Shown: positions 1 to 64,000 of the stretch, piece by piece
Position numbering within the stretch: the first letter of the stretch is position 1
How the letters are laid out: each line of letters begins with the position of its first letter
DNA from: Methylocella silvestris
Lineage (GTDB): Bacteria; Pseudomonadota; Alphaproteobacteria; Rhizobiales; Beijerinckiaceae
DNA length: 64,000 nt
Direction: 5' to 3'
Assembly (NCBI RefSeq): GCF_002891535.1
Contig: NZ_PDZR01000015.1
Span: forward strand, 1-64,000
Position numbers and translations under genes: made by a program
The notes under the pieces: generated by a model
What the model was told of the DNA's origin: nothing
What the model saw: the letters and a program-made list of their open reading frames with translations, nothing else
The model's database searches: none

Positions 1-1
1 C

Positions 2-340
2 GGCGGGGTTGGGCGGGCGGCCGCTTCAGCCGCCGCCGCGCCCGTGCGGCGTGCCGCCGCCCAAGCCGGCAGTTCCATGCGGGAGAGCTTCGCCGCCGGC
101 GCCCGGTCCAGTTTCGCCGCAACCGGCGGCTCATCGACCGGAGGGACGGTCGGCGGCAATTCACCAGGCGCGCCCGCGGCGCCCACGGGCGGATCGGAGG
201 GTTCCGGCCCACCGGCCTGGACCCAGCGCATGAAGCGCAACCAGTCGATGGTCCACGGGGCACAAACCGCCGCGCAGGTCCTCAGGTCCGGCGACAGCCA
301 TGGCGGCGGCCATTCCGTCGATCTCTCTGGAGGAGAATAA
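2..340 (+). CDS. trbL: TrbL, P-type conjugal transfer membrane protein (3' fragment, cut by window edge)
   Basis: Only the last 112 codons are present; the frame is open to the left edge. TrbL is the polytopic inner-membrane channel component of P-type type IV secretion systems, equivalent to VirB6. The visible part is the soluble tail: an Ala/Gly/Ser/Pro-rich linker followed by a basic segment with PAWTQRMKR and a Gly/His-rich end, which is the typical look of TrbL C-termini. The stop codon is one base before the trbF start codon, and the trbF ribosome-binding site lies inside this gene, so the two are translated together. The assignment rests on composition plus the trbF-trbG-trbI neighbours. 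Confidence 0.75.
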   Translation, partial: GGVGRAAASAAAAPVRRAAAQAGSSMRESFAAGARSSFAATGGSSTGGTVGGNSPGAPAAPTGGSEGSGPPAWTQRMKRNQSMVHGAQTAAQVLRSGDSHGGGHSVDLSGGE

Positions 341-341
341 G

Positions 342-1031
342 ATGGCGCTGTTTCGCCGCCCCACGGTTCGCTTCGGCCGGACGCCCGAGCCTGAGACCCC
401 ATATCAGCGCGCCGCCCAGGTCTGGGACGACCGCATCGGCTCGGCCCGGGTGCAGGCCAAGAACTGGCGGCTGATGGCCTTCGGTTCGCTGGCGCTCTCC
501 ATGGGCCTCGCCGGCGGCCTCGTCTGGCAGTCGACCCACGGCAGCATCGTCCCCTGGGTTGTGCAGGTCGACAAGCTCGGCCAGGCGCAGGCTGTCGCCC
601 CCGCCGCCGCCGACTACGCGCCAAGCGACCCGCAAATCGCCTGGTATCTCGCCCACTTTGTCCAGATGGTCCGCGCTCTGCCGGCCGATCCGATCATCGT
701 GCGGCAGAACTGGCTGCAGGCCTACGACTTCACCACCACCTCGGGCTCCCAGGCGCTCAACGACTACGCCCGCGCGAACGACCCCTTCGCCAAGCTCGGC
801 AAACAGCAGATCGCCATCGACGTCTCGAGCGTGATCCGCGCCTCGCCATCGAGCTTCCGGGTCGAATGGGTCGAGCATCGCTATCAGGACGGCGCGCTCG
901 CCGACAACACCCGTTGGACCGCGATCCTCACCATCGCGATCCAGACGCCGACCTCCGCCGACGTGCTCCGCAAGAACCCGCTTGGCATCTACGTCACCGC
1001 AATCAACTGGTCGAAGGAGCTGGGACAATGA
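342..1031 (+). CDS. trbF: TrbF, VirB8-like conjugal transfer protein
   Basis: A 229-residue bitopic inner-membrane protein of the mating-pair-formation system. It has a cytoplasmic N-terminus with a basic patch, one membrane segment at about residues 43-62, and a periplasmic VirB8-like domain that helps nucleate the secretion channel. The start at 342 is chosen because GGAGGAGA lies 6-8 bases upstream; an in-frame ATG at 300 would add 14 residues with no clear ribosome-binding site. The TGA stop overlaps a possible upstream ATG of trbG (ATGA). Length and layout match TrbF of alphaproteobacterial elements. Confidence 0.9.
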   Translation: MALFRRPTVRFGRTPEPETPYQRAAQVWDDRIGSARVQAKNWRLMAFGSLALSMGLAGGLVWQSTHGSIVPWVVQVDKLGQAQAVAPAAADYAPSDPQIAWYLAHFVQMVRALPADPIIVRQNWLQAYDFTTTSGSQALNDYARANDPFAKLGKQQIAIDVSSVIRASPSSFRVEWVEHRYQDGALADNTRWTAILTIAIQTPTSADVLRKNPLGIYVTAINWSKELGQ

Positions 1032-1108
1032 CCCCACCGATTTCTAAGGAAGCCGGCGGTCCGGCTTCGCGTTTCTCCGTCATTCAGCAGACCCGGAAGG
1101 GCGCAGAC

Positions 1109-2101
1109 ATGGCTTTCCGTAAAGCCGGCCTCGCGGCTTTGCTGATGTCCTTCACCGCTCTCGGCGGCTGCGCGCACAATTTCATTCCGCCCGACATCAA
1201 CTACGACAGCGCCGTGCCAGCGAAGCTCGCTTCCGATCCGCCGGCGCCCATCAAGATCGTGGAGCTGCCGAAGCCTCTTCCGTTGCCTGGACAACTGAAG
1301 CCGATCGACGGTGGAAAGCAGACACCCGAAGCCGCGGACCCGACCGTGCGCGTCAACCAGGCCAATGCCGCGGCGCGGATCCAGCCGGCGCGCAACGGCT
1401 TCATCAACGCGGTCCAGGTCTATCCGTTTTCGCGCGGCGCGCTATACCAAGTCTATACGGCGCCAGGTCAGATCACCGACATCGCGCTGCAGGAGGGCGA
1501 GCAGCTCGTCGGCTCCGGCCCCGTCGCCGCCGGCGACACGGTGCGCTGGATCATCGGCGATACCGAGAGCGGCGCGGGCGCCACCAAGAAGATCCACATC
1601 CTGGTCAAGCCGACGAGACCGGAACTGCTCACCAATCTGGTAATCAACACCGATCGGCGGACCTACCTCCTCGAACTGCGCTCGACCGAGAAGACCTACA
1701 TGGCCTCCGTCTCCTGGCAGTATCCCGAAGACCAGCTCATCGCGCTTCGGCGGCAGAACCAGGAGGCCGACGCCGCGGCGCCGATCGCGACCGGCGTCGA
1801 TCTCGCGTCAATCAACTTTCGCTATGCGATCCAGGGTGACAATCCGGCCTGGCGGCCGCTGCGCGCCTTCGACGACGGGAAGAAGGTCTACATCGAATTT
1901 CCGAGCGGGATTGCCCAGGGCGAAATGCCGCCGCTGTTCGTCATCGGTCCGGCCGGCGGCTCCGAGTTGGTGAACTACCGGGTCAACCGCAACTACTACA
2001 TTGTCGACCGGCTGTTCCCCGCCGCCGAGTTGCGCCTCGGCGACAAGGACAGCGAGCGGCGAGTGCGCATCGTCCGCACCGACGGAAGGCCCCGGTCATG
2101 A
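1109..2101 (+). CDS. trbG: TrbG, VirB9-like conjugal transfer lipoprotein
   Basis: The outer-membrane-complex component equivalent to VirB9. With the start at 1109 the 330-residue protein begins with a basic residue pair, a hydrophobic stretch and the lipobox ALGGC with Cys21, so it should be lipidated and anchored in the outer membrane. The second half contains the aromatic and charged pattern of the VirB9/CagX beta-sandwich domain. An in-frame ATG at 1028 overlaps the trbF stop as ATGA and has a GGAG nearby; it would put 27 polar residues before the signal peptide. Translation may begin there, but 1109 gives the cleaner export signal. The gene overlaps trbI by ATGA. Confidence 0.88.
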   Translation: MAFRKAGLAALLMSFTALGGCAHNFIPPDINYDSAVPAKLASDPPAPIKIVELPKPLPLPGQLKPIDGGKQTPEAADPTVRVNQANAAARIQPARNGFINAVQVYPFSRGALYQVYTAPGQITDIALQEGEQLVGSGPVAAGDTVRWIIGDTESGAGATKKIHILVKPTRPELLTNLVINTDRRTYLLELRSTEKTYMASVSWQYPEDQLIALRRQNQEADAAAPIATGVDLASINFRYAIQGDNPAWRPLRAFDDGKKVYIEFPSGIAQGEMPPLFVIGPAGGSELVNYRVNRNYYIVDRLFPAAELRLGDKDSERRVRIVRTDGRPRS

Positions 2102-3303
2102 CGGCGGAAGGTCCTGAAGAAAAGCCGCCGTCGCCGACGCCCGTCGTGCCGCCTGATCTGCGGCTTCGGGGCGAGCGGCCGCGCGTCACGCGCTTGTCGC
2201 GCAGGGTGCTGATCGGCCTCGGCGCCGTTTCGGCGCTCGCCGTCGCGGGCGCGCTCGGCTACGCGCTCCAGACTCGCAACGCGACGCAAAGCGGCCCCGA
2301 ACTGCTCTCCACGCAGAATCGTCCCTCCGCCGAGGGCCTCGCCGGATTACCTAGGGACTACACCGGCCTGCCGCGCCTGGCGCCCCCGCTTGGGCCGCCA
2401 CTGCCCGGCGATCTCGGCAAGCCGATCCTCAATGCCGGCGCCGCACCCAACACCGTCGCTCCTGGAACGACGCCCGACCCGGAAGCGCAGCGCCGCGCCC
2501 AAGAGATTGAGGCGGCGCGGCTCAGCCGTCTCTTCGCCCAGACCAATCAGCAGCCTCAGCCGGTCGGGCTCACCGCCCCGGTTGCGGCAGGGACTACGTC
2601 GGGTCCAACGCCAACACCGCCGGTCGACGCCGGCGCCGCGCAGAACATGCAGGACCGCAAGACAGCCTTCCTCAACGCTTCGACGGACAAGCGCACGGTC
2701 AGTCCGGATCGGCTCGACGCCAAGGCCTCCCCTTATGTCGTGCAGGCCGGCACCGTGATCCCCGCCGCGCTCATCACCGGCATCCATTCCGATCTGCCGG
2801 GCCAGATCACCGCCCAGGTGACGGAGGCGGTCTATGACAGCCCAACCGGAAAATATCTTCTGATCCCGCAGGGTGCGAAGCTGATCGGCCAATACGACAG
2901 CTCTGTTGCCTTCGGCCAGAGCCGTGTCCTCCTGGTTTGGACCCGGATCATCATGCCGGACGGCGGCTCGATCGTGCTGGAGCGCCAGCCCGGCGCGGAC
3001 ACGCAGGGCTATGCCGGGCTCGAGGATGAGGTCGACAATCGCTGGGGCATGCTGTTCAAGGCCGCCGTCCTCTCGACTCTGCTCAGCGTGGGCGCGGAGG
3101 CAGGCACGAGCCAGGATGAGAACAACCTTGTTCAGGCGATCCGCAGCGGCGCTTCCAACAGCATCAGCCAGACTGGCCAGCAGATCGTCCAGCGCCAACT
3201 CAACATCCAGCCGACGCTGACGATCCGCCCCGGCTTCCCGGTCCGCGTCATCGTTACGCGTGACCTGGTGCTCGCGCCCTACGGACAGGGAGGGAAACCA
3301 TGA
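2098..3303 (+). CDS. trbI: TrbI, VirB10-like conjugal transfer protein
   Basis: A 401-residue energy-sensing scaffold that spans both membranes of the type IV secretion channel. The protein has a short cytoplasmic Pro/Arg-rich tail, a membrane helix at about residues 37-56, a long Pro/Ala/Thr-rich periplasmic linker to about residue 200, and a C-terminal TrbI/VirB10 beta-barrel domain. Typical strings of that domain include VVQAGTVIPAALITGI and a late segment with WGMLFKAAVLSTLLS. ATGA overlaps at both ends (with trbG and with the following small gene) show a tightly coupled operon. Nothing looks broken. Confidence 0.93.
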   Translation: MTAEGPEEKPPSPTPVVPPDLRLRGERPRVTRLSRRVLIGLGAVSALAVAGALGYALQTRNATQSGPELLSTQNRPSAEGLAGLPRDYTGLPRLAPPLGPPLPGDLGKPILNAGAAPNTVAPGTTPDPEAQRRAQEIEAARLSRLFAQTNQQPQPVGLTAPVAAGTTSGPTPTPPVDAGAAQNMQDRKTAFLNASTDKRTVSPDRLDAKASPYVVQAGTVIPAALITGIHSDLPGQITAQVTEAVYDSPTGKYLLIPQGAKLIGQYDSSVAFGQSRVLLVWTRIIMPDGGSIVLERQPGADTQGYAGLEDEVDNRWGMLFKAAVLSTLLSVGAEAGTSQDENNLVQAIRSGASNSISQTGQQIVQRQLNIQPTLTIRPGFPVRVIVTRDLVLAPYGQGGKP

Positions 3304-3554
3304 TGAAGCTTAAGCTCGGGCCGCTCGCTGATGACAAGCCGGTCAAGGTCAGCATTGAGCTGCCCGCCGGGGTGCATCGCGACTTGATCGCCTATGCCGA
3401 GATTCTAGGTCGGACCACCGGTCAGTCCGCGCCCGATCCGGCCAAGCTGATCGCGCCGATGATCGAACGGTTCATGGCGACCGATCGGGTATTCGCGAAG
3501 GCACGACGAAACCCTGCTCAGCCGGGAGCGAGAGCGCCCGAGAGATCGGGATAA
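3300..3554 (+). CDS. DUF2274 domain-containing protein
   Basis: A small soluble 84-residue protein of unknown function that habitually follows trbI in alphaproteobacterial conjugative elements. Recognisable features are the opening MKLKLGPLADDKPVK, the helix beginning LPAGVHRDL and the segment ending PMIERFMATDR. The start overlaps the trbI stop; tandem ATG codons at 3300 and 3303 both serve the frame. The last 12 or so codons run past the usual end of the family and overlap the convergent LysR gene by 37 bases, which suggests that the original stop was lost or the 3' end was rearranged. A role in regulating or assembling the conjugation system is only inferred from position. Confidence 0.8.
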   Translation: MMKLKLGPLADDKPVKVSIELPAGVHRDLIAYAEILGRTTGQSAPDPAKLIAPMIERFMATDRVFAKARRNPAQPGARAPERSG

Positions 3555-4435
3555 CGCTCTCGCAGGATAGCGAGAAAGGGTAGCAACGAAGGATTGAAGT
3601 TTGTCTGGCGCCAGTAGGCGCGGAAGGCAAGGCGAGTTGGTCCGTCCGCGTCATGCACCTCCCGATAAGTAACGCCGGGATAGACCGCTCCGGTCGCGCC
3701 CTCCAGTGCAAGCAAAATGCCCCATCCGGCACCGACCAGCGTGAGAAGCCGATCCAGTCCGACATCGTGGCGAAGAAGACGGCAAGGATCAGAATGTCCC
3801 ACTTTAGTAACGAGCAGCTTTAGGAATTCCGGACCGGGACCGCGCTGCGGCAACAGCAGTACCTCATGTCTCAGGTCGCTCCAGTGAACAACATCGCGGC
3901 TTGCGAGCGGATGATCCTCCGCTAAGGCGACGACGACCCGCTCGCTCCACACCGAAAGCGACTTGTCATCCCGCCCGGGGTAGTTCTCGGCGACAAAGGC
4001 AACATCGATGGCGGAGTTTGCCACGTCGGAGATCAAGTGTTCGCTCGATCCATCGACAAAATGGATTTCGACGTCCGGAAACGCACGGCGGTGCTCCACC
4101 AACGTAGCCCTGAGATTGCCAGCCGAAAGCGACGCATGAACACCGACGGTTAGGCGGCCGCTCTCACCTCTCGACCGGGTTTTCAAGCGGGAGATCATGA
4201 GCTCGGTTTCTTCGATGATCCGTCGGGCTGCCTCAAGGAACTCTTGGCCAGCCGGGGTAAGCCGAGTGCCGCCGTTCGTGCGTTCGAATAGAGTAGCGCC
4301 GACCTCCTGCTCAAGATCTCGGATCCGTCGGCTCAGCGTTGATTGGCGCACATTCAATTTTTCGGCCGCTTGCCGCAAACTTCGAAATTGCGACACAGCG
4401 ATTGCCCACTTCATGTTCTGAAGCTCAACACTCAC
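3518..4435 (-). CDS. LysR family transcriptional regulator
   Basis: A 305-residue DNA-binding regulator. The N-terminal winged helix-turn-helix (about residues 5-64) contains FRSLRQAAEKLNVRQSTLSR and the LEQEVGATLFER turn, both hallmarks of LysR proteins. The remainder is a periplasmic-binding-protein-like effector domain. The start is GTG; the next ATG lies seven codons in. A LysR gene facing the DUF2274 gene is a recurrent neighbour at the end of trb operons, so it may control the element, but it could equally act on the GST genes behind it, which read in the same direction. The effector is unknown. The start overlaps the end of the truncated GST frame by 11 bases. Confidence 0.92.
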   Translation of the reverse strand: MSVELQNMKWAIAVSQFRSLRQAAEKLNVRQSTLSRRIRDLEQEVGATLFERTNGGTRLTPAGQEFLEAARRIIEETELMISRLKTRSRGESGRLTVGVHASLSAGNLRATLVEHRRAFPDVEIHFVDGSSEHLISDVANSAIDVAFVAENYPGRDDKSLSVWSERVVVALAEDHPLASRDVVHWSDLRHEVLLLPQRGPGPEFLKLLVTKVGHSDPCRLLRHDVGLDRLLTLVGAGWGILLALEGATGAVYPGVTYREVHDADGPTRLAFRAYWRQTNFNPSLLPFLAILRERYPDLSGALAPG

Positions 4436-4844
4436 TTAGTGAATTGTCCTCAGGGTCGGGCCTCGCGGTCCCCAGGCGCGCGTGACGAGTTTCGGCATCT
4501 CTTCGAGCGTTGGCAGGAGCGGCGCGTTGTCCCACCTCCTGTTCCAAGCGTCCGATGCGATCGAGCGCATACTCGAAGCCGCTGGACTCCAGCGCTTGCA
4601 GGAAGGCACAGGCGTCCGTACTCGGCGCCGGCGTGACGAGTTCGAGCAGCTCATCGAACTTGATCGTGACCTTGACGCCGTTCGGGGCAGCCAGCGAGTA
4701 GAGATGGAACGGATGCTGTCCGACGGTCAGTATCTTGTCATGCGTCGCGCCGGCAATGGGCCGATTGATGTTTGCGAAGCGACCGCCATTCTCCTTGTTC
4801 GAGGTCCAAACCGTGGACGGCGCGTAGTCGGTGGACTCAATCAC
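4425..4844 (-). pseudogene. Truncated YghU-type glutathione S-transferase
   Basis: A 139-codon frame with a GTG start behind a GAGGAG ribosome-binding site. Its first 62 codons match the N-terminus of the intact YghU-like protein at 13195-14070: shared elements are YxPSxVW/YxPPKIW, NGGxFAxINRPxAGxTH, the VGxHxxxLYSLAxPNGxKVTI string and the LLEL turn. After that the thioredoxin-fold core, the glutathione site and the whole helical domain are missing. They are replaced by about 75 residues, rich in charged and Ala/Arg codons, that I cannot place. The frame ends inside the start of the LysR gene. This is most simply a deletion remnant; whether a short product is made is unknown. Confidence 0.7.
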
Positions 4845-4873
4845 GCTTGATCTCCTCGGGATTTGACGATGGC

Positions 4874-5578
4874 TCAGGCAGCAGGGGGATAATTCGACGG
4901 AAAGAGCGCCCGGCGCGTCTCCTCGTCGTTGACCGTCTTGAAGGTGTGCTCCTTGCCTACCTGCCGCGCTCGCGCCACGGCCGGCCGTGCGTCGACCCCC
5001 TCGAACAAGCGCTTGAGATTGGGATAAGGGGCCAAGGGATCCTCCGCGCCGCGGAGCACTACGGAGGCCCGGTCGAGCCAGCCCCAGGCGGATATGTCGG
5101 CGATAGTGTACTGGTCGCCGACTATGAACGCGCGGTCCGCGAGGTGGTCGTTCAGCACCTGATAGTGCCGCTCGGCCTCGCGACGATAGCGGTTGCGCGC
5201 GTAGTCGAGGCCTTCGGGCGCGGCGAACTGAAAATGCGCGGCCTGGCCCGAGAATGGGCCGAGGCCGGAGGCGAGGAAGAGGAGCCACGACAGCAGCTCG
5301 GGCCGGTCTTCAGCCGCGCCCCCGAGCTGGCCGGTCTTCTCCGCGAGATAGAGAAGAATCGCCGTAGAATCGAACACACGCGCCTCGCGGCCCCGGGGAC
5401 CGTCCGTGTCGACGATAGCCGGGACCTTGCCATTGGGGTTGATCGCGAGGAAGGCCGGTGAATGCTGCTCCCCCTTGCTGGTGTCGACGGGGATCGTCTC
5501 GTATGGCTGCCCCGTTTCTTCCAGAAACAGCGCGACCTTGGCGGGATTCGGCGTCGGGTGAAAATAAAAGCGGATCAA
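4874..5578 (-). CDS. Glutathione S-transferase family protein
   Basis: A 234-residue soluble transferase. The N-terminal thioredoxin-like domain carries NPNGKVPAI (the cis-proline loop that holds glutathione) and the acidic pair region VFDSTAILLYLAEK. The helical C-terminal domain contains YTIADISAWGW, the N-capping motif of GSTs. The closest familiar pattern is the Ure2p/YfcG group, which often reduces disulfides of glutathione adducts. A TTG start at 5578 is chosen because AAAGGA lies 6 bases before it; an upstream TTG at 5593 adds five residues. It is the first of the left-hand set of GST-type genes, reading leftwards with the truncated YghU gene 29 bases downstream. Confidence 0.88.
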   Translation of the reverse strand: MIRFYFHPTPNPAKVALFLEETGQPYETIPVDTSKGEQHSPAFLAINPNGKVPAIVDTDGPRGREARVFDSTAILLYLAEKTGQLGGAAEDRPELLSWLLFLASGLGPFSGQAAHFQFAAPEGLDYARNRYRREAERHYQVLNDHLADRAFIVGDQYTIADISAWGWLDRASVVLRGAEDPLAPYPNLKRLFEGVDARPAVARARQVGKEHTFKTVNDEETRRALFPSNYPPAA

Positions 5579-5786
5579 GGTAGTTCCTTTCAACGATGGG
5601 TCGGTAGCGTCTAGTCGCGGGCCTGTATTGTGCTGCGAAAGTCGACGTTCTCAGCGCGGCATAGTTGGTTTTGGAGCGTTCACTCTAAAATGCGTAAGGC
5701 GGCTTTGATGACACCGATGTCCGACAGACCCAGGAACAGACTCCGGGCCAGCCGTGAACAGCCACCGTGCCCAAGGGCCGCCGCTG

Positions 5787-6515
5787 TCAGGGCGCAACTG
5801 CGCGGGCAGCCTGCCCGATTACATCGACCACGACCTCAGGGAAGGTTACGGGGATGGCGTGCGAAGATCTCAGTTCGATAACCTGGGAGCGGGCACGACC
5901 GGCTTCGAACTGAAACTCTGCTTGGGGGATGACAGGATCCAGAAGCGGCCGGATCTGCCAGCTCGGCTTGCTCGTCCAGGCAGCCGACGTCAGTTTCTCG
6001 TTGAGGGCCGCCAGCGAGATGGGTCGCTGGGTGGCGATCATCAGGGCGAGCTTGTCCTCGGGCACGTCAGCGGCCAGGAGATAACTGTACCTGTCGGCTT
6101 TGACCACGAGATTGGTGCCGCTGGTCCCGTCTGGCAAGGTGTACGGGATCAGCTCGACCGACGTCGCGAAGTCGCCGCCGGGAAACCGTTCGAGACAGTC
6201 GTTTGTCGATTCCCCCGCCGCAGGCATCGGTGAGCCCGCGTAGATAAGCCCCTTGACCTTGGGGTCGTCCCCGGCCTGACTGATGACGGCGCCGCCATAG
6301 GCGTGGGAAACGAGGAGCACGGGTCCCTCGATCGTGTCCAGCAGGCTTCGCAGGTACGCAGCATCGTGCGCAACGCCCCGCAAGGGATTGGAGAAGACCT
6401 TGATCGCGTAGCCTTCGCGCTGGAGCCCCTGGATCACACCATGAGTCCAAAGCGACGAATCTTCGACCGCGCCGTGTACGAGCACGACCGTAGGTTTCGT
6501 TGATGTAATATCCAC
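5787..6515 (-). CDS. Alpha/beta hydrolase-fold protein lacking the nucleophilic serine
   Basis: A 242-residue protein with the beginning of an alpha/beta hydrolase: VVLVHGA gives the oxyanion-hole strand at residues 10-16, and GPVLLVSHAYGGAVIS is the nucleophile elbow. In active members the elbow reads GHSxGG; here the nucleophile position is Ala72 (SHAYGG). A histidine near residue 219 (RSSHAIPVTFP) sits where the catalytic His is expected. The protein is therefore likely to bind rather than hydrolyse by the usual route, or to use another chemistry. The start is GTG behind AAAGGAC. It lies between a GST and an ABM gene on the same strand, so a role in handling a small aromatic or reactive compound is plausible but inferred. 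Confidence 0.82.
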   Translation of the reverse strand: MDITSTKPTVVLVHGAVEDSSLWTHGVIQGLQREGYAIKVFSNPLRGVAHDAAYLRSLLDTIEGPVLLVSHAYGGAVISQAGDDPKVKGLIYAGSPMPAAGESTNDCLERFPGGDFATSVELIPYTLPDGTSGTNLVVKADRYSYLLAADVPEDKLALMIATQRPISLAALNEKLTSAAWTSKPSWQIRPLLDPVIPQAEFQFEAGRARSQVIELRSSHAIPVTFPEVVVDVIGQAARAVAP

Positions 6516-6620
6516 TGGACGTCCTTTCGAGGAAAGCGGGAGGATGGGCGGCTGGCGCGTTGGTCACGCCAAGCCGCCCAAGGCCTGTCGGTATCGGCGA
6601 TCAAGCGCCGACGTGCGGCC

Positions 6621-6917
6621 TTACTTGTGTACGATCACCTGCAGGCGAAGGACCTTGGTCTCGGCAAACAGATCGTCTGCCCGCTCGACAAACTCCTGCC
6701 CGGGAGGGCCGCTCATATGCGCTTCGCCAGCAGCTTCGTCGACGAAGGTGTCGAACACGCGATAGACGCCCGGCTCTCCTTCGACCTTCGAGCCGTGCCA
6801 GGTCAGGGTTCCCGCCTCGTCCTTCACCAGCGACGCTTCTTTTGCGAGAAACGCCTCCACTTCTGCTTCTTTGCCGGGCTTGGCCTTCATCTCGATCAGG
6901 AATGCAAACTTAGCCAT
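6621..6917 (-). CDS. Antibiotic biosynthesis monooxygenase (ABM) domain protein, putative quinol monooxygenase
   Basis: A 98-residue single-domain protein of the dimeric alpha-beta barrel ABM family, whose members (such as YgiN) act on quinols or other aromatics without a cofactor. The characteristic pattern is the opening beta strand, KPGKEAEVEAFL, the central TWHGSKVEG, and VYRVFDTFVDEAA before the last helix. A ribosome-binding site AGGAG precedes the ATG. About 51 of its first 70 residues are the same as in the N-terminal part of the fusion protein at 11268-11978, so the two are duplicates. The stretch just upstream still contains the remnant of an OYE gene end. Confidence 0.85.
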   Translation of the reverse strand: MAKFAFLIEMKAKPGKEAEVEAFLAKEASLVKDEAGTLTWHGSKVEGEPGVYRVFDTFVDEAAGEAHMSGPPGQEFVERADDLFAETKVLRLQVIVHK

Positions 6918-6977
6918 TTCATTGCTCCTTTGTTGACATGCGCACGCTGCTGCGCGCGCCGCACTCAGCTGGCTTCA

Positions 6978-6993
6978 TCGCCAGCTCAGTTTC
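6978..6993 (-). pseudogene. Ghost of an old-yellow-enzyme gene 3' end
   Basis: Sixteen bases here are the same as the 3' end of the OYE gene at 12040-12055, coding ETELA just before its stop. The following bases up to the ABM start codon are also recognisably similar in both places. At the right-hand locus the order is OYE end, spacer, ABM start. Here only the last codons of OYE survive next to ABM, and the peroxiredoxin repeat begins about 40 bases further upstream. Confidence 0.55.
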
Positions 6994-7017
6994 GTGACTA
7001 AACTTCGACTTACGCGT

Positions 7018-7722
7018 TTAAGAGCGTCTGCTTGCCAGCTGATCCAGGACCGGGAACATCAGCGAGGGCTCGGGGCGGCGGGTATAATCGCCATTCACCT
7101 CGGCGTAGACGATCGTTCGGTCCTGCGCGATGACGTAGCGGGCACTCATCGGCAGGGTCCAGCTGTCCTCGCCATTGAAGATTGGCAGGTCGGCGCCGAG
7201 CGTCCTGTGAGCGACGCGCAGATACTCCGGCAGCGTCCAGCGCAGGTTGAACTGCGAGGCGACTTCGCCAGCGTGATCGCCCAAAATCGGGAAGCCGAGC
7301 CCGTTCTGCCGCTGGGACTTGCGGCTGTTGGGCGCCAGCTGCTGGGAGATCGCGACCAGGCTCGCACCGCGCGCCTCGATCTGCGGGCGGGCCGCCTCGA
7401 GCGCGGTCAGCTCGTAATTGCAGTACGGGCACCAGACGCCGCGATAGAAGGTCGCCACCAGGGGTCCTTTTGCGAGCAGCGCCTCGGACGAAACCGGATT
7501 GCCGTCCGGGTCGGGGAGGGTGAACGCCGGCGCAACGTCGCCGACCTTCAGCGCGCGAGCCGGCGCGCCCGACGCGATCAGCTCGTCGACCGAACGATGC
7601 AGGGCTTCGACTGCCGCCGGGGGGGCAAGTCGGGTATCGAATTCGACCTTGAAGGCATCGAGTTTGCCTTGCAGCGGCAAATCGGACTGCAAGATATGGG
7701 CGAAGGTTTCCTGGAAATTCAT
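7018..7722 (-). CDS. Peroxiredoxin-like (AhpC/TSA family) protein, copy 1
   Basis: A 234-residue thioredoxin-fold protein. After a helical N-terminal 60 residues comes GDVAPAFTLPDPDGNPVS, the standard peroxiredoxin opening, and then TFYRGVWCPYC with Cys98 and Cys101. Cys98 takes the place of the peroxidatic cysteine, and the CxxC resembles a resolving pair, as in the peroxiredoxin-like family of proteobacteria. It should reduce peroxides or act as a thiol oxidoreductase in the cytoplasm. The coding region except the last four codons lies inside a perfect 751-bp repeat shared with 16249-16999; this copy ends in SRRS. It is divergent from a LysR gene across 123 bases that contain a perfect palindrome. 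Confidence 0.9.
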   Translation of the reverse strand: MNFQETFAHILQSDLPLQGKLDAFKVEFDTRLAPPAAVEALHRSVDELIASGAPARALKVGDVAPAFTLPDPDGNPVSSEALLAKGPLVATFYRGVWCPYCNYELTALEAARPQIEARGASLVAISQQLAPNSRKSQRQNGLGFPILGDHAGEVASQFNLRWTLPEYLRVAHRTLGADLPIFNGEDSWTLPMSARYVIAQDRTIVYAEVNGDYTRRPEPSLMFPVLDQLASRRS

Positions 7723-7781
7723 CGGGCGTCTCCTTGGCGGCTCAGCATCAGTGCTGCCGTGACGTTCAAATGATCCATTCT
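7031..7781. repeat. 751-bp perfect direct repeat, left copy
   Basis: By line-by-line reading these bases are the same as 16249-16999 in the same orientation (offset 9218). The repeat covers the peroxiredoxin gene from four codons before its stop to 59 bases before its start codon. Both borders are abrupt: unrelated bases follow on each side. No inverted ends or target-site duplication are seen, so this does not look like an insertion sequence. Confidence 0.92.
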
Positions 7782-7815
7782 AAGAAATTGCAGTAGAACG
7801 GCTAAGGCGATATAA

Positions 7816-7836
7816 CCTATTCAAATATGGAATAGG
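7816..7836. promoter_or_regulatory. Perfect palindrome, likely LysR operator
   Basis: CCTATTC, seven spacer bases, then GAATAGG: a perfect 7-bp inverted repeat containing the ATTC-N7-GAAT form of the T-N11-A LysR box. It ends nine bases before the start codon of the LysR gene and lies between that gene and the divergent peroxiredoxin gene. This suggests autoregulation and control of the divergent gene. The palindrome is outside the 751-bp repeat, so peroxiredoxin copy 2 lacks it. Confidence 0.7.
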
Positions 7837-7845
7837 CGGTGTTGG

Positions 7846-8733
7846 ATGGATCGATTGCATGCGATGGAAGTGTTTGTTCGCGTCGTTGAGAGTGGCTCCT
7901 TCTCCGCCGCCGCCCGCGATTTGCGGATTGGCCAACCCAATGTGTCGAAATTGGTCGCGGCGATGGAGGAGCGCCTTCAGGTGCGGCTTCTGGTCCGCAC
8001 AACGCGCCAACTTCATCCGACCGAAGCTGGCCAGGCCTTCTACGAGCGGGCGCGCCGCACCCTCGCGGAAGCCGATGAGGCGGAGACCGCCGCGCGCGGA
8101 TTGGGCAAAGGGCTCGATGGACGGCTGCGCGTCAGCGCGCCCGTCACGTTCGCGAGACTGCATGTCATTCCAAAGATCGGCGGGTTCCTGGACGCGCATC
8201 CAAATCTTGGTGTCGATTTCGTCCTCGACGATCGCTTCGTTGATTTGATGGGCGAGAACGTAGACGTCGCGCTGCGTGGGGGAGAGCTATCGGATTCGAG
8301 CCTCACCGCGCGAAAACTTGCCACGTGCGAGAGATTGGTCGTTGCGAGCCCTACATACCTCGCACGGATGGGCACTCCGTCCACCCCGGATGACCTGCTC
8401 GAGCACACCGCGCTTGTCTACACGCAGGGGCTGATCGCGGAGGAATGGCGCTTTCGTCGCGCGAGTGAGAATACGTCCGTCCGCATCCCCACGCGGCTGT
8501 CGTTCAGCGCGGCCGAGGGCGTTCGGGAGGCGGTCATTGCCGGCCTTGGCCTCGCGATCAGCACGCGGTGGGTCATGCAGCCGGAGCTTGCGAGCGGGAG
8601 CGTGGTCCCGGTGCTGACCGATTGGAAGCTTCCCGACGCTGACCTATGGGCCTTATTTCCGTCTGGGAGGCTGCCGACGGCGAAGGCGCGCGCGTTCGTG
8701 AGCTGGTTCGAAGAGATTTTCTCGAAGACGTAG
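7846..8733 (+). CDS. LysR family transcriptional regulator
   Basis: A 295-residue regulator of the large group of LysR proteins that begin MDRLxAMEVFVRVVESGSF. The helix-turn-helix (residues about 15-40) contains SAAARDLRIGQPNVSK; the effector domain follows from about residue 90 with VSAPVTFARLHVIP and VDVALRGGEL, usual for this group. It is divergent from peroxiredoxin copy 1 and has a perfect palindrome just upstream, so it probably controls the leftward peroxiredoxin, ABM, hydrolase and GST genes in response to an electrophile or quinone. The inducer is inferred only from the cargo. Confidence 0.93.
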   Translation: MDRLHAMEVFVRVVESGSFSAAARDLRIGQPNVSKLVAAMEERLQVRLLVRTTRQLHPTEAGQAFYERARRTLAEADEAETAARGLGKGLDGRLRVSAPVTFARLHVIPKIGGFLDAHPNLGVDFVLDDRFVDLMGENVDVALRGGELSDSSLTARKLATCERLVVASPTYLARMGTPSTPDDLLEHTALVYTQGLIAEEWRFRRASENTSVRIPTRLSFSAAEGVREAVIAGLGLAISTRWVMQPELASGSVVPVLTDWKLPDADLWALFPSGRLPTAKARAFVSWFEEIFSKT

Positions 8734-8950
8734 GCGTCGTGGACAGAGGGTATCCACAGTTTGATCGAAGCAAGTGTGATGAACGCGAGGTAGGATTTTT
8801 TGGTGGTGTCGTTTCTGGTAGCAACCCGCCGCCAGTTTACGCGTGCTAAAAAGGCGCTCGACGAGATTGCGCCAGCGGTATTTCGCGCGATCGTGCGGGA
8901 TGGGACGCGGCGATTGCTCTTGGTGGGGATGAGATAGCGAGGGTGAACGG
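8734..8950 (-). mobile_element. Remnant of an IS5-family transposase gene (3' end, frameshifted)
   Basis: Three pieces in different frames of the minus strand join into the end of an IS5-type DDE transposase. They are YLIPTKSNRRVP, then IPHDRAKYRWRNLVERLF, then WRRVATRNDTTKKSYLAF with ITLASIKLW. The conserved YxxRNxVExxF region carrying the last catalytic Glu is present. At least two frameshifts separate the pieces, the 5' two thirds of the gene are missing and no terminal repeat is obvious. The remnant abuts the LysR stop codon. It shows past insertion-sequence activity in the island. Confidence 0.75.
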
Positions 8951-8981
8951 TCCCGTCGGGCGCGCATGTCCGTGAGCGTTT

Positions 8982-9362
8982 CTACGTTGTGAGCGTATCG
9001 ATGAACGTCATGTAAGCCGCCTCATCCATGAGAGCTTTGCTCTCTTTGCCATCCGCGACGCGAACTTTGTAAAACCAGCCCGCGCCCATCGGATCGACAT
9101 TGACCATTGTCGGGTCATCGGTGACGCCAGCATTGACGGCCGTAACCTCGCCCGAGATGGGTGCATCGAGACCGTTGGACACCTTCACCGATTCCACGGC
9201 TGCCACCTCTTGGCCCCGTTCAAGGCGGGCGCCAACTTCCGGGAGATCGACATGGACCACTTCACCGAGCTGCGCCTGAGCATAATCGGTGATGCCAACG
9301 ACCGCTTCGTCGCCGTCAAGGCGTATCCATTGGTGATCTTGGTTGAAGCGCATTGTGCTCAT
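8982..9362 (-). CDS. gcvH: Glycine cleavage system H protein
   Basis: A 126-residue lipoyl-carrier protein. It has the H-protein pattern of a beta-rich hybrid lipoyl fold: VGITDYAQAQLGEVVHVDLP, then the lipoylation site AAVESVKVSNG with Lys60, then the late helix carrying MDEAAYMTFI. H protein carries the aminomethyl group between the P and T proteins in glycine cleavage. Neither gcvT nor gcvP is nearby; the gene stands alone in the island between an IS remnant and an NTF2-like gene. It may be a spare copy, or may serve another lipoate-dependent reaction. The ATG at 9362 follows GGAGGG at good distance; a longer upstream frame has no support. Confidence 0.88.
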   Translation of the reverse strand: MSTMRFNQDHQWIRLDGDEAVVGITDYAQAQLGEVVHVDLPEVGARLERGQEVAAVESVKVSNGLDAPISGEVTAVNAGVTDDPTMVNVDPMGAGWFYKVRVADGKESKALMDEAAYMTFIDTLTT

Positions 9363-9547
9363 CTCACGCCCTCCAAGTCTTGATCGCCAATGCTCTGCGA
9401 AGGGCGTATGACGCTGGTGGACCAGGGCAAGGCTTGGGTGGATATATCGCAGCCCGTGGGGCGGCCAAGACCTTGCTGGCGCAGTCATCTATGTACGACC
9501 CGACGCGGCGAACCGCTAAACGCCGTTTTGCGAGCTAGGAATATGAT

Positions 9548-10027
9548 ATGAAGGTTCTTCTTTTTGGTGCGGTCCTGGTGATGTCGGTCGCGCCGGCAAT
9601 TGCGGCGCCCTACCGTACACCCGTCCCCGCCACTTTCGAAAGCCGCGGCGCGGACCGGCGGGCGATTGTGAAGGTGCTCGACACTTACACAAAAGCCGTT
9701 TCAACCAAGAATCAGGCGTTGTTTGAGTCCTTGCTCCTAGACAAGGGCATTCCTTTCTCGGGCGTCCCGCTTTCCCGGAAGGATAAGGATCCTACGGTGA
9801 ACACTTCACATTACGAGGAATTTCGCAAAGCTGTGTTCGAGGGAGAACCCTTCACGCAGAGCTTCAAGGACATCCACATCAAACAAGACGGTACCTTAGC
9901 GCAAGTCTCGCTGGTCTTCGAGAACAGCACTGCCACCGAAAAAAGCTGGGGCTGGAAGACGATGGAGTTGATCAAAGTGGGCGGACAATGGAAAATCGCC
10001 GCAGAGTTCTTCACCGGTTATAATTGA
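9548..10027 (+). CDS. Secreted NTF2/SnoaL-like protein
   Basis: A 159-residue protein with a clear signal peptide: hydrophobic residues 3-18 and a cleavage site near AIAA, so it is periplasmic. The mature part has the cone-shaped NTF2 pattern: an opening helix with AIVKVLDTYTKAVSTKNQ, then beta strands ending KTMELIKVGGQWKIAAEFF, as in SnoaL/DUF4440-type proteins. No catalytic residues can be assigned. It stands alone, divergent from gcvH across about 185 bases. Function unknown. Confidence 0.75.
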   Translation: MKVLLFGAVLVMSVAPAIAAPYRTPVPATFESRGADRRAIVKVLDTYTKAVSTKNQALFESLLLDKGIPFSGVPLSRKDKDPTVNTSHYEEFRKAVFEGEPFTQSFKDIHIKQDGTLAQVSLVFENSTATEKSWGWKTMELIKVGGQWKIAAEFFTGYN

Positions 10028-10460
10028 TGGCTTGGATCGACGCGAATAATTATGGGATCGCTTACCCGGCGCGCCGGTGCTGCGACCTCCAAAACAACGC
10101 CGATTTTCGCGCCGCTCCCCGGCCCGAGCTCGTATTGCGGGCTGGCCGGCTGCACCCGGCGCTTCTACCGCGGAGATACGGTTGCCCTGTAACGGGGTGG
10201 TTGCCATCGCCGCCGGGTTGGTGTCGCTGAACAGCGGCACGTTCCTTCGAGCCGCTGACGTTCTCCCCGGAAAGCATGCCAAGGCAAGTCAGTTCATTCG
10301 ATCGAGACGAGTGATGCCGCGATGCTGATGTTCCAAGGATCGGCTCGTTGAGCGTCGCGCCTGCGGCTGATCCGGGTCAGCCGGTCCGCATGACACTATC
10401 AGCCAATGCGCGGTCGTGACGAGGCCCTGCGCGAGCGGCCCCAGACATTTCTGAAGTCTC
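10028..10460. other. Gene-free stretch in the island
   Basis: About 430 bases between the convergent ends of the NTF2-like gene and the GNAT gene. Open frames exist on both strands but have no ribosome-binding site, no recognisable motif and no plausible codon pattern. I see no terminator of good quality. It may hold decayed sequence. Confidence 0.5.
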
Positions 10461-10994
10461 TCACTGTGATGGACGGGTGCGACGCATTATGAAATCGCGG
10501 TCTATCCACTGGCCTATCGGAAAATCATACTCGCCAACCGTTTCGAAGCCGTACGCCGCGTAGAACGCTTGGGCTTTTCGGTTGCCGGACCAGACTCCGA
10601 TCCATTGTGCTCCGGCCGAACGGGTGCCCATCCAGGCAAGCGCAGCCTGCATCAGACGGCCGCCATGGCCTTGCCCCTGCTTGGCGCGGCTGACATAGAG
10701 ACGGTTCAGCTCCATATCGGACGCCGCTACGTCGGGGTGCGGCAAGCTGCAGGGGCCAGCATCCGCATAGCCAATTAGCTTGCCTTCGTCGTCGATGACC
10801 CATGTTGCCTGGTCCCGATCGAGGAGTCTTGCTCGCACCACTGCCTCGGAACTCTTCTCTCCTTCGAACGCGGCGATATCTTCCGCCGAATACGGCATGG
10901 CGAAATCGACCAGTGACATCTCGCGCCAGGTTCGACGAGCCAAAGCTGCCAGGGCCTCCACATCGGTTGATCCCGCACGGCGCAGTGTGGACAT
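10461..10994 (-). CDS. GNAT family N-acetyltransferase
   Basis: A 177-residue acetyl-CoA-dependent acetyltransferase. Motif A is clear: MELNRLYVSRAKQGQGHGGRL, with the pyrophosphate loop QGQGHG at residues 106-111. It is followed by the motif B region NRKAQAFYAAYGFETVGEY. These single-domain proteins acetylate amines such as aminoglycosides, polyamines, amino acids or protein N-termini; the substrate cannot be read from sequence. The ATG at 10994 starts the conserved domain; longer upstream frames are poor in motifs. The gene is isolated, 273 bases from the next leftward-reading gene. Confidence 0.85.
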   Translation of the reverse strand: MSTLRRAGSTDVEALAALARRTWREMSLVDFAMPYSAEDIAAFEGEKSSEAVVRARLLDRDQATWVIDDEGKLIGYADAGPCSLPHPDVAASDMELNRLYVSRAKQGQGHGGRLMQAALAWMGTRSAGAQWIGVWSGNRKAQAFYAAYGFETVGEYDFPIGQWIDRDFIMRRTRPSQ

Positions 10995-11267
10995 CCCTAT
11001 TCTCCATCGCGTTTCAATGGCGGCTGTCAGAGATGGCGAAGCTGCCCCCCTCCGTGGTATTTGCTTCGCCGTGCCGGCCGATGCGGCGCCGTCCCCTTCG
11101 CCCCGGACCGTGCTGCATTCAGTACAGGATCCAGCGCGTGCAGGTCCATTCCAGTCGCCGGTCGCCGGTTGGTCCTCGATCAAGTCGCGCATAGCAACTC
11201 GACCTAGGCCAACCTGTGGCTTGCTAATGGAAAGGTGATCCGGGTGAAAAGGCGCCGCGCCGCGTTG

Positions 11268-11978
11268 TCAGCCTCTCACAAACGCTCGGACGCTCGCCAT
11301 ATAGCTCTCGCCGATGGCGACCTCGCCGCCGGCGCGCAGGCGAACGACCCACTTTCCGGAGCGACCGCGACCGACCGCCACAACGCTTCGTTTCGCCACC
11401 AGGGCGGAGCGGTGAACCCTCAGGAAGGCCGCCGCGTCGAGCTCGCTTTCGAGCTGGGAAAGCGTCGAATGAAGCAGATAGGAGGAACTCCCTAAATGCA
11501 GCCGCATATAGTCGCCTTCCGCCGAGACGTAATCGATCCGATCGACGTCGATGCGGACCATGTCGCCGCCGTCGCGTACCCAGAACTCGGATCGAGGCTT
11601 GGTTCTTGAAAGCGAGGGCGCGCCTTCAGACTCTTGCACCCGATCGAGGGCCTGTCGTAGCCGGTCAAGGGTGACCGGCATCAACAGATAGTCAACTTCC
11701 TCACGAGCGAACGTTTGCACCGCGAACCGCTCGTGCGCCGTGGTGGAGACGATGCTCGGCGCGAGCTGACGGTTCAAATGGGCATCACGGGCGGCTTCGT
11801 CGACGAACGTGTCGAACACCCGATAGACCCCCGTTTCCCCTTCAACCCTTGTCGCATGCCACGTCAGGATTCCAGGTTTGTCTTTTACGAGCAGCGCTTC
11901 TCTCGCGAGAAACGCCTCGACCTCTGCTTCCTTTCCAGGTTTGGCCGTCATCTCGACCATCGATGCAAACCGAGCCAT
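11268..11978 (-). CDS. Chimeric protein: ABM (quinol monooxygenase-like) domain fused to the end of a LytTR response regulator
   Basis: A 236-residue product. Residues 1-72 are an ABM domain, about 73% the same as the first 70 residues of the protein at 6621-6917, but its last 25 residues are missing. Residues about 75-115 are the tail of a receiver domain (STTAHERFAVQTFAREEVDYLLMPVT); the phospho-accepting Asp lies in the lost part, and the conserved Lys of the KP pair is Met100. Residues about 130-236 are a complete LytTR DNA-binding domain, with DRIDYVSAEGDYMRLHLG and FLRVHRSALVAKRSV. The ATG follows AAAGGAGGAAGGAG. The fusion may be a working regulator with a small-molecule-binding front, or a deletion product. 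No partner kinase is near. Confidence 0.85.
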   Translation of the reverse strand: MARFASMVEMTAKPGKEAEVEAFLAREALLVKDKPGILTWHATRVEGETGVYRVFDTFVDEAARDAHLNRQLAPSIVSTTAHERFAVQTFAREEVDYLLMPVTLDRLRQALDRVQESEGAPSLSRTKPRSEFWVRDGGDMVRIDVDRIDYVSAEGDYMRLHLGSSSYLLHSTLSQLESELDAAAFLRVHRSALVAKRSVVAVGRGRSGKWVVRLRAGGEVAIGESYMASVRAFVRG

Positions 11979-12034
11979 CTCCTTCCTCCTTTCGATGCGT
12001 TGCACACACGGTCGTGCGCGGCGCCAACTTGCTT

Positions 12035-13138
12035 TCACGTCGCCAGCTCAGTTTCCTTGACGTCGGCGATCGGCCCAAGGATCGCCGGATCGAACGCGTT
12101 GAGAGCGTTCCGATCGGACAGGCGCCTGGGCAGGTCTGGGTTCGCCAGGGCACCCCGCCCTATGGTGAGGATATCGGCACCTTCGTTCAGCGCGGCCGTC
12201 GCCCGCTCAATGTCGTGCAGACTGCCGTTGGCAAGGATCACCGCCTTGGGTGCATAGCGTTTGGCGAGACGCATCAAGGAGGGACCGCCCTTAGCGAACG
12301 CTGGCTGCCATGCCTCGAACTCGGTCACATGGATGAAATCGGCGCCGGCATCGGCCAGGCTGCCGAAGATGATCTCGGCATCGCGCTCCGCGCCCGCCCA
12401 TTTGTGATGATAGTCATTCACCTTGGCTTGCGACAGACGGACGCCGACCGGCACCTTGGCACCCACCCGCGCACGCACCGCCTTGAGCGTTTCAAGGATC
12501 AAGCGCACCCGGTTCTCTGTGGCGCCGCCCCACTGATCCGTTCTGGCGTTGGCGTACTCGGTCAAAAACTGGTCGAGCAGATATCCATTGGCACCGTGGA
12601 TCTCGACGGCGTCAAAGCCGGCGACTTCGATCGCGCGCCCCGCAGACTCGGCAAAGCCGTTGATTGCGTCGGCGATCTGATCCTCCTTCATCGCGGACGG
12701 CAGAACGTAGCGATCCTTGCCGTGATAGAACGTCATCTGTTCGCCCTTCGGCTGGACGGGCGACGGCCCTACGGTGCTGTCGCGAAATCGATTGTGCTGG
12801 CTGATAGCGCCGGCATGCATGAGCTGGGCGATGGCGAGTGTACCGTGCGCCTTAATGCCTCTGACGACCGGCGTCCAAGCACTGGCCTGCGTCTGGTCAG
12901 TCATACCGGGCTGATGGACATAGCCCTGCGAAAATGCCTGATCGGTGTATATGCCTTCGGTGATGACCGTCCCGAAGCCACCCTGTGCGAAACGCTCATA
13001 GTAGCGGGTCATCCTTTCGGTTGCTCGGCCATCTTCAGTCGCCGAGATGCGCGTCATCGGCGCGACCGAGAAGCGATTTTTCACGGTATGGCCGTTTATA
13101 ACCATCGGTGCAAAAAGGGCGCGAGTATCGATGTCCAT
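12035..13138 (-). CDS. NADH:flavin oxidoreductase, old yellow enzyme family
   Basis: A 367-residue FMN-dependent TIM-barrel ene-reductase. Signature elements are LFAPMVINGHTVKNRFSVAPMTR at the first strand, QLMHAGAIS, and GFDAVEIHGANGYLLDQFL, which carries residues that contact the flavin and substrate, ending with the phosphate-binding region ILANGS...IGRGALANPDLP. Such enzymes reduce activated C=C bonds of quinones, maleimides, enals or nitro compounds using NAD(P)H. The ATG at 13138 follows GGAGG; a frame 20 codons longer upstream has no support. It lies between a YghU-type transferase and the ABM-LytTR gene, all on one strand, in agreement with electrophile clearance. Confidence 0.92.
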   Translation of the reverse strand: MDIDTRALFAPMVINGHTVKNRFSVAPMTRISATEDGRATERMTRYYERFAQGGFGTVITEGIYTDQAFSQGYVHQPGMTDQTQASAWTPVVRGIKAHGTLAIAQLMHAGAISQHNRFRDSTVGPSPVQPKGEQMTFYHGKDRYVLPSAMKEDQIADAINGFAESAGRAIEVAGFDAVEIHGANGYLLDQFLTEYANARTDQWGGATENRVRLILETLKAVRARVGAKVPVGVRLSQAKVNDYHHKWAGAERDAEIIFGSLADAGADFIHVTEFEAWQPAFAKGGPSLMRLAKRYAPKAVILANGSLHDIERATAALNEGADILTIGRGALANPDLPRRLSDRNALNAFDPAILGPIADVKETELAT

Positions 13139-13194
13139 CGTACAAACCTCCGGAGGCGCCAAATCTTGGCGAAGCTCAGATCCACTCAATCGCT

Positions 13195-14070
13195 TCAAGG
13201 AACGTGAAACTGGTTCTGAGTTAGTCGGTCGAAGTCGCTTGCATCGTGGCGTTCGAGAAGTTGCTCGGACGGCTCCCCAAACAAACTGTTGACCATCCGC
13301 CCACGCTTGACCGCGGGGCGATCGGCGATGGCTTTTACCCAGCGCTGGACATTGGCATATTCGTCGAGTGACAGAAATTCAGCCGCGTCCCCATAGAACC
13401 GGCCGAGCGCGACATTCCCATACCAAGACCACACTGCGATATCGGCGATCGAATATTCATCGCCCGCCAGATAGGGCGTCTCCGCCAGGCGCCGATCGAG
13501 AACATCGTATTGGCGCTTCGCCTCCATCGCAAAGCGATCAATGGCATACTCGATCTTGGTTGGCGCATAGGCATAGAAATGCCCGAAGCCACCCCCGAGG
13601 TAGGGCGCACTGCCCATCTGCCAGAACAGCCAGGACAAGGTTTCCGCCCTCTTGGCAGGATCAGTCGGCAGGAGGGCCGCGAATTTCTCGGCCAGATAGG
13701 TCAAGATCGCGCCAGATTCGAATACGCGTATCGGGTCTTTGGCCGAGCGGTCGATCAGGGCGGGGATCTTGGAGTTGGGATTGACCTTGACGAAGCCGCT
13801 GCCGAATTGGTCTCCCTGTCCAATTCTGATCAGCCAAGCATCATATTCGGCGCCCTTATGGCCAAGCTCAAGCAGTTCCTCGAGAAAAATGGTCACCTTT
13901 TGACCATTTGGCGTGGCGAGAGAATAAAGTTGGAGCGAGTGCTTGCCGACCGGCAAGTCCTTTTCATGTGTTGACCCAGCAGTGGGCCGATTGATGGCGG
14001 CGAAGTCTCCACCATTAGGCTTGTTCCACACCCAGATTTTGGGCGGAGTATAATTGATTGCTTCGGACAT
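13195..14070 (-). CDS. yghU: YghU-like glutathione S-transferase / disulfide-bond oxidoreductase
   Basis: A 291-residue protein of the Nu-class GST group (E. coli YghU is of similar length). The extended N-terminus YTPPKIWVWNKPNGGDFAAI and the glutathione-binding stretch PVGKHSLQLYSLATPNGQKVTI are diagnostic; VNPNSKIPALID is the cis-proline loop and YSIADIAVWSW the helical-domain motif. These enzymes bind two glutathione molecules and reduce disulfides or organic hydroperoxides. The ATG at 14070 follows GAGGAGA. The gene precedes the OYE gene by 56 bases on the same strand. A truncated copy of its front third is at 4425-4844. Confidence 0.9.
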   Translation of the reverse strand: MSEAINYTPPKIWVWNKPNGGDFAAINRPTAGSTHEKDLPVGKHSLQLYSLATPNGQKVTIFLEELLELGHKGAEYDAWLIRIGQGDQFGSGFVKVNPNSKIPALIDRSAKDPIRVFESGAILTYLAEKFAALLPTDPAKRAETLSWLFWQMGSAPYLGGGFGHFYAYAPTKIEYAIDRFAMEAKRQYDVLDRRLAETPYLAGDEYSIADIAVWSWYGNVALGRFYGDAAEFLSLDEYANVQRWVKAIADRPAVKRGRMVNSLFGEPSEQLLERHDASDFDRLTQNQFHVP

Positions 14071-14169
14071 AGTTATCTCCTCAGGCCCTGGGCCACGTTG
14101 AGCAATTGGATAAGATTTGATGCGACCGAGGAACGGATGCGAACTGGAGTGCCAATGCGGCACCCCGGA

Positions 14170-14817
14170 TCACCCATCAAAGGCGGATGTGCTTCTGACA
14201 AATGCCGGACGTGTTCGGACCTGAGAAAACCAGCGTGAAAGCGCGGGAAGTCGGTCCCAGGGCAGCTCGTCGGCGACCGCGGATACGATCGTCACAGCTG
14301 CGATATCGGCGATTGAAAAAGCGTCGCCGGCGATAAACGTGCTTGCCGAAGCGAAGCGTTCCGCATCTTCGATGGCAGCCATGGAGCGATCGGACAGCAC
14401 CTTTGCGGCGACGGCATCACCTTGAAGCTTTAGAAAAAATCCAGCGTGGTTCGGCACGATTACGTCCGTGACGAAATAGGTAAATCGCTCAAGCACACGG
14501 GCCTGGGCCCGCGCATCGCCTGCGTGCAGCAGTTTTTCCGGTGCCTTAGATCCGGCATAGAGCACGATCGCATTGGACTGAGTCAAAACGAATGGATCGT
14601 CCCGCTGCGAAAGATCGATCAGGGTCGGCACCTTTCCGGTCGGATTCAGGCGCCTGTATTCGACCTCGCCCTCGCCGGGCGCCCTTGGGTCGTAATGGCG
14701 CACGACGTAGGGCAATTCGGCTTCCTCCAACGCCATCGCAGCCCGAATGCAATTGCCCGTCTTCATCCCGTAGAGAACGAATGGCGATGAATGGTCGAAT
14801 TCTTCTAGAACGCTCAC
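14170..14817 (-). CDS. Glutathione S-transferase family protein
   Basis: A 215-residue cytoplasmic transferase. The first domain contains FVLYGMKTGNCIRAAMALEE, the LNPTGKVPTLID cis-proline loop and LTQSNAIVLYAG, where Ser-Asn would contact the gamma-glutamyl group. The second domain has FIAGDAFSIADIAAVTIV. The sequence is not close to the other GSTs here and the substrate cannot be told. The start is GTG with an AAGGA upstream. The gene lies 100 bases before the YghU-like gene and 53 bases after the hydroquinone reductase gene, all leftwards, so the genes may be one transcript. Confidence 0.87.
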   Translation of the reverse strand: MSVLEEFDHSSPFVLYGMKTGNCIRAAMALEEAELPYVVRHYDPRAPGEGEVEYRRLNPTGKVPTLIDLSQRDDPFVLTQSNAIVLYAGSKAPEKLLHAGDARAQARVLERFTYFVTDVIVPNHAGFFLKLQGDAVAAKVLSDRSMAAIEDAERFASASTFIAGDAFSIADIAAVTIVSAVADELPWDRLPALSRWFSQVRTRPAFVRSTSAFDG

Positions 14818-14869
14818 TGTGGTAATCCTTAAAGGAAAAATGAAGACTGCTTTGTATGTAAAGTATATT

Positions 14870-15913
14870 CTACGCCGCCGTTACAGATTCCTTACGAACT
14901 GCAACAACGCCATTGGTCTGGGCGTGGTTTTGACTTTGGGTTTTGGGTGACGCAACCGCATCAAGTCCCGCAAGATGGGGCCCGGTGGGTACAATTCCAG
15001 GCGGGTTGAGCGCCTTTATGGAATAATAGCCCCGCTTGATGTGGTCGATATTCACGGTTTCGCGCACGCCCGGTATGGTCAGGATCCGGGCGAGGTAGGC
15101 TGTCAGTTCAGGATAGTCGGCAACTCGGCGAAGATTGCACTTGAACAGACCGTAATAGGCCGCGTCAAAACGCACCAACGTCACGAACAAGCGCAAGTCG
15201 GTCTCCGTCAAGGTGTCTCCGAACAGGTAAGCCCCGCGCCGGCTAAAGCGCTCTTCGAGCTCATCTAGCGCCAAGAACACATCAGCGAACGCTTCTTCGT
15301 ATGCAACCTGGGTGGTGGCGAAGCCGGCACGGTAGACGCCATGGTTCAGCCGCGAATAGAGGTGGTCGTTCAATGCATCGATGTCTGCGCGAAGCGCCTC
15401 TGGGTAGAGGTCAAATTCGCCTCCGGCTAACTTGCCGAAACCGGAGTTGATCATCCGCATGATGTCCGCGGATTCGTTGTTAACGATCGTTTGGCGCTGC
15501 TTGTCCCAAAGCACCGGCACGGTCGCCCGACCCGTAAAATGAGGATCAACGTCAGTGTAGATTTCATGCAGGTAAGTGGCGCCGCTAAGCTCATCGCGGT
15601 GGGCCCCTGGGTAGTCGCCAAAGCGCCACCCCTCATCGGTCAGGACCGGTTCGACGACGCTCATCGAAATTACGGATTCAAGCTGCTTGAGCTTTCGGGC
15701 GATGACCGCGCGTGACGCCCATGGGCAGGTCAGCGCCACGTACAAGTGATAGCGACCGGCTTCGGCCCTGAAGCCATCACGTCCCGTCGGACCTGCCGCG
15801 CCATCTAGAGTAACCCAGTGGCGGAAACTGGAAATTTGACGAACATAGCCGCCCTTGGCGTCAGTGGCCTCCACGGGTTGCCATTTTGCCATCCATTTCC
15901 CGTCGACCAACAT
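14870..15913 (-). CDS. Glutathionyl-hydroquinone reductase (Xi-class glutathione transferase)
   Basis: A 347-residue enzyme of the YqjG/PcpF group, which removes glutathione from glutathionyl-hydroquinones and so rescues quinones trapped as conjugates. The catalytic motif CPWA is present with Cys63 in LYVALTCPWASRAV. Typical later strings are VPVLWDKQRQTIVNNESADI, the long helical domain, and YPELTAYLARILTIPGV followed by HIKRGYY. The last 40 residues extend past the usual end of the family and are polar and low in structure. Its presence with OYE, ABM and several GSTs is the best argument that the island handles quinones. Confidence 0.93.
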   Translation of the reverse strand: MLVDGKWMAKWQPVEATDAKGGYVRQISSFRHWVTLDGAAGPTGRDGFRAEAGRYHLYVALTCPWASRAVIARKLKQLESVISMSVVEPVLTDEGWRFGDYPGAHRDELSGATYLHEIYTDVDPHFTGRATVPVLWDKQRQTIVNNESADIMRMINSGFGKLAGGEFDLYPEALRADIDALNDHLYSRLNHGVYRAGFATTQVAYEEAFADVFLALDELEERFSRRGAYLFGDTLTETDLRLFVTLVRFDAAYYGLFKCNLRRVADYPELTAYLARILTIPGVRETVNIDHIKRGYYSIKALNPPGIVPTGPHLAGLDAVASPKTQSQNHAQTNGVVAVRKESVTAA

Positions 15914-16232
15914 TGTTAAATCCTTTTTGAAATTGCTTTTCGGAAACTCAGCTTCATCTGATCGACCAGTGAACCTCGACGGAGTTGAGTGTGACGAAAT
16001 CGAAGACGTTGATCATGGAAAGTACTTTTCCCATCCGGTCGATGCGGAAGGCCCGTAACTCTCAATGAAGAGACGTTGCGCCTTCCCCGGCTCGGACCTT
16101 CCGGATCTGCTGCCGAACCGATTTGCGCGCTGCGCGTGCGGCAACGGTGGTGTGCGACGGTGCTCCCCCATCGCCCCGCCCCACATTCAGTGCGCTAGTG
16201 CGCCGAAGATGAGGGCGGAACGGAATAGAGAG
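15914..16232. other. Gene-free stretch between hydroquinone reductase and peroxiredoxin copy 2
   Basis: About 320 bases with no convincing gene. Short frames on both strands lack ribosome-binding sites. It must hold the promoter of the leftward hydroquinone reductase-GST-YghU-OYE series, but I see no strong -35/-10 pair and no copy of the CCTATTC palindrome. Confidence 0.4.
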
Positions 16233-16940
16233 TCAGGCGGCGCGCTTACTTGCCAGCTGATCCAGGACCGGGAACATCAGCGAGGGCTCGGGGCGGCGGG
16301 TATAATCGCCATTCACCTCGGCGTAGACGATCGTTCGGTCCTGCGCGATGACGTAGCGGGCACTCATCGGCAGGGTCCAGCTGTCCTCGCCATTGAAGAT
16401 TGGCAGGTCGGCGCCGAGCGTCCTGTGAGCGACGCGCAGATACTCCGGCAGCGTCCAGCGCAGGTTGAACTGCGAGGCGACTTCGCCAGCGTGATCGCCC
16501 AAAATCGGGAAGCCGAGCCCGTTCTGCCGCTGGGACTTGCGGCTGTTGGGCGCCAGCTGCTGGGAGATCGCGACCAGGCTCGCACCGCGCGCCTCGATCT
16601 GCGGGCGGGCCGCCTCGAGCGCGGTCAGCTCGTAATTGCAGTACGGGCACCAGACGCCGCGATAGAAGGTCGCCACCAGGGGTCCTTTTGCGAGCAGCGC
16701 CTCGGACGAAACCGGATTGCCGTCCGGGTCGGGGAGGGTGAACGCCGGCGCAACGTCGCCGACCTTCAGCGCGCGAGCCGGCGCGCCCGACGCGATCAGC
16801 TCGTCGACCGAACGATGCAGGGCTTCGACTGCCGCCGGGGGGGCAAGTCGGGTATCGAATTCGACCTTGAAGGCATCGAGTTTGCCTTGCAGCGGCAAAT
16901 CGGACTGCAAGATATGGGCGAAGGTTTCCTGGAAATTCAT
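16233..16940 (-). CDS. Peroxiredoxin-like (AhpC/TSA family) protein, copy 2
   Basis: The protein (235 residues) matches copy 1 at 7018-7722 up to the last residues, which are SKRAA instead of SRRS because the repeat ends inside the stop region. The WCPYC active-site motif (Cys98, Cys101) is intact. Unlike copy 1 it has no LysR gene or CCTATTC palindrome upstream, so it must be expressed from another promoter or be silent. An 11-base palindrome TGATAATATCA lies about 80 bases upstream of its start codon. The lack of even one silent difference points to a very recent duplication or gene conversion. Confidence 0.9.
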   Translation of the reverse strand: MNFQETFAHILQSDLPLQGKLDAFKVEFDTRLAPPAAVEALHRSVDELIASGAPARALKVGDVAPAFTLPDPDGNPVSSEALLAKGPLVATFYRGVWCPYCNYELTALEAARPQIEARGASLVAISQQLAPNSRKSQRQNGLGFPILGDHAGEVASQFNLRWTLPEYLRVAHRTLGADLPIFNGEDSWTLPMSARYVIAQDRTIVYAEVNGDYTRRPEPSLMFPVLDQLASKRAA

Positions 16941-16999
16941 CGGGCGTCTCCTTGGCGGCTCAGCATCAGTGCTGCCGTGACGTTCAAATGATCCATTCT
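16249..16999. repeat. 751-bp perfect direct repeat, right copy
   Basis: Same bases and orientation as 7031-7781. The 9.2-kb interval between the copies carries the LysR gene, IS remnant, gcvH, GNAT, the ABM-LytTR fusion, OYE, two GSTs and the hydroquinone reductase; recombination between the copies would delete all of these and leave one peroxiredoxin gene. Confidence 0.92.
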
Positions 17000-17542
17000 C
17001 GATTCTTACAGAAGAGAGCTCGTGATAATATCATATATGCCGTTTTGGAATGTATGGGCGTGAATTTATGGAGCTGCCGGGATCACCAGAATTAAGCCGA
17101 TTACGGATCCAAGGCCGCCGGCCACCCGGTGAAACCCGGCCGCTTAGCCCCAGAGCGCGAAGTTTTCTCGGGCCAATGGAGGGCAAGGGTCGATCTATGC
17201 TGCTAGGCGGGGGATGGCCCGCTCGACCAATCGCAAGAATCGGGTGTTGCGAGCCCCCACAACAGAATGGTCGTCAGAGGCCGACCCTGGGCGTTGCGTC
17301 TATCGCCTACCACCGAGAGGACAGTTGCGCGGGCAGGATTTGAACTTGCCCGGCGAGCGTCCAGTATCGGGATCGGGAACCGCCTTGGCGGCAGCTGGCG
17401 GTAGTTGCTGGCCATCCAAGTGGCCTCGGAACCGGCCTCATAGGCACGCCAGAGCACGCCCAAGCCGCACCCAGCTTTCGCCGGACTGCTTACATAGTGC
17501 TTACATTTTTTTGATAACCAGAATGTAAGCGCCAAAAGCGAA
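17000..17542. other. Island edge without clear genes
   Basis: About 540 bases between the end of the duplication and the tRNA-Gly terminator. Short frames are present on both strands but none has a good start site or a recognisable family. A palindrome TGATAATATCA is at 17023-17033. The stretch abuts the tRNA 3' side, where an integrase gene or attachment site would be expected, yet neither is recognisable; deletion of an integration module is possible. Confidence 0.45.
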
Positions 17543-17562
17543 GGGCCGCCTCGCGGCGGCCC
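17543..17562 (-). terminator. Intrinsic terminator of tRNA-Gly
   Basis: An 8-bp perfect stem GGGCCGCC/GGCGGCCC with a four-base loop, 33 bases past the tRNA 3' end on the minus strand, followed in that direction by a T-rich run (TTCGCTTTT). Confidence 0.75.
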
Positions 17563-17576
17563 TGTCATAACGCTCT

Positions 17577-17595
17577 AATTTTCTTGAAGAAAATT
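17577..17595. repeat. AT-rich palindrome next to the tRNA 3' end
   Basis: AATTTTCTT, one base, AAGAAAATT: a 9-bp inverted repeat directly touching the CCA end of tRNA-Gly. It could help 3'-end processing or mark the edge of an attachment site. Confidence 0.45.
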
Positions 17596-17670
17596 TGGAG
17601 CGGGCGAAGGGATTCGAACCCTCGACCCCAACCTTGGCAAGGTTGTGCTCTACCCCTGAGCTACACCCGC
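17596..17670 (-). tRNA. tRNA-Gly (anticodon GCC)
   Basis: A full 75-nucleotide tRNA read on the minus strand, starting GCGGGTGTAGCTC and ending in an encoded CCA. The acceptor stem pairs with one G-U wobble. The D-arm has GTAGCTCAGGGGTAGAGCAC, the anticodon loop is CTTGCCAAG, and the T-arm contains GGTTCGAATCC. The 3' end points to the accessory island on the left, the orientation expected of an integration target. Confidence 0.97.
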
Positions 17671-18021
17671 ATCCATCCGGCGGCTGCGGAGCCGACGGTT
17701 TCGGCTATATGGCGCAAACGAATTGCGATTGCAACAGCCGGTTTCGCCGAATTCGGTTGGCGGAGCCTGGCGCATTCCACGCGCCGCCGCCCGCGTAAGG
17801 GCTTCGACCGACCGGGCGCGGCGGCGTCTTGTGAAAATGCGTCCTGCCCGGACGCGCGGCGGCGCGGCAAAAGCTTGTCCCATTCCCGATGCGTCCGAAG
17901 CGCTCGGCCCGCGCTCTTCCAGGATGATACGCCCCCGCGCCCGCCTTGCGGGAAGCGCCGCGGCCTGCCATTGACGGACCGTCCGGATCGCCCCGCACAC
18001 GCGCGCGATCGTTTAATTCGC
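17671..18021. other. Spacer between tRNA-Gly and the alpha-operon promoter
   Basis: About 350 GC-rich bases carrying the leftward tRNA promoter and nothing else I can support. Several long overlapping frames on both strands have no ribosome-binding sites and no motifs and are taken as GC-driven. The usual upstream neighbours of rpsM (secY, adk) are not here. Confidence 0.5.
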
Positions 18022-18050
18022 TTGACGGGTTGGCGCAGATCGGCTATCGC
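18022..18050 (+). promoter_or_regulatory. Candidate housekeeping promoter of the alpha operon
   Basis: CTTGACG as a -35 region (TTGACG at 18022-18027), a 17-base spacer and TATCGC as a weak -10 at 18045-18050. The start of transcription would be near 18057, giving a leader of about 150 bases before rpsM. CTTGAC is the usual alphaproteobacterial -35 core. Confidence 0.55.
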
Positions 18051-18208
18051 CCCATCTTCAGCCTGAAACGCATGTTTCCGGGGACGCTTGCTGCGTCTCC
18101 GATTGAGTTAGGCGCCCCGCATGGGCCGGCCTCCACCGGACGCGGGCATTTTAATTTATTTCGCCGCTGCGCGCCTTGCCGCCGTCGCGGCCGATATGGA
18201 GACAGGTT

Positions 18209-18577
18209 TTGGCACGTATAGCTGGCGTCAATATTCCGACCAATAAGCGCGTCGTTATCGCGCTTCAATATATCCACGGCATCGGCTCCAAGAAAGCCGA
18301 AGAAATCTGCGCCAAGGTGAATATTCCCGACGCGCGTCGCGTGTCGGAGCTCACCGACGCCGAGGTTTTGCAGATCCGTGAGACCATCGACCGCGATTAT
18401 CTCGTTGAGGGCGATCTGCGCCGCGAAGTCGCGATCAACATCAAGCGCCTGATGGACCTTGGCTGCTACCGGGGCCTCCGGCACCGTCGCCAGCTGCCCG
18501 TTCGCGGCCAGCGTACGCATACCAATGCGCGCACCCGCAAGGGCAAGGCGAAGCCGATCGCCGGCAAGAAGAAGTAG
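18209..18577 (+). CDS. rpsM: 30S ribosomal protein S13
   Basis: S13 sits in the head of the small subunit and contacts the P-site tRNA and the 50S subunit. The 122-residue product starts [20 protein letters not shown] after a TTG start and ends in the basic tail [20 protein letters not shown], both standard. The TTG at 18209 is preferred because the family always starts just before ARIAGV; no ATG is available there, and GGAGA lies about 8 bases upstream. It is the first gene of the alpha operon rpsM-rpsK-rpoA-rplQ. Confidence 0.97.
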
Positions 18578-18654
18578 CCGCGCAACTGGCGAACCCGTTT
18601 CAATAAAGCTCCCGAGCGCCTGGCATTACGGGCGCGCCCGAAGGATTTGGACAT

Positions 18655-19046
<392 letters not shown>

Positions 19047-19185
19047 GGCTCCCGGTCGGCCTGCCGCCATCCGGGGCGCTCTGTTTCTTACTCGATCTGC
19101 GCCGCGCCATGGTCCGCCGACCGGACCCTCCGCGCGTCGAAGTCCGGGCGCCATCGCGCGCCGCACCGTCAGAAAGGCTCTGTTC

Positions 19186-20202
19186 GTGATTCAAAAAAAC
19201 TGGCAAGAGCTCACCAAACCCAACAAGCTTGAAGTGATTTCGGGCGACGATCCGAAGCGTTTTGCGACCATCGTCGCCGGGCCGCTCGAACTCGGCTTCG
19301 GGCTCACGCTCGGCAATTCCCTGCGTCGCATCCTTCTGTCGTCGCTGCAGGGCGCGGCGATCACCTCCGTCCATATCGACGGGGTGCTGCATGAATTCTC
19401 CTCGATTCCCGGCGTGCGCGAGGACGTGACCGACATCGTCCTCAACATCAAGGACATCGCGATCAAGATGCCGGGCGACGGGCCGAAGCGGCTCGTCCTC
19501 AAGAAGCAGGGGCCTGGCAAGGTCACTGCCGGCGACATCCAGACCAGCGGCGACATTTCCATCCTGAACCCCGGCCTCGTGATCTGCACGCTCGACGAGG
19601 GCGCCGAAATCCGCATGGAGTTCACGGTTCACGCTGGCAAGGGCTATGTCGCGGCCGACCGCAACCGGGCCGAGGACGCGCCGATCGGGCTGATCCCGAT
19701 CGACAGCCTCTACTCGCCGGTCAAGAAAGTCAGCTATCGCGTCGAGAACACGCGCGAGGGCCAGAACCTCGATCTCGACAAGCTGACGCTCCAGGTTGAG
19801 ACGAATGGCGCGCTGAGCCCGGAAGACGCCGTCGCTTTCGCCGCCCGCATCTTGCAGGATCAGCTCAACGTCTTCGTCAATTTCGAGGAGCCGCGCCGCG
19901 TCGAGGCGACGCCGTCGATCCCGGAGCTCGCCTTCAATCCGGCGCTCTTGAAGAAGGTCGACGAACTCGAGCTTTCGGTGCGTTCGGCGAACTGCCTGAA
20001 GAACGACAACATCGTCTACATCGGCGACCTCATCCAGAAGAGCGAAGGCGAAATGCTGCGCACGCCGAATTTCGGCCGCAAATCCTTGAACGAAATCAAG
20101 GAAGTGCTCGCGCAGATGGGCCTCCATCTCGGTATGGAGGTGAATGGCTGGCCGCCGGACAATATCGACGACCTCGCCAAGCGTTTCGAGGAACATTACT
20201 GA
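19186..20202 (+). CDS. rpoA: DNA-directed RNA polymerase alpha subunit
   Basis: A 338-residue subunit that nucleates RNA polymerase assembly and contacts UP elements and activators. The N-terminal assembly domain contains [20 protein letters not shown], the C-terminal domain (from about residue 250) contains [16 protein letters not shown] and [14 protein letters not shown], the residues that touch DNA and activators. The start is GTG at 19186, at the family-typical position before IQKNWQEL. Normal length, no oddities. Confidence 0.98.
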
Positions 20203-20302
20203 GCCCTCGCGGCTCGGCGCCATCGAGATCAATGTCCCGAAACGGGACAAAGCAGCGGCCGTACCTTGGCACGGCGGCCGCAACAATAATGGAGATAGCC
20301 AG

Positions 20303-20731
20303 ATGTATCACGGCAACGCGCACCGCCGCTTCGGCCGCACCCACGAGCACCGCAAGGCGATGTTCGCCAATATGTGCCAGGCGCTGATCAAGCACGAACA
20401 GATCGTCACCACTCTGCCAAAGGCGAAGGATTTGCGCCCCGTGGTCGAGAAGCTGGTGACCCTTGGCAAGCGCGGCGATCTGCATGCGCGCCGGCAAGCC
20501 ATCGCCCAGATCAAGGACGTCGCGCTCGTCGGCAAGCTGTTTGCCGTGCTGGGTCCGCGCTACAAGGATCGACACGGCGGCTATACCCGGGTGCTCAAGG
20601 CCGGCTTCCGCTACGGCGACAATGCGCCGATGGCCGTGATCGAATTCGTCGACCGCGACGTTGACGCCAAGGGCAAGGATTCCGGCCCCGTGTTCGGCGC
20701 GGATCAGGACGAGGCGGCCGTCGCGTCGTAA
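20303..20731 (+). CDS. rplQ: 50S ribosomal protein L17
   Basis: L17 lines the region near the peptide exit tunnel. The 142-residue product begins [20 protein letters not shown], the canonical L17 opening is MRHxxxxRKLxRxxxHRKA. The C-terminal 20 residues ([20 protein letters not shown]) are an acidic alphaproteobacterial extension. A ribosome-binding site GGAGA precedes the ATG at 20303; the frame is open further upstream but that part is not protein-like. Last gene of the alpha operon. Confidence 0.96.
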
Positions 20732-20856
20732 ATGCGGGCGGCGGCGCCCAGTTCGGGCGCGAGGCCGCCGAGCCCTTTGCAAAAGCCGGGCGAATGTTTC
20801 ACCCGATCGCGCCATGGCGCAATCCCATGGCGCCGATCCATGCCATGGAGCGGTCC

Positions 20857-22287
20857 ATGACGACGGGATTTTTCGCAAGGCGCGATGATCGCCTGCGCCG
20901 CGCTTGCGGCGTCGCGCTTGCGCTTGTTGTCGGCTTTGGCCTTTCCGCGCAGGCGGAGACGGCGCGTCAGGCGCCGCAGGCCGCGACCGAGGTAATGCTC
21001 TCTCTCGCGCCGGTGGTGAAAAAGGCGCAGCCCGCGGTCGTGAATGTCTATGCGTCGCGCACGGAAAAGCGGTCGCGCAACGCTCTCTACGACGATCCGA
21101 TTTTTGAGCGGTTTTTCGGCGGGGGCGGGCGCCCAGGCGGCTCGACCTCGCGCTCGCTCGGCTCCGGCGTGCTGGTCGATTCCTCCGGCCTCGTCGTCAC
21201 CAATTATCACGTCATCGAAGGCATGACGGACGTCAAGGTCGCGCTTGCCGACAAGCGTGAGTTCGATGCCGACATCGTGCTGCGCGACCAGCGCACCGAT
21301 CTTGCGGTGCTTCGCTTGAAGGGCGGCGCCAATTTCCCCGTGATGGAGCTTGGCGATTCCGACGCCCTCGAAGTCGGCGACTTCGTGCTGGCGATCGGCA
21401 ATCCCTTCGGCGTCGGCCAGACCGTGACGCAGGGGATCGTTTCGGCGCTGGCCCGCACCCAGGCGGGCATTTCCGATTCCGGCTTTTTCATTCAGACCGA
21501 CGCGGCCATCAATCCGGGCAATTCCGGCGGCGGCCTCGTCGATATGAGGGGCCGACTCGTCGGCATCAATTCGGCGATCTTCTCGCAAACGGGCAATTCC
21601 GTCGGCATCGGCTTCGCGGTTCCGAGCAATATGGTGCGGGTTGTCGTCGCGGCGGCGAAATCCGGCCAGCGCGTGCGGCGGCCCTGGCTGGGGGCGAGCC
21701 TGCAGGCGGTCTCGCGGGAAATCGCCGACTCGCTCGGCCTCGACCGCCCGTCGGGGGCCCTCGTCGCCGAAGTCACGGATGGCGGACCGGCGGACAAGGC
21801 CGGCGTCAAGCGCGGCGACATCATCGCCGCCGTCGACGGTCAGACGATCGACGATCCTGAAAGCTTCGGCTATCGCCTGTCGACCAAGGCGCTCGGCGGC
21901 GAGGCCTCGCTTTCGCTGATGCGCAACGGCAAGCCGCTGAACGTCAAGCTGGCGCTATCGCCCGCGGCGGAAATCCCGGCGCGCGATCCGGTCAAACTGA
22001 AAGGTCCCTCGCCTTTCTCCGGCGCGACGGTGATCAATTTGTCGCCGGCGGTGATGGAGGAAATGTCAATACACGGCGTCAATGATGGCGTCGTGATCGG
22101 CGAAATCGAGGATGGGTCGACCGCGGCGGAGGTCAATTTCCAGAAGGGCGACGTGATTCTTCTCATCAATGACGTCAAGATCCAGACGACCCGCGATCTT
22201 GAGAAGGCGGTCAACGGCCGCCATGCCTATTGGAAGCTGACCATTTTGCGCGGCGGGCAGGTGGAGACAACAGTGCTCGGGGGCTGA
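20857..22287 (+). CDS. HtrA/DegQ-type periplasmic serine endoprotease
   Basis: A 476-residue periplasmic protease and chaperone that degrades misfolded envelope proteins. Basic residues and a hydrophobic run at 15-30 form the signal peptide, with cleavage near AQA. The trypsin-like domain carries the triad His118 (TNYHVIEG), Asp148 (RTDLAVL) and Ser223 (GNSGGGL). Two PDZ domains follow at about 280-370 and 390-475. The ATG at 20857 has GGAG in front; upstream in-frame ATGs at 20794, 20827 and 20845 would add up to 21 residues before the signal peptide. rplQ followed by a deg gene and rarA is a recurrent order in Rhizobiales. Confidence 0.93.
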   Translation: MTTGFFARRDDRLRRACGVALALVVGFGLSAQAETARQAPQAATEVMLSLAPVVKKAQPAVVNVYASRTEKRSRNALYDDPIFERFFGGGGRPGGSTSRSLGSGVLVDSSGLVVTNYHVIEGMTDVKVALADKREFDADIVLRDQRTDLAVLRLKGGANFPVMELGDSDALEVGDFVLAIGNPFGVGQTVTQGIVSALARTQAGISDSGFFIQTDAAINPGNSGGGLVDMRGRLVGINSAIFSQTGNSVGIGFAVPSNMVRVVVAAAKSGQRVRRPWLGASLQAVSREIADSLGLDRPSGALVAEVTDGGPADKAGVKRGDIIAAVDGQTIDDPESFGYRLSTKALGGEASLSLMRNGKPLNVKLALSPAAEIPARDPVKLKGPSPFSGATVINLSPAVMEEMSIHGVNDGVVIGEIEDGSTAAEVNFQKGDVILLINDVKIQTTRDLEKAVNGRHAYWKLTILRGGQVETTVLGG

Positions 22288-22334
22288 ATCCTGCGCCGCG
22301 TTCCTTCGTCCGGCAGAATCGGCAAGGTTGAACC

Positions 22335-23648
22335 ATGAGCGATCTCTTCGCGGCTGCGGGCCTTGAGACATCGGCGCCGCATCCGCTCGCCGATCGCCTG
22401 CGCCCGAAAACGCTGGCCGAGGTCGTCGGGCAGGATCATCTTGTCGGCCCCGATGGCGCGCTGACGCGGCGCATCGCATCGGGTTCGCTTGGAAGCCTGA
22501 TCTTCTGGGGGCCGCCCGGCACTGGCAAGACCACGGTCGCGCGCCTGCTCGCGCATGAGACGAATTTCGCATTCGTCCAGGTCTCGGCAATTTTTTCCGG
22601 CGTCGCGGAGCTCAAAAAACTGTTTGAGGAGGCGCGCGGACGGCGCGCCGTCGGCCAGGGCACGCTGCTATTCGTCGATGAGATCCATCGCTTCAATCGA
22701 GCGCAGCAGGATGGTTTCCTTCCCGTGATGGAGGACGGCGCCATCACTTTGATCGGTGCGACCACCGAAAATCCGAGTTTTGAACTCAACGCCGCTCTGC
22801 TCTCACGCGCCAGCGTCCTGACTTTCCGCGCCCTCGACGAAGAGGCGATCGAGAAGGTTTTAATAAGGGCGGAAACGCTCGAGGCGCGGCCTTTGCCGCT
22901 GGAGCCCGGGGCCCGCGCCGCGTTGGTGCGGATGGCTGACGGCGATGGCCGCGCCGCCCTGACGCTCGCCGAGGAGGTCTGGCGCGCCGCCGCACCCGGC
23001 GAAATCTTCGGCCCGGAACAACTCGCCGAGATCGTGCAGCGCCGCGCGCCGATCTACGACAAGGCGCAGGAGGGCCATTACAATCTGATCAGCGCGCTGC
23101 ACAAGGCTGTGCGCGGCTCGGATCCAGACGCCTCGCTCTATTACCTCGCGCGCATGTTCGACGCCGGCGAGGATCCGCTGTTTCTCGCAAGGCGCGTGGT
23201 GCGAATGGCGGTGGAGGATATCGGGCTCGCCGACCCGCAGGCGCTGGTCATCGCTAACGCCGCCAAGGACGCCTATGATTTTCTCGGCTCTCCCGAGGGG
23301 GAGCTCGCCATCGCGCAGGCGGTGATTTACCTGGCGACGGCGCCAAAGTCGAACGCGGCCTATATCGCCTACAAGAGCGCGATGCGCCTCGCCAAGGAGC
23401 ATGGTTCCCTGATGCCGCCAAAGGTCATCCTGAACGCGCCGACGAAGCTCATGAAAAACGAAGGCTATGGCTCAGGCTACGCTTATGACCATGACGAGCC
23501 GGATGCTTTTTCAGGCCAGAACTATTGGCCGGAGGCGCTTGGCCGACAAAAGCTCTATTCGCCGACGGCAAGAGGGTTCGAGCGCGATTTGCGCGAGCGG
23601 CTCGCCTATTGGGCGAAGCTGCGCAAGGCGCGCGATCCAGAATCCTGA
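22335..23648 (+). CDS. rarA: Replication-associated recombination protein A (RarA/MgsA ATPase)
   Basis: A 437-residue AAA+ ATPase of the clamp-loader clade that acts at stalled replication forks. Near the front is ADRLRPKTLAEVVGQDHLVGP, then Walker A GPPGTGKTT at residues 59-67, Walker B LLFVDEIHRFNRAQQD, sensor 1 GATTENPSFELN, and the C-terminal tetramerisation part with GSDPDASLYYLARMF and EGYGSGYAYDHDEPDAFSGQ, all typical of RarA. It lies 47 bases after the protease gene and converges on phaR with only 20 bases between. Confidence 0.97.
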   Translation: MSDLFAAAGLETSAPHPLADRLRPKTLAEVVGQDHLVGPDGALTRRIASGSLGSLIFWGPPGTGKTTVARLLAHETNFAFVQVSAIFSGVAELKKLFEEARGRRAVGQGTLLFVDEIHRFNRAQQDGFLPVMEDGAITLIGATTENPSFELNAALLSRASVLTFRALDEEAIEKVLIRAETLEARPLPLEPGARAALVRMADGDGRAALTLAEEVWRAAAPGEIFGPEQLAEIVQRRAPIYDKAQEGHYNLISALHKAVRGSDPDASLYYLARMFDAGEDPLFLARRVVRMAVEDIGLADPQALVIANAAKDAYDFLGSPEGELAIAQAVIYLATAPKSNAAYIAYKSAMRLAKEHGSLMPPKVILNAPTKLMKNEGYGSGYAYDHDEPDAFSGQNYWPEALGRQKLYSPTARGFERDLRERLAYWAKLRKARDPES

Positions 23649-23668
23649 GGGCGCGCGACGCGCAAAGT

Positions 23669-24262
23669 TCACTCTTTGTGCGTAATGCCCTCAATGCGCT
23701 TTTGCATTTCGTCGAGCTGGCGTTTCATATCTTCGATATCGCTTTTCGTCGTTGGCGCCGGCTCCGCTTCGGGCAAGGGCTCCGGCGTCGCCAGCGGGGC
23801 GACGAAGGGCGTGAACATCGCCAGCGCCTGGTTGAAGAGCGCCATATTCTTGCGCGCCTGCTCCTCGAGAGAGACGAAGCTCGGCCCGAGCGCATGGGGA
23901 CCGATGCCGCTCGCCATCTTGTCGCGGAACCGGCCTTGCTCGCTGGTCAGCTTGTCGATCGAGAATTCGAGATAGGTCGGCACCAGCATCTGCATGCTGT
24001 CGCCATAAAAGCGGATGAGCTGGCGCAGAAAAGCGATCGGCAGGAGGCTCTGTCCGCCCTTGCCCTCCTGTTCGAAGATGATCTGCGTCAGCACTGACCG
24101 CGTAATGTCTTCGCCGCTCTTGGCGTCGAAAACAACGAAATCTTCGCCTTTCTTGACCATCCCGGCAAGGTCTTCCAGCGTGACATAGGCGCTGGTGCCG
24201 GTGTTATAGAGGCGCCGGTTCGCGTATTTCTTGATTGTGATGGGTTGTTTGTCATGTGCCAT
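23669..24262 (-). CDS. phaR: Polyhydroxyalkanoate synthesis repressor
   Basis: A 197-residue PHB-responsive repressor. The N-terminal DNA- and polymer-binding domain starts PITIKKYANRRLYNTGTSAYVT and ends with FLRQLIRFYGDSMQMLVPTY, the PHB accumulation regulatory domain. The C-terminal helical part ends in a coiled coil (SDIEDMKRQLDEMQKRIEGI). PhaR represses phasin and often its own gene until polymer granules titrate it. The ATG at 24262 begins the family-typical MAHDKQP; a longer upstream frame lacks support. It is divergent from phaA-phaB, which fits local control of PHB synthesis. Confidence 0.94.
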   Translation of the reverse strand: MAHDKQPITIKKYANRRLYNTGTSAYVTLEDLAGMVKKGEDFVVFDAKSGEDITRSVLTQIIFEQEGKGGQSLLPIAFLRQLIRFYGDSMQMLVPTYLEFSIDKLTSEQGRFRDKMASGIGPHALGPSFVSLEEQARKNMALFNQALAMFTPFVAPLATPEPLPEAEPAPTTKSDIEDMKRQLDEMQKRIEGITHKE

Positions 24263-24405
24263 GGCCGGTCGTCCACCTCCGGAAGTCGCTACGTGAGCCA
24301 TCTGCTTCGCTTTCTCCAAGGATGTTGCGGCCGACCTCACCTTTTCTTGTTTGGATGAATCGATCCCAAAATGACGCGCCGCGGTCAAGCCTCTTTCGAG
24401 CGAAA

Positions 24406-24426
24406 CTTGCGCAAACACAAAGCAAG
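24406..24426. promoter_or_regulatory. Candidate PhaR operator
   Basis: Inverted repeat CTTGC...GCAAG with TTGCGCAA in its left half, midway between the divergent phaR and phaA genes. PhaR of Paracoccus recognises TGC/GCA-rich inverted repeats; the assignment here is by resemblance only. Confidence 0.35.
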
Positions 24427-24526
24427 CGCAGCGGCGCTTAAGCTTTTCGCCGTGCCGGGTCGGATCGGACTTTGTTCAGGATATGACGTTTGGAGCAGGG
24501 CGAGAACTGTTTTCTGCGGCGATTTT

Positions 24527-24557
24527 TTGCTCCCTTTTTCGCCGCGGCCACTATAAT
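24527..24557 (+). promoter_or_regulatory. Candidate phaA promoter
   Basis: A consensus TATAAT at 24552-24557 with TTGCTC 19 bases upstream. The -10 is perfect; the -35 and spacing are poor. It would give a leader of about 85 bases before phaA. Confidence 0.4.
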
Positions 24558-24650
24558 CCATTTCGACGGCGCTCTGTTGTCGTAGGATCATGCGGGCAAG
24601 AGCCTTTGGAGTTTGGACGCTCCGCAATGGCCGCCCCAAGGAGGATGCCC

Positions 24651-25823
24651 ATGTCTGATATTGTTATCGTGAGCGCGGCGCGCACCGCCGTCGGCGCATT
24701 CAACGGAGGCTTCGCGGCGGTCCCGGCGCATGAGCTTGGCGCGGCGGCCATCAAGGGCGCGCTGGAGCGGGCCGGCGTCGAGGCGGGTGAAGTCGACGAA
24801 GTCATTCTCGGGCAAGTGCTGACGGCGGGGCAAGGGCAGAATCCGGCGCGTCAGGCGTCGATGAAGGCCGGCGTGCCGCAGGAGCGCACGGCCTTCAACA
24901 TCAATCAGTTGTGCGGCTCGGGATTGCGCGCGGTCGCGCTCGGACTGCAGCAGATCGCCGGCGGCGACGCCAATATCATTGTCGCGGGCGGTCAGGAAAG
25001 CATGTCGCAGGCGCAGCACAGCGCCTATTTGCGCTCTGGCGTCAAGATGGGCGACCTCAAATTCGCCGACACCATGATCACCGACGGGCTGACGGACGCC
25101 TTCAACCGCTATCATATGGGTCAGACTGCCGAGAACATCGCCGCCAAATGGCAGCTGACCCGCGACGAACAGGATCGTTTCGCCGTCGCCTCGCAGAACA
25201 AGGCGGAGGCGGCGCAAAAAGGCGGCAAGTTCGACGAGGAAATCATCCCCTACACGATCAGCACCAAAAAGGGCGATATCGTCGTCGACAAGGATGAGTT
25301 CATCCGCATGGGCGCGACGCTTGAGGCGCTCGCCAAGCTGCGCCCAGCCTTCAACAAGGAAGGCAGCGTGACCGCCGGCAACGCCTCCGGCATCAACGAC
25401 GGCGCTGCGGCCGTGGTGCTGATGACCTCCGCCGAGGCGGCCAAGCGCGGCCTTGAGCCGCTGGGCCGCATCGCCTCGTGGGCGACGGCGGGCGTCGATC
25501 CGGCGATCATGGGCACGGGCCCCATTCCGGCTTCGCGCCGGGCGCTGGAAAAGGCCGGCTGGAAGGTTGCCGATCTTGATCTGATCGAGGCCAATGAGGC
25601 CTTCGCCGCGCAATCGCTGGCGGTCTGCAAGGATCTCGCGCTCGATCCCGACAAGGTCAACGTCAATGGCGGCGCGATTGCGATTGGCCATCCGATCGGC
25701 GCTTCGGGCGCCCGCGTGCTGGTCACCCTGCTGCATGAATTGCGTCGACGCAACGGCAAGAAGGGCCTCGCCACGCTTTGCATCGGCGGCGGCATGGGCA
25801 TCGCGCTGACCATCGAACGCTAA
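24651..25823 (+). CDS. phaA: Acetyl-CoA C-acetyltransferase (beta-ketothiolase)
   Basis: Condenses two acetyl-CoA to acetoacetyl-CoA, the first step of PHB synthesis. The 390-residue thiolase has the nucleophilic Cys88 in [11 protein letters not shown], His347 in [14 protein letters not shown] and the second catalytic Cys377 in [11 protein letters not shown]. The ATG at 24651 follows a perfect AAGGAGG at six bases; another ATG at 24645 is too close to that site to be used. phaB lies 180 bases downstream and phaR is divergent upstream, while the PHB synthase gene is not in this window. Confidence 0.97.
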
Positions 25824-25834
25824 GACCTAAAGCG

Positions 25835-25860
25835 GCGAGGCGCTTGAAGACGCGCCTCGC
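25835..25860 (+). terminator. Hairpin after phaA
   Basis: A 9-bp perfect stem GCGAGGCGC/GCGCCTCGC with an 8-base loop, 12 bases past the phaA stop. No T-run follows directly; a TTTTTT lies about 40 bases on, next to GGGCGGC which can pair with GCCGC before it. It may weaken rather than stop transcription into phaB. Confidence 0.5.
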
Positions 25861-26003
25861 TGCTTCGGAGCCGCTTGACCAAAGTCCAGGGAAGGGCGGC
25901 TTTTTTGCGTTTTGGACCGAAGAGAATACGATTGACAGGCGGCGGCTGTTAAAGTGACGCATTAAAGAAAAACAGCGTGAAAGCTGGATTGGGGAGAACG
26001 GAA

Positions 26004-26729
26004 ATGGCGCGAGTGGCAGTAGTAAGCGGCGGATCGCGGGGAATAGGCGCGGCTGTCAGCACGGCTTTGAAGGCGGCTGGGTATTCTGTCGCGGCGACCT
26101 ATGCGGGCAATGACGCCGCCGCCACGAAATTCAAGGCGGAGACGGGTATCCCCGTCTACAAATGGGACGTCTCGAACTACAAGCAATGCGCCGAGGGTCT
26201 AAAGCAGGTGGAGGCGGATCTAGGTCCGGTTGACATCCTCGTCAACAACGCCGGCATCACCCGCGATTCGGCGTTCCATAAAATGACGCCGGAGCAATGG
26301 TTCGAGGTGATCAACACCAATCTGAACTCGCTGTTCAACATGACCCGTCCGGTCATCGAGGGCATGCGCGAGCGCGGCTTTGGGCGGATTGTCAATATTT
26401 CGTCGATCAACGGCCAGAAGGGCCAGTTCGGCCAGACCAATTATTCCGCGGCGAAAGCGGGCGACCTTGGCTTCACCAAGGCGCTGGCGCAGGAGAGCGC
26501 CGGCAAGGGCGTCACCGTGAACGCCATCTGCCCCGGTTATATCGGGACGGAAATGGTCAAGGCCGTGCCGAAGGAAGTCCTCGAAAAATCAATCCTGCCG
26601 CAGATCCCGGTGCGCCGGCTCGGCGAGCCCGAGGAGATCGCGCGCTGCGTCCTGTTCCTCGTGTCGGACGATGCGGGGTTCATCACCGGATCGACTCTGA
26701 GCGCCAACGGCGGCCAGTATATGGCGTGA
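26004..26729 (+). CDS. phaB: Acetoacetyl-CoA reductase
   Basis: Reduces acetoacetyl-CoA to (R)-3-hydroxybutyryl-CoA with NADPH, the second step of PHB synthesis. The 241-residue short-chain dehydrogenase has the nucleotide loop GGSRGIG, the NNAG strand, the catalytic Ser in IVNISSINGQKGQFGQ and Tyr-Lys in YSAAKAG. QKGQFGQTNY and GYIGTEMVKAVP are typical of PhaB. A GGGAG lies in front of the ATG. It has its own spacer from phaA and may have its own promoter. Confidence 0.96.
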   Translation: MARVAVVSGGSRGIGAAVSTALKAAGYSVAATYAGNDAAATKFKAETGIPVYKWDVSNYKQCAEGLKQVEADLGPVDILVNNAGITRDSAFHKMTPEQWFEVINTNLNSLFNMTRPVIEGMRERGFGRIVNISSINGQKGQFGQTNYSAAKAGDLGFTKALAQESAGKGVTVNAICPGYIGTEMVKAVPKEVLEKSILPQIPVRRLGEPEEIARCVLFLVSDDAGFITGSTLSANGGQYMA

Positions 26730-26910
26730 CGTTTTAGAGGAGCCGTCTTCGCCCGCGGGTCGCGCAGCAGCGCGGGAAGGGGGCTCCGGCAACAAAAATC
26801 TCCGCCGGCGCGGCTCAAGGCGCGATGCGTCGGCGAAGGTCAGCATTCAATCCTGCTTCTGGAGCGCCGATGCAGCGTAAACGGCCAGAATCCGCCGCCG
26901 TGGCGGCGCG

Positions 26911-28734
26911 ATGAGCGTAGGGACGGGCGGCCGGCGCCTTGAACGCCTGTTGCTTGCCGTGCTGACCCTTTATGGTCTGGCGCTCATTGTTCCGGATTTT
27001 TATCGGCTGGCGCGTCCGCTCGGCTCTTTCGGCTTCTTTGCAAACAATGACGGCCTGATTTTCGACGTGAAGGGACCCTTCGCGGAGGAGTCGGCGTCGC
27101 CGGCGTGGCAGGCGGGATTGCGGGTCGGCGATCGAATCGACTTGCCGAAGATGCGCTGCATTCCGGTCGATACGAACACTTGTGCGACCATGCTCGCGGC
27201 GCGCGGAGGCCAGCAACGGGTCATGCCGGGCCGGGTCGGCGCGCTTTGGCTGGCGGAAGGATCGCCCCGAGCGGGGGAGAGGATCGATCTTGCCGCGCGG
27301 ACGCCCCCGTCGAATTGGCTGCTAGACCTCATCGTCTTTCTCGACCAGGGCGCTGGCGCGCTTTTCCTCCTTGGCGCCGCATGGCTGGTGTGGATCCGGC
27401 CTGGACCGATGACCTGGGGCTTCTTCATCTATGCCGTCCAGTTCAATCCTGGACAGGAATTCGAATTTTACGCAAGACTTCAGCAATGGCCCGCGGCCTT
27501 GCTTGCGCAGGAAGTCGCCAGCGGCTTGTTCCAGGCGGCCGGGTACGCAGGCTTCATCCTCTTTGCCCTGCGCGCGCCGACAGGCCGCATCGAGACGCAA
27601 TGGCGGCCTCTCGAGCGCGCGCTGCCGGCTTTGACGATCGCTCTTGGCGCTATCTCCGTGCTCGCTGTCGGAAGCGCCTTTGGCTATCGGACAGAAGTGC
27701 TGACGCGGATCGTTTTGATCGCGGGTCTTTTCGTCAGCGTTCTTGTGCTCTTCATCCTGCTTGCGCGGCGAAAAGATCTCGAGCCGCAAGATTTCCAGCG
27801 TTTGCGCTGGGTGATCTGGGGCTGTCTCATTGGTCTTCCCGCCTGCGTGGTGGCGTCGCTTGCGCAGTCAACCTCGCTGATCGAATTCTCGCTCACGGAA
27901 GACGCGATCGGCTTGCTTTTCCTGATCAACGGCATTCTTGGCATATTCGTTGTCGAGGCGATCCGCCGGCCGAGGGTGATCAATGTCTCGATCCCGTTGC
28001 GGCGCGCCACCGTGCTGGGACTGTTGTTGAGCGCGCCGGCGCTGTTCCTGCACGGCCAGATCGAAGAGCTCCACGACTGGATCCACCTTCCGGCCTGGGC
28101 CTCGCTCGTGATCGCCTCCATTCTCCTTTTTGCAATTTCACGCCTGCATGAACATGGCGTGCGCCTCCTCGAAGGCCTGTTTGACCCTGACCGGCGCGGC
28201 GCGGAGGCGCGCTTTGCGCAAATGGAAAGAGCTATTCTTGCCGCAAGAAGCGCCGACGAAATCGATCGGCTTCTGACCGAGGGTCCGGCTCGCGCGCTCG
28301 CCCTCTCGTCGGCGGCCGTGTATCGCAGCGATGGCGACCAAATGCGGCGCTATGAAAACGGCGTCGGATGGACGCCGGAGATGGCGGTCGTGCTCGATCC
28401 GAACGCCCCCCTTCTGGCGGGAAAGACGATCGGTCCTTCCTTCGAGATCGATCCCGAACGGACGCGGCAGAGCGATTTTCCGCAAGGGCCGCAGCAGCCG
28501 GCGCTGGCGTTGCCTGTCGCCGACGCGCTGCGGTGCTTTGCCGTCGCGCTTTATGGCGCGCAGACGTCTGGCGCCAGTCTCGATGGCGCTGATCGCCATG
28601 CGCTCGAAAAGCTTGCGGCGGCGGCCTCCGCCGCTTATGCGCGGGTCGAACGCGAAGCGCTCCGCGCGCGAATCGCCGCGCTTGAAACGCAGGCGTCCAC
28701 CGGGACGGCTCCGGCCTCGGGAGCGCTAGGCTGA
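26911..28734 (+). CDS. Orphan membrane sensor-like protein: PDZ-like loop, multi-helix core, GAF-like tail
   Basis: A 607-residue inner-membrane protein. A first helix (about 13-33) is followed by a roughly 100-residue outer loop with a PDZ-like string SPAWQAGLRVGDRIDLP and CxxxxxxxC. About eight or nine further helices span residues 135-410, and a cytoplasmic GAF-like part fills the rest (from about AEARFAQMERAILAARSADE). The layout recalls ComP-like sensor kinases, but the protein ends without histidine-kinase boxes or any other output domain. No response regulator is adjacent. It may sense and signal through a partner, or be a truncated kinase. Start at 26911 is the first ATG; the family is not known to me. 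Confidence 0.7.
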   Translation: MSVGTGGRRLERLLLAVLTLYGLALIVPDFYRLARPLGSFGFFANNDGLIFDVKGPFAEESASPAWQAGLRVGDRIDLPKMRCIPVDTNTCATMLAARGGQQRVMPGRVGALWLAEGSPRAGERIDLAARTPPSNWLLDLIVFLDQGAGALFLLGAAWLVWIRPGPMTWGFFIYAVQFNPGQEFEFYARLQQWPAALLAQEVASGLFQAAGYAGFILFALRAPTGRIETQWRPLERALPALTIALGAISVLAVGSAFGYRTEVLTRIVLIAGLFVSVLVLFILLARRKDLEPQDFQRLRWVIWGCLIGLPACVVASLAQSTSLIEFSLTEDAIGLLFLINGILGIFVVEAIRRPRVINVSIPLRRATVLGLLLSAPALFLHGQIEELHDWIHLPAWASLVIASILLFAISRLHEHGVRLLEGLFDPDRRGAEARFAQMERAILAARSADEIDRLLTEGPARALALSSAAVYRSDGDQMRRYENGVGWTPEMAVVLDPNAPLLAGKTIGPSFEIDPERTRQSDFPQGPQQPALALPVADALRCFAVALYGAQTSGASLDGADRHALEKLAAAASAAYARVEREALRARIAALETQASTGTAPASGALG

Positions 28735-28758
28735 CTGGGCGGCTCGCTGCGGCAAAGT

Positions 28759-28785
28759 AAGCGCCCGGCGCGGGTCCGGGCGCTT
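28759..28785. terminator. Bidirectional hairpin between convergent genes
   Basis: A 10-bp perfect stem AAGCGCCCGG/CCGGGCGCTT with a seven-base loop, located between the convergent ends of the membrane sensor-like gene and thiC. T-runs are short on both sides, so termination may be moderate. Confidence 0.6.
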
Positions 28786-28790
28786 CTCAA

Positions 28791-31784
<2,994 letters not shown>

Positions 31785-31854
31785 ATCAAATTCACGCGCT
31801 CCCGCAGAAGCGGGAACGGCGCGAACCAACGAGACAATCTGGAGGGAGGATCAA

Positions 31855-32862
31855 ATGGCGAAGGCCATATTCGTCGAAGCCGGTGGCGGGTTTGACCACG
31901 TGGTGGTTGGCGCGAGCGAGGCCGCCGCGCCAAAGAGCGGCGAAATAACCGTAAAACTGCATGCCTGCTCGCTGAACTACCATGACTACGTGGTTGTGAG
32001 CGGCGTTTGGGGGCCGTCCGAGCGGCGCATTCCGATGGCCGACGGCGCCGGCGAAGTCTCCGCCGTCGGCCCCGATGTGACCGAATTCGCCGTTGGCGAT
32101 CATGTCGTCAGCACCTTCTTTCCGACCTGGCTCAGCGACGCGCCGATCGTCGACAGCTTCGCCACGGTTCCCGGCGACGGCGTCGATGGCTACGCGCGCG
32201 AGATTGTCACGCTCCCGGCGACGGCCTTCACCCATGCGCCGAAAGGCTACAGCCACGCCGAGGCGGCGACCTTGACCACTGCCGGCCTGACGGCGTGGCG
32301 CGCGCTCTTTGTCGACGACAGGCTCAAACCCGGAGACATCGTTCTTGTGCAGGGGACCGGCGGCGTCTCGATCTTCGCGCTGCAATTTGCAAAGCTTGCG
32401 GGCGCGAGCGTCATCGCAACGTCATCGAGCGATGAAAAACTCGAACGGCTCAAGGCGATGGGCGCGGATCATGTGATCAACTACAAGACTGACGCGGCCT
32501 GGGGGGAGACGGCGCGCAAGCTCACGGGCGGGCGCGGCGTCGACCACGTCGTCGAGGTCGGCGGCCCGGCGACGCTCGAACAATCCATGGCGGCCGCGCG
32601 CGTCGGCGGCCTTATTTCGGTGATCGGCATCCTGACCGGCGTCGCCGGCGAGTTCCCGCTGCTGCCGGCGCTGGTCCGGCAATTGCGCCTGCAGGGGTTG
32701 ATCGTCGGCAGCCGCAAGCATCAAATCGAGATGATTCGCGCCATCGACGCCACCGGCATGAAGCCGGTCATCGACAAAAGCTTTGCGCTGGAGGAAATCG
32801 TCGCGGCCTTTCGCCATCAGGAAAGCAACAGACATTTCGGCAAGATCTGCTTGAGCTTTTGA
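31855..32862 (+). CDS. Zinc-independent NAD(P)-dependent alcohol dehydrogenase (MDR family)
   Basis: A 335-residue medium-chain dehydrogenase/reductase. The substrate domain begins near LHACSLNYHDYVVVSGVWGP, followed by MADGAGEVSAVGPDV. The Rossmann fold has GDIVLVQGTGGVSIFALQFA with the nucleotide-binding GTGGVS. The structural zinc cysteine cluster is missing, so it belongs with the quinone-oxidoreductase-like or zinc-poor alcohol dehydrogenases. The substrate cannot be read. A strong GGAGGGAGGA precedes the ATG. It is probably co-transcribed with the deaminase. Confidence 0.9.
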   Translation: MAKAIFVEAGGGFDHVVVGASEAAAPKSGEITVKLHACSLNYHDYVVVSGVWGPSERRIPMADGAGEVSAVGPDVTEFAVGDHVVSTFFPTWLSDAPIVDSFATVPGDGVDGYAREIVTLPATAFTHAPKGYSHAEAATLTTAGLTAWRALFVDDRLKPGDIVLVQGTGGVSIFALQFAKLAGASVIATSSSDEKLERLKAMGADHVINYKTDAAWGETARKLTGGRGVDHVVEVGGPATLEQSMAAARVGGLISVIGILTGVAGEFPLLPALVRQLRLQGLIVGSRKHQIEMIRAIDATGMKPVIDKSFALEEIVAAFRHQESNRHFGKICLSF

Positions 32863-32892
32863 TGGTGCCGGGCGTGGCCCGCCGCCCGGCTT

Positions 32893-33606
32893 TCACATGA
32901 GGAGGAGGAAGATCGGCGCGATCAACGCGGTCGCGACCGCGTTCAGCCCCATCGCGATGCCCGAAAACGTGCCGGCGACGGAATCCACGCTAAAGGCGCG
33001 GGCGGTGCCGATGCCGTGCGACACGAGGCCAACGGCAAACCCGCGCGCGGCGAAGTTGCGGATGCGCATGGCGTTCATCAGGGGCGTCACCATGACTGCT
33101 CCGATGATGCCTGTGGAGATCACCAGCACGGCGGTGAGGGCCGGAACGCCGCCGAGCTGCTCGGAGATCGCCATGGCTACCGCCGCGGTCACCGATTTCG
33201 GCGCGAGCGAGGCGAGAATATCGCGCGGCAATCCGAACGCAAGCGCGATCGCCAGCGTCGACACAAGGGCCGTCGCCGATCCGACGAGGAGAGCTGCGGC
33301 CATCGGCAGCAGATTGCGCCGCACCAGCGGCCAGTTGCGATAGAGCGGCAAGGCGAGCGCGACCGTCGCCGGCCCCAGCAGAAAATGCACGAATTGCGCG
33401 CCGTTGAAATAGACCTTGTAGTCGGTTCCGGTCAGCATCAGCAGCGTCGCGACAAAGATGACGGCGATCAGCACCGGATTGGCCAGCGGGTTGCGATTCG
33501 TAAGACGCGACAGCGCGTCCGCCGCCAGAAAGGCGAGCAGGGTGATGCTCAGCCACAAAAGCGGCGTCGTCGAAAGATAGACCCAAAGGTTGAAGGGCGC
33601 CGTCAT
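32893..33606 (-). CDS. lrgB: LrgB family membrane protein
   Basis: A 237-residue polytopic inner-membrane protein of the CidB/LrgB family, which pairs with the holin-like LrgA/CidA; members influence murein hydrolase activity and, in some bacteria, export of small organic acids. Characteristic strings are LLGPATVALALPLYRN and PKSVTAAVAMAISEQLGGVP, with about seven helices. The ATG overlaps the stop of the LrgA gene. Downstream end is 30 bases from the convergent oxidoreductase gene. Confidence 0.93.
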   Translation of the reverse strand: MTAPFNLWVYLSTTPLLWLSITLLAFLAADALSRLTNRNPLANPVLIAVIFVATLLMLTGTDYKVYFNGAQFVHFLLGPATVALALPLYRNWPLVRRNLLPMAAALLVGSATALVSTLAIALAFGLPRDILASLAPKSVTAAVAMAISEQLGGVPALTAVLVISTGIIGAVMVTPLMNAMRIRNFAARGFAVGLVSHGIGTARAFSVDSVAGTFSGIAMGLNAVATALIAPIFLLLM

Positions 33607-33995
33607 GGCTTCGCCTCCCCGGCGGCCCCGTCGACCCAGCGGGCGACAGCGAGGAAGACAAGAACAGTGACGATGAGCGTGATCGCCGTCGATCCGATCA
33701 GAACGACCGCGATGGCGAGACCGTGATCTTCGATCAGCTTGAGGTGTTGCACCACGCCGACCCCGGCCGGCACGAACAGCAGCGCGAGATTTTGCAAAAG
33801 CCCGTCGGAAACGCGCCCGACGTCGCTTTCGCCGACCGCCGCCCGATCGGTTCCGCTGACGCGCTGGTAAAGCTGCAGGCTGGCGAAAAGCAGAACGAGG
33901 CCGAGCACGGGGCCGGGCACCGGCAACGCCAGAGCGCGCGAAAACGCCTCGCCCGCAAGCTGGCATAAAAGGAGCAAGACGAATCCGCGCACCAT
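33603..33995 (-). CDS. lrgA: CidA/LrgA family holin-like protein
   Basis: A 130-residue protein with four predicted helices. FVLLLLCQLAGEAFSRALALPVPGPVLGLVLLF is distributed across helices 1 and 2 with the family-typical PGPVLGLVLL, and LLFVPAGVGVVQHL marks helix 3. It is the holin-like partner of LrgB, and the two overlap by four bases (ATGA). The ATG at 33995 follows GGGGAG; upstream in-frame codons have no membrane character. Confidence 0.9.
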   Translation of the reverse strand: MVRGFVLLLLCQLAGEAFSRALALPVPGPVLGLVLLFASLQLYQRVSGTDRAAVGESDVGRVSDGLLQNLALLFVPAGVGVVQHLKLIEDHGLAIAVVLIGSTAITLIVTVLVFLAVARWVDGAAGEAKP

Positions 33996-34253
33996 GGCAG
34001 GCGCTCCCCTCTTTGCGCCCGCCGACCGGAGCGGGACTTTGGCTGCGTTAAAACGTGAGGATCCTTGTGTCGCGGGCAAGCGATGTTTAAAGAACGCAGC
34101 TTGGCGAAAGCCGCATGTAACGCCAGCGCGCCATCGCGGACGGAGCGCGCAATATAGCAGCTGCGCCGTCCGCGCCGATAGGCTCGCAAGGCGCGATGGC
34201 GCTCATTTTCAGGGCCGTCGTTGATGAAATTAAAGCGGGTCAGCTGATTGCCG

Positions 34254-34640
34254 ATGGCGGAAACGTTTCCGGAGAAATACGCGGCGGCATTGCGCGACTG
34301 GGCGCCGATCGCGCTCTGGATCGCGGCTTTCGCTATTGCCGATCGCTGGTTCGACCTCCCGATCGTCTTTTCGGCTCCTGCGGCGTTTCTCGGCGCCCTC
34401 ATCTACGGCTATTTTGCCCGCGAGCGATCGAAGCGCCGAAGGGCCGATTTGATGGAGGAAGCCGCCGCCGCCTGGGAGGAGGTCGAAGCCGCCGCGCGTG
34501 ACGTCCAGGAAGCCGAGAGCACAAGCGCCGCGGCCGCGGTGATCGCGCAGCGCGGCGAGGCTTATGCCGCTGCGCTCGATCGATCGGCGATCGTGGCCCG
34601 GCGGCTCGCCGATTACGACGCGCGTCGCAAGGGTGGTTGA
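34254..34640 (+). CDS. Hypothetical protein with two membrane segments and a coiled coil
   Basis: A 128-residue protein. Two hydrophobic helices (about residues 17-31 and 38-53) are followed by a basic RSKRRRADL stretch and a long Ala/Glu-rich helix (about 65-115) likely to form a coiled coil on the cytoplasmic side. Family unknown to me. The start is taken at the ATG at 34254; a TTG two codons earlier is possible. It stands between divergent lrgA and convergent RMD1 genes. Confidence 0.6.
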   Translation: MAETFPEKYAAALRDWAPIALWIAAFAIADRWFDLPIVFSAPAAFLGALIYGYFARERSKRRRADLMEEAAAAWEEVEAAARDVQEAESTSAAAAVIAQRGEAYAAALDRSAIVARRLADYDARRKGG

Positions 34641-34702
34641 ATGTGAGGCGGCCCGCCGTAAAACCTCCGGCCGCGGGGAACCTGCAAAGGACGACGCGAA
34701 GC

Positions 34703-35527
34703 TTAGTGCGGCCTGAAAAAGATTAGCTGGCCGATGGTTAGAAGAATCTCGGCGACGATCAGGATGACGATCGTCGCCTCGAGCCGCGTCGCGCGGTCGG
34801 CGTCGAGGATGTCGGTCAGGATTCGCGCGGTCTCGACGATCATGTCGAGCTTGTTCTTCAAGGTTTCGGCGCGTTCCTTCAGCTCATATTCGTCTTCGAG
34901 GCGCGCGTAGAGGCGCTCAAGATCGGGCCGGTCCCAAAGAACGTCGGGCTTTTCCTCGACGGCGACCCGGCCTGAGACGCGATGCTGCACCAGCAGCGTC
35001 TGTCCGATCAGCTTCAGCATGGACCGGCGCCTCCAGGGTGGCCGTCCTGTGCGGGCGAGGCTCGCCGCAAAGGGTTCGACGATGTCGAACACAGCGTTGA
35101 CCTCGCGCTCATCGCGTCCGAGCGAGACGCTTTTGGCGAGCGCGTCGGCGACGACGAGAAGGCGCTCCGGCGCCGCGTCCTTCATCGCGATCGAGCCCGC
35201 GGGTTCGATCCTGTCGTCGAACTGGGGCGCGATTTCGAGGACGACCATTTCATCGTCGATGTGTTCGTGCCGTCCCGAAACGCGCAGTTTCACCTGCGTC
35301 AGGACATCGTCTTCCTCCAGCGGCGAGAGGCCGATCATGACGGCGACGCCGAAGCGGTAGAGCGCGACGAGGCCGTTGGCGCCGGCGTGGAAGGCGAGCG
35401 GATTTGTCGAGATTGTGTCGGAGCGCTCGAGCCCGGCGGCGTCGATGCGGTCGCCGAGCAGGAGGGCTCGGGCGGTCAAGCGGCGCACATCCGCGGCGGC
35501 GGGGAGGGGTCGATCAGAATTGGTCAT
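34703..35527 (-). CDS. RMD1/DUF155 family protein
   Basis: A 274-residue protein of the RMD1/YagE (DUF155) family. It has the family pattern FHAGANGLVALYRFGVAVMIGL, the central helical part with LLVVADALAKSVSL and ERLYARLEDEYELKERAETL, and a single C-terminal membrane anchor at about 250-270 (ATIVILIVAEILLTIGQLIF). Eukaryotic members sit in mitochondrial membranes and are needed for mitochondrial translation or cytoskeletal functions; the bacterial role is unknown. Confidence 0.87.
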   Translation of the reverse strand: MTNSDRPLPAAADVRRLTARALLLGDRIDAAGLERSDTISTNPLAFHAGANGLVALYRFGVAVMIGLSPLEEDDVLTQVKLRVSGRHEHIDDEMVVLEIAPQFDDRIEPAGSIAMKDAAPERLLVVADALAKSVSLGRDEREVNAVFDIVEPFAASLARTGRPPWRRRSMLKLIGQTLLVQHRVSGRVAVEEKPDVLWDRPDLERLYARLEDEYELKERAETLKNKLDMIVETARILTDILDADRATRLEATIVILIVAEILLTIGQLIFFRPH

Positions 35528-35742
35528 GACTTGAGCCTAGCGCTCTTTCCGGCCGGATGAAATCGTCCGACGATTCAGAAATAACGCCAGATCAATGGTT
35601 TGAAGAGACGCCGCCGGCGCAGGCCTTTTGCGAACGCCGACGCCTCCGCCACCTGAGCGGCGCGATTGTCCAAAGCAGTAGCGGTATTACATGACATTTT
35701 TGTGCGGCGCGCAATTGCATCGGCGCTCAAGGTCGCTTTGCT

Positions 35743-36477
35743 TCATTCCGTCGCCCCCAATCGCCGCGCGAGATCGCTGATGTCGGCGGCGACGAAGTCC
35801 GTCTGGATCTCCGGCGCACGCTCGCCCTTTCCGCCGGGTCCGAACTCGAGCGGCCGGGCGATATGCGCGGTCCTGAGGCCGCAGGCGGCCGCAGCGGCAA
35901 GATCATCGCTGTGCGCGGCGACCATCAAACAGGCCGACGGCGGCAAGTCTAACGCTGCCGCGGCGCTGAGATAAACCTCCGGCGCCGGCTTGTAGGCGCA
36001 GGCGATCTCTGCGCCGAGGATGGCGTCGAAGGGAAAGCCGTTGCGGCGCGCCAGCGCCACGAGAAGCGAAATATTGCCGTTCGACACCGGCGCGATCAGG
36101 AACGCCTCACGCAAGGCACCGAGCCCAGCCGCGACGTCCGGCCATGCGTCGAGCCGGCGCCAGGCGAGATTGAGTTCACCCAGCGCGGCCTCGGGGGCTC
36201 CGCCAAGGCCAAAGCGCGGCAGAATGCGATCGAGGTTGCGGCGATGGATCAGATCGAGCTTGGCGAAGGCGATCCGCCCGGAGCGGACTTCTTCCATGCC
36301 GGTCTGGTACTCGCCGCGCCAGGCGTCGGCGAAGGCCGGCCAATCGAGGCGATAGCCAAGCGGCGCCAGAAGGGCTTCGGCCTCCCGCGCGACGCCGCCG
36401 CGCCAATCGACCAGCGTGCCGAAGACGTCGAAAAAGAGCGCCTTGACGTTTAAATTGAGCGGCGTCGCGTCGGACAC
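35743..36477 (-). CDS. HAD hydrolase, haloacid dehalogenase type II
   Basis: A 244-residue HAD-superfamily enzyme. Motif I is FFDVFGTLVDWRGGV with the nucleophilic Asp; ISLL preceded by PVSNGN is motif II; Lys of CAYKPAPEVY is motif III; and MVAAHSDDLAAAAACGL is motif IV. The FDVFGT..VDW and APVSNGN strings are those of L-2-haloacid dehalogenases, which hydrolyse 2-haloalkanoates, but substrates of such genes are often unknown. A GTG at 36477 is used as the start because it leads straight into the domain. The longer frame would run into the ilv promoter and leader and is unlikely. Confidence 0.87.
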   Translation of the reverse strand: MSDATPLNLNVKALFFDVFGTLVDWRGGVAREAEALLAPLGYRLDWPAFADAWRGEYQTGMEEVRSGRIAFAKLDLIHRRNLDRILPRFGLGGAPEAALGELNLAWRRLDAWPDVAAGLGALREAFLIAPVSNGNISLLVALARRNGFPFDAILGAEIACAYKPAPEVYLSAAAALDLPPSACLMVAAHSDDLAAAAACGLRTAHIARPLEFGPGGKGERAPEIQTDFVAADISDLARRLGATE

Positions 36478-36547
36478 GAAAAATCCCCGAAAGCTGGCGG
36501 CCTTAACGCTTAGCGCCGGGGCGGATCGGCCGCGCGCGGAAAGATCA

Positions 36548-36576
36548 TTGACGCCAAGCCGGCCCTCGGCTATAGA
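36548..36576 (+). promoter_or_regulatory. Promoter of the ilv operon
   Basis: TTGACG at 36548-36553, a 17-base spacer, and TATAGA at 36571-36576: a near-consensus housekeeping promoter. Transcription would begin near 36583, about 20 bases before the leader peptide start codon. Confidence 0.75.
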
Positions 36577-36601
36577 CCGGCCTCCTATTTGAGGAATAAA
36601 C

Positions 36602-36652
36602 GTGAAGTTTTCTCTCATCGTAACTTGCGCGTCGGGGTCGGGACGGAGATAA
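36602..36652 (+). CDS. ilv attenuator leader peptide (16 codons)
   Basis: A GTG start behind GAGGA opens MKFSLIVTCASGSGRR and stops at TAA. The run Leu-Ile-Val (CTC ATC GTA) matches the end products of the downstream ilvB-ilvN operon, so scarcity of any of the three charged tRNAs would stall the ribosome here. A hairpin CGGAG-ATAAA-CTCCG begins within the last codons, TCGGGAC at 36638-36644 can pair with GTCCCGA at 36678-36684, and a U-run terminator follows at 36684-36704. This is the layout of a classical translational attenuator. Confidence 0.8.
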   Translation: MKFSLIVTCASGSGRR

Positions 36653-36683
36653 ACTCCGAGTTCCCGAGCTGGCGCGCGTCCCG

Positions 36684-36704
36684 AGGCCCTTAGGGGCCTT
36701 TTTT
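36684..36704 (+). terminator. Attenuator terminator of the ilv operon
   Basis: Stem AGGCCC/GGGCCT with a four-base loop TTAG, followed by a run of T. It lies between the leader peptide and ilvB on the coding strand and is followed by no other gene end, so its role must be regulatory. Confidence 0.82.
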
Positions 36705-36802
36705 ATTGTCCGCAAGCCAGCGCCGCGCAGGAGGCGTGAGGGCTTAAGGCCTTGTCGAAGGTCCGATCGGCCGAAGATCGGAATTCTATTCCGGAGCTGA
36801 GC

Positions 36803-38560
36803 ATGTCGAATTTGATCACCGGAGCCGAGATGGTCGTGCGGGCGCTGCAGGACCAGGGCGTCGACAGTATTTTCGGCTATCCGGGCGGCGCGGTGCTGCC
36901 GATCTACGACGCCTTGTTTCATCAGAACCAGATCGTTCACGTACTGGTGCGCCATGAGCAGGGCGCCGCGCACGCGGCGGAAGGCTATGCCCGCTCCAGC
37001 GGCAAGGTCGGCGTCGTCCTCGTGACCTCGGGACCCGGCGCAACCAACGCCGTCACGGGCCTCACCGATGCGCTGATGGACTCGATCCCGCTGGTTTGCA
37101 TCACCGGCCAGGTGCCGACGCATCTCATCGGCTCCGACGCGTTCCAGGAATGCGACACGGTCGGCATCACGCGCCATTGCACCAAGCATAATTATCTGGT
37201 GCGCTCGATCGAGGATCTGCCGCGTGTGCTGCATGAGGCGTTTTACGTCGCGCAAACGGGTCGGCCGGGTCCCGTCGTCATCGATATTCCGAAAGACATT
37301 CAATTCGCGCTGGGCGATTATTTCGGCCCGCACAAAATCGAGCACAAGACCTATAAGCCGAGGCTTGACGGCGACGCCGAGAAGATCGAGCACGCCGTCA
37401 CCATGATGCTGGCGGCGCGGCGGCCGGTTTTTTACACGGGTGGCGGCGTCGTCAATTCCGGGCCGGAAGCCTCGCGGCTGCTGCGCGAATTCGTCGAACT
37501 GACCGGCTTTCCGATCACCTCGACGCTGATGGGCCTTGGCTCCTATCCGGCCTCGGGCGACAAATGGCTTGGCATGCTTGGCATGCACGGGACCTTCGAG
37601 GCCAATAACGCCATGCATGATTGCGATCTCATGATCGCCGTCGGCTCGCGTTTCGATGATCGCATCACCGGCCGGCTCGACGCCTTCTCGCCCGGCTCGA
37701 AGAAGATCCACATCGACATCGATCCCTCCTCGATCAACAAGAACGTCAAGATCGATCTCGGCATTATCGGCGATTGCGCGCATGTGCTGCGGCAGATGTT
37801 AGATGCCTATCGCGCGCGGAAATCCGCGCCCGACGAGGCCGCGCTGACGCGCTGGTGGCAGGAGATCGACAAATGGCGCGCCCGGAAGTCGCTGTCCTTC
37901 AAGCAGTCGGGCGCGGTGATCAAGCCGCAATATGCGGTACAGCGCCTCTATGAGCTGACGAAGAACCGCGACGCCTACATCACGACGGAAGTCGGCCAGC
38001 ATCAGATGTGGGCGGCGCAGCACTATCATTTCGAAGAGCCGAACCGCTGGATGACCAGCGGCGGCCTCGGCACGATGGGCTACGGCCTGCCGGCGGCGAT
38101 CGGCGCGCAGATCGCCCATCCGGGCGCGCTCGTCGTCGACATCGCCGGCGAAGCTTCGATCCTGATGAATATTCAGGAGCTGTCGACCGCCATACAATTC
38201 CGTTTGCCGGTCAAGATCTTCATCCTCAACAATGAATATATGGGGATGGTCAGGCAATGGCAGGAATTGCTGCACGGCGGGCGTCTGTCGCAGAGCTATT
38301 CGGAGGCGCTCCCTGATTTCGTCAAGCTCGCCGAAGCCTATGGCGCGCAGGGCATCCGCTGCTCGGATCCCGCAAGTCTTGATGGCGCCATTATCGAGAT
38401 GATCGAATCGCCCCGCACCGTGGTGTTCGATTGTATCGTCGACAAGACCGAAAACTGTCTGCCGATGATTCCCTCGGGCAAGGCGCATAATGAAATGCTG
38501 ATGCCCGACGAAGACGATATCGAGGCCGTGATCGACGCGGCCGGCAAGATGCTGGTTTGA
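36803..38560 (+). CDS. ilvB: Acetolactate synthase large subunit, biosynthetic type
   Basis: A 585-residue ThDP- and FAD-dependent enzyme that makes acetolactate or acetohydroxybutyrate for valine, leucine and isoleucine (also named ilvI). It has GYPGGAVLPIYDALF near the front with the catalytic Glu in VRHEQGAAHAAEGYARSSG, the FAD domain with MLGMHGTFEANNAM, and the ThDP motif from GDIAGEASILMN-like VDIAGEASILMNIQELSTA to ILNNEYMGMVRQWQ. The ATG at 36803 follows GGAG. Control by the Leu-Ile-Val leader is described separately. Confidence 0.97.
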   Translation: MSNLITGAEMVVRALQDQGVDSIFGYPGGAVLPIYDALFHQNQIVHVLVRHEQGAAHAAEGYARSSGKVGVVLVTSGPGATNAVTGLTDALMDSIPLVCITGQVPTHLIGSDAFQECDTVGITRHCTKHNYLVRSIEDLPRVLHEAFYVAQTGRPGPVVIDIPKDIQFALGDYFGPHKIEHKTYKPRLDGDAEKIEHAVTMMLAARRPVFYTGGGVVNSGPEASRLLREFVELTGFPITSTLMGLGSYPASGDKWLGMLGMHGTFEANNAMHDCDLMIAVGSRFDDRITGRLDAFSPGSKKIHIDIDPSSINKNVKIDLGIIGDCAHVLRQMLDAYRARKSAPDEAALTRWWQEIDKWRARKSLSFKQSGAVIKPQYAVQRLYELTKNRDAYITTEVGQHQMWAAQHYHFEEPNRWMTSGGLGTMGYGLPAAIGAQIAHPGALVVDIAGEASILMNIQELSTAIQFRLPVKIFILNNEYMGMVRQWQELLHGGRLSQSYSEALPDFVKLAEAYGAQGIRCSDPASLDGAIIEMIESPRTVVFDCIVDKTENCLPMIPSGKAHNEMLMPDEDDIEAVIDAAGKMLV

Positions 38561-38565
38561 GAGAC

Positions 38566-40255
<1,690 letters not shown>

Positions 40256-40476
40256 GGGTGGAAGGGGCGTACCCGAAATGACGGCGTGGAATAGAGCCGC
40301 CTCAAGGCGCAAGCCGAGTTCAATTACGGGCTTGGCACCGAGATACTGTTCCTATTCGTCGCTCCCGGCAATAGTGGTGCGGTGAGGTGCACGGTCGAGA
40401 ACTCGTTCGGAGCAGACGGACTAAAGTATGTTTTTCGCCTTAGTAACATGCCCTGACGAATTTCGGAACTCTTGCC
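40256..40476. other. Spacer upstream of the HNH-like gene
   Basis: About 220 bases in which composition shifts from the GC-rich core to the more AT-rich gene that follows. No gene, repeat or strong terminator is seen after ilvC. Confidence 0.4.
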
Positions 40477-41616
40477 ATGTCGCTACGGATGATAAGGGAC
40501 GTGCTAAAAGCCAGAGAAGTCCTGACGCATTGCTCCCTCTGCGGGCGGGCCTTTGCGCGTTTTCCTTCAGATGAAGAGCATATTTTTCCGCGATGGCTTC
40601 AACACCACCACGAGCTTTGGAACCGGAAGCTCAATATTCCGAATTTCCTAGGCAAGCGTTACAAGACCGTCAAAATCACAATTTGTCAGCGGTGCAATGG
40701 CACGACTTTTGGTGCCCTTGAGACGCGCCTTGCGCCGCTTCTTACCAACGGTGACCCATTCACTAGCATCGTCACGGTCTGCGACGCTGAACTTGCAGTC
40801 TGGCTTGGAAAAATTTTCTGGCTGCTCATCCGCAAGAGTCATTCCGTTATCGATTATAGAACTCGGGGCTTGCCGAAACCGGGGCGCATTATCCCCGATG
40901 AATTGTTCCCGGGCACGCTTTATCTCGGAATGATGCAGCGCGCATTTGCTACGGGAAAGGGGTTCGAATCATGCTTTAATAACGATCTACTTATTCCCGA
41001 GTTATTTTGTGGTGCTCCGTTTTCGCTCTACCGTTTTCGTATAGATACCCGTGACAATCGATTTGAAGCCTTCGATTTCATGGACAATCCGGCAACCTTG
41101 GGAGTTGCTTTTCGTAGCGACAATCTCGGTATCATATGTATTTTCGATGGCGGCTTGCACCGACGCTTTCGCCAACATTGGTACGAGTTTTTAGCCGGTC
41201 ACGCGCTCCATCCGCTACAGTTTGCGGAAGTTGCCGCGCGCATAATCTATGATCAGACTGTTCTTCATGAGGATGCGACGAGGGTAACTTACTATTGGAA
41301 TAAGGCGCTTAATGCCATTGTTTCGCAAATGCATACGCCGCGATATTTTAATCCGTACTTGGAAGTGCATCACGATCCAAAACGGCAAGCGGACTTGATC
41401 GCGCGCTTCACTTTTAATGATCCTTCCTGGATTCTTCGCCCAGACGGTAGCATGGTGACCTGCCTGCACGATTTAAATGGTGATTTTCTGCGCTTTGCAG
41501 TGACCGATGAGGAATTGGCTGCGGCCCGGGCCGATCCCAATCAGATTGTATTTGGCCCCATGAATAGCGACTGGCGCGTCAGCGAGCATGGGCCGAGCAG
41601 TAGCGGGTCTGCCTAA
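40477..41616 (+). CDS. HNH-like zinc-motif protein of unknown function, probably acquired
   Basis: A 379-residue protein. Its front contains a treble-clef-like zinc pattern with an HNH look: Cys19-x2-Cys22 (THCSLCGRAF), Glu34-His35 in DEEHIFPRWL, and Cys70-x2-Cys73-Asn74 (CQRCNGTTFG). This is the CxxC...EHxxP...CxxCN arrangement of HNH nucleases in which the His coordinates the metal. The remaining 300 residues have no known motif and may form a specificity or partner domain. The gene is clearly richer in A/T than its neighbours and stands alone between ilvC and prfC, signs of transfer. A phage-defence nuclease is an attractive reading but unproven. A second ATG at 40489 is a possible start. 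Confidence 0.7.
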   Translation: MSLRMIRDVLKAREVLTHCSLCGRAFARFPSDEEHIFPRWLQHHHELWNRKLNIPNFLGKRYKTVKITICQRCNGTTFGALETRLAPLLTNGDPFTSIVTVCDAELAVWLGKIFWLLIRKSHSVIDYRTRGLPKPGRIIPDELFPGTLYLGMMQRAFATGKGFESCFNNDLLIPELFCGAPFSLYRFRIDTRDNRFEAFDFMDNPATLGVAFRSDNLGIICIFDGGLHRRFRQHWYEFLAGHALHPLQFAEVAARIIYDQTVLHEDATRVTYYWNKALNAIVSQMHTPRYFNPYLEVHHDPKRQADLIARFTFNDPSWILRPDGSMVTCLHDLNGDFLRFAVTDEELAAARADPNQIVFGPMNSDWRVSEHGPSSSGSA

Positions 41617-41631
41617 AGTCCTACGGACTTT
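41615..41631 (+). terminator. Hairpin at the HNH-like gene stop
   Basis: AAAGTCC-TAC-GGACTTT: a 7-bp perfect stem with a three-base loop that starts inside the stop codon. It has a TTT inside the stem end but only a weak T-run after it. Confidence 0.5.
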
Positions 41632-41743
41632 GGGTCGCGGAGGCGCAAAATCAAACCTCAATAAGCTACTCATTGCGAGTCTGGTCGTCTTTAGCTGCAC
41701 GTAATTCCCCAGCCACTTCTCAATGCGATGCAGGTACAGGCCA

Positions 41744-43333
41744 CTACGCCGCCTTCTGGTAATCCTTGATGTCCGAAAAAATCACCTCGGGCCATTTGTC
41801 CTGTTCATATTTCAGATCCCACGCCGACGCGGCCATGAAGACGGGGGCGCCGTCGAGGTCGAGCGCCATTGACGAGGGATGTGCGCGGATGAATTTGTCG
41901 AGTTCGGGGGCAGGCGCCGTGATCCAGCGGCAGGACTCGAAGCGGCTCTGCTCGAAGCTGACGCCTAACCCATATTCGGCCTCAAGCCGCTCGGCCAGCA
42001 CGTCGAGCTGCAGCGCGCCGACGACGCCGACGATGGCGCCGGAGCCGTCGTTCGGCAGAAACAGCTGCACGACGCCTTCCTCGCCCATCTGGCTCAAGGC
42101 TTCGCGCAGCTTCTTCGCCTTCATCGCGTCGCCGATTTTCACGCGACGCAGGATTTCCGGGGCAAAGCTCGGCACGCCGCGAAAGACAAGATCCTCGCCC
42201 TCGGTCAGCGTGTCGCCGATGCGCAGCGTGCCATGGTTGGGGATGCCGACGACATCGCCGGCATAGGCTTCCTCGGCGAGCTGGCGGTCCTGCGCGAAGA
42301 AGAATTGCGGCGCATTAAGCGCGATGTTCTTGCCGGTCCGCACCAGCTTCGCCTTCATGCCGCGCCGCAGTTTTCCCGAGCAGACGCGCATGAAGGCGAT
42401 GCGGTCGCGGTGGTTCGGATCCATGTTCGCCTGGATCTTGAAGACGAAGCCGGTCATCTTGTCTTCGCGCGCATCGACTTTTCGCGAGGCGGCTTCCAAC
42501 CCCTGCGGCGGCGGCGCGAATTCGCCGAGCGCGTCGATGAGGTCACGTACGCCGAAATTGCGCAGCGCGCTGCCGAAAAAGGTCGGCGTCAGATGGCCTT
42601 CGAGAAACGCCTTGCGGTCGAAATGCTTGAGCCCGCCGCGCGCGAGTTCGATCTGCTCGCGCACGGTTTCGAATTCGGATTCGCCAAGCAGACTTTTGAT
42701 GAACGGGTCGTCGGGGCCGGAGACCGCGACCGGCTCGCCGTCGCGGTCGATCTGGCGCACGATATTGCGCGCAAGGTCGAAGGTGCCCCTGAAGCCGCGG
42801 CCGGAGCCGAGCGGCCAGGTCATCGGTGCGACGTCGAGGGCGAGCGTCTTTTCAATCTCGTCGATGAGATCGAACGGGTCGCGCGTCTCGCGGTCGAGCT
42901 TGTTGATGAAGGTGATGATCGGGATGTCGCGCAGGCGGCAGACCTCGAACAGTTTTCGCGTGCGCGCCTCGATGCCCTTGGCCGCGTCGATCACCATGAT
43001 GGCGGAATCGACCGCCGTCAGCGTACGATAGGTGTCTTCGGAGAAATCCTCATGGCCCGGCGTGTCGAGCAGATTATAGACGCAGCCGCCATATTCGAAG
43101 GTCATCACGGAGGTGACGACAGAGATGCCGCGCTCGCGCTCGATGCCCATCCAGTCGGAGCGGGTCTGGCGGCGGTTCGCCTTGGCGCGCACTTCGCCGG
43201 CGAGCTGGATCGCGCCGCCGAACAGCAGCAGCTTTTCGGTGAGCGTCGTCTTGCCGGCGTCGGGGTGGGAGATGATGGCGAAAGTGCGCCGGCGCGCCAC
43301 GGGGTCTTTAAGCTGGGGGTCGGAAGCGTTCAT
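41744..43333 (-). CDS. prfC: Peptide chain release factor 3
   Basis: A GTPase that removes RF1/RF2 from the ribosome after termination. The 529 residues match the E. coli protein in length. The G1 loop is HPDAGKTTLTEKLL, G2/G3 are GISVVTSV and DTPGHEDFSEDT, and G4 is INKLDRE. RF3-specific strings include FEYGGCVYNLLDTPG and DRIAFMRVCSGK. The ATG at 43333 opens MNASDPQLKDPVARRRTFAI; a frame six codons longer has no good start. The gene faces away from the DUF1810 gene. Confidence 0.97.
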   Translation of the reverse strand: MNASDPQLKDPVARRRTFAIISHPDAGKTTLTEKLLLFGGAIQLAGEVRAKANRRQTRSDWMGIERERGISVVTSVMTFEYGGCVYNLLDTPGHEDFSEDTYRTLTAVDSAIMVIDAAKGIEARTRKLFEVCRLRDIPIITFINKLDRETRDPFDLIDEIEKTLALDVAPMTWPLGSGRGFRGTFDLARNIVRQIDRDGEPVAVSGPDDPFIKSLLGESEFETVREQIELARGGLKHFDRKAFLEGHLTPTFFGSALRNFGVRDLIDALGEFAPPPQGLEAASRKVDAREDKMTGFVFKIQANMDPNHRDRIAFMRVCSGKLRRGMKAKLVRTGKNIALNAPQFFFAQDRQLAEEAYAGDVVGIPNHGTLRIGDTLTEGEDLVFRGVPSFAPEILRRVKIGDAMKAKKLREALSQMGEEGVVQLFLPNDGSGAIVGVVGALQLDVLAERLEAEYGLGVSFEQSRFESCRWITAPAPELDKFIRAHPSSMALDLDGAPVFMAASAWDLKYEQDKWPEVIFSDIKDYQKAA

Positions 43334-43440
43334 AGGTTTGCTACGTCGCAAGGGGCGCTCGCGATGTCAATTGTTTCGGGGCGCCTGGAACAGCGCCGCG
43401 GAAACGGGCATTGACGGGGCGTAAATCGAGGAGAGCGGCC

Positions 43441-43875
43441 ATGCCGCAACCGGATTCCGACGATCCGTTCGATCTGCGCCGTTTCGTCGAGGCCCAGGAG
43501 GGCGTCTTCGCGCGGGCCTGCGCGGAGCTCCAGCGCGGGCGCAAGGCGACGCATTGGATGTGGTTCATCTTTCCGCAGATCGCCGGGCTCGGATCGAGCG
43601 CCATGGCGCAGCGCTATGCGATGTCCGGGCGCGCCGAGGCGCAAGCCTATCTGCGCCACATGATTCTGGGGCCGCGGCTCAAAAGCTGCGCCGAAATCGT
43701 CAACGCGCTCGAAGGCGGCTCGGCGGCGGAGATTTTCGGCTATCCCGACATGCTGAAATTCCAGTCTTCGATGACGCTGTTCGCCGCAACGGCGGAGGAC
43801 AATCGCGTTTTCCTCGAGGCTTTGCGCAAATATTTCGGCGGCGGGCAGGATCAGGCGACGCTGGAGCGGCTGTGA
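43441..43875 (+). CDS. DUF1810 family protein
   Basis: A 144-residue soluble protein. It begins with the family pattern DPFDLRRFVEAQE, followed by HWMWFIFPQIAGLGSSAMAQRYAM, SGRAEAQAYLRHMILGPRL and FGYPDMLKFQSSMTLFAA, which define DUF1810. Structures of relatives are helical; some DUF1810 proteins are related to macrodomain-adjacent or NADAR-like folds, but the function is not established. GAGGAGAG precedes the ATG. It converges on thiD with 10 bases between. Confidence 0.88.
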   Translation: MPQPDSDDPFDLRRFVEAQEGVFARACAELQRGRKATHWMWFIFPQIAGLGSSAMAQRYAMSGRAEAQAYLRHMILGPRLKSCAEIVNALEGGSAAEIFGYPDMLKFQSSMTLFAATAEDNRVFLEALRKYFGGGQDQATLERL

Positions 43876-43885
43876 CGCCGTGGCC

Positions 43886-44698
43886 TCAAGCCTTCGGCCA
43901 GAGCGCGAAGAAATGGTGGGTTGGCCCGTGGCCTTCTCCCGTTCCGACATTCAGGGCGCCCGCGGCGCCGAGCGCGCCGGTGAGATAGGCTTTGGCGGCG
44001 GCGACGGCGTCGAGAAGCGGCAGGCCGCGGCCGAGAAAAGCGGCGATCGCCGAAGACAGCGTGCATCCCGTGCCATGGGTGTTGCGCGTTTTGACGCGCG
44101 GCGCTGAGAGAATTTCCTCGGTTGCGCCGTCGAGGAAAAAATCCTCCGATGTCTCGCCCCCGGCGTCGCCGCCCTTGATCAGCACGGCTTTGGCGCCGAG
44201 CCGAACGAGGCGGTCCGCCGCCTCGCGCATCTGCGCCGGACCTAACGGGCGCGGCGCGTCGGAGAGGCGCCTCGCCTCACTGAGGTTGGGCGTCACGAGG
44301 CTCGCGAGCGGGAACAGGCGGGCGACGATCGCCTGTTCGACGCCCTCGCTGGCGAGCGCGTCGCCGCTTGTCGCGACCAGCACCGGATCCAGCACGATCG
44401 CGGGCGGCTTGTAAAAAGCCAGCCGATCGGCCACGGCCTCGACGACGGCCGCCGAGCCGAGCATGCCGATTTTGACCGCCGCGACCGCGATATCGTCAAA
44501 TATCGCGTCGATCTGAGCCGCGACGAAATCGGCTGGCGGCACATGGACCGCCCTGACGCCGCGCGTGTTCTGCGCCGTCAGCGCCGTGATCGCCGCCATG
44601 CCGTAACAGCCGAGCGCCGAAAATGTCTTGAGATCGGCCTGAATCCCCGCGCCGCCGCTTGGGTCTGAGCCGGCGATCGAAAGAATGTTGGGCGTCAT
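43886..44698 (-). CDS. thiD: Hydroxymethylpyrimidine/phosphomethylpyrimidine kinase
   Basis: Phosphorylates the pyrimidine made by ThiC twice to give HMP-PP for thiamine synthesis. The 270-residue ribokinase-fold enzyme starts NILSIAGSDPSGGAGIQADLKTF, split here by the substrate-binding GSDPSGGAG; KIGMLGSAAVVEAVAD and PNLSEARRL follow; and the anion hole and catalytic Asp-like region is THGTGCTLSSAIAAFLG. No TPP riboswitch lies upstream of it, in contrast to thiC. Confidence 0.96.
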   Translation of the reverse strand: MTPNILSIAGSDPSGGAGIQADLKTFSALGCYGMAAITALTAQNTRGVRAVHVPPADFVAAQIDAIFDDIAVAAVKIGMLGSAAVVEAVADRLAFYKPPAIVLDPVLVATSGDALASEGVEQAIVARLFPLASLVTPNLSEARRLSDAPRPLGPAQMREAADRLVRLGAKAVLIKGGDAGGETSEDFFLDGATEEILSAPRVKTRNTHGTGCTLSSAIAAFLGRGLPLLDAVAAAKAYLTGALGAAGALNVGTGEGHGPTHHFFALWPKA

Positions 44699-44727
44699 AT
44701 CGTTGCTTCCTGCTGACGGGCCATGCG

Positions 44728-45243
44728 TCAGCGCCGCAGCGGAGCCGGCTTCGCGCGGCCGCGTCCGCGGTGGCGGAACGGCGCGAAAAGAATTTGCCAG
44801 GCGCCGAAACCAGCCACGAAACCAAGCCCGCCGAGCGCGAAACCCTCGCCCGTCACCGGAACCGCAGGCTCGAAGCTGGCATAGGCCCGGCGCGCGATCA
44901 AGGGATCGAAGTCGGCGGCAAGCGCCGTCAAGCGTCCGATCGGCCCCGATTGCGCCATGGCTTGGTTAGAGCGCGTCAGTTTCTGGAGTCGCTCGGAAAC
45001 ATCCTTCATCTGGCTGCCGCGGTCGCGTACGAATTCGTCTGTGCTGGCGCGCAGCCGCGCAATCCCTTCGTCCTCGCTGAGGCCCTGGCGCGCGCTGTCG
45101 TCGTCGAAGGTTGTGACGATCGCCTGCAATTCGTCGATCGCGCCGCCAAGCCTTTGACGATATTGTTGGGCGTATTCGGGGATTTGCGACGCGGCGACGC
45201 CGGTCGCTATCCCGAAGCATAGAGCGAGCCTTGACCGCAGCAT
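44728..45243 (-). CDS. DUF2937 family protein
   Basis: A 171-residue protein with an N-terminal hydrophobic helix (about residues 3-19), a helical polar middle with IPEYAQQYRQRLGGAIDELQ, which is the DUF2937 hallmark, and a second hydrophobic helix around residues 138-152 before a basic tail. It is probably a membrane-anchored protein with the middle part outside the membrane or in the periplasm. Function unknown. It ends 29 bases before the thiD start, so it may be cotranscribed with thiD. Confidence 0.83.
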   Translation of the reverse strand: MLRSRLALCFGIATGVAASQIPEYAQQYRQRLGGAIDELQAIVTTFDDDSARQGLSEDEGIARLRASTDEFVRDRGSQMKDVSERLQKLTRSNQAMAQSGPIGRLTALAADFDPLIARRAYASFEPAVPVTGEGFALGGLGFVAGFGAWQILFAPFRHRGRGRAKPAPLRR

Positions 45244-45342
45244 TGCTCACCCCTGTGGCGCTTGTACGCCGGTAAGATAGGCGCCGGGGTCAACAAGGTC
45301 CAGTCGCGGCGCGACGCGGGGGGCCGACGCGCCGCGAAACTG

Positions 45343-46506
45343 TCAGGTCGGGTCTTCGCGATGCAGATCGTGCAGGGTCACGCCCTTCGTCAAAGAGGAG
45401 CGCCGCAGCCATTCGGGATGGCGCAGGGTGCGCAACGTGTCCTCATAGCCGGAGTCCCAATGCTCGCGCATCGAGGTGCCGGAGAATTCATAGTCGCGCG
45501 CATGGCCTTCGTAATTCTTATGCTGGTAGATCAGCTGGACGATATTGACGATGGCCGGCTTTTCCGCCTGCGCGATCAATTCGCGTTCGCCGGGCAGCAG
45601 CAGTTCCGGCGGAATGCGCTTCAGGGCGTCGACAAGCTGTGTCTTGAGCTTGTAGATGCGCGCAAATGTGTCGGTGTTCTGCCGCGTGCGGCTTGAATAG
45701 ACGATCTCCTTGTGACGCGTCAGAACGTCGGACATCTGCCGGGGCAGCACCCCCCGCGCGCTGAACAGATCGACCTGGAACACGAGGGATGACAGATGTT
45801 CCTCCTGATCGAGCAAATATTGCAGCGGCGTGTTGGAAACGATGCCGCCGTCCCAATAGTATTCGCCCTCGATCTTCACCGCGGGAAGCGCCGGCGGCAA
45901 CGCGCCGGACGCCATGATGTGCTCCGGCCCAATGCGCTGCTTTTGCGTATCGAAATAGACAAAGTTTCCCGTGCGCACATTGACCGCGCCGACGCTCAGC
46001 CGTTTGCGTCCGTCGTTCAGAAGGTCAAAGTCGATCAGGCTTTCGAGCGTCGCTTTCAAAGCTGCAGAATCGTAATAGCTGGTTGCGCCGTCGGAGCCCG
46101 GAAATTGCAGCCACGGGCTCGTCCTGCGAGGCTGGAAAAAGCCCGGCTGCCCCATCAGCAGCGTGAACAGCGAGCTTGTCTGGTTGCGCAGATCCCGAAA
46201 ATGATCGCCCTGCGGCGTGTAGCTCCAGATTTTGCGGCCGGACACGGTATTCCAGAAGGCCTCAAGGTTCTTGAGGCGCGAGATCGGCGTGTTGCCGGCG
46301 ATGATCGCCGAATTGATCGCGCCGATCGAGACGCCGGAAATCCAGTTCGGCTCGACGCCGGCTTCGCTCAGCGCCTGGAACACGCCGATCTGATAGGCGC
46401 CCAGCGCGCCGCCGCCCTGGAGCACGAGGGCGACGCGATCATAGGCGCGCGAGATCGCCGCGATGTCTTCTGTTCTTGGCGCGCGGGTGGGCGTCATCTC
46501 GTTCAT
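45343..46506 (-). CDS. Patatin-like phospholipase family protein
   Basis: A 387-residue serine hydrolase of the patatin fold with a DUF3734 C-terminal domain. The oxyanion loop is [12 protein letters not shown] (residues 30-41), the nucleophile Ser60 lies in [10 protein letters not shown], and the catalytic Asp219 in [12 protein letters not shown] completes the Ser-Asp dyad. Such proteins cleave phospholipids or acyl esters, and in PHB-forming bacteria some act on polymer or granule-associated lipids. It overlaps the acetoacetate decarboxylase gene by four bases, so the two are translated together; this pairing suggests ketone-body or PHB turnover, by inference. Confidence 0.92.
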
Positions 46507-47288
46507 CGCGTCGCCTCAAGGATGGCGTTTTCGTCCGAGGACAGGCGACTCGGCGACAGATAGTCATGCACGACCTCGCCGAGGCCGAGCGTCATGTCGC
46601 CGATGAAATGTGTCGCCGACACCACGTCGAGCACGGGCAGCCGGGCCACGTCTGCTGCGACATGATTGAAGAGTTGCAGGGCGGCGGGGCCGCTCCAGGC
46701 GCCCTTCAGATCGACGTCCTGCATGTGGTAGCGCACCAGCTCGCAGATGCGCGGCGATCCATCGACGTCGGGAATGATTTTGATCAGAAAATTCGGCTCG
46801 TCGAGCGCGCGCAGCGTCGGTTCAAGATCGAGTATCTTGTGCTTGTAGCCCATCGTCGCGACGGCGCAGAGCACCGAGCCGTAGGTTAGTTTGCCGACGA
46901 GCACTTCCTGTTCGCGCGCGAGCGTCGGCTTGGCGAGTTTCTTGGGAAAGCCCCAGATTTCGCGCCCGCCGGCGATCGGCGCCTCATCGTCGAGATACAT
47001 CGAATGAACATAAGAGCCGCGCTCGCCGCGAAAGGAGACGGGGATGACCTGCCCGGTTTCCGTGTAGTCGCCAAAGCCGGTGGAGTCCGGCATGCGGATG
47101 AATTCATATTTGACGATGTCGCCGACAGGCTCGAGCGGCTCCGGCAGCACAGCGCGCAGAGCGCTTGGATCGGTCCGGTAGGAAATAACCATGAATTCGC
47201 GATTGTAGAATCGATAGGGCCCCGGCGGATAAGACGGATCATTCAGCGGCATGGCGAAGGCGCGCGCGGCAATTTCATCGATTTTCAT
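46503..47288 (-). CDS. adc: Acetoacetate decarboxylase family protein
   Basis: Decarboxylates acetoacetate to acetone and carbon dioxide through a Schiff base. The 261-residue product carries the catalytic lysine pair in [14 protein letters not shown] (Lys116 is the Schiff-base former by analogy, Lys117 or its neighbour tunes the pKa), preceded by [19 protein letters not shown]. The front [20 protein letters not shown] is also typical. It starts 82 bases after the end of the WD40 gene and overlaps the patatin-like gene. The name adc rests on family resemblance; some members act on other beta-keto acids. Confidence 0.9.
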
Positions 47289-47369
47289 GGGATGCCTTGA
47301 TCGAGGTCATGGAATCCCAAAAATCTAGCAGAGCCATGTGACGGAGAATTAACGCCGCGCCTGCGTTTG

Positions 47370-48389
47370 TCAGGCCGGCATTGTCAGCAACCCCGCCGCG
47401 CCATCGGCGCCGCCGAACAACATCCTGCGTCCGGTCTCGTCCCAGGCGAGGGTTGTGATCGCGCCGGCCCCCTCCGCGCGCACGAGAAGTTCGGCGCCGT
47501 CCGCCTGGCGGCAAAGCAGGATCATGCCATCCTCATAGCCCTGCGCGAGGATCGGGCTTTTGGGATGAAACGCCACCGTCGTGACCCTTGCGGAGCGCAC
47601 GCCCAATTCGCTCGGCGCCTTGTTGACGGGGCCTTCCTTCGAGTTGAACGGCCAGACAATGGCGGCCTCGGCGCCGGAGGTCGCGAGCCAGTTTCCGTCA
47701 TGCGACCATGACATGGAGCGCGGCTTCGCCGGATAGCCGCTGAGGCGCAAATCCTTCTTGTCCGAGAGGCGCCACGCATGCAGCGCGTTCTCCTGCATCG
47801 AGGTCACGATGAATTTTCCGTCGGGGGAGGCGGTGATCTCGAGATGCGAGCCTTTCCAGTGCAATTCGTCGGGCTCCGCCGCGGCGTTGGGAAACCACAG
47901 ACTTGCGCCATTGTAGTGCGAGACGGCGAGCCGGTAGCCTTTCGGCAAAAACGCGAGGCCGCGTACGGTTGACGGCGCCGTGAAGGCCTTGACGTCGCCC
48001 TTGGCGCCACGGGCGAACACCTGCCGTCCGGTCGACCAGGCGACAGCGCCGTCCGCGCGGGCGGCCAGCGCGTCGATCCATTTGCCTTTTTCGCGCGCAA
48101 GCTCGCGCATTACGCCATCGCCCGCGATTTCAACCACGCGCCCATCGTCGCCGCCGGTGATCAGAACATCTCCCGCCTTCACGGCGATGAGAATGGCGGC
48201 GTCCGGATGCGCCGCGACCAGTCTTGCGTCAGCGCCGCCTCCGAGCAGAATTTGTCCGTCGCCCAGCGCGAAAGCGGGCGCCCCAGCGATGAAAGCCGCG
48301 GCCGTCACCGGCGCTCCGGCGTCGAGCGCCGCGACATTGGACGTCAGCGATGTTGGCGCCGCCATAGGGGATCTCGCGATGGTTTCCAT
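47370..48389 (-). CDS. WD40 repeat protein paired with a CobW-family GTPase
   Basis: A 339-residue beta-propeller. Repeats recur about every 40 residues, with blades visible around GDVLITGGDDGRVVEIA, HLEITASPDGKFIVTSMQ, SMSWSHDGNWLATSGAEAAI, TVAFHPKSPILAQGYEDGMI and TLAWDETGRRMLFGGADG. No signal peptide or enzymatic motif is seen; propellers of this kind are protein-binding platforms. It follows the CobW gene by only 10 bases, and the same pair recurs in alphaproteobacteria, so a common role in zinc or other metal supply is likely. The ATG at 48389 is used; the frame is open 16 codons further. Confidence 0.88.
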   Translation of the reverse strand: METIARSPMAAPTSLTSNVAALDAGAPVTAAAFIAGAPAFALGDGQILLGGGADARLVAAHPDAAILIAVKAGDVLITGGDDGRVVEIAGDGVMRELAREKGKWIDALAARADGAVAWSTGRQVFARGAKGDVKAFTAPSTVRGLAFLPKGYRLAVSHYNGASLWFPNAAAEPDELHWKGSHLEITASPDGKFIVTSMQENALHAWRLSDKKDLRLSGYPAKPRSMSWSHDGNWLATSGAEAAIVWPFNSKEGPVNKAPSELGVRSARVTTVAFHPKSPILAQGYEDGMILLCRQADGAELLVRAEGAGAITTLAWDETGRRMLFGGADGAAGLLTMPA

Positions 48390-48399
48390 GGGATCTCGC

Positions 48400-49461
48400 T
48401 CAGGCGGCGCAGGCGAGGAAGCCGCTGCGGATTTCATCTTCCTTGAGGTGACGGCCGATGAAAACGACGCGGCTGCGGCGCGTCTCGCCCGGCTTCCAGT
48501 CCTGTTGCAGATCGCCGTCGAGGATCATATGCACGCCCTGGAAGACGAAGCGCTTCGGCTCGTCCTTCAGCGCGATGATGCCCTTGGAGCGCAGGATCGC
48601 TGCGCCCTCGGTCTGGATATAGGAATTGATCCAGGGCAGGAATTTATCGGGATCGACGTCGCCCTCGATCGTCAGGGCCACCGACTGCATCTCCTCATCA
48701 TGGTAATGCTTCAGGCCGTGGCCGTTTTTGGCATGATGATCGTCATGGTCATGATGCTCGTGCTTGTGCCCATGATCGTGGTTGTGGTCGTGTTCGTGGT
48801 GATCATGCTCTTGTTCCACTTCGAGGAACTGCGGCTCGATTTCGAGAATGCGGTCGAGATCGAAGGCGTTGCGGTTCAGGACTTCCTCCAGCGAAACCGC
48901 GCAATTCTGCGTCTTGTGCAACCGGGCGTAGGGATTTATGGCGCGGATGCGCGCCTCCACATCGGCGAGATCCTCGGCGCCGACGAGGTCGATCTTGTTC
49001 AAAATGATGACGTCGGCGAAGGCGATCTGGCTCTTGGCCTCGGGCGCATCCTTCAGCCGCTCCGCCAGCCATTTCGCGTCGGCGACCGTCACCACCGCAT
49101 CAAGACGAGCGGCCTCGCGCACATCCGCGTCGACGAAAAATGTTTGCGCCACAGGCGCCGGATCGGCAAGGCCCGTGGTTTCGACGATGATCGCGTCGAA
49201 CTTGCCCTTGCGCTTCATCAGCCCCTCGATGATGCGGATGAGGTCGCCGCGCACCGTGCAGCAGATGCAGCCATTGTTCATTTCGAACACTTCTTCGTCG
49301 GCCCCGACGACGAGGTCGTTATCGATGCCAATCGAGCCGAATTCATTGACGATGACGGCGAATTTCTTGCCGTGGTCCTCGGAGAGAATGCGGTTCAAGA
49401 GCGTCGTCTTGCCGGCGCCGAGATAGCCGGTGAGCACGGTGACGGGTATTTTATCGGCCAT
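48400..49461 (-). CDS. CobW/ZNG1-type GTP-dependent metallochaperone
   Basis: A 353-residue COG0523 GTPase. The P-loop is TGYLGAGKTT (residues 11-20), followed by the metal site CICC at 64-67 (Cys64, Cys66, Cys67), the DxxG-like ETTGLADPAPV and the NKID box LNKIDLV. A histidine-rich loop of about 40 residues (near 237-275), alternating His-Asp-His-Glu, is inserted before the C-terminal CobW domain, as in the zinc-type members. It probably delivers zinc to client enzymes under starvation. The ATG at 49461 follows GGAGGA. A Zur box was looked for in the 240 bases upstream and not found by eye. Confidence 0.93.
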   Translation of the reverse strand: MADKIPVTVLTGYLGAGKTTLLNRILSEDHGKKFAVIVNEFGSIGIDNDLVVGADEEVFEMNNGCICCTVRGDLIRIIEGLMKRKGKFDAIIVETTGLADPAPVAQTFFVDADVREAARLDAVVTVADAKWLAERLKDAPEAKSQIAFADVIILNKIDLVGAEDLADVEARIRAINPYARLHKTQNCAVSLEEVLNRNAFDLDRILEIEPQFLEVEQEHDHHEHDHNHDHGHKHEHHDHDDHHAKNGHGLKHYHDEEMQSVALTIEGDVDPDKFLPWINSYIQTEGAAILRSKGIIALKDEPKRFVFQGVHMILDGDLQQDWKPGETRRSRVVFIGRHLKEDEIRSGFLACAA

Positions 49462-49702
49462 TCGATCCTCCGGGGGAGCTGACTTTGGACGCGCCGCCGC
49501 GGCGGCGGGATTGGCCTCAAAATAGGGGGCGCAGCGGCGGACGCCAAGTCTTGGACCCGGCGGCCCGCCGGATCCGCCATTTGCTGCGCGCCAGCGACGA
49601 AATCCTGGCTCATGCGGCGCCGGCCATTGGCTGACGCAGCCTGCGTCCTGGCGCCGGTTTTCGTGAGTTGGATCCGACCGCGCGATCTGGTACGCAAAGC
49701 GC

Positions 49703-50296
49703 ATGACCAAGACGTCCCGTCAATTCCTCGTCATCGTCGCAGCGCTGGGGCTCGGCCTCGCATTGTTTGGCGCTTTTGCCCTGCGCGAGCTTTCCGATCG
49801 GGCGGAGGGGCAGGGCGTCGCGCGGATCGGCGGTCCGTTCGAGCTCGTTGCGCAGACTGGCGAGCCCTTTACCGACGCCAGCCTGAAGGGACGTCCGCAC
49901 ATCGTCTTCTTCGGCTACACCCATTGTCCCGATTTCTGTCCAACGACGTTGACGCAAATCTCCTCTGTGTTCGGGGAACTCGGGGCGGACGCAAAGATCG
50001 GCGCGCTGTTCGTCTCGATCGATCCGCAGCGGGATACGCCGCAGGCGATGAAGGACTATCTTGAAAGCTTCGATCCGCGCATCATTGGCGTCACGGGAAG
50101 CGACGCGCAGATTCGCGCCATCGCCAAGGCCTACAAAGTCTATTTCAGGAAACAGGACGGCGAGGGCGGCGCCTATACCATGGATCATACCGGCGTCGTC
50201 TATCTGATGGACGCCGACGGCCGCTTCGTCAACGCGCTTAATCTTGAGCGGCCGGCGGCCCAGGTCGCCGATGAACTCAGGCGCTATATTCAATAA
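49703..50296 (+). CDS. SCO1/SenC family copper chaperone
   Basis: A 197-residue membrane-anchored thioredoxin-fold protein. An N-terminal helix at about 8-26 anchors it; the copper site is Cys75 and Cys79 (GYTHCPDFCP) with His162 in TMDHTGVVYLMD. SCO proteins deliver copper to the CuA site of cytochrome oxidase or act as thiol oxidoreductases in the periplasm. The gene is divergent from the CobW gene and overlaps the end of the next, convergent gene by seven bases. Confidence 0.94.
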   Translation: MTKTSRQFLVIVAALGLGLALFGAFALRELSDRAEGQGVARIGGPFELVAQTGEPFTDASLKGRPHIVFFGYTHCPDFCPTTLTQISSVFGELGADAKIGALFVSIDPQRDTPQAMKDYLESFDPRIIGVTGSDAQIRAIAKAYKVYFRKQDGEGGAYTMDHTGVVYLMDADGRFVNALNLERPAAQVADELRRYIQ

Positions 50297-51177
50297 AATC
50301 CCAGCGGGAAATATTTCAAATAGAGATCCGTGTAGACCCCGCGCGCCCAAAGGTCGGCGAGGGCGTAATCGAGCGCCTGCCGCAGCGCCGGATTGTCTTT
50401 TTTCAGCGCGATCCCGACGCCATCGCCGAAAAAATGCGATTCAAGGAAAGAGCCGCCGGAAAAAGCGCAGCAATCCCGCGCGGCCGGTCCTTGCAGCCAG
50501 ACGCTGAGGGCGGCGCCGTCGCCGAAAATGACGTCGACGTCGCCATTCTTCAGCGCGTCCGTCAGCGCCGTTTGCGAGTCGAAGGTTTTGCGCACGGAGC
50601 CCTTGAAATATGCGTCGAGATAGGCCTCATGCGCCGTTCTTGCGATCACGCCGATGAATTTGCCGCGCAGCGTCTCCGGGCTCGCCTCGCCGAGCTGCGT
50701 CTGCCGCAAGCGAACGAAGCGCGCCGGATTCTTGGCGTAAGGAACCGTGAAATCAAGCGTTTCCCGTGCCTTGGCGTCGATCTTGAGCGAGGCGATGATG
50801 GCGTCGCCTTCGTCGGCTTTGAGGGCGTCGACGAGCGTGTCGAAGCGACGGGCCTGAATTGTGCAAGAGAGCTTCAGCGTCTCGCAAATGGCGCGGGCGA
50901 GATCGATGTCGAATCCTGCCAGAGCGCCGTCCGGCATTTCGAAATGGAACGGCGGATAATCGCTGTCGGTGAGAAAGCGGAGGCTGTGCAGATTGCCGAG
51001 ATCGGGCTTGCTCGGCCGCGCATGCGGATCAAAGAAGCTCGGCGCGAAGGTCGGATCGCCGAGCGCCGGAGCGCACCAGACAAGGGGCGCGGCCACGACA
51101 AGCAGAGCGGCGCGCCGAACTCTGGCGCGGAACGGAATTCGTCTGATATATTGAATGTTTAACCTCAGGTCGGACAT
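50290..51177 (-). CDS. Substrate-binding protein of an amino-acid-type ABC transporter
   Basis: A 295-residue periplasmic binding protein of family 3. A basic start and a hydrophobic run near residues 22-40 make the export signal. The mature part shows LRFLTDSDYPPFHFEMPDG, GFDIDLARAICETLKLSC and VYTDLYLKYFP at the end. No permease or ATPase gene is adjacent, so it may work with a transporter elsewhere or as a sensor. The gene is divergent from cysG across 71 bases and convergent with the SCO gene. Confidence 0.87.
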   Translation of the reverse strand: MSDLRLNIQYIRRIPFRARVRRAALLVVAAPLVWCAPALGDPTFAPSFFDPHARPSKPDLGNLHSLRFLTDSDYPPFHFEMPDGALAGFDIDLARAICETLKLSCTIQARRFDTLVDALKADEGDAIIASLKIDAKARETLDFTVPYAKNPARFVRLRQTQLGEASPETLRGKFIGVIARTAHEAYLDAYFKGSVRKTFDSQTALTDALKNGDVDVIFGDGAALSVWLQGPAARDCCAFSGGSFLESHFFGDGVGIALKKDNPALRQALDYALADLWARGVYTDLYLKYFPLGFY

Positions 51178-51248
51178 GAATCCATCGCCCGGATGCTAAA
51201 CTGGCGTTCAAAAGATTTCCGAGCGCAGACTATGACGAAAGCGTCGCC

Positions 51249-52718
51249 ATGAACAGGACGTCGGCCGCTCCAGCGCCTGCCGAGCCCGGCCGCCCGATCA
51301 TGACCGGGCTCGCCTCGCTGCCGGTATTCTTCAATGTCAGGGGCAGGCGCGTCGTCATCGCCGGCGGGTCCGCGGCCGCCTTGTGGAAAGCCGAACTCGT
51401 TCAGGCGGCCGGCGCGTCGGTCGCGGTTTTCGCCGCCGCCCCCTGCGACGGATTGGCGGAGCTTGAGCGCCGATGCGCGTCGGTGATGCTGGTCCGCCGG
51501 CGATTTGAGCCCGGCGACATGGAGGGCGCGGCTCTGGCGCTTGCCGACTGCGACAGCGCCGAAGAGGCGGCGCAATTTCACGCTGCCGCGCGGGCGCGCG
51601 GCGTTCCGGCGAATGTGATCGACAAGCCCGCTTCGTCCGATTTTCAGTTCGGCGCGATCGTTGATCGTTCCCCTTTGGTCATTGCCATTTCGACAGATGG
51701 CGGCTCGCCCATTCTCGGACAGGCCTTGCGCGGCCGTATCGAAGCCATGCTGCCGGCGGCGATCCGGCTTTGGGCCGGCGCTGCTAAATCCTGGCGCGCG
51801 CCGCTGAAGGCATTGGATCTCGCTCCAAAATGGCGCCGACGGTTCTGGGAGCTGTTTAACCAGCGGGCTTTGACGCCAAACGCCGCGCCGCCCGGCCCTG
51901 ACGAATTCAAGTCGCTGCTGGCGGAGGCGACGGCTGAGGATCCGCGCGCAGCGCAGGGCTCCGTCGCGCTCGTCGGCGCCGGCCCGGGCGATCCGGAACT
52001 GCTGACGCTGAAAGCCTTGCGCCTCCTGCAAGCGGCGGATGTCGTGCTTTACGACGATCTTGTCGCGCCGGAGATTCTCGATATGGGGCGCCGCGAGGCG
52101 ACAAAAATCCCGGTCGGCAAGCGCGGCTACCGGCCGTCCTGCAAGCAGGACGACATCGTCGCCCTGATGATCGAGCTCGCGACCGAGGGCAAGCGGGTGG
52201 TGCGGCTCAAGGGCGGCGATCCGATGATTTTTGGGCGCGCCAGCGAGGAGCTTGCCGCCCTTCACGCCGCGGGAATCGCGACAAGCGTAGCGCCCGGCGT
52301 CACGGCGGCGCTCGGGGCGGCCGCCTCGCTGCAGCTCTCGCTGACCGAGCGCGTGCGGGCGCGGCGGCTGCAATTCATCACCGCCCACGCCCATGACGGC
52401 CGGCTGCCGGAAGACATCGACTGGCGCGCGCTGGCCGACCCCCGCGCGTCCAGCGTCATTTATATGGGCGCGCGAACGCTCAGCTCCCTCGTTGAGCAGC
52501 TGGCGGCGCATGGCGCGGACCCTTCGACGCCGGCGCTTCTCGTCGAGCGCGCGACCTGCCCGGACGAGCGCGTGATCAGGGGAACGCTGGCGAGCCTGCC
52601 CGCGAAAGCCGCGGCGCTCTCGCCGTCCGGACCCTGCCTGATCCTGATCGGCGCCGTATTCGCCGGGGGCGCCGAGGCAGAGCAGATTCGGGAGGCGGCC
52701 GACATTGCAATCGCCTGA
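51249..52718 (+). CDS. cysG: Siroheme synthase (multifunctional CysG)
   Basis: A 489-residue fusion enzyme that makes siroheme, the cofactor of sulfite and nitrite reductases. The front domain (about 1-210) is the NAD-dependent precorrin-2 dehydrogenase/ferrochelatase with RVVIAGGSAAALWKAELV. The back domain (about 225-475) is uroporphyrinogen III methyltransferase with VALVGAGPGDPELLTLKALR, VVRLKGGDPMIFGRASEE and VAPGVTAALGAAA. The first ATG has a poor ribosome-binding site; an ATG 17 codons in is an alternative start. No assimilatory sulfur or nitrogen genes are adjacent in the window. Confidence 0.95.
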   Translation: MNRTSAAPAPAEPGRPIMTGLASLPVFFNVRGRRVVIAGGSAAALWKAELVQAAGASVAVFAAAPCDGLAELERRCASVMLVRRRFEPGDMEGAALALADCDSAEEAAQFHAAARARGVPANVIDKPASSDFQFGAIVDRSPLVIAISTDGGSPILGQALRGRIEAMLPAAIRLWAGAAKSWRAPLKALDLAPKWRRRFWELFNQRALTPNAAPPGPDEFKSLLAEATAEDPRAAQGSVALVGAGPGDPELLTLKALRLLQAADVVLYDDLVAPEILDMGRREATKIPVGKRGYRPSCKQDDIVALMIELATEGKRVVRLKGGDPMIFGRASEELAALHAAGIATSVAPGVTAALGAAASLQLSLTERVRARRLQFITAHAHDGRLPEDIDWRALADPRASSVIYMGARTLSSLVEQLAAHGADPSTPALLVERATCPDERVIRGTLASLPAKAAALSPSGPCLILIGAVFAGGAEAEQIREAADIAIA

Positions 52719-52810
52719 ATCCAGTCGTCCGAACGTCATGACGCCGCCGCGTTTTGGTGTCGCATTGAGCGATCGCCGCGAGAGACCGCGGCCGAAGCAG
52801 GGAGGTAGGC

Positions 52811-54136
52811 TTGCGTAGCATCGCCCTTGTTGCGGTTGGCGTCGCTTGCGTGCTCGGCGCGGCCGGACTTTCCCTCTATCTTTATGAGCGCCCCACCGTT
52901 TTGCGCGTAGCGGTCACCCGCGAAAGCGACGATCAGCATGTGCTCGCCGTTGCGGCGCATGAATTCGCGCAAGCGCGCGATCAGGTGCGGCTGAAGCTCG
53001 TTCTTGTCGATTCCCTTGCCGAAAGCGCCCGCGCCTTCGAGGACGAGCGCGTCGATCTCGCGATCGTGCGCAGCGACGTTTCCATGCCGGTCAGCGGACA
53101 GACCGTGCTGATCATGCGGCGCAACGCGGCCGTGCTCATGGCCCCGGCCGGATCGGAGATTCGCCAGTTTGGCGATCTCAAGGGTCATCGCATCGGCGTG
53201 GTGGAAGCGGCGCGTACGGGGCGCTCGGGCGTCAACGTTCTGCTCGATGCGGCTCTCGCTCAATATGATGTGGCCGCGTCCTCCGTCCGCCGCGTGCCGC
53301 TGACGCCGGCCGAATTGCCCGACGCGATCGAGCGGCGCGATGTCGACGCGGCGCTCGTCATCGATACGCCGGGCGCTGAAACCCTGACCGAGGCGGTGGC
53401 CGCAGTGGCGCAGGCGGGGCGCGGGCCTCCCGTGTTCATCCCGATCGACGACGCCAAGGCGATTTCCCAGCGAAGTCCCAATTTTGAATCGATCGAAGTG
53501 CTGCGCGGCGTTTTTGGCGGGGCTCAGCCGAAGCCCGCGTCGAGTTTCGAGACGCTCGGCGTCAGCACGCGGCTCATTGCCCGCCACAGCCTCGGCAATG
53601 ACGTCGTCGCCGAACTGACCGAGTTATTGCTGACGGCGCGGCCTTTGCTGGCGGCGCAGGAGCCGATCGCAAATCGCATTGAGCCGCCTCCGACGGACAA
53701 GGGCGCAGCGCTTCCGGTGCACCCCGGAACGCTGGCCTATCTTGGCGACGAAGAGCAGAGCTTCTTCGATAAATACAGTGATTTCATTTACATCGGCGCG
53801 ATGTTGGCCAGCTTGTTCGGCACCGCCATCGCAACGCTGGCGGCGCGCTTCAATCGCAAGCGCAACACCGATCTTGAGGAAATCCTGCATCGTCTCTTGC
53901 AGATCATCGCCGCGGCGCGAGCCGCAACGCGGGCCGATATGCTCGACGCTCTCGAAAAAGAGGCCGACGACCTCCTCGCCCAGGCCCTTGCCCATGACTG
54001 GAATCACGCGATGAGCGGCAGCCGGGTCGCGGCGACCGATCTGGCGCTCAATCAGGCGCGTCAGGCGATCACCGAGCGCCGGCTATATCTTGCCTCCCCG
54101 CGCGGAACTTTCGCGCCGCGCCTCGTCGGGGAATAA
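52811..54136 (+). CDS. TAXI-like solute receptor with membrane anchor and cytoplasmic tail
   Basis: A 441-residue protein starting with TTG behind GGAGG. A first hydrophobic helix (about 5-26) is followed by a periplasmic-binding-protein fold with RVAVTRESDDQHVLAVAAHEFA, DLAIVRSDVSMP, LKGHRIGVVEAARTGRSGVN and ALVIDTPGAETL, as in TRAP-transporter TAXI proteins. Unlike ordinary TAXI proteins it then has a second membrane helix (about residues 318-340) and a 90-residue cytoplasmic helical tail with NRKRNTDLEEILHRLLQIIA. No TRAP membrane subunits are near, so it may be a sensor or anchor rather than part of a transporter. Confidence 0.82.
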   Translation: MRSIALVAVGVACVLGAAGLSLYLYERPTVLRVAVTRESDDQHVLAVAAHEFAQARDQVRLKLVLVDSLAESARAFEDERVDLAIVRSDVSMPVSGQTVLIMRRNAAVLMAPAGSEIRQFGDLKGHRIGVVEAARTGRSGVNVLLDAALAQYDVAASSVRRVPLTPAELPDAIERRDVDAALVIDTPGAETLTEAVAAVAQAGRGPPVFIPIDDAKAISQRSPNFESIEVLRGVFGGAQPKPASSFETLGVSTRLIARHSLGNDVVAELTELLLTARPLLAAQEPIANRIEPPPTDKGAALPVHPGTLAYLGDEEQSFFDKYSDFIYIGAMLASLFGTAIATLAARFNRKRNTDLEEILHRLLQIIAAARAATRADMLDALEKEADDLLAQALAHDWNHAMSGSRVAATDLALNQARQAITERRLYLASPRGTFAPRLVGE

Positions 54137-54137
54137 A

Positions 54138-55490
54138 TCAGACAAAATGCGCCAGCAGCAGGATGAGGCCGAGGCTGACGACCGAAAGGATCGTCTCCAT
54201 CGCCGTCCACGTCTTGAAGGTCTCCGCGACGGTCATGTTGAAATATTGCTTGACCAGCCAGAAACCCGCGTCGTTGACGTGAGACAGCACCACCGATCCG
54301 GCGCCGGTGGCGAGCACCAGAAGCTCCCGGTTGACGCCCGGGACGAGCGCCACCACCGGGGCGACGATGCCGGCCCCGGTGATGGTCGCGACCGTCGCCG
54401 ATCCCGTCGCGATGCGGATGACCGCGGCGACGAGCCAGGCGAGCAGGATCGGCGAGACTTCCGCGCGAACGGCGAGATGGCCGATGACGTCGCCAACGCC
54501 GCTGGCGACCAGCATCTGCTTGAAGCCGCCGCCGGCGCCGACGATGAGCATGATGGCGGCGATTGGCGTCAGGCTCGCATCAAGGAGCTTGCCTATCTGC
54601 TCGCGCGAAAAGCCGCGCGCCGAGCCGAAGGTGTAGAACGCCAGCAGCAAGGCCGCCAGAAGCGCCGTAATGGGATGACCGATCAGATCCATCCAGATGC
54701 GGACAGGGCTGCCGGTCGCGAACAGAACATCGGCCAGCGCTTTCAGCAGCATGAGCAAGACGGGTAGCAGGATCGTCGTCAGCGTGACGCTAAAGCTCGG
54801 CAGGCTTGAATATTTAGTGTCCTGCACGAACTGATCGGCGAGATCTTGCGCGACATGCCCCGGAATGCTGCGCGAAATGAACGAGCCGAAGATCGGCCCG
54901 GCCACAGCGGCGGCCGGCAGGCCGACGATCAGGCCATAAAGGATCGTCTTGCCGATATCGGCGCCGAACACGCTGACGGTAAGCAGCGGTCCGGGATGGG
55001 GCGGCACCAATCCGTGCACCGCCGAAAGGCCGGCGAGCAACGGGATGCCGATCTTGATCAGGGGAACGCCGGAGCGGCGCGCGACGATGAAGACCAGCGG
55101 GATCAGCAGCACGAAGCCGATTTCGAAGAAAAGCGGGATGCCGACGAGAAAGGCGGCCAGCATCATCGCCCAATGCACTTTCTCCCGGCCGAAGGAGCGG
55201 ATCAGGGTCTGGGCGATCTGATCGGCGCCCCCGGATTCGGCCATCAGCTTGCCGAGCATGGTGCCAAGGCCAAGGACGATGCCGACAAAACCGAGGACCC
55301 CGCCGAACCCTTCCTGGAAGGATTTCATGATGAGATCCACCGCCATGCCGGAGGTGAGGCCGAGAAAAACTGAGGCCAGAATCAGGGCGACAAAGGGATG
55401 AACCTTGAAATTGGTGATCAGCAACACGAGGCCGATAATCGTAACGGCGGCGTCGAGAAGTAGATAGGTCTCGCGCGTGATCTCCGACAT
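54138..55490 (-). CDS. gntP: Gluconate:H+ symporter (GntP family)
   Basis: A 450-residue inner-membrane transporter with about 12-14 helices. Family marks are VHPFVALILASVFLGL, the region with LGFVGIVLGLGTMLGKLM, LSAVHGLVPPHPGPL, and SHVNDAGFWLVKQYFNMTV near the end. It should import gluconate or a related sugar acid with protons. It lies three bases after gntK, the pair making up gluconate uptake and phosphorylation. The gene converges on the TAXI-like gene with one base between. Confidence 0.94.
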   Translation of the reverse strand: MSEITRETYLLLDAAVTIIGLVLLITNFKVHPFVALILASVFLGLTSGMAVDLIMKSFQEGFGGVLGFVGIVLGLGTMLGKLMAESGGADQIAQTLIRSFGREKVHWAMMLAAFLVGIPLFFEIGFVLLIPLVFIVARRSGVPLIKIGIPLLAGLSAVHGLVPPHPGPLLTVSVFGADIGKTILYGLIVGLPAAAVAGPIFGSFISRSIPGHVAQDLADQFVQDTKYSSLPSFSVTLTTILLPVLLMLLKALADVLFATGSPVRIWMDLIGHPITALLAALLLAFYTFGSARGFSREQIGKLLDASLTPIAAIMLIVGAGGGFKQMLVASGVGDVIGHLAVRAEVSPILLAWLVAAVIRIATGSATVATITGAGIVAPVVALVPGVNRELLVLATGAGSVVLSHVNDAGFWLVKQYFNMTVAETFKTWTAMETILSVVSLGLILLLAHFV

Positions 55491-55493
55491 GGG

Positions 55494-56084
55494 TTAGGCC
55501 CCGCTCGTGTCGCGCAACGACCGATAGGTTTCCCCGCGCTCCGGCTGCGCTGAATTGGCGCCGCCCGCAGTGTTGGAGGCGCGCCACCATTGGCTGGCGC
55601 GTTCGGCCAGTATTTCGAGGGGAAGCGTTGCGTCGAGCGTCAAGGTCGCCGCTTCGCGATGCGGCGGTTCGAGGGCGTCGAACTGGCTTTTGATGAGGCT
55701 CGCCGGCATGAAATGCCCCGGCCGGTTGGCGACGCGCGCCGCCGCGACCTCGGGCGTCAATTCAAGATAGACAAAGCCGAGCCCCGGCAAGGCATGGCGC
55801 AGCGTATCGCGGTAACGCTTCTTGAGCGCGGAGCAGGTGAGGACCGGGCGTTCGCCGGCGCCAAGGCAGGCGACGAGTTCCTCGCCCAGGCGATCAAGCC
55901 AGCCCGCGCGATCTTCGTCCGTCAGCGGCGCGCCTGCGCTCATCTTGGCAATATTTGCCGGAGGATGGAAGGCGTCGCCTTCGATCAAACGCCCCTCGCT
56001 GAGGACCGCGATGGCGGCGCCGACGCAGCTTTTGCCGCAGCCGGCGACGCCCATGACGGCGAGGGCGGAGATTGCGCGGTCCAT
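55494..56084 (-). CDS. gntK: Gluconokinase
   Basis: A 196-residue P-loop kinase that makes 6-phosphogluconate from gluconate and ATP. The loop is VMGVAGCGKSCVG, followed by LIEGDAFHPPANIAKMSAG (substrate-binding Asp and His), CSALKKRYRDTLR and HFMPASLIKSQFDALEPP. The last 25 residues after SQWWR extend beyond the usual end. A GGGGGG run precedes the ATG. Its upstream region carries the long REP-like element at 56098-56217. Confidence 0.94.
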   Translation of the reverse strand: MDRAISALAVMGVAGCGKSCVGAAIAVLSEGRLIEGDAFHPPANIAKMSAGAPLTDEDRAGWLDRLGEELVACLGAGERPVLTCSALKKRYRDTLRHALPGLGFVYLELTPEVAAARVANRPGHFMPASLIKSQFDALEPPHREAATLTLDATLPLEILAERASQWWRASNTAGGANSAQPERGETYRSLRDTSGA

Positions 56085-56097
56085 ATTCCCCCCCCTT

Positions 56098-56217
56098 AGA
56101 GCGTTTTCCGGTCACATGGAAACATGTGACCGACAAGAAATCGCTCCACGTCAATAAGTTGGAGCATGTCCTTATCGTCCAGATGATTCCATCTGAACGG
56201 GACATGCTCCGAGCGCG
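56098..56217. repeat. REP-like intergenic palindromic element
   Basis: Two perfect hairpins in a row: CGGTCACATG-GAAA-CATGTGACCG (56109-56132), and GGAGCATGTCC...GGACATGCTCC (56161-56171 with 56200-56210), the latter enclosing CAGATG-ATTC-CATCTG. The flanks read AGAGCG and CGAGCG. Elements with such GAGCATG ends are scattered between genes in many Rhizobiales genomes. A second, more decayed element lies at 63319-63436. Confidence 0.8.
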
Positions 56218-56573
56218 GCGCTTTTATAGCGTTCAGCTCAATTTAACGCTTGCAAGGGACGGCCGGAAGACAAAAGTCAGGCCGCCGAAGCCGAACCTAG
56301 GCCTTTGGCCTGCAGGGGTTTCTAGGCGGTCTGCGGCCGCGCGCGTGCGCTCAAAAGATCATGCCGGTCTGGCGGAAACGGAAGCGTCGATTATATCGGT
56401 TTTCAAATCGCCGCATTTCGTATATTGAATTGTTGCAACGCGAAAAATATCCCAAATCGCTGGCGGGCCGGCTCAGCTTTATGCCGCTGAGCGCGAAGGC
56501 TCGCCTTATTGGCGTTTGCTCTCTGCCTTATGCGCCGGAGCAAAACCTGGCGCTCGATCGAGACACTGCACCT
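56218..56573. other. Upstream region of typA
   Basis: About 355 bases between the REP-like element and typA without a gene I can support. The frame of typA is open upstream but lacks coding character. An AT-rich patch with TTCAAATCGCCG and TCGTATATTGAATTG near 56400-56435 probably contains the promoter; I see no consensus pair. Confidence 0.45.
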
Positions 56574-58391
56574 ATGAAGCTGCGCAATATCGCTATCATC
56601 GCTCACGTCGATCACGGCAAGACGACTCTCGTCGACCGGCTGCTGCAGCAGTCGGGCTCATTTCGTGAAAACCAGCGCGTCGTTGAGCGCGTCATGGATT
56701 CCAACGATCTCGAAAAAGAACGTGGCATCACGATCATGGCCAAGGCGACGTCGATCGCCTGGGGCGACACCCGCATCAATATCGTTGATACGCCCGGCCA
56801 TGCCGATTTCGGCGGCGAGGTGGAGCGCATTCTGTCGATGGTCGATGGCGCGATCGTGCTCGTCGACGCCTCCGAAGGACCGATGCCGCAGACCAAATTC
56901 GTGGTCGGCAAGGCGCTGAAGATCGGCCTGAAGCCGATCGTCGCCGTCAACAAGGTGGACAAGCCCGACGCCCGCGTGACCGAAGTCGTCAATGAGGTAT
57001 TTGATCTTTTCGCAGCGCTTGACGCCACCGACGAGCAGCTCGATTTTCCCATTCTTTACGGCTCGGCGAAGCAGGGCTGGATGGCGGACAGCCCCGAGGG
57101 GCCGAAAGACGGCATGGGGCCGCTGTTCGATCTTGTCTTGAAGCATGTTCCGACGCCGCGCATCGAAGAGGGCGGCTTCCGTATGCTCGGCACGCTGCTC
57201 GAGGCCAATCCCTATCTCGGCCGCCTCGTGACGGGCCGCGTCTTCGCCGGCTCGATCAAGCCCAATCAGGCCGTCAAGGTGCTGGATCGCAAGGGCAATA
57301 TCGTCGAGACGGGCCGCGTCTCAAAGATTCTCGCCTTCCGCGGCATTGAGCGCACGCCGATCGAGGAAGCCGAAGCGGGCGATATCATCGCCATTGCCGG
57401 CCTCGAAAAATTCAACGTCGCCGACACGCTTTGCGCGCCGGAAGTCACCGAGCCGCTGCAGGCGCAGCCGATCGATCCGCCGACCCTGTCGATGACCTTC
57501 TCGGTCAATGATTCGCCGCTCGCGGGGACCGAAGGCGACAAGGTGACGAGCCGGGTCATCCGCGCCCGCCTCTATAAGGAGGCCGAGGGCAATGTCGCGC
57601 TGAAGATCGAGGATTCGCCGGGGTCGGATTCCTACATCGTCTCCGGGCGCGGCGAATTGCAGCTCTCGATCCTGATCGAGACCATGCGCCGCGAGGGCTT
57701 CGAGCTCAGCGTGTCGCGGCCGAAAGTCGTGTTCCAGAAGGCTGAAGACGGCTCCATTCTCGAACCCATCGAAGAGGTGGTGATCGACGTCGACGAGGAG
57801 CATTCCGGCGTCGTCGTGCAGAAGATGGCCGAGCGCAAGGCCGAGATGATCGAGATGCGTCCCTCCGGCGGCAACCGCTTGCGGCTCGTGTTTCACGCGC
57901 CGACGCGCGGCCTGATCGGCTACCAGGGCGAGCTTTTGACGGACACGCGCGGCACCGCGATCATGAACCGGCTGTTCCATGAATATGCGCCGTGGAAGGG
58001 CGAGATCGCCGGCCGGCGCAACGGCGTCCTCATCTCCAACGATACCGGCGAGTCTGTCGCTTACGCCATGTGGAAGCTGGAAGATCGCGGCCCGATGATG
58101 ATCGAGCCCGGCTGGAAGGTCTATCGCGGCATGATCGTCGGCGAGCATACGCGCGAGAACGATCTTGAAATCAATGTGCTGAAGGGCAAGCAGCTGACCA
58201 ATATCCGCGCCGCCGGCAAGGACGAAGCTGTGCGCCTGACGCCGCCGATCAAGATGACGCTCGAGCGCGCGCTGGCCTATATCGAGGAAGACGAGCTCGT
58301 CGAAGTGACGCCGAAGTCGATCCGGCTGCGCAAGCTGTTCCTTGATCCGAACGACCGCAAGCGCGCGGTCCGGACCAAGGAAAGCGCCTGA
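56574..58391 (+). CDS. typA: Ribosome-associated GTPase TypA/BipA
   Basis: A 605-residue translational GTPase that helps 50S assembly and growth under stress. G1 is [19 protein letters not shown]2/G3 are [13 protein letters not shown] and [16 protein letters not shown], and G4 is NKVDKPDAR. Domains II, III and V follow, with the TypA-specific [15 protein letters not shown] and the C-terminal [21 protein letters not shown]. The start is the family-typical [11 protein letters not shown]; the ribosome-binding site is weak. The gene is 20 bases before purC. Confidence 0.97.
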
Positions 58392-58411
58392 GCCAGAGCG
58401 GAGAGGATGCG

Positions 58412-59404
58412 ATGACCCCCCCGCGCATCGACGCCGCAGGCCTTGCTCCTTACCGCGACTATGTGCTCGAGGAAGCCTTCATCCCCGAGTTGCCGAATTA
58501 TTATCGCGGCAAGGTGCGGGAGAATTACGATCTCCCGAATGGCGAACGCATCCTGATCGCGACCGACCGCGTCAGCGCCTTCGACCAGAATCTGGCGTCG
58601 ATCCCCTTCAAGGGGCAGGTACTGACTGAAATCGCCCGCTTCTGGTTCGAGGCGACCGCCGATATCTGCCCGAATCACGTCCGCGCCAATCCCGACCCCA
58701 ATGTGGTGGTCGTCGAGCGGCTCGAGATGATGCCGGTTGAAATCATTGTACGGGACTATCTCGCGGGCTCGACGGCGACGTCGATCCTCACGATGTACAG
58801 GGCCGGCGCGCGGCGGATATATGGGCTCGACTTTCCGGACGGCATGCGAGCCAATGAGAAGCTGCCGCAGACGATCGTCACGCCGACCAGCAAGGCGGGG
58901 CATGGCTCGCATGACGCGCCGCTGACGGCGGACGAAATTCTCGAGTCCGGGCTTTTGACGCCGCGGCAGTGGGAAGACGTCTGCGAAAAGGCGCTGGCGC
59001 TGTTTACGCGTGGGCGCGAGATCGCCGCGGGGCGCGGCCTCATTCTCGCCGACACGAAATATGAATTCGGCTTCAACGCCGAAGGCCATATCGTTCTCGC
59101 CGACGAAATCCATACGCCGGACAGCAGCCGCTACTGGCTGGAGGAAACCTATCCGGAGCGGCTCGAAAGCGGCGAGCCGCCGGATAGTCTCGACAAGGAT
59201 TTCATTCGCCACTGGGTCAGCGCCCGCTGCGATCCCTATCGTGATCCGATCCCGGCAATCCCGCCGGAAGTGATCCTCGAGGCTGCCGCGACGTATATCC
59301 GCACCTTCGAGACGATCACCGCCAGAAGCTTCGTCTTTCCCGAGGACCAGATCGCCCCGCTCGATCGGATCCGCGCCAGTCTCGCCTTTTACTGGACGCG
59401 ATAG
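58412..59404 (+). CDS. purC: Phosphoribosylaminoimidazole-succinocarboxamide synthase (long form)
   Basis: SAICAR synthetase of purine synthesis; joins aspartate to CAIR with ATP. At 330 residues it belongs to the longer, alphaproteobacterial and yeast-like form, about 90 residues longer than the E. coli enzyme. Key strings are [26 protein letters not shown] (split across the ATP site), [35 protein letters not shown] and [38 protein letters not shown] precedes the ATG. It converges on the PadR gene. Confidence 0.96.
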
Positions 59405-59424
59405 GCGGTCCGGGACGCGGCCGT

Positions 59425-59994
59425 TCAGCTGGCGTCGACCGCCTTGGCCGCCTCATCGAGAATGGCGGTGATTTGGGCGAGTTCGTCCGCGCTGAGCGGA
59501 CCGCGCGACGTACGAAGACGGAGCGCCGTCTTCACATTTTCCATCGCCCGGATGACCTGCGGCGCCGGACCGCCGCCATGGCGGGTATTGATATCGGCCA
59601 TGCGCTCGAAAATCGCCGAGACGGTCGCGTCCTTGTCGCGCAGCAGCGTCTCGCCGTCGGGCGTTATCTCATAAAGTTTGCGCGGACCGTCGGTCTCCTT
59701 GACCCGGATCGCGCCCATTTCTTCGAGAAGCGTCAAGGTCGGATAGATGACTCCGGGGCTTGGCGCATAGGCGCCGCCGAGCCGGTCCTCGATCGCCTTG
59801 ATGATCTCATAGCCGTGCGAAGGCTTCTCGGAGATCAATTTCAGAACGACGAAGCGAAGGTCGCCCTGCTCGAACATGCGCTGCCGTCCGCCCGGCCGGC
59901 CGTGACGGCGAAACAGCCCCGCAGGACCGCATCCCTCGCGGCGCGAGCCATCTTCGCGATGGGCGAAAGCGTGGAAATAGGGGTGAAATCTCAA
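59425..59994 (-). CDS. PadR family transcriptional regulator
   Basis: A 189-residue winged-helix regulator. The N-terminal 40 residues are rich in Arg, Gly and His, with a group of aromatics (FHPYFHAF), as in many PadR proteins of this subgroup. The DNA-binding domain has FEQGDLRFVVLKLISEKPSHGYEI, AYAPSPGVIYPTLTLLEEMG and RKLYEITPDG; a helical dimerisation tail follows. The TTG at 59994 is selected for its AAAAGGA site. The 18-base-spaced repeats just upstream (60032-60063) are likely its operator, so it probably controls itself. No target gene is adjacent apart from the L,D-transpeptidase. Confidence 0.9.
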   Translation of the reverse strand: MRFHPYFHAFAHREDGSRREGCGPAGLFRRHGRPGGRQRMFEQGDLRFVVLKLISEKPSHGYEIIKAIEDRLGGAYAPSPGVIYPTLTLLEEMGAIRVKETDGPRKLYEITPDGETLLRDKDATVSAIFERMADINTRHGGGPAPQVIRAMENVKTALRLRTSRGPLSADELAQITAILDEAAKAVDAS

Positions 59995-60031
59995 TTGTTT
60001 TTCCTTTTGCAGATTATCTAAAACTGTATCT

Positions 60032-60063
60032 AGATATATCGAACTCAAAAGATATATCGAACT
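60032..60063. promoter_or_regulatory. Operator-like direct repeats upstream of the PadR gene
   Basis: AGATATATCGAACT occurs twice, at 60032-60045 and 60050-60063, with an 18-base period; each copy contains the palindrome GATATATC. The repeats lie 38 to 69 bases upstream of the PadR start codon in an AT-rich patch, suited to autoregulation. Confidence 0.65.
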
Positions 60064-60218
60064 TCTGGGATTGCAAGCGATTTTTCGGAAAAACCTCCGC
60101 TGCGCCGCGCGGGTGGGCCGCAAGCATTAAGTTCAAAGAATTTTAAGGCGTGACTTCTGTGCAATATCGCCGCCGGTTTTTCTGCTTTATCTTGCTGGAA
60201 ATTCCATTCCTTTAACCA

Positions 60219-60968
60219 ATGAATCGCCCCATGACTCAGCTAAACCGCCGTTCCCTTCTCGCTGGCGTCTCCTCTGCAGCAGCTTTAGGCCTTGGCGGCT
60301 GCGTCGGCGGCCAACAAAGTCAGATCGCTGCGAATGTTCCCGCGTCGGCTCCCGCGGGCGCCGTTGTGTCCCAGGGCGGCGACTTCAATTCGATGTATGG
60401 CGAGCTAAAGGACGGCAAATTCGTCGTTCCCGCCGTCAGGCAATCCGATCTTGGCCCCGCGTTCCGCCGCGCGGAAGTCTCCTACTCCGGCGCCGAGGCG
60501 CCAGGAACAATCGTCATCGACCCGGCGGCGCATTATCTGTATCTTGTCCAGCCGGGCGGCAAGGCGATGCGTTACGGCATCGGCGTCGGCCGGGAAGGCT
60601 TTGCCTGGTCGGGCGATTCAACCGTTAACAGCAAGCAGGAATGGCCGGATTGGTATCCGCCGAAGGAAATGCTGGAGCGCCGCCCTGAATTGCTGAAGCA
60701 GATGAGCCAGCTGCAGAGCGGTACCGGCATGCCGGGCGGCCCAAGCAATCCGCTCGGAGCCCGTGCCCATTATCTTTATCAGGGCAAGGTCGACACGCTT
60801 TATCGCATCCACGGCACCAACGAACCGGCGACGATCGGGCAGAGCGTCTCGTCAGGCTGTATTCGCATGGTCAATCAGGACGTGATGGATTTGTATCAGC
60901 GCACAAATGTTGGAACAAAGGTGGTCGTCCTTGGCTCGGCTCAGCCGATGAAGGTCGCCCATTCCTGA
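60219..60968 (+). CDS. L,D-transpeptidase (YkuD domain) lipoprotein
   Basis: A 249-residue periplasmic enzyme that cross-links or modifies peptidoglycan. The start has NRRSLLAGVSSAAALGLGGC, a twin-arginine-like pair (NRRS) followed by a lipobox LGGC, so it is probably a lipoprotein. The catalytic domain shows GTIVIDPAAHYLYLV, the conserved RIHGTNEPATIGQSVSSGCIR region holding the active-site His and Cys, and MVNQDVMDLY. It is a close relative of ErfK/YbiS proteins. A strong terminator follows at 61011-61042. Confidence 0.94.
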   Translation: MNRPMTQLNRRSLLAGVSSAAALGLGGCVGGQQSQIAANVPASAPAGAVVSQGGDFNSMYGELKDGKFVVPAVRQSDLGPAFRRAEVSYSGAEAPGTIVIDPAAHYLYLVQPGGKAMRYGIGVGREGFAWSGDSTVNSKQEWPDWYPPKEMLERRPELLKQMSQLQSGTGMPGGPSNPLGARAHYLYQGKVDTLYRIHGTNEPATIGQSVSSGCIRMVNQDVMDLYQRTNVGTKVVVLGSAQPMKVAHS

Positions 60969-61010
60969 TTTGATCCGAGCCCGTTGCGGCGCGGAGGATG
61001 AAAGCAGCGG

Positions 61011-61042
61011 CGCCCGGCTCATGAGTCGGGCGTTTTATTTTT
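61011..61042 (+). terminator. Intrinsic terminator of the L,D-transpeptidase gene
   Basis: A 10-bp stem (CGCCCGGCTC-like arm pairing with GAGTCGGGCG through one G-T wobble) with a CATG loop, followed directly by TTTTATTTTT. It also touches the end of the convergent mutM gene. Confidence 0.85.
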
Positions 61043-61913
61043 GACACAGGCTACAGAAGAAGCTCGATCGGCCGCCTTGCGCGATTCGCGTGATTTCGCC
61101 TTCGCAGCGAAGCGTCGGACAAGGATGCCCCGCGCGATCGTAGACCCGAAAGCTGTGCTGAAAATACCCCAGGGCGCCATTGACCTGGCGATGATCGCGC
61201 AGCGAGGAGCCTCCCGCCGCGACAGCCTCTTCGAGCACTTCGCGGATCGTCTCGGCGAGCCGGTTCGCGCGTTCCGTCGGCTGCCCGGATTGTCTTGTCA
61301 GGCTGCCGGCCTGGCGCAGGGGCGACAGGCCGGCGCGATGCAAGGCCTCGCAAACATAAATATTGCCAAGGCCGGCGACGAGACTTTGATCGAGCAGCGC
61401 GGCTTTAAGCGACGTTGTTTTCCCGGCGAACAGCCGGGCGAGCGCCGCGCCGCTCAATTCATTGCCAAGAGGTTCGACGCCAAGTGATCGCAAGAGCGGA
61501 TGGGCCGCCAATTCCGCGCGCGGCGCGATCTGCATGAAGCCGAAGCGGCGCGGATCATTGTAGATAATGCGCGCTCCGCCGGCGAGGGCGAAGACGACGT
61601 GGTCATGCAGGGCGTTTTTCGGCGCCGGGCCGCCGGCCGAGAGGTTTTTCGCGACGCCGGCTTGCTCGATGCGAAAGGAGCCCGACATGCCAAGATGCAT
61701 GATGATGACATTGGCGTCGTCGAGATCAGCCAGAAGATATTTAGCCCTGCGGCCGAGCACCAGAATGCGCCGGCCGGCGAGGCGCTCAGGAAAGCGGTCC
61801 GGGAAGGGAAAGCGGAGATCTGGCCGCCGCTGATCGACGCTCAGGATGCGCGCGCCGACCATCACAGGCTCCAGTCCGCGCCGCACGGTTTCGACTTCGG
61901 GCAATTCGGGCAT
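61035..61913 (-). CDS. mutM: Formamidopyrimidine-DNA glycosylase
   Basis: Removes 8-oxoguanine and ring-opened purines from DNA. The 292-residue product starts [14 protein letters not shown] with the catalytic Pro1 and Glu2 after Met removal; Lys of GRRAKYLL is the conserved beta-hairpin residue; and H2TH helices include [18 protein letters not shown]. The C-terminal zinc finger is CPTLRC...CSLC (CX4C-X16-CX2C), the spacing seen in alphaproteobacterial proteins. The start at 61913 is fixed by the need for Pro at position 2; an upstream frame of 20 codons is not used. Confidence 0.97.
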
Positions 61914-62018
61914 CGCGCATCCAAAAGCATGACGCCGAAAACTCCGCAAGCTTTTGCAATCATGCTTTGGCAAAGGCGGAAGGCGGTCTTTGCCGCAGAG
62001 AGCAGGGGAAGCCTCGGG

Positions 62019-63320
62019 ATGGCGCCTGTGGCGCTAAAATGCTTTAACCGCGGGACGCGCGGCCATTTGTCTCCTGCTCAAGACGCTTCAGGTCAAGGCG
62101 AATCGGCGCTGGATCGGCTGAGTTTCGCAGATCGCGCATGGCGCGCTTGGATTTGGATCATGGTCGCGACAGTCTTGAGTTTTGCTGGAGCCATTTGGCT
62201 TTGCGTCGCCCTGGCGCTGCTTTTGACGACCTTCGTTTGCGGCCTTGCCCAGCCCTATATTCAAAGGCGGCGCGCGAGCGCAACCGCCCGTCCGCCCGTC
62301 TCGGCGATCCTGCCGATCAAACATGTCGATCCCGGCTTTGACGTTACGCAGGGCTCGATCTTCACGCAGGACTATCCCGATTTTGAAATTCTGATCAGCG
62401 CGGCCGAGGTGGACTCTCCGGCTCTGGCGGCAGCGCGGCGGATTGCGGCGAAGCATCCCTCCCGTCCCTGCCGGTTTATCCATTCGTCCGGCGCTTTCGC
62501 GATCAGCCCGAAGCTGAACAATATCGCTGCGCCTCTGGTCGAGGCTCGCCATGACGTCGTCATGACGAAGGATTCAAACATCGCGCTCGACCCGGACGTC
62601 ATGACGGCTTTCCTGCAAAATCTGACCTCGGACGTCGGCCTCGTGGTCGGCGTTCCCGTCGCCGTCAGGCCGGAAGGTTTCGCCGCCAGGATCGAGGCGA
62701 GCCTTCTTAACGCGCATGCCCGCCTCCTGCTTTCGGCCTCGGCGCTAGGACTTGGTTTTGGCGTTGGCAAGGTGATGGTTTTTCGACGCGGCGACCTCGA
62801 ACGCGCGGGCGGCGTCAAGGCGATGAGCCGAAATCTGGCGGAGGATACGGCCCTCTCGATGGCCATGGCGCGGATCGGCCTCAAAACTGTTTTCGCCCAC
62901 CGCACCATCCGCCAAGAGGTCGGCGCGCGCAGTCTCAAAGCCGTTTTTCAACGCCAGGCGCGCTGGGCGGTGATCCGCCGCGCCAATGAATTATCCTACG
63001 CGCTGGAGCCGCTTGCGAGTCCTTTGCCGGCCGCGATTGCGGCCGCTCTTGCCGCGCCGCTTTTCGGATGGCCGGCCCCGGCGGCTTTTGGCGTCACGCT
63101 CGGCGGATGGTTTTGCGCCGAAACGGCTTTTGCCGCCGCCAAGGGCTGGGAGATTTCCCTGTGGTCGCCGTTGGCTTATCTTGGTCGGGAAGCGCTGGCG
63201 CTTAGCGCTTGGCTGCGCGGCTGGACGACGCATGAGGTCATCTGGGCGAGCCATAAGTTCGACGCGCGCAGCGGCGCTCTGGCGCCCCGGCAAAACAGGT
63301 CATCGCGCGAGCAAGTCTAG
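62019..63320 (+). CDS. Ceramide-glucosyltransferase-like glycosyltransferase (GT21 family)
   Basis: A membrane glycosyltransferase of about 433 residues. An N-terminal helix (about 45-70) precedes the GT-A domain with [20 protein letters not shown], then the D1-D2 like [12 protein letters not shown] and [31 protein letters not shown] and the acceptor/catalytic motif [12 protein letters not shown]; the [10 protein letters not shown] region is the (Q/R)xxRW motif of processive and lipid GTs. C-terminal helices follow. It probably transfers glucose to ceramide or another lipid, or takes part in hopanoid glycolipids. The true start is uncertain; 62019 is taken, 61929 is very close to the divergent mutM start. 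Confidence 0.85.
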
Positions 63321-63436
63321 AGCATATGCGCCCAGATTGAATAAATCTGATTGACCTAAATATCCTCAAGCTTCTGAATCTGAAGCTATTTCTTTTGTCG
63401 GCCGAATGCTCCGATTCGATCGAAAGCGCTCCGGAA
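63319..63436. repeat. Decayed REP-like intergenic element
   Basis: It begins CTAGAGCATATGC and ends near AATGCTCCGATTCGATCG with AAAGCGCTCCGG; internal short inverted pieces include CAGATTGAATAAATCTG and CTTCTGAATCTGAAG. The GAGCAT/ATGCTC ends resemble the element at 56098-56217. It fills the gap between the convergent glycosyltransferase and hydroxylase genes. Confidence 0.6.
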
Positions 63437-63452
63437 AGTTCGGGCGCCGCCT

Positions 63453-64000
63453 TCAATCGGCGGCGTCGGCGGCGCGCTCGCGCTTCTGCTTCTCATGCTG
63501 CGTTCCGAACACATAATCCCACCAGGGCGCGCTGACTCCGAAGCCGCGCGTCGGATCGCGGAAATGATGCATCAGATGCAGGCGGCGCAGCGTCTGGCCG
63601 AGGCGCGTCGTCGGATGCGCATGATGCGTATAATAATGCACCATGTCATAGGCGAGGTAGCCGATGATGAAGCCCATCAGTACGGGATAGCCGTAGGGCA
63701 GGCCGAACAGCACCCGGACCACCAGAAAGGCGATCAGCATGATCGGAATGCTGAGCAGCACCGGCATGACGAGCCGCAGCGGATCGTTTGGATGATCATG
63801 GTGGACGCCGTGAACCAGGAAATGCAGGCGCGCGCCGATTTTGCTCGGATGTTTGTAGTGGAATGGAAAGCGATGGCCGAAATATTCCGTCAACGTCCAG
63901 AGAAGATAGCCGAATGCCCCCGCAATCAGGACCACGGGAAAACTGAAAGCCTGAAGGCTCCAGACCGCGAGCAGGATAATGACGGGCGTATAGACGAAAA
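63453..64000 (-). CDS. Fatty-acid hydroxylase / sterol desaturase family protein (5' end beyond window)
   Basis: The last 181 codons of a membrane di-iron hydroxylase; the frame is open to the right edge, so the start is outside. The eight-histidine signature is visible: HRFPFHYKH, HFLVHGVHHDHPND, HYYTHHAHP and LHLMHHFRDP. Two long hydrophobic stretches (about 100 residues before the end) form the membrane hairpin. Relatives hydroxylate the 2-position of sphingolipid or lipid A fatty acids. With a ceramide-type glucosyltransferase next door, a role in sphingolipid or outer-membrane lipid modification is a reasonable inference. Confidence 0.92.
   Translation of the reverse strand, partial: FVYTPVIILLAVWSLQAFSFPVVLIAGAFGYLLWTLTEYFGHRFPFHYKHPSKIGARLHFLVHGVHHDHPNDPLRLVMPVLLSIPIMLIAFLVVRVLFGLPYGYPVLMGFIIGYLAYDMVHYYTHHAHPTTRLGQTLRRLHLMHHFRDPTRGFGVSAPWWDYVFGTQHEKQKRERAADAAD

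Follow-up and report, generated by a model that had tools for sequence, protein, structure and literature searches.

We identified a gene that joins the start of an ABM domain protein, the tail of a response-regulator receiver and a complete LytTR DNA-binding domain in one reading frame within the window, a 64,000-nucleotide stretch of the Methylocella silvestris genome. A second fusion with the identical joint is encoded by Sphingomonas sp. PAMC 26621 (locus L017). The reading we prefer, with a probability of roughly 0.5, is that the gene encodes a maintained, kinase-independent LytTR regulator for which the ABM half would serve as a platform.

The fusion gene (11268..11978, minus strand; orthologue L017:8001-8711) is a stop-free open reading frame of 236 codons running from 11978 to 11268, and the first-pass annotation had its coordinates, strand and frame right. 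The strong ribosome-binding site it reported is also present: the stretch AAAGGAGGAAGGAG (11979..11992, minus strand) abuts the ATG directly. Residues 1–72 (11763..11978, minus strand) correspond to the first ~72 of the 98 residues of an ABM protein, as judged by Pfam and by alignment with stand-alone ABM genes. Residues 73–118 (11625..11762, minus strand) are a weakly constrained receiver remnant delimited by alignment with intact response regulators of two other loci (L018 and L019), and residues 132–236 (11271..11585, minus strand) form the LytTR domain. Both domains named in the annotation pass their Pfam cut-offs, ABM across residues 5–70 (29.7 bits; cut-off 23.1) and LytTR across residues 140–232 (68.7 bits; cut-off 22.6), and the C-terminal LytTR domain is complete. 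The placement of ABM in the first 72 residues is correct as to the family but not as to its extent, since the domain stops ~26 residues short of the end of the 98-residue stand-alone protein. A receiver tail is likewise present, but at ~46 of ~120 receiver residues in the alignment with L018 and L019 it exceeds the "last quarter" initially described; we take its elements to be beta4-alpha4-beta5-alpha5. The front half of the receiver is missing from both fusions, and the same alignment confirms that the phospho-accepting Asp is absent from both, as are the acidic residues. The reported replacement of the conserved receiver Lys by Met applies to the window copy, whereas the Sphingomonas copy retains Lys.

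A search of other genomes for the same ABM plus LytTR order returned one, that of PAMC 26621, so the concern that no other genome carries the fusion no longer stands. The strain came from an Arctic lichen (PMC6471386). Its fusion is also 236 aa long, is 78% identical to the window protein over residues 1–236, follows an old yellow enzyme (OYE) gene as in the window, and is above the Pfam cut-offs for both domains (ABM 24.4 bits, cut-off 23.1; LytTR 69.7 bits). The locus was one of four (L017–L020) found by exact peptide patterns over genome contigs, an approach that reaches close relatives only. The two hosts belong to different orders in the NCBI taxonomy, the window's family to Hyphomicrobiales and PAMC 26621 to Sphingomonadales. 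An accident or assembly join was considered and rejected because the joint is common to another species at 126 nucleotide differences.

No third fusion was found in protein searches of genome samples, in which matches to the full 1–236 came only from the window's genome and PAMC 26621. These sets (60 and 15 genomes at 1e-3; 397 at 1e-15; 295 and 385 at 1e-20; 397 at 1e-36; 397 at 1e-30) overlap and are samples only, and at the strict thresholds diverged or independently formed fusions could have escaped notice. The fusion protein matched 360 plasmid records, two of which span 80% or more of the query, and these (H4, 29.6% identity; H26, 25.4%) are annotated LytTR proteins. When the OYE-fusion stretch was compared with distant plasmid DNA, only the OYE part was covered among the matches listed (20 of 136), and viral scans for relatives found none. 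Among the listed titles and abstract openings from the open PMC literature, none dealt with an ABM-LytTR fusion. An acidic-pocket or Asp-site receiver motif was evident in 56 of the 58 non-fusion LytTR-matching rows (duplicates included); the two rows without one, L015 and L016, are long frames.

Both parents also occur in unfused form. A stand-alone ABM gene in the window (6621..6917, minus strand; Pfam and alignment) is a paralogue of the fusion's N-terminal part, and the kinship noticed in the first-pass annotation amounts to 60% amino acid identity over residues 1–94. At the DNA level identity is 76% over 71 codons, with homology spanning from upstream of the ATG to approximately codon 70. 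Homology to intact regulators begins at codon 73. Sphingomonas sp. PAMC 26605 (L018) and a Caulobacterales MAG (L019) match fusion residues 73–236 only (79% and 77%, respectively), and in both an intact 241-aa response regulator sits behind a LytS-type kinase (Pfam). The fusion LytTR is 82–86% identical to these regulators; the remaining locus, L020, encodes a distant one (27%). In both L018 and L019 an amidohydrolase gene (Pfam) follows the LytS/LytTR pair (L018:8631-10205, L019:8188-10206), a gene that the intact regulator may control.

The fused ABM halves form a cluster supported at 0.996 in a five-sequence tree. Given this grouping and the shared joint, the simplest reading is that the fusion arose in a single event. 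Another genome of the window's family (G167) contains two loci (L021 and L035) in which an OYE gene, 83–84% identical at OYE, is directly followed by a stand-alone ABM gene, an arrangement that likely represents the unfused order. Inspection by eye further shows that the stand-alone ABM genes in the window and L017 are preceded by a short sequence similar to the 3' end of OYE.

Comparison of the window gene with L017, at a dS of ~0.44, gave a dN/dS of 0.31 (0.21–0.45) for the whole fusion. Constraint between the two fusions is strong on LytTR (0.16, 0.08–0.28; 90% identical), moderate on the ABM part (0.33, 0.16–0.71; 80% identical) and barely evident on the receiver remnant (0.47, 0.22–0.98; 55% identical), with the linker at 0.69 (0.17–2.76). 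The intact L018 and L019 regulators share 85% identity over the corresponding receiver part and 88% over LytTR. Neighboring genes compared between the window and L017 have values of 0.16 (OYE), 0.08 (LysR), 0.20 (GcvH) and 0.06 (Prx). A neutral simulation of simple design (uniform sites, one hit per site, 5000 runs) produced as few amino acid changes as observed in 0/5000 runs for the whole gene, 0/5000 for LytTR and 1/5000 for ABM, compared to 232/5000 for the remnant and 3431/5000 for the short linker, and a stop codon arose in 4810/5000 runs. Neutral drift of the whole gene was rejected in this simulation (0/5000 runs). At the sequence level, the hybrid gene thus shows signs of upkeep by selection.

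The ABM half appears to be held less tightly than its unfused relatives. Over the same 72 codons, stand-alone ABM orthologues have a dN/dS of 0.12 (0.03–0.26) and the fused ones 0.35 (0.16–0.68), which is suggestive of weaker constraint in the fusion, although the intervals overlap. Of 15 positions that do not vary across 14 ABM sequences, 12 are retained in the window copy (E34, T37 and G70 are lost) and 13 in L017 (E34 and H67 are lost).

The window's genome yielded neither a second LytTR gene nor a LytS-type kinase (PF06580, 0 matches). The constrained LytTR domain, the lost phospho-Asp and this kinase-less genome together argue for DNA binding that would be independent of phosphorylation. 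PAMC 26621 encodes three PF06580 kinases, none of them tied to the fusion, along with three other LytTR genes, and kinase freedom in that strain is argued from the lost Asp only.

Modeling of the fused structure succeeded in part. A first model reached a mean pLDDT of just 52.5; a second, monomeric model is confident for LytTR only, which resembles DNA-bound AgrA, but not for residues 70–107, which fall under a pLDDT of 50. Alignments of several ABM structures with the model extend as far as residues 100–102, inside the remnant, a low-confidence region in which the model has no strand.

The OYE gene (367 aa; 12035..13138, minus strand; Pfam Oxidored_FMN, start set by comparison) lies 56 bp upstream of the fusion on the same strand, and its product is 85% identical to the L017 copy; judging from spacing and strand, the two genes are probably cotranscribed. 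The window's cassette encodes OYE, GSTs, peroxiredoxins, LysR and a hydrolase (Pfam), contents that would fit a response to electrophile or redox stress. Among these, a peroxiredoxin (7018-7722, minus strand) and LysR (7846-8733, plus strand), both assigned by Pfam, lie in a region (7018..8733) with 87% DNA identity to L017. Cassette pieces are 81–87% identical in DNA between the window and PAMC 26621, the ABM paralogue matches are 75–77% identical and one 82-base piece is 73% identical, whereas two stretches from the ribosomal-protein region reach 74% and 69% identity between the two genomes. We infer that the cassette likely moved laterally, which would explain why it is more alike than the ribosomal-protein region.

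Several further features of this neighborhood were observed. ABM gene copies are repeated in the cassette (L017:10517-10813, L017:13099-13395 and window 6621-6917), and near-identical peroxiredoxin genes (7018-7722 and 16233-16940), with a 300-nt repeat that is 99% identical, flank the OYE-fusion stretch. The conjugation genes VirB8, CagX and TrbI occupy window positions 300-3300, and a tRNA-Gly lies at 17596-17670. A second copy of the tRNA-Gly 3' end is found beside a phage-type integrase (Pfam Phage_integrase) on another contig (C19) of the window's genome (L093). An integrative conjugative element at tRNA-Gly may therefore carry the cassette as cargo; the two contigs are unlinked in the assembly. 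In both genomes the cassette is near the ribosomal-protein region, at ~5 kb in the window (11268-19865) and 10.5 kb in PAMC 26621 (contig C48, L081–L082), with opposite relative orientation; a tRNA search of L080–L082 found none. Alignment of the OYE and two-component-pair promoter regions, read by eye, exposed no shared operator, and a promoter scan gave results at chance level only.

LytS/LytTR systems (L018 and L019; Escherichia coli BtsSR and YpdAB) share the LytTR domain and receiver end with the fusion but possess the phospho-Asp-bearing front half of the receiver, which the fusion lacks just as the window's genome lacks a PF06580 kinase. Stand-alone ABM proteins (window 6621-6917; NE2512, 2pd1; ArqI/PA0709) are homologous or model-alike over the first ~70 residues but keep the last ~26, which in the fusion are replaced, with a DNA-binding domain attached. 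A barrel coupled to a DNA-binding domain has an analogy in Lrp/AsnC regulators, whose effector domain, like ABM, falls in the dimeric alpha+beta barrel fold class, but these differ from the fusion in having an HTH rather than LytTR and another domain order. LytTR Regulatory Systems (LRS; PMC6193735) have a receiver-less LytTR regulator like the fusion, but one that accompanies a membrane protein. The first-pass annotation knew of no described system with this design, which is too strong a statement given that one-component LytTR regulators, RcoM and CoxC, exist. Both have, like the fusion, an N-terminal non-receiver domain and a C-terminal LytTR domain (PMC11347149); the CO-responsive N-terminus is a heme sensor in RcoM and an MHYT domain in CoxC, whereas the fusion carries a truncated ABM and a receiver remnant. 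The fusion resembles these regulators in that LytTR is complete and the phospho-acceptor receiver is gone; any role for a ligand (a quinone, a reactive aldehyde or another electrophile) is putative. ABM proteins can join electrophile responses: ArqI bears a glyoxal-derived modification on an arginine (PMC12274486), and the same paper puts the number of Pfam architectures containing ABM at 315.

ABM proteins are dimers. The sequences show, or strongly imply, that an ABM gene behind OYE was fused, in what is most simply a single event, with the 3' half of the gene for a LytTR response regulator, and that the joint took away the phosphorylation site. The hybrid then diverged in two lineages with the LytTR half, and less strongly the ABM half, under purifying selection. 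In the reading we prefer, the main role of the ABM half would be to provide a platform for folding and dimerization, allowing LytTR to bind repeats without a kinase, and the fusion would control the detoxification cassette or itself. Possible but doubtful is a simpler scenario of promoter and start-codon capture, in which LytTR would be the sole working part, uncontrolled, and ABM would supply start signals and a soluble leader. The truncated and seemingly less constrained ABM half and the stronger constraint on LytTR agree with such a capture, as does the truncated CoxC, whose LytTR domain, freed from its partner, still represses its promoter (PMC11347149); a mere leader is harder to reconcile with an ABM half as conserved as only 1/5000 neutral runs allowed and with retention of 12/15 and 13/15 invariant positions. 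The one-component sensor envisaged in the first-pass annotation, with the ABM barrel binding a quinone or electrophile and switching LytTR at the OYE, GST and peroxiredoxin genes, seems unlikely to us. It draws on the gene content of the cassette, on the modification of ArqI (PMC12274486) and on the precedent of one-component LytTR sensors (PMC11347149), but the quinone-sensing view is weakened because ABM lacks its last ~26 residues and is seemingly less constrained than stand-alone ABM (with overlapping intervals). The loss of H67 in L017 and of G70 in the window copy from an already incomplete barrel, and the aligned promoter regions in which no shared operator was seen, also count against it.

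Slightly more speculative is a scenario in which a mobile detoxification cassette gained a one-component regulator of its own when the phosphorylated half of a LytTR response regulator was exchanged for the cassette's ABM protein. The remnant alpha4-beta5 may here re-close the barrel, standing in for the missing last helix and strand of ABM. It is very improbable that the hybrid is functionless and decaying. A near-neutral remnant (232/5000) and an occurrence in two genomes only would be expected of decay, but the frame has stayed open in two lineages at a dS of ~0.44, where stops were expected in 4810/5000 neutral runs, and the whole-gene dN/dS is 0.31. Least probable of all is a decoy that occupies operators of intact LytTR response regulators: the 82–86% LytTR identity to the L018/L019 regulators and the three further LytTR genes of PAMC 26621 would suit such a role, but the window's genome offers no other LytTR gene for it to antagonize.

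To our knowledge, it is rare that a two-component regulator turned one-component can be studied alongside both of its unfused parents and two diverged products. With parents and products in hand, it can be asked whether swapping a receiver for a dimer-forming enzyme fold frees LytTR from its kinase. These observations also suggest a regulator that travels from one bacterial order to another as part of a detoxification cassette.
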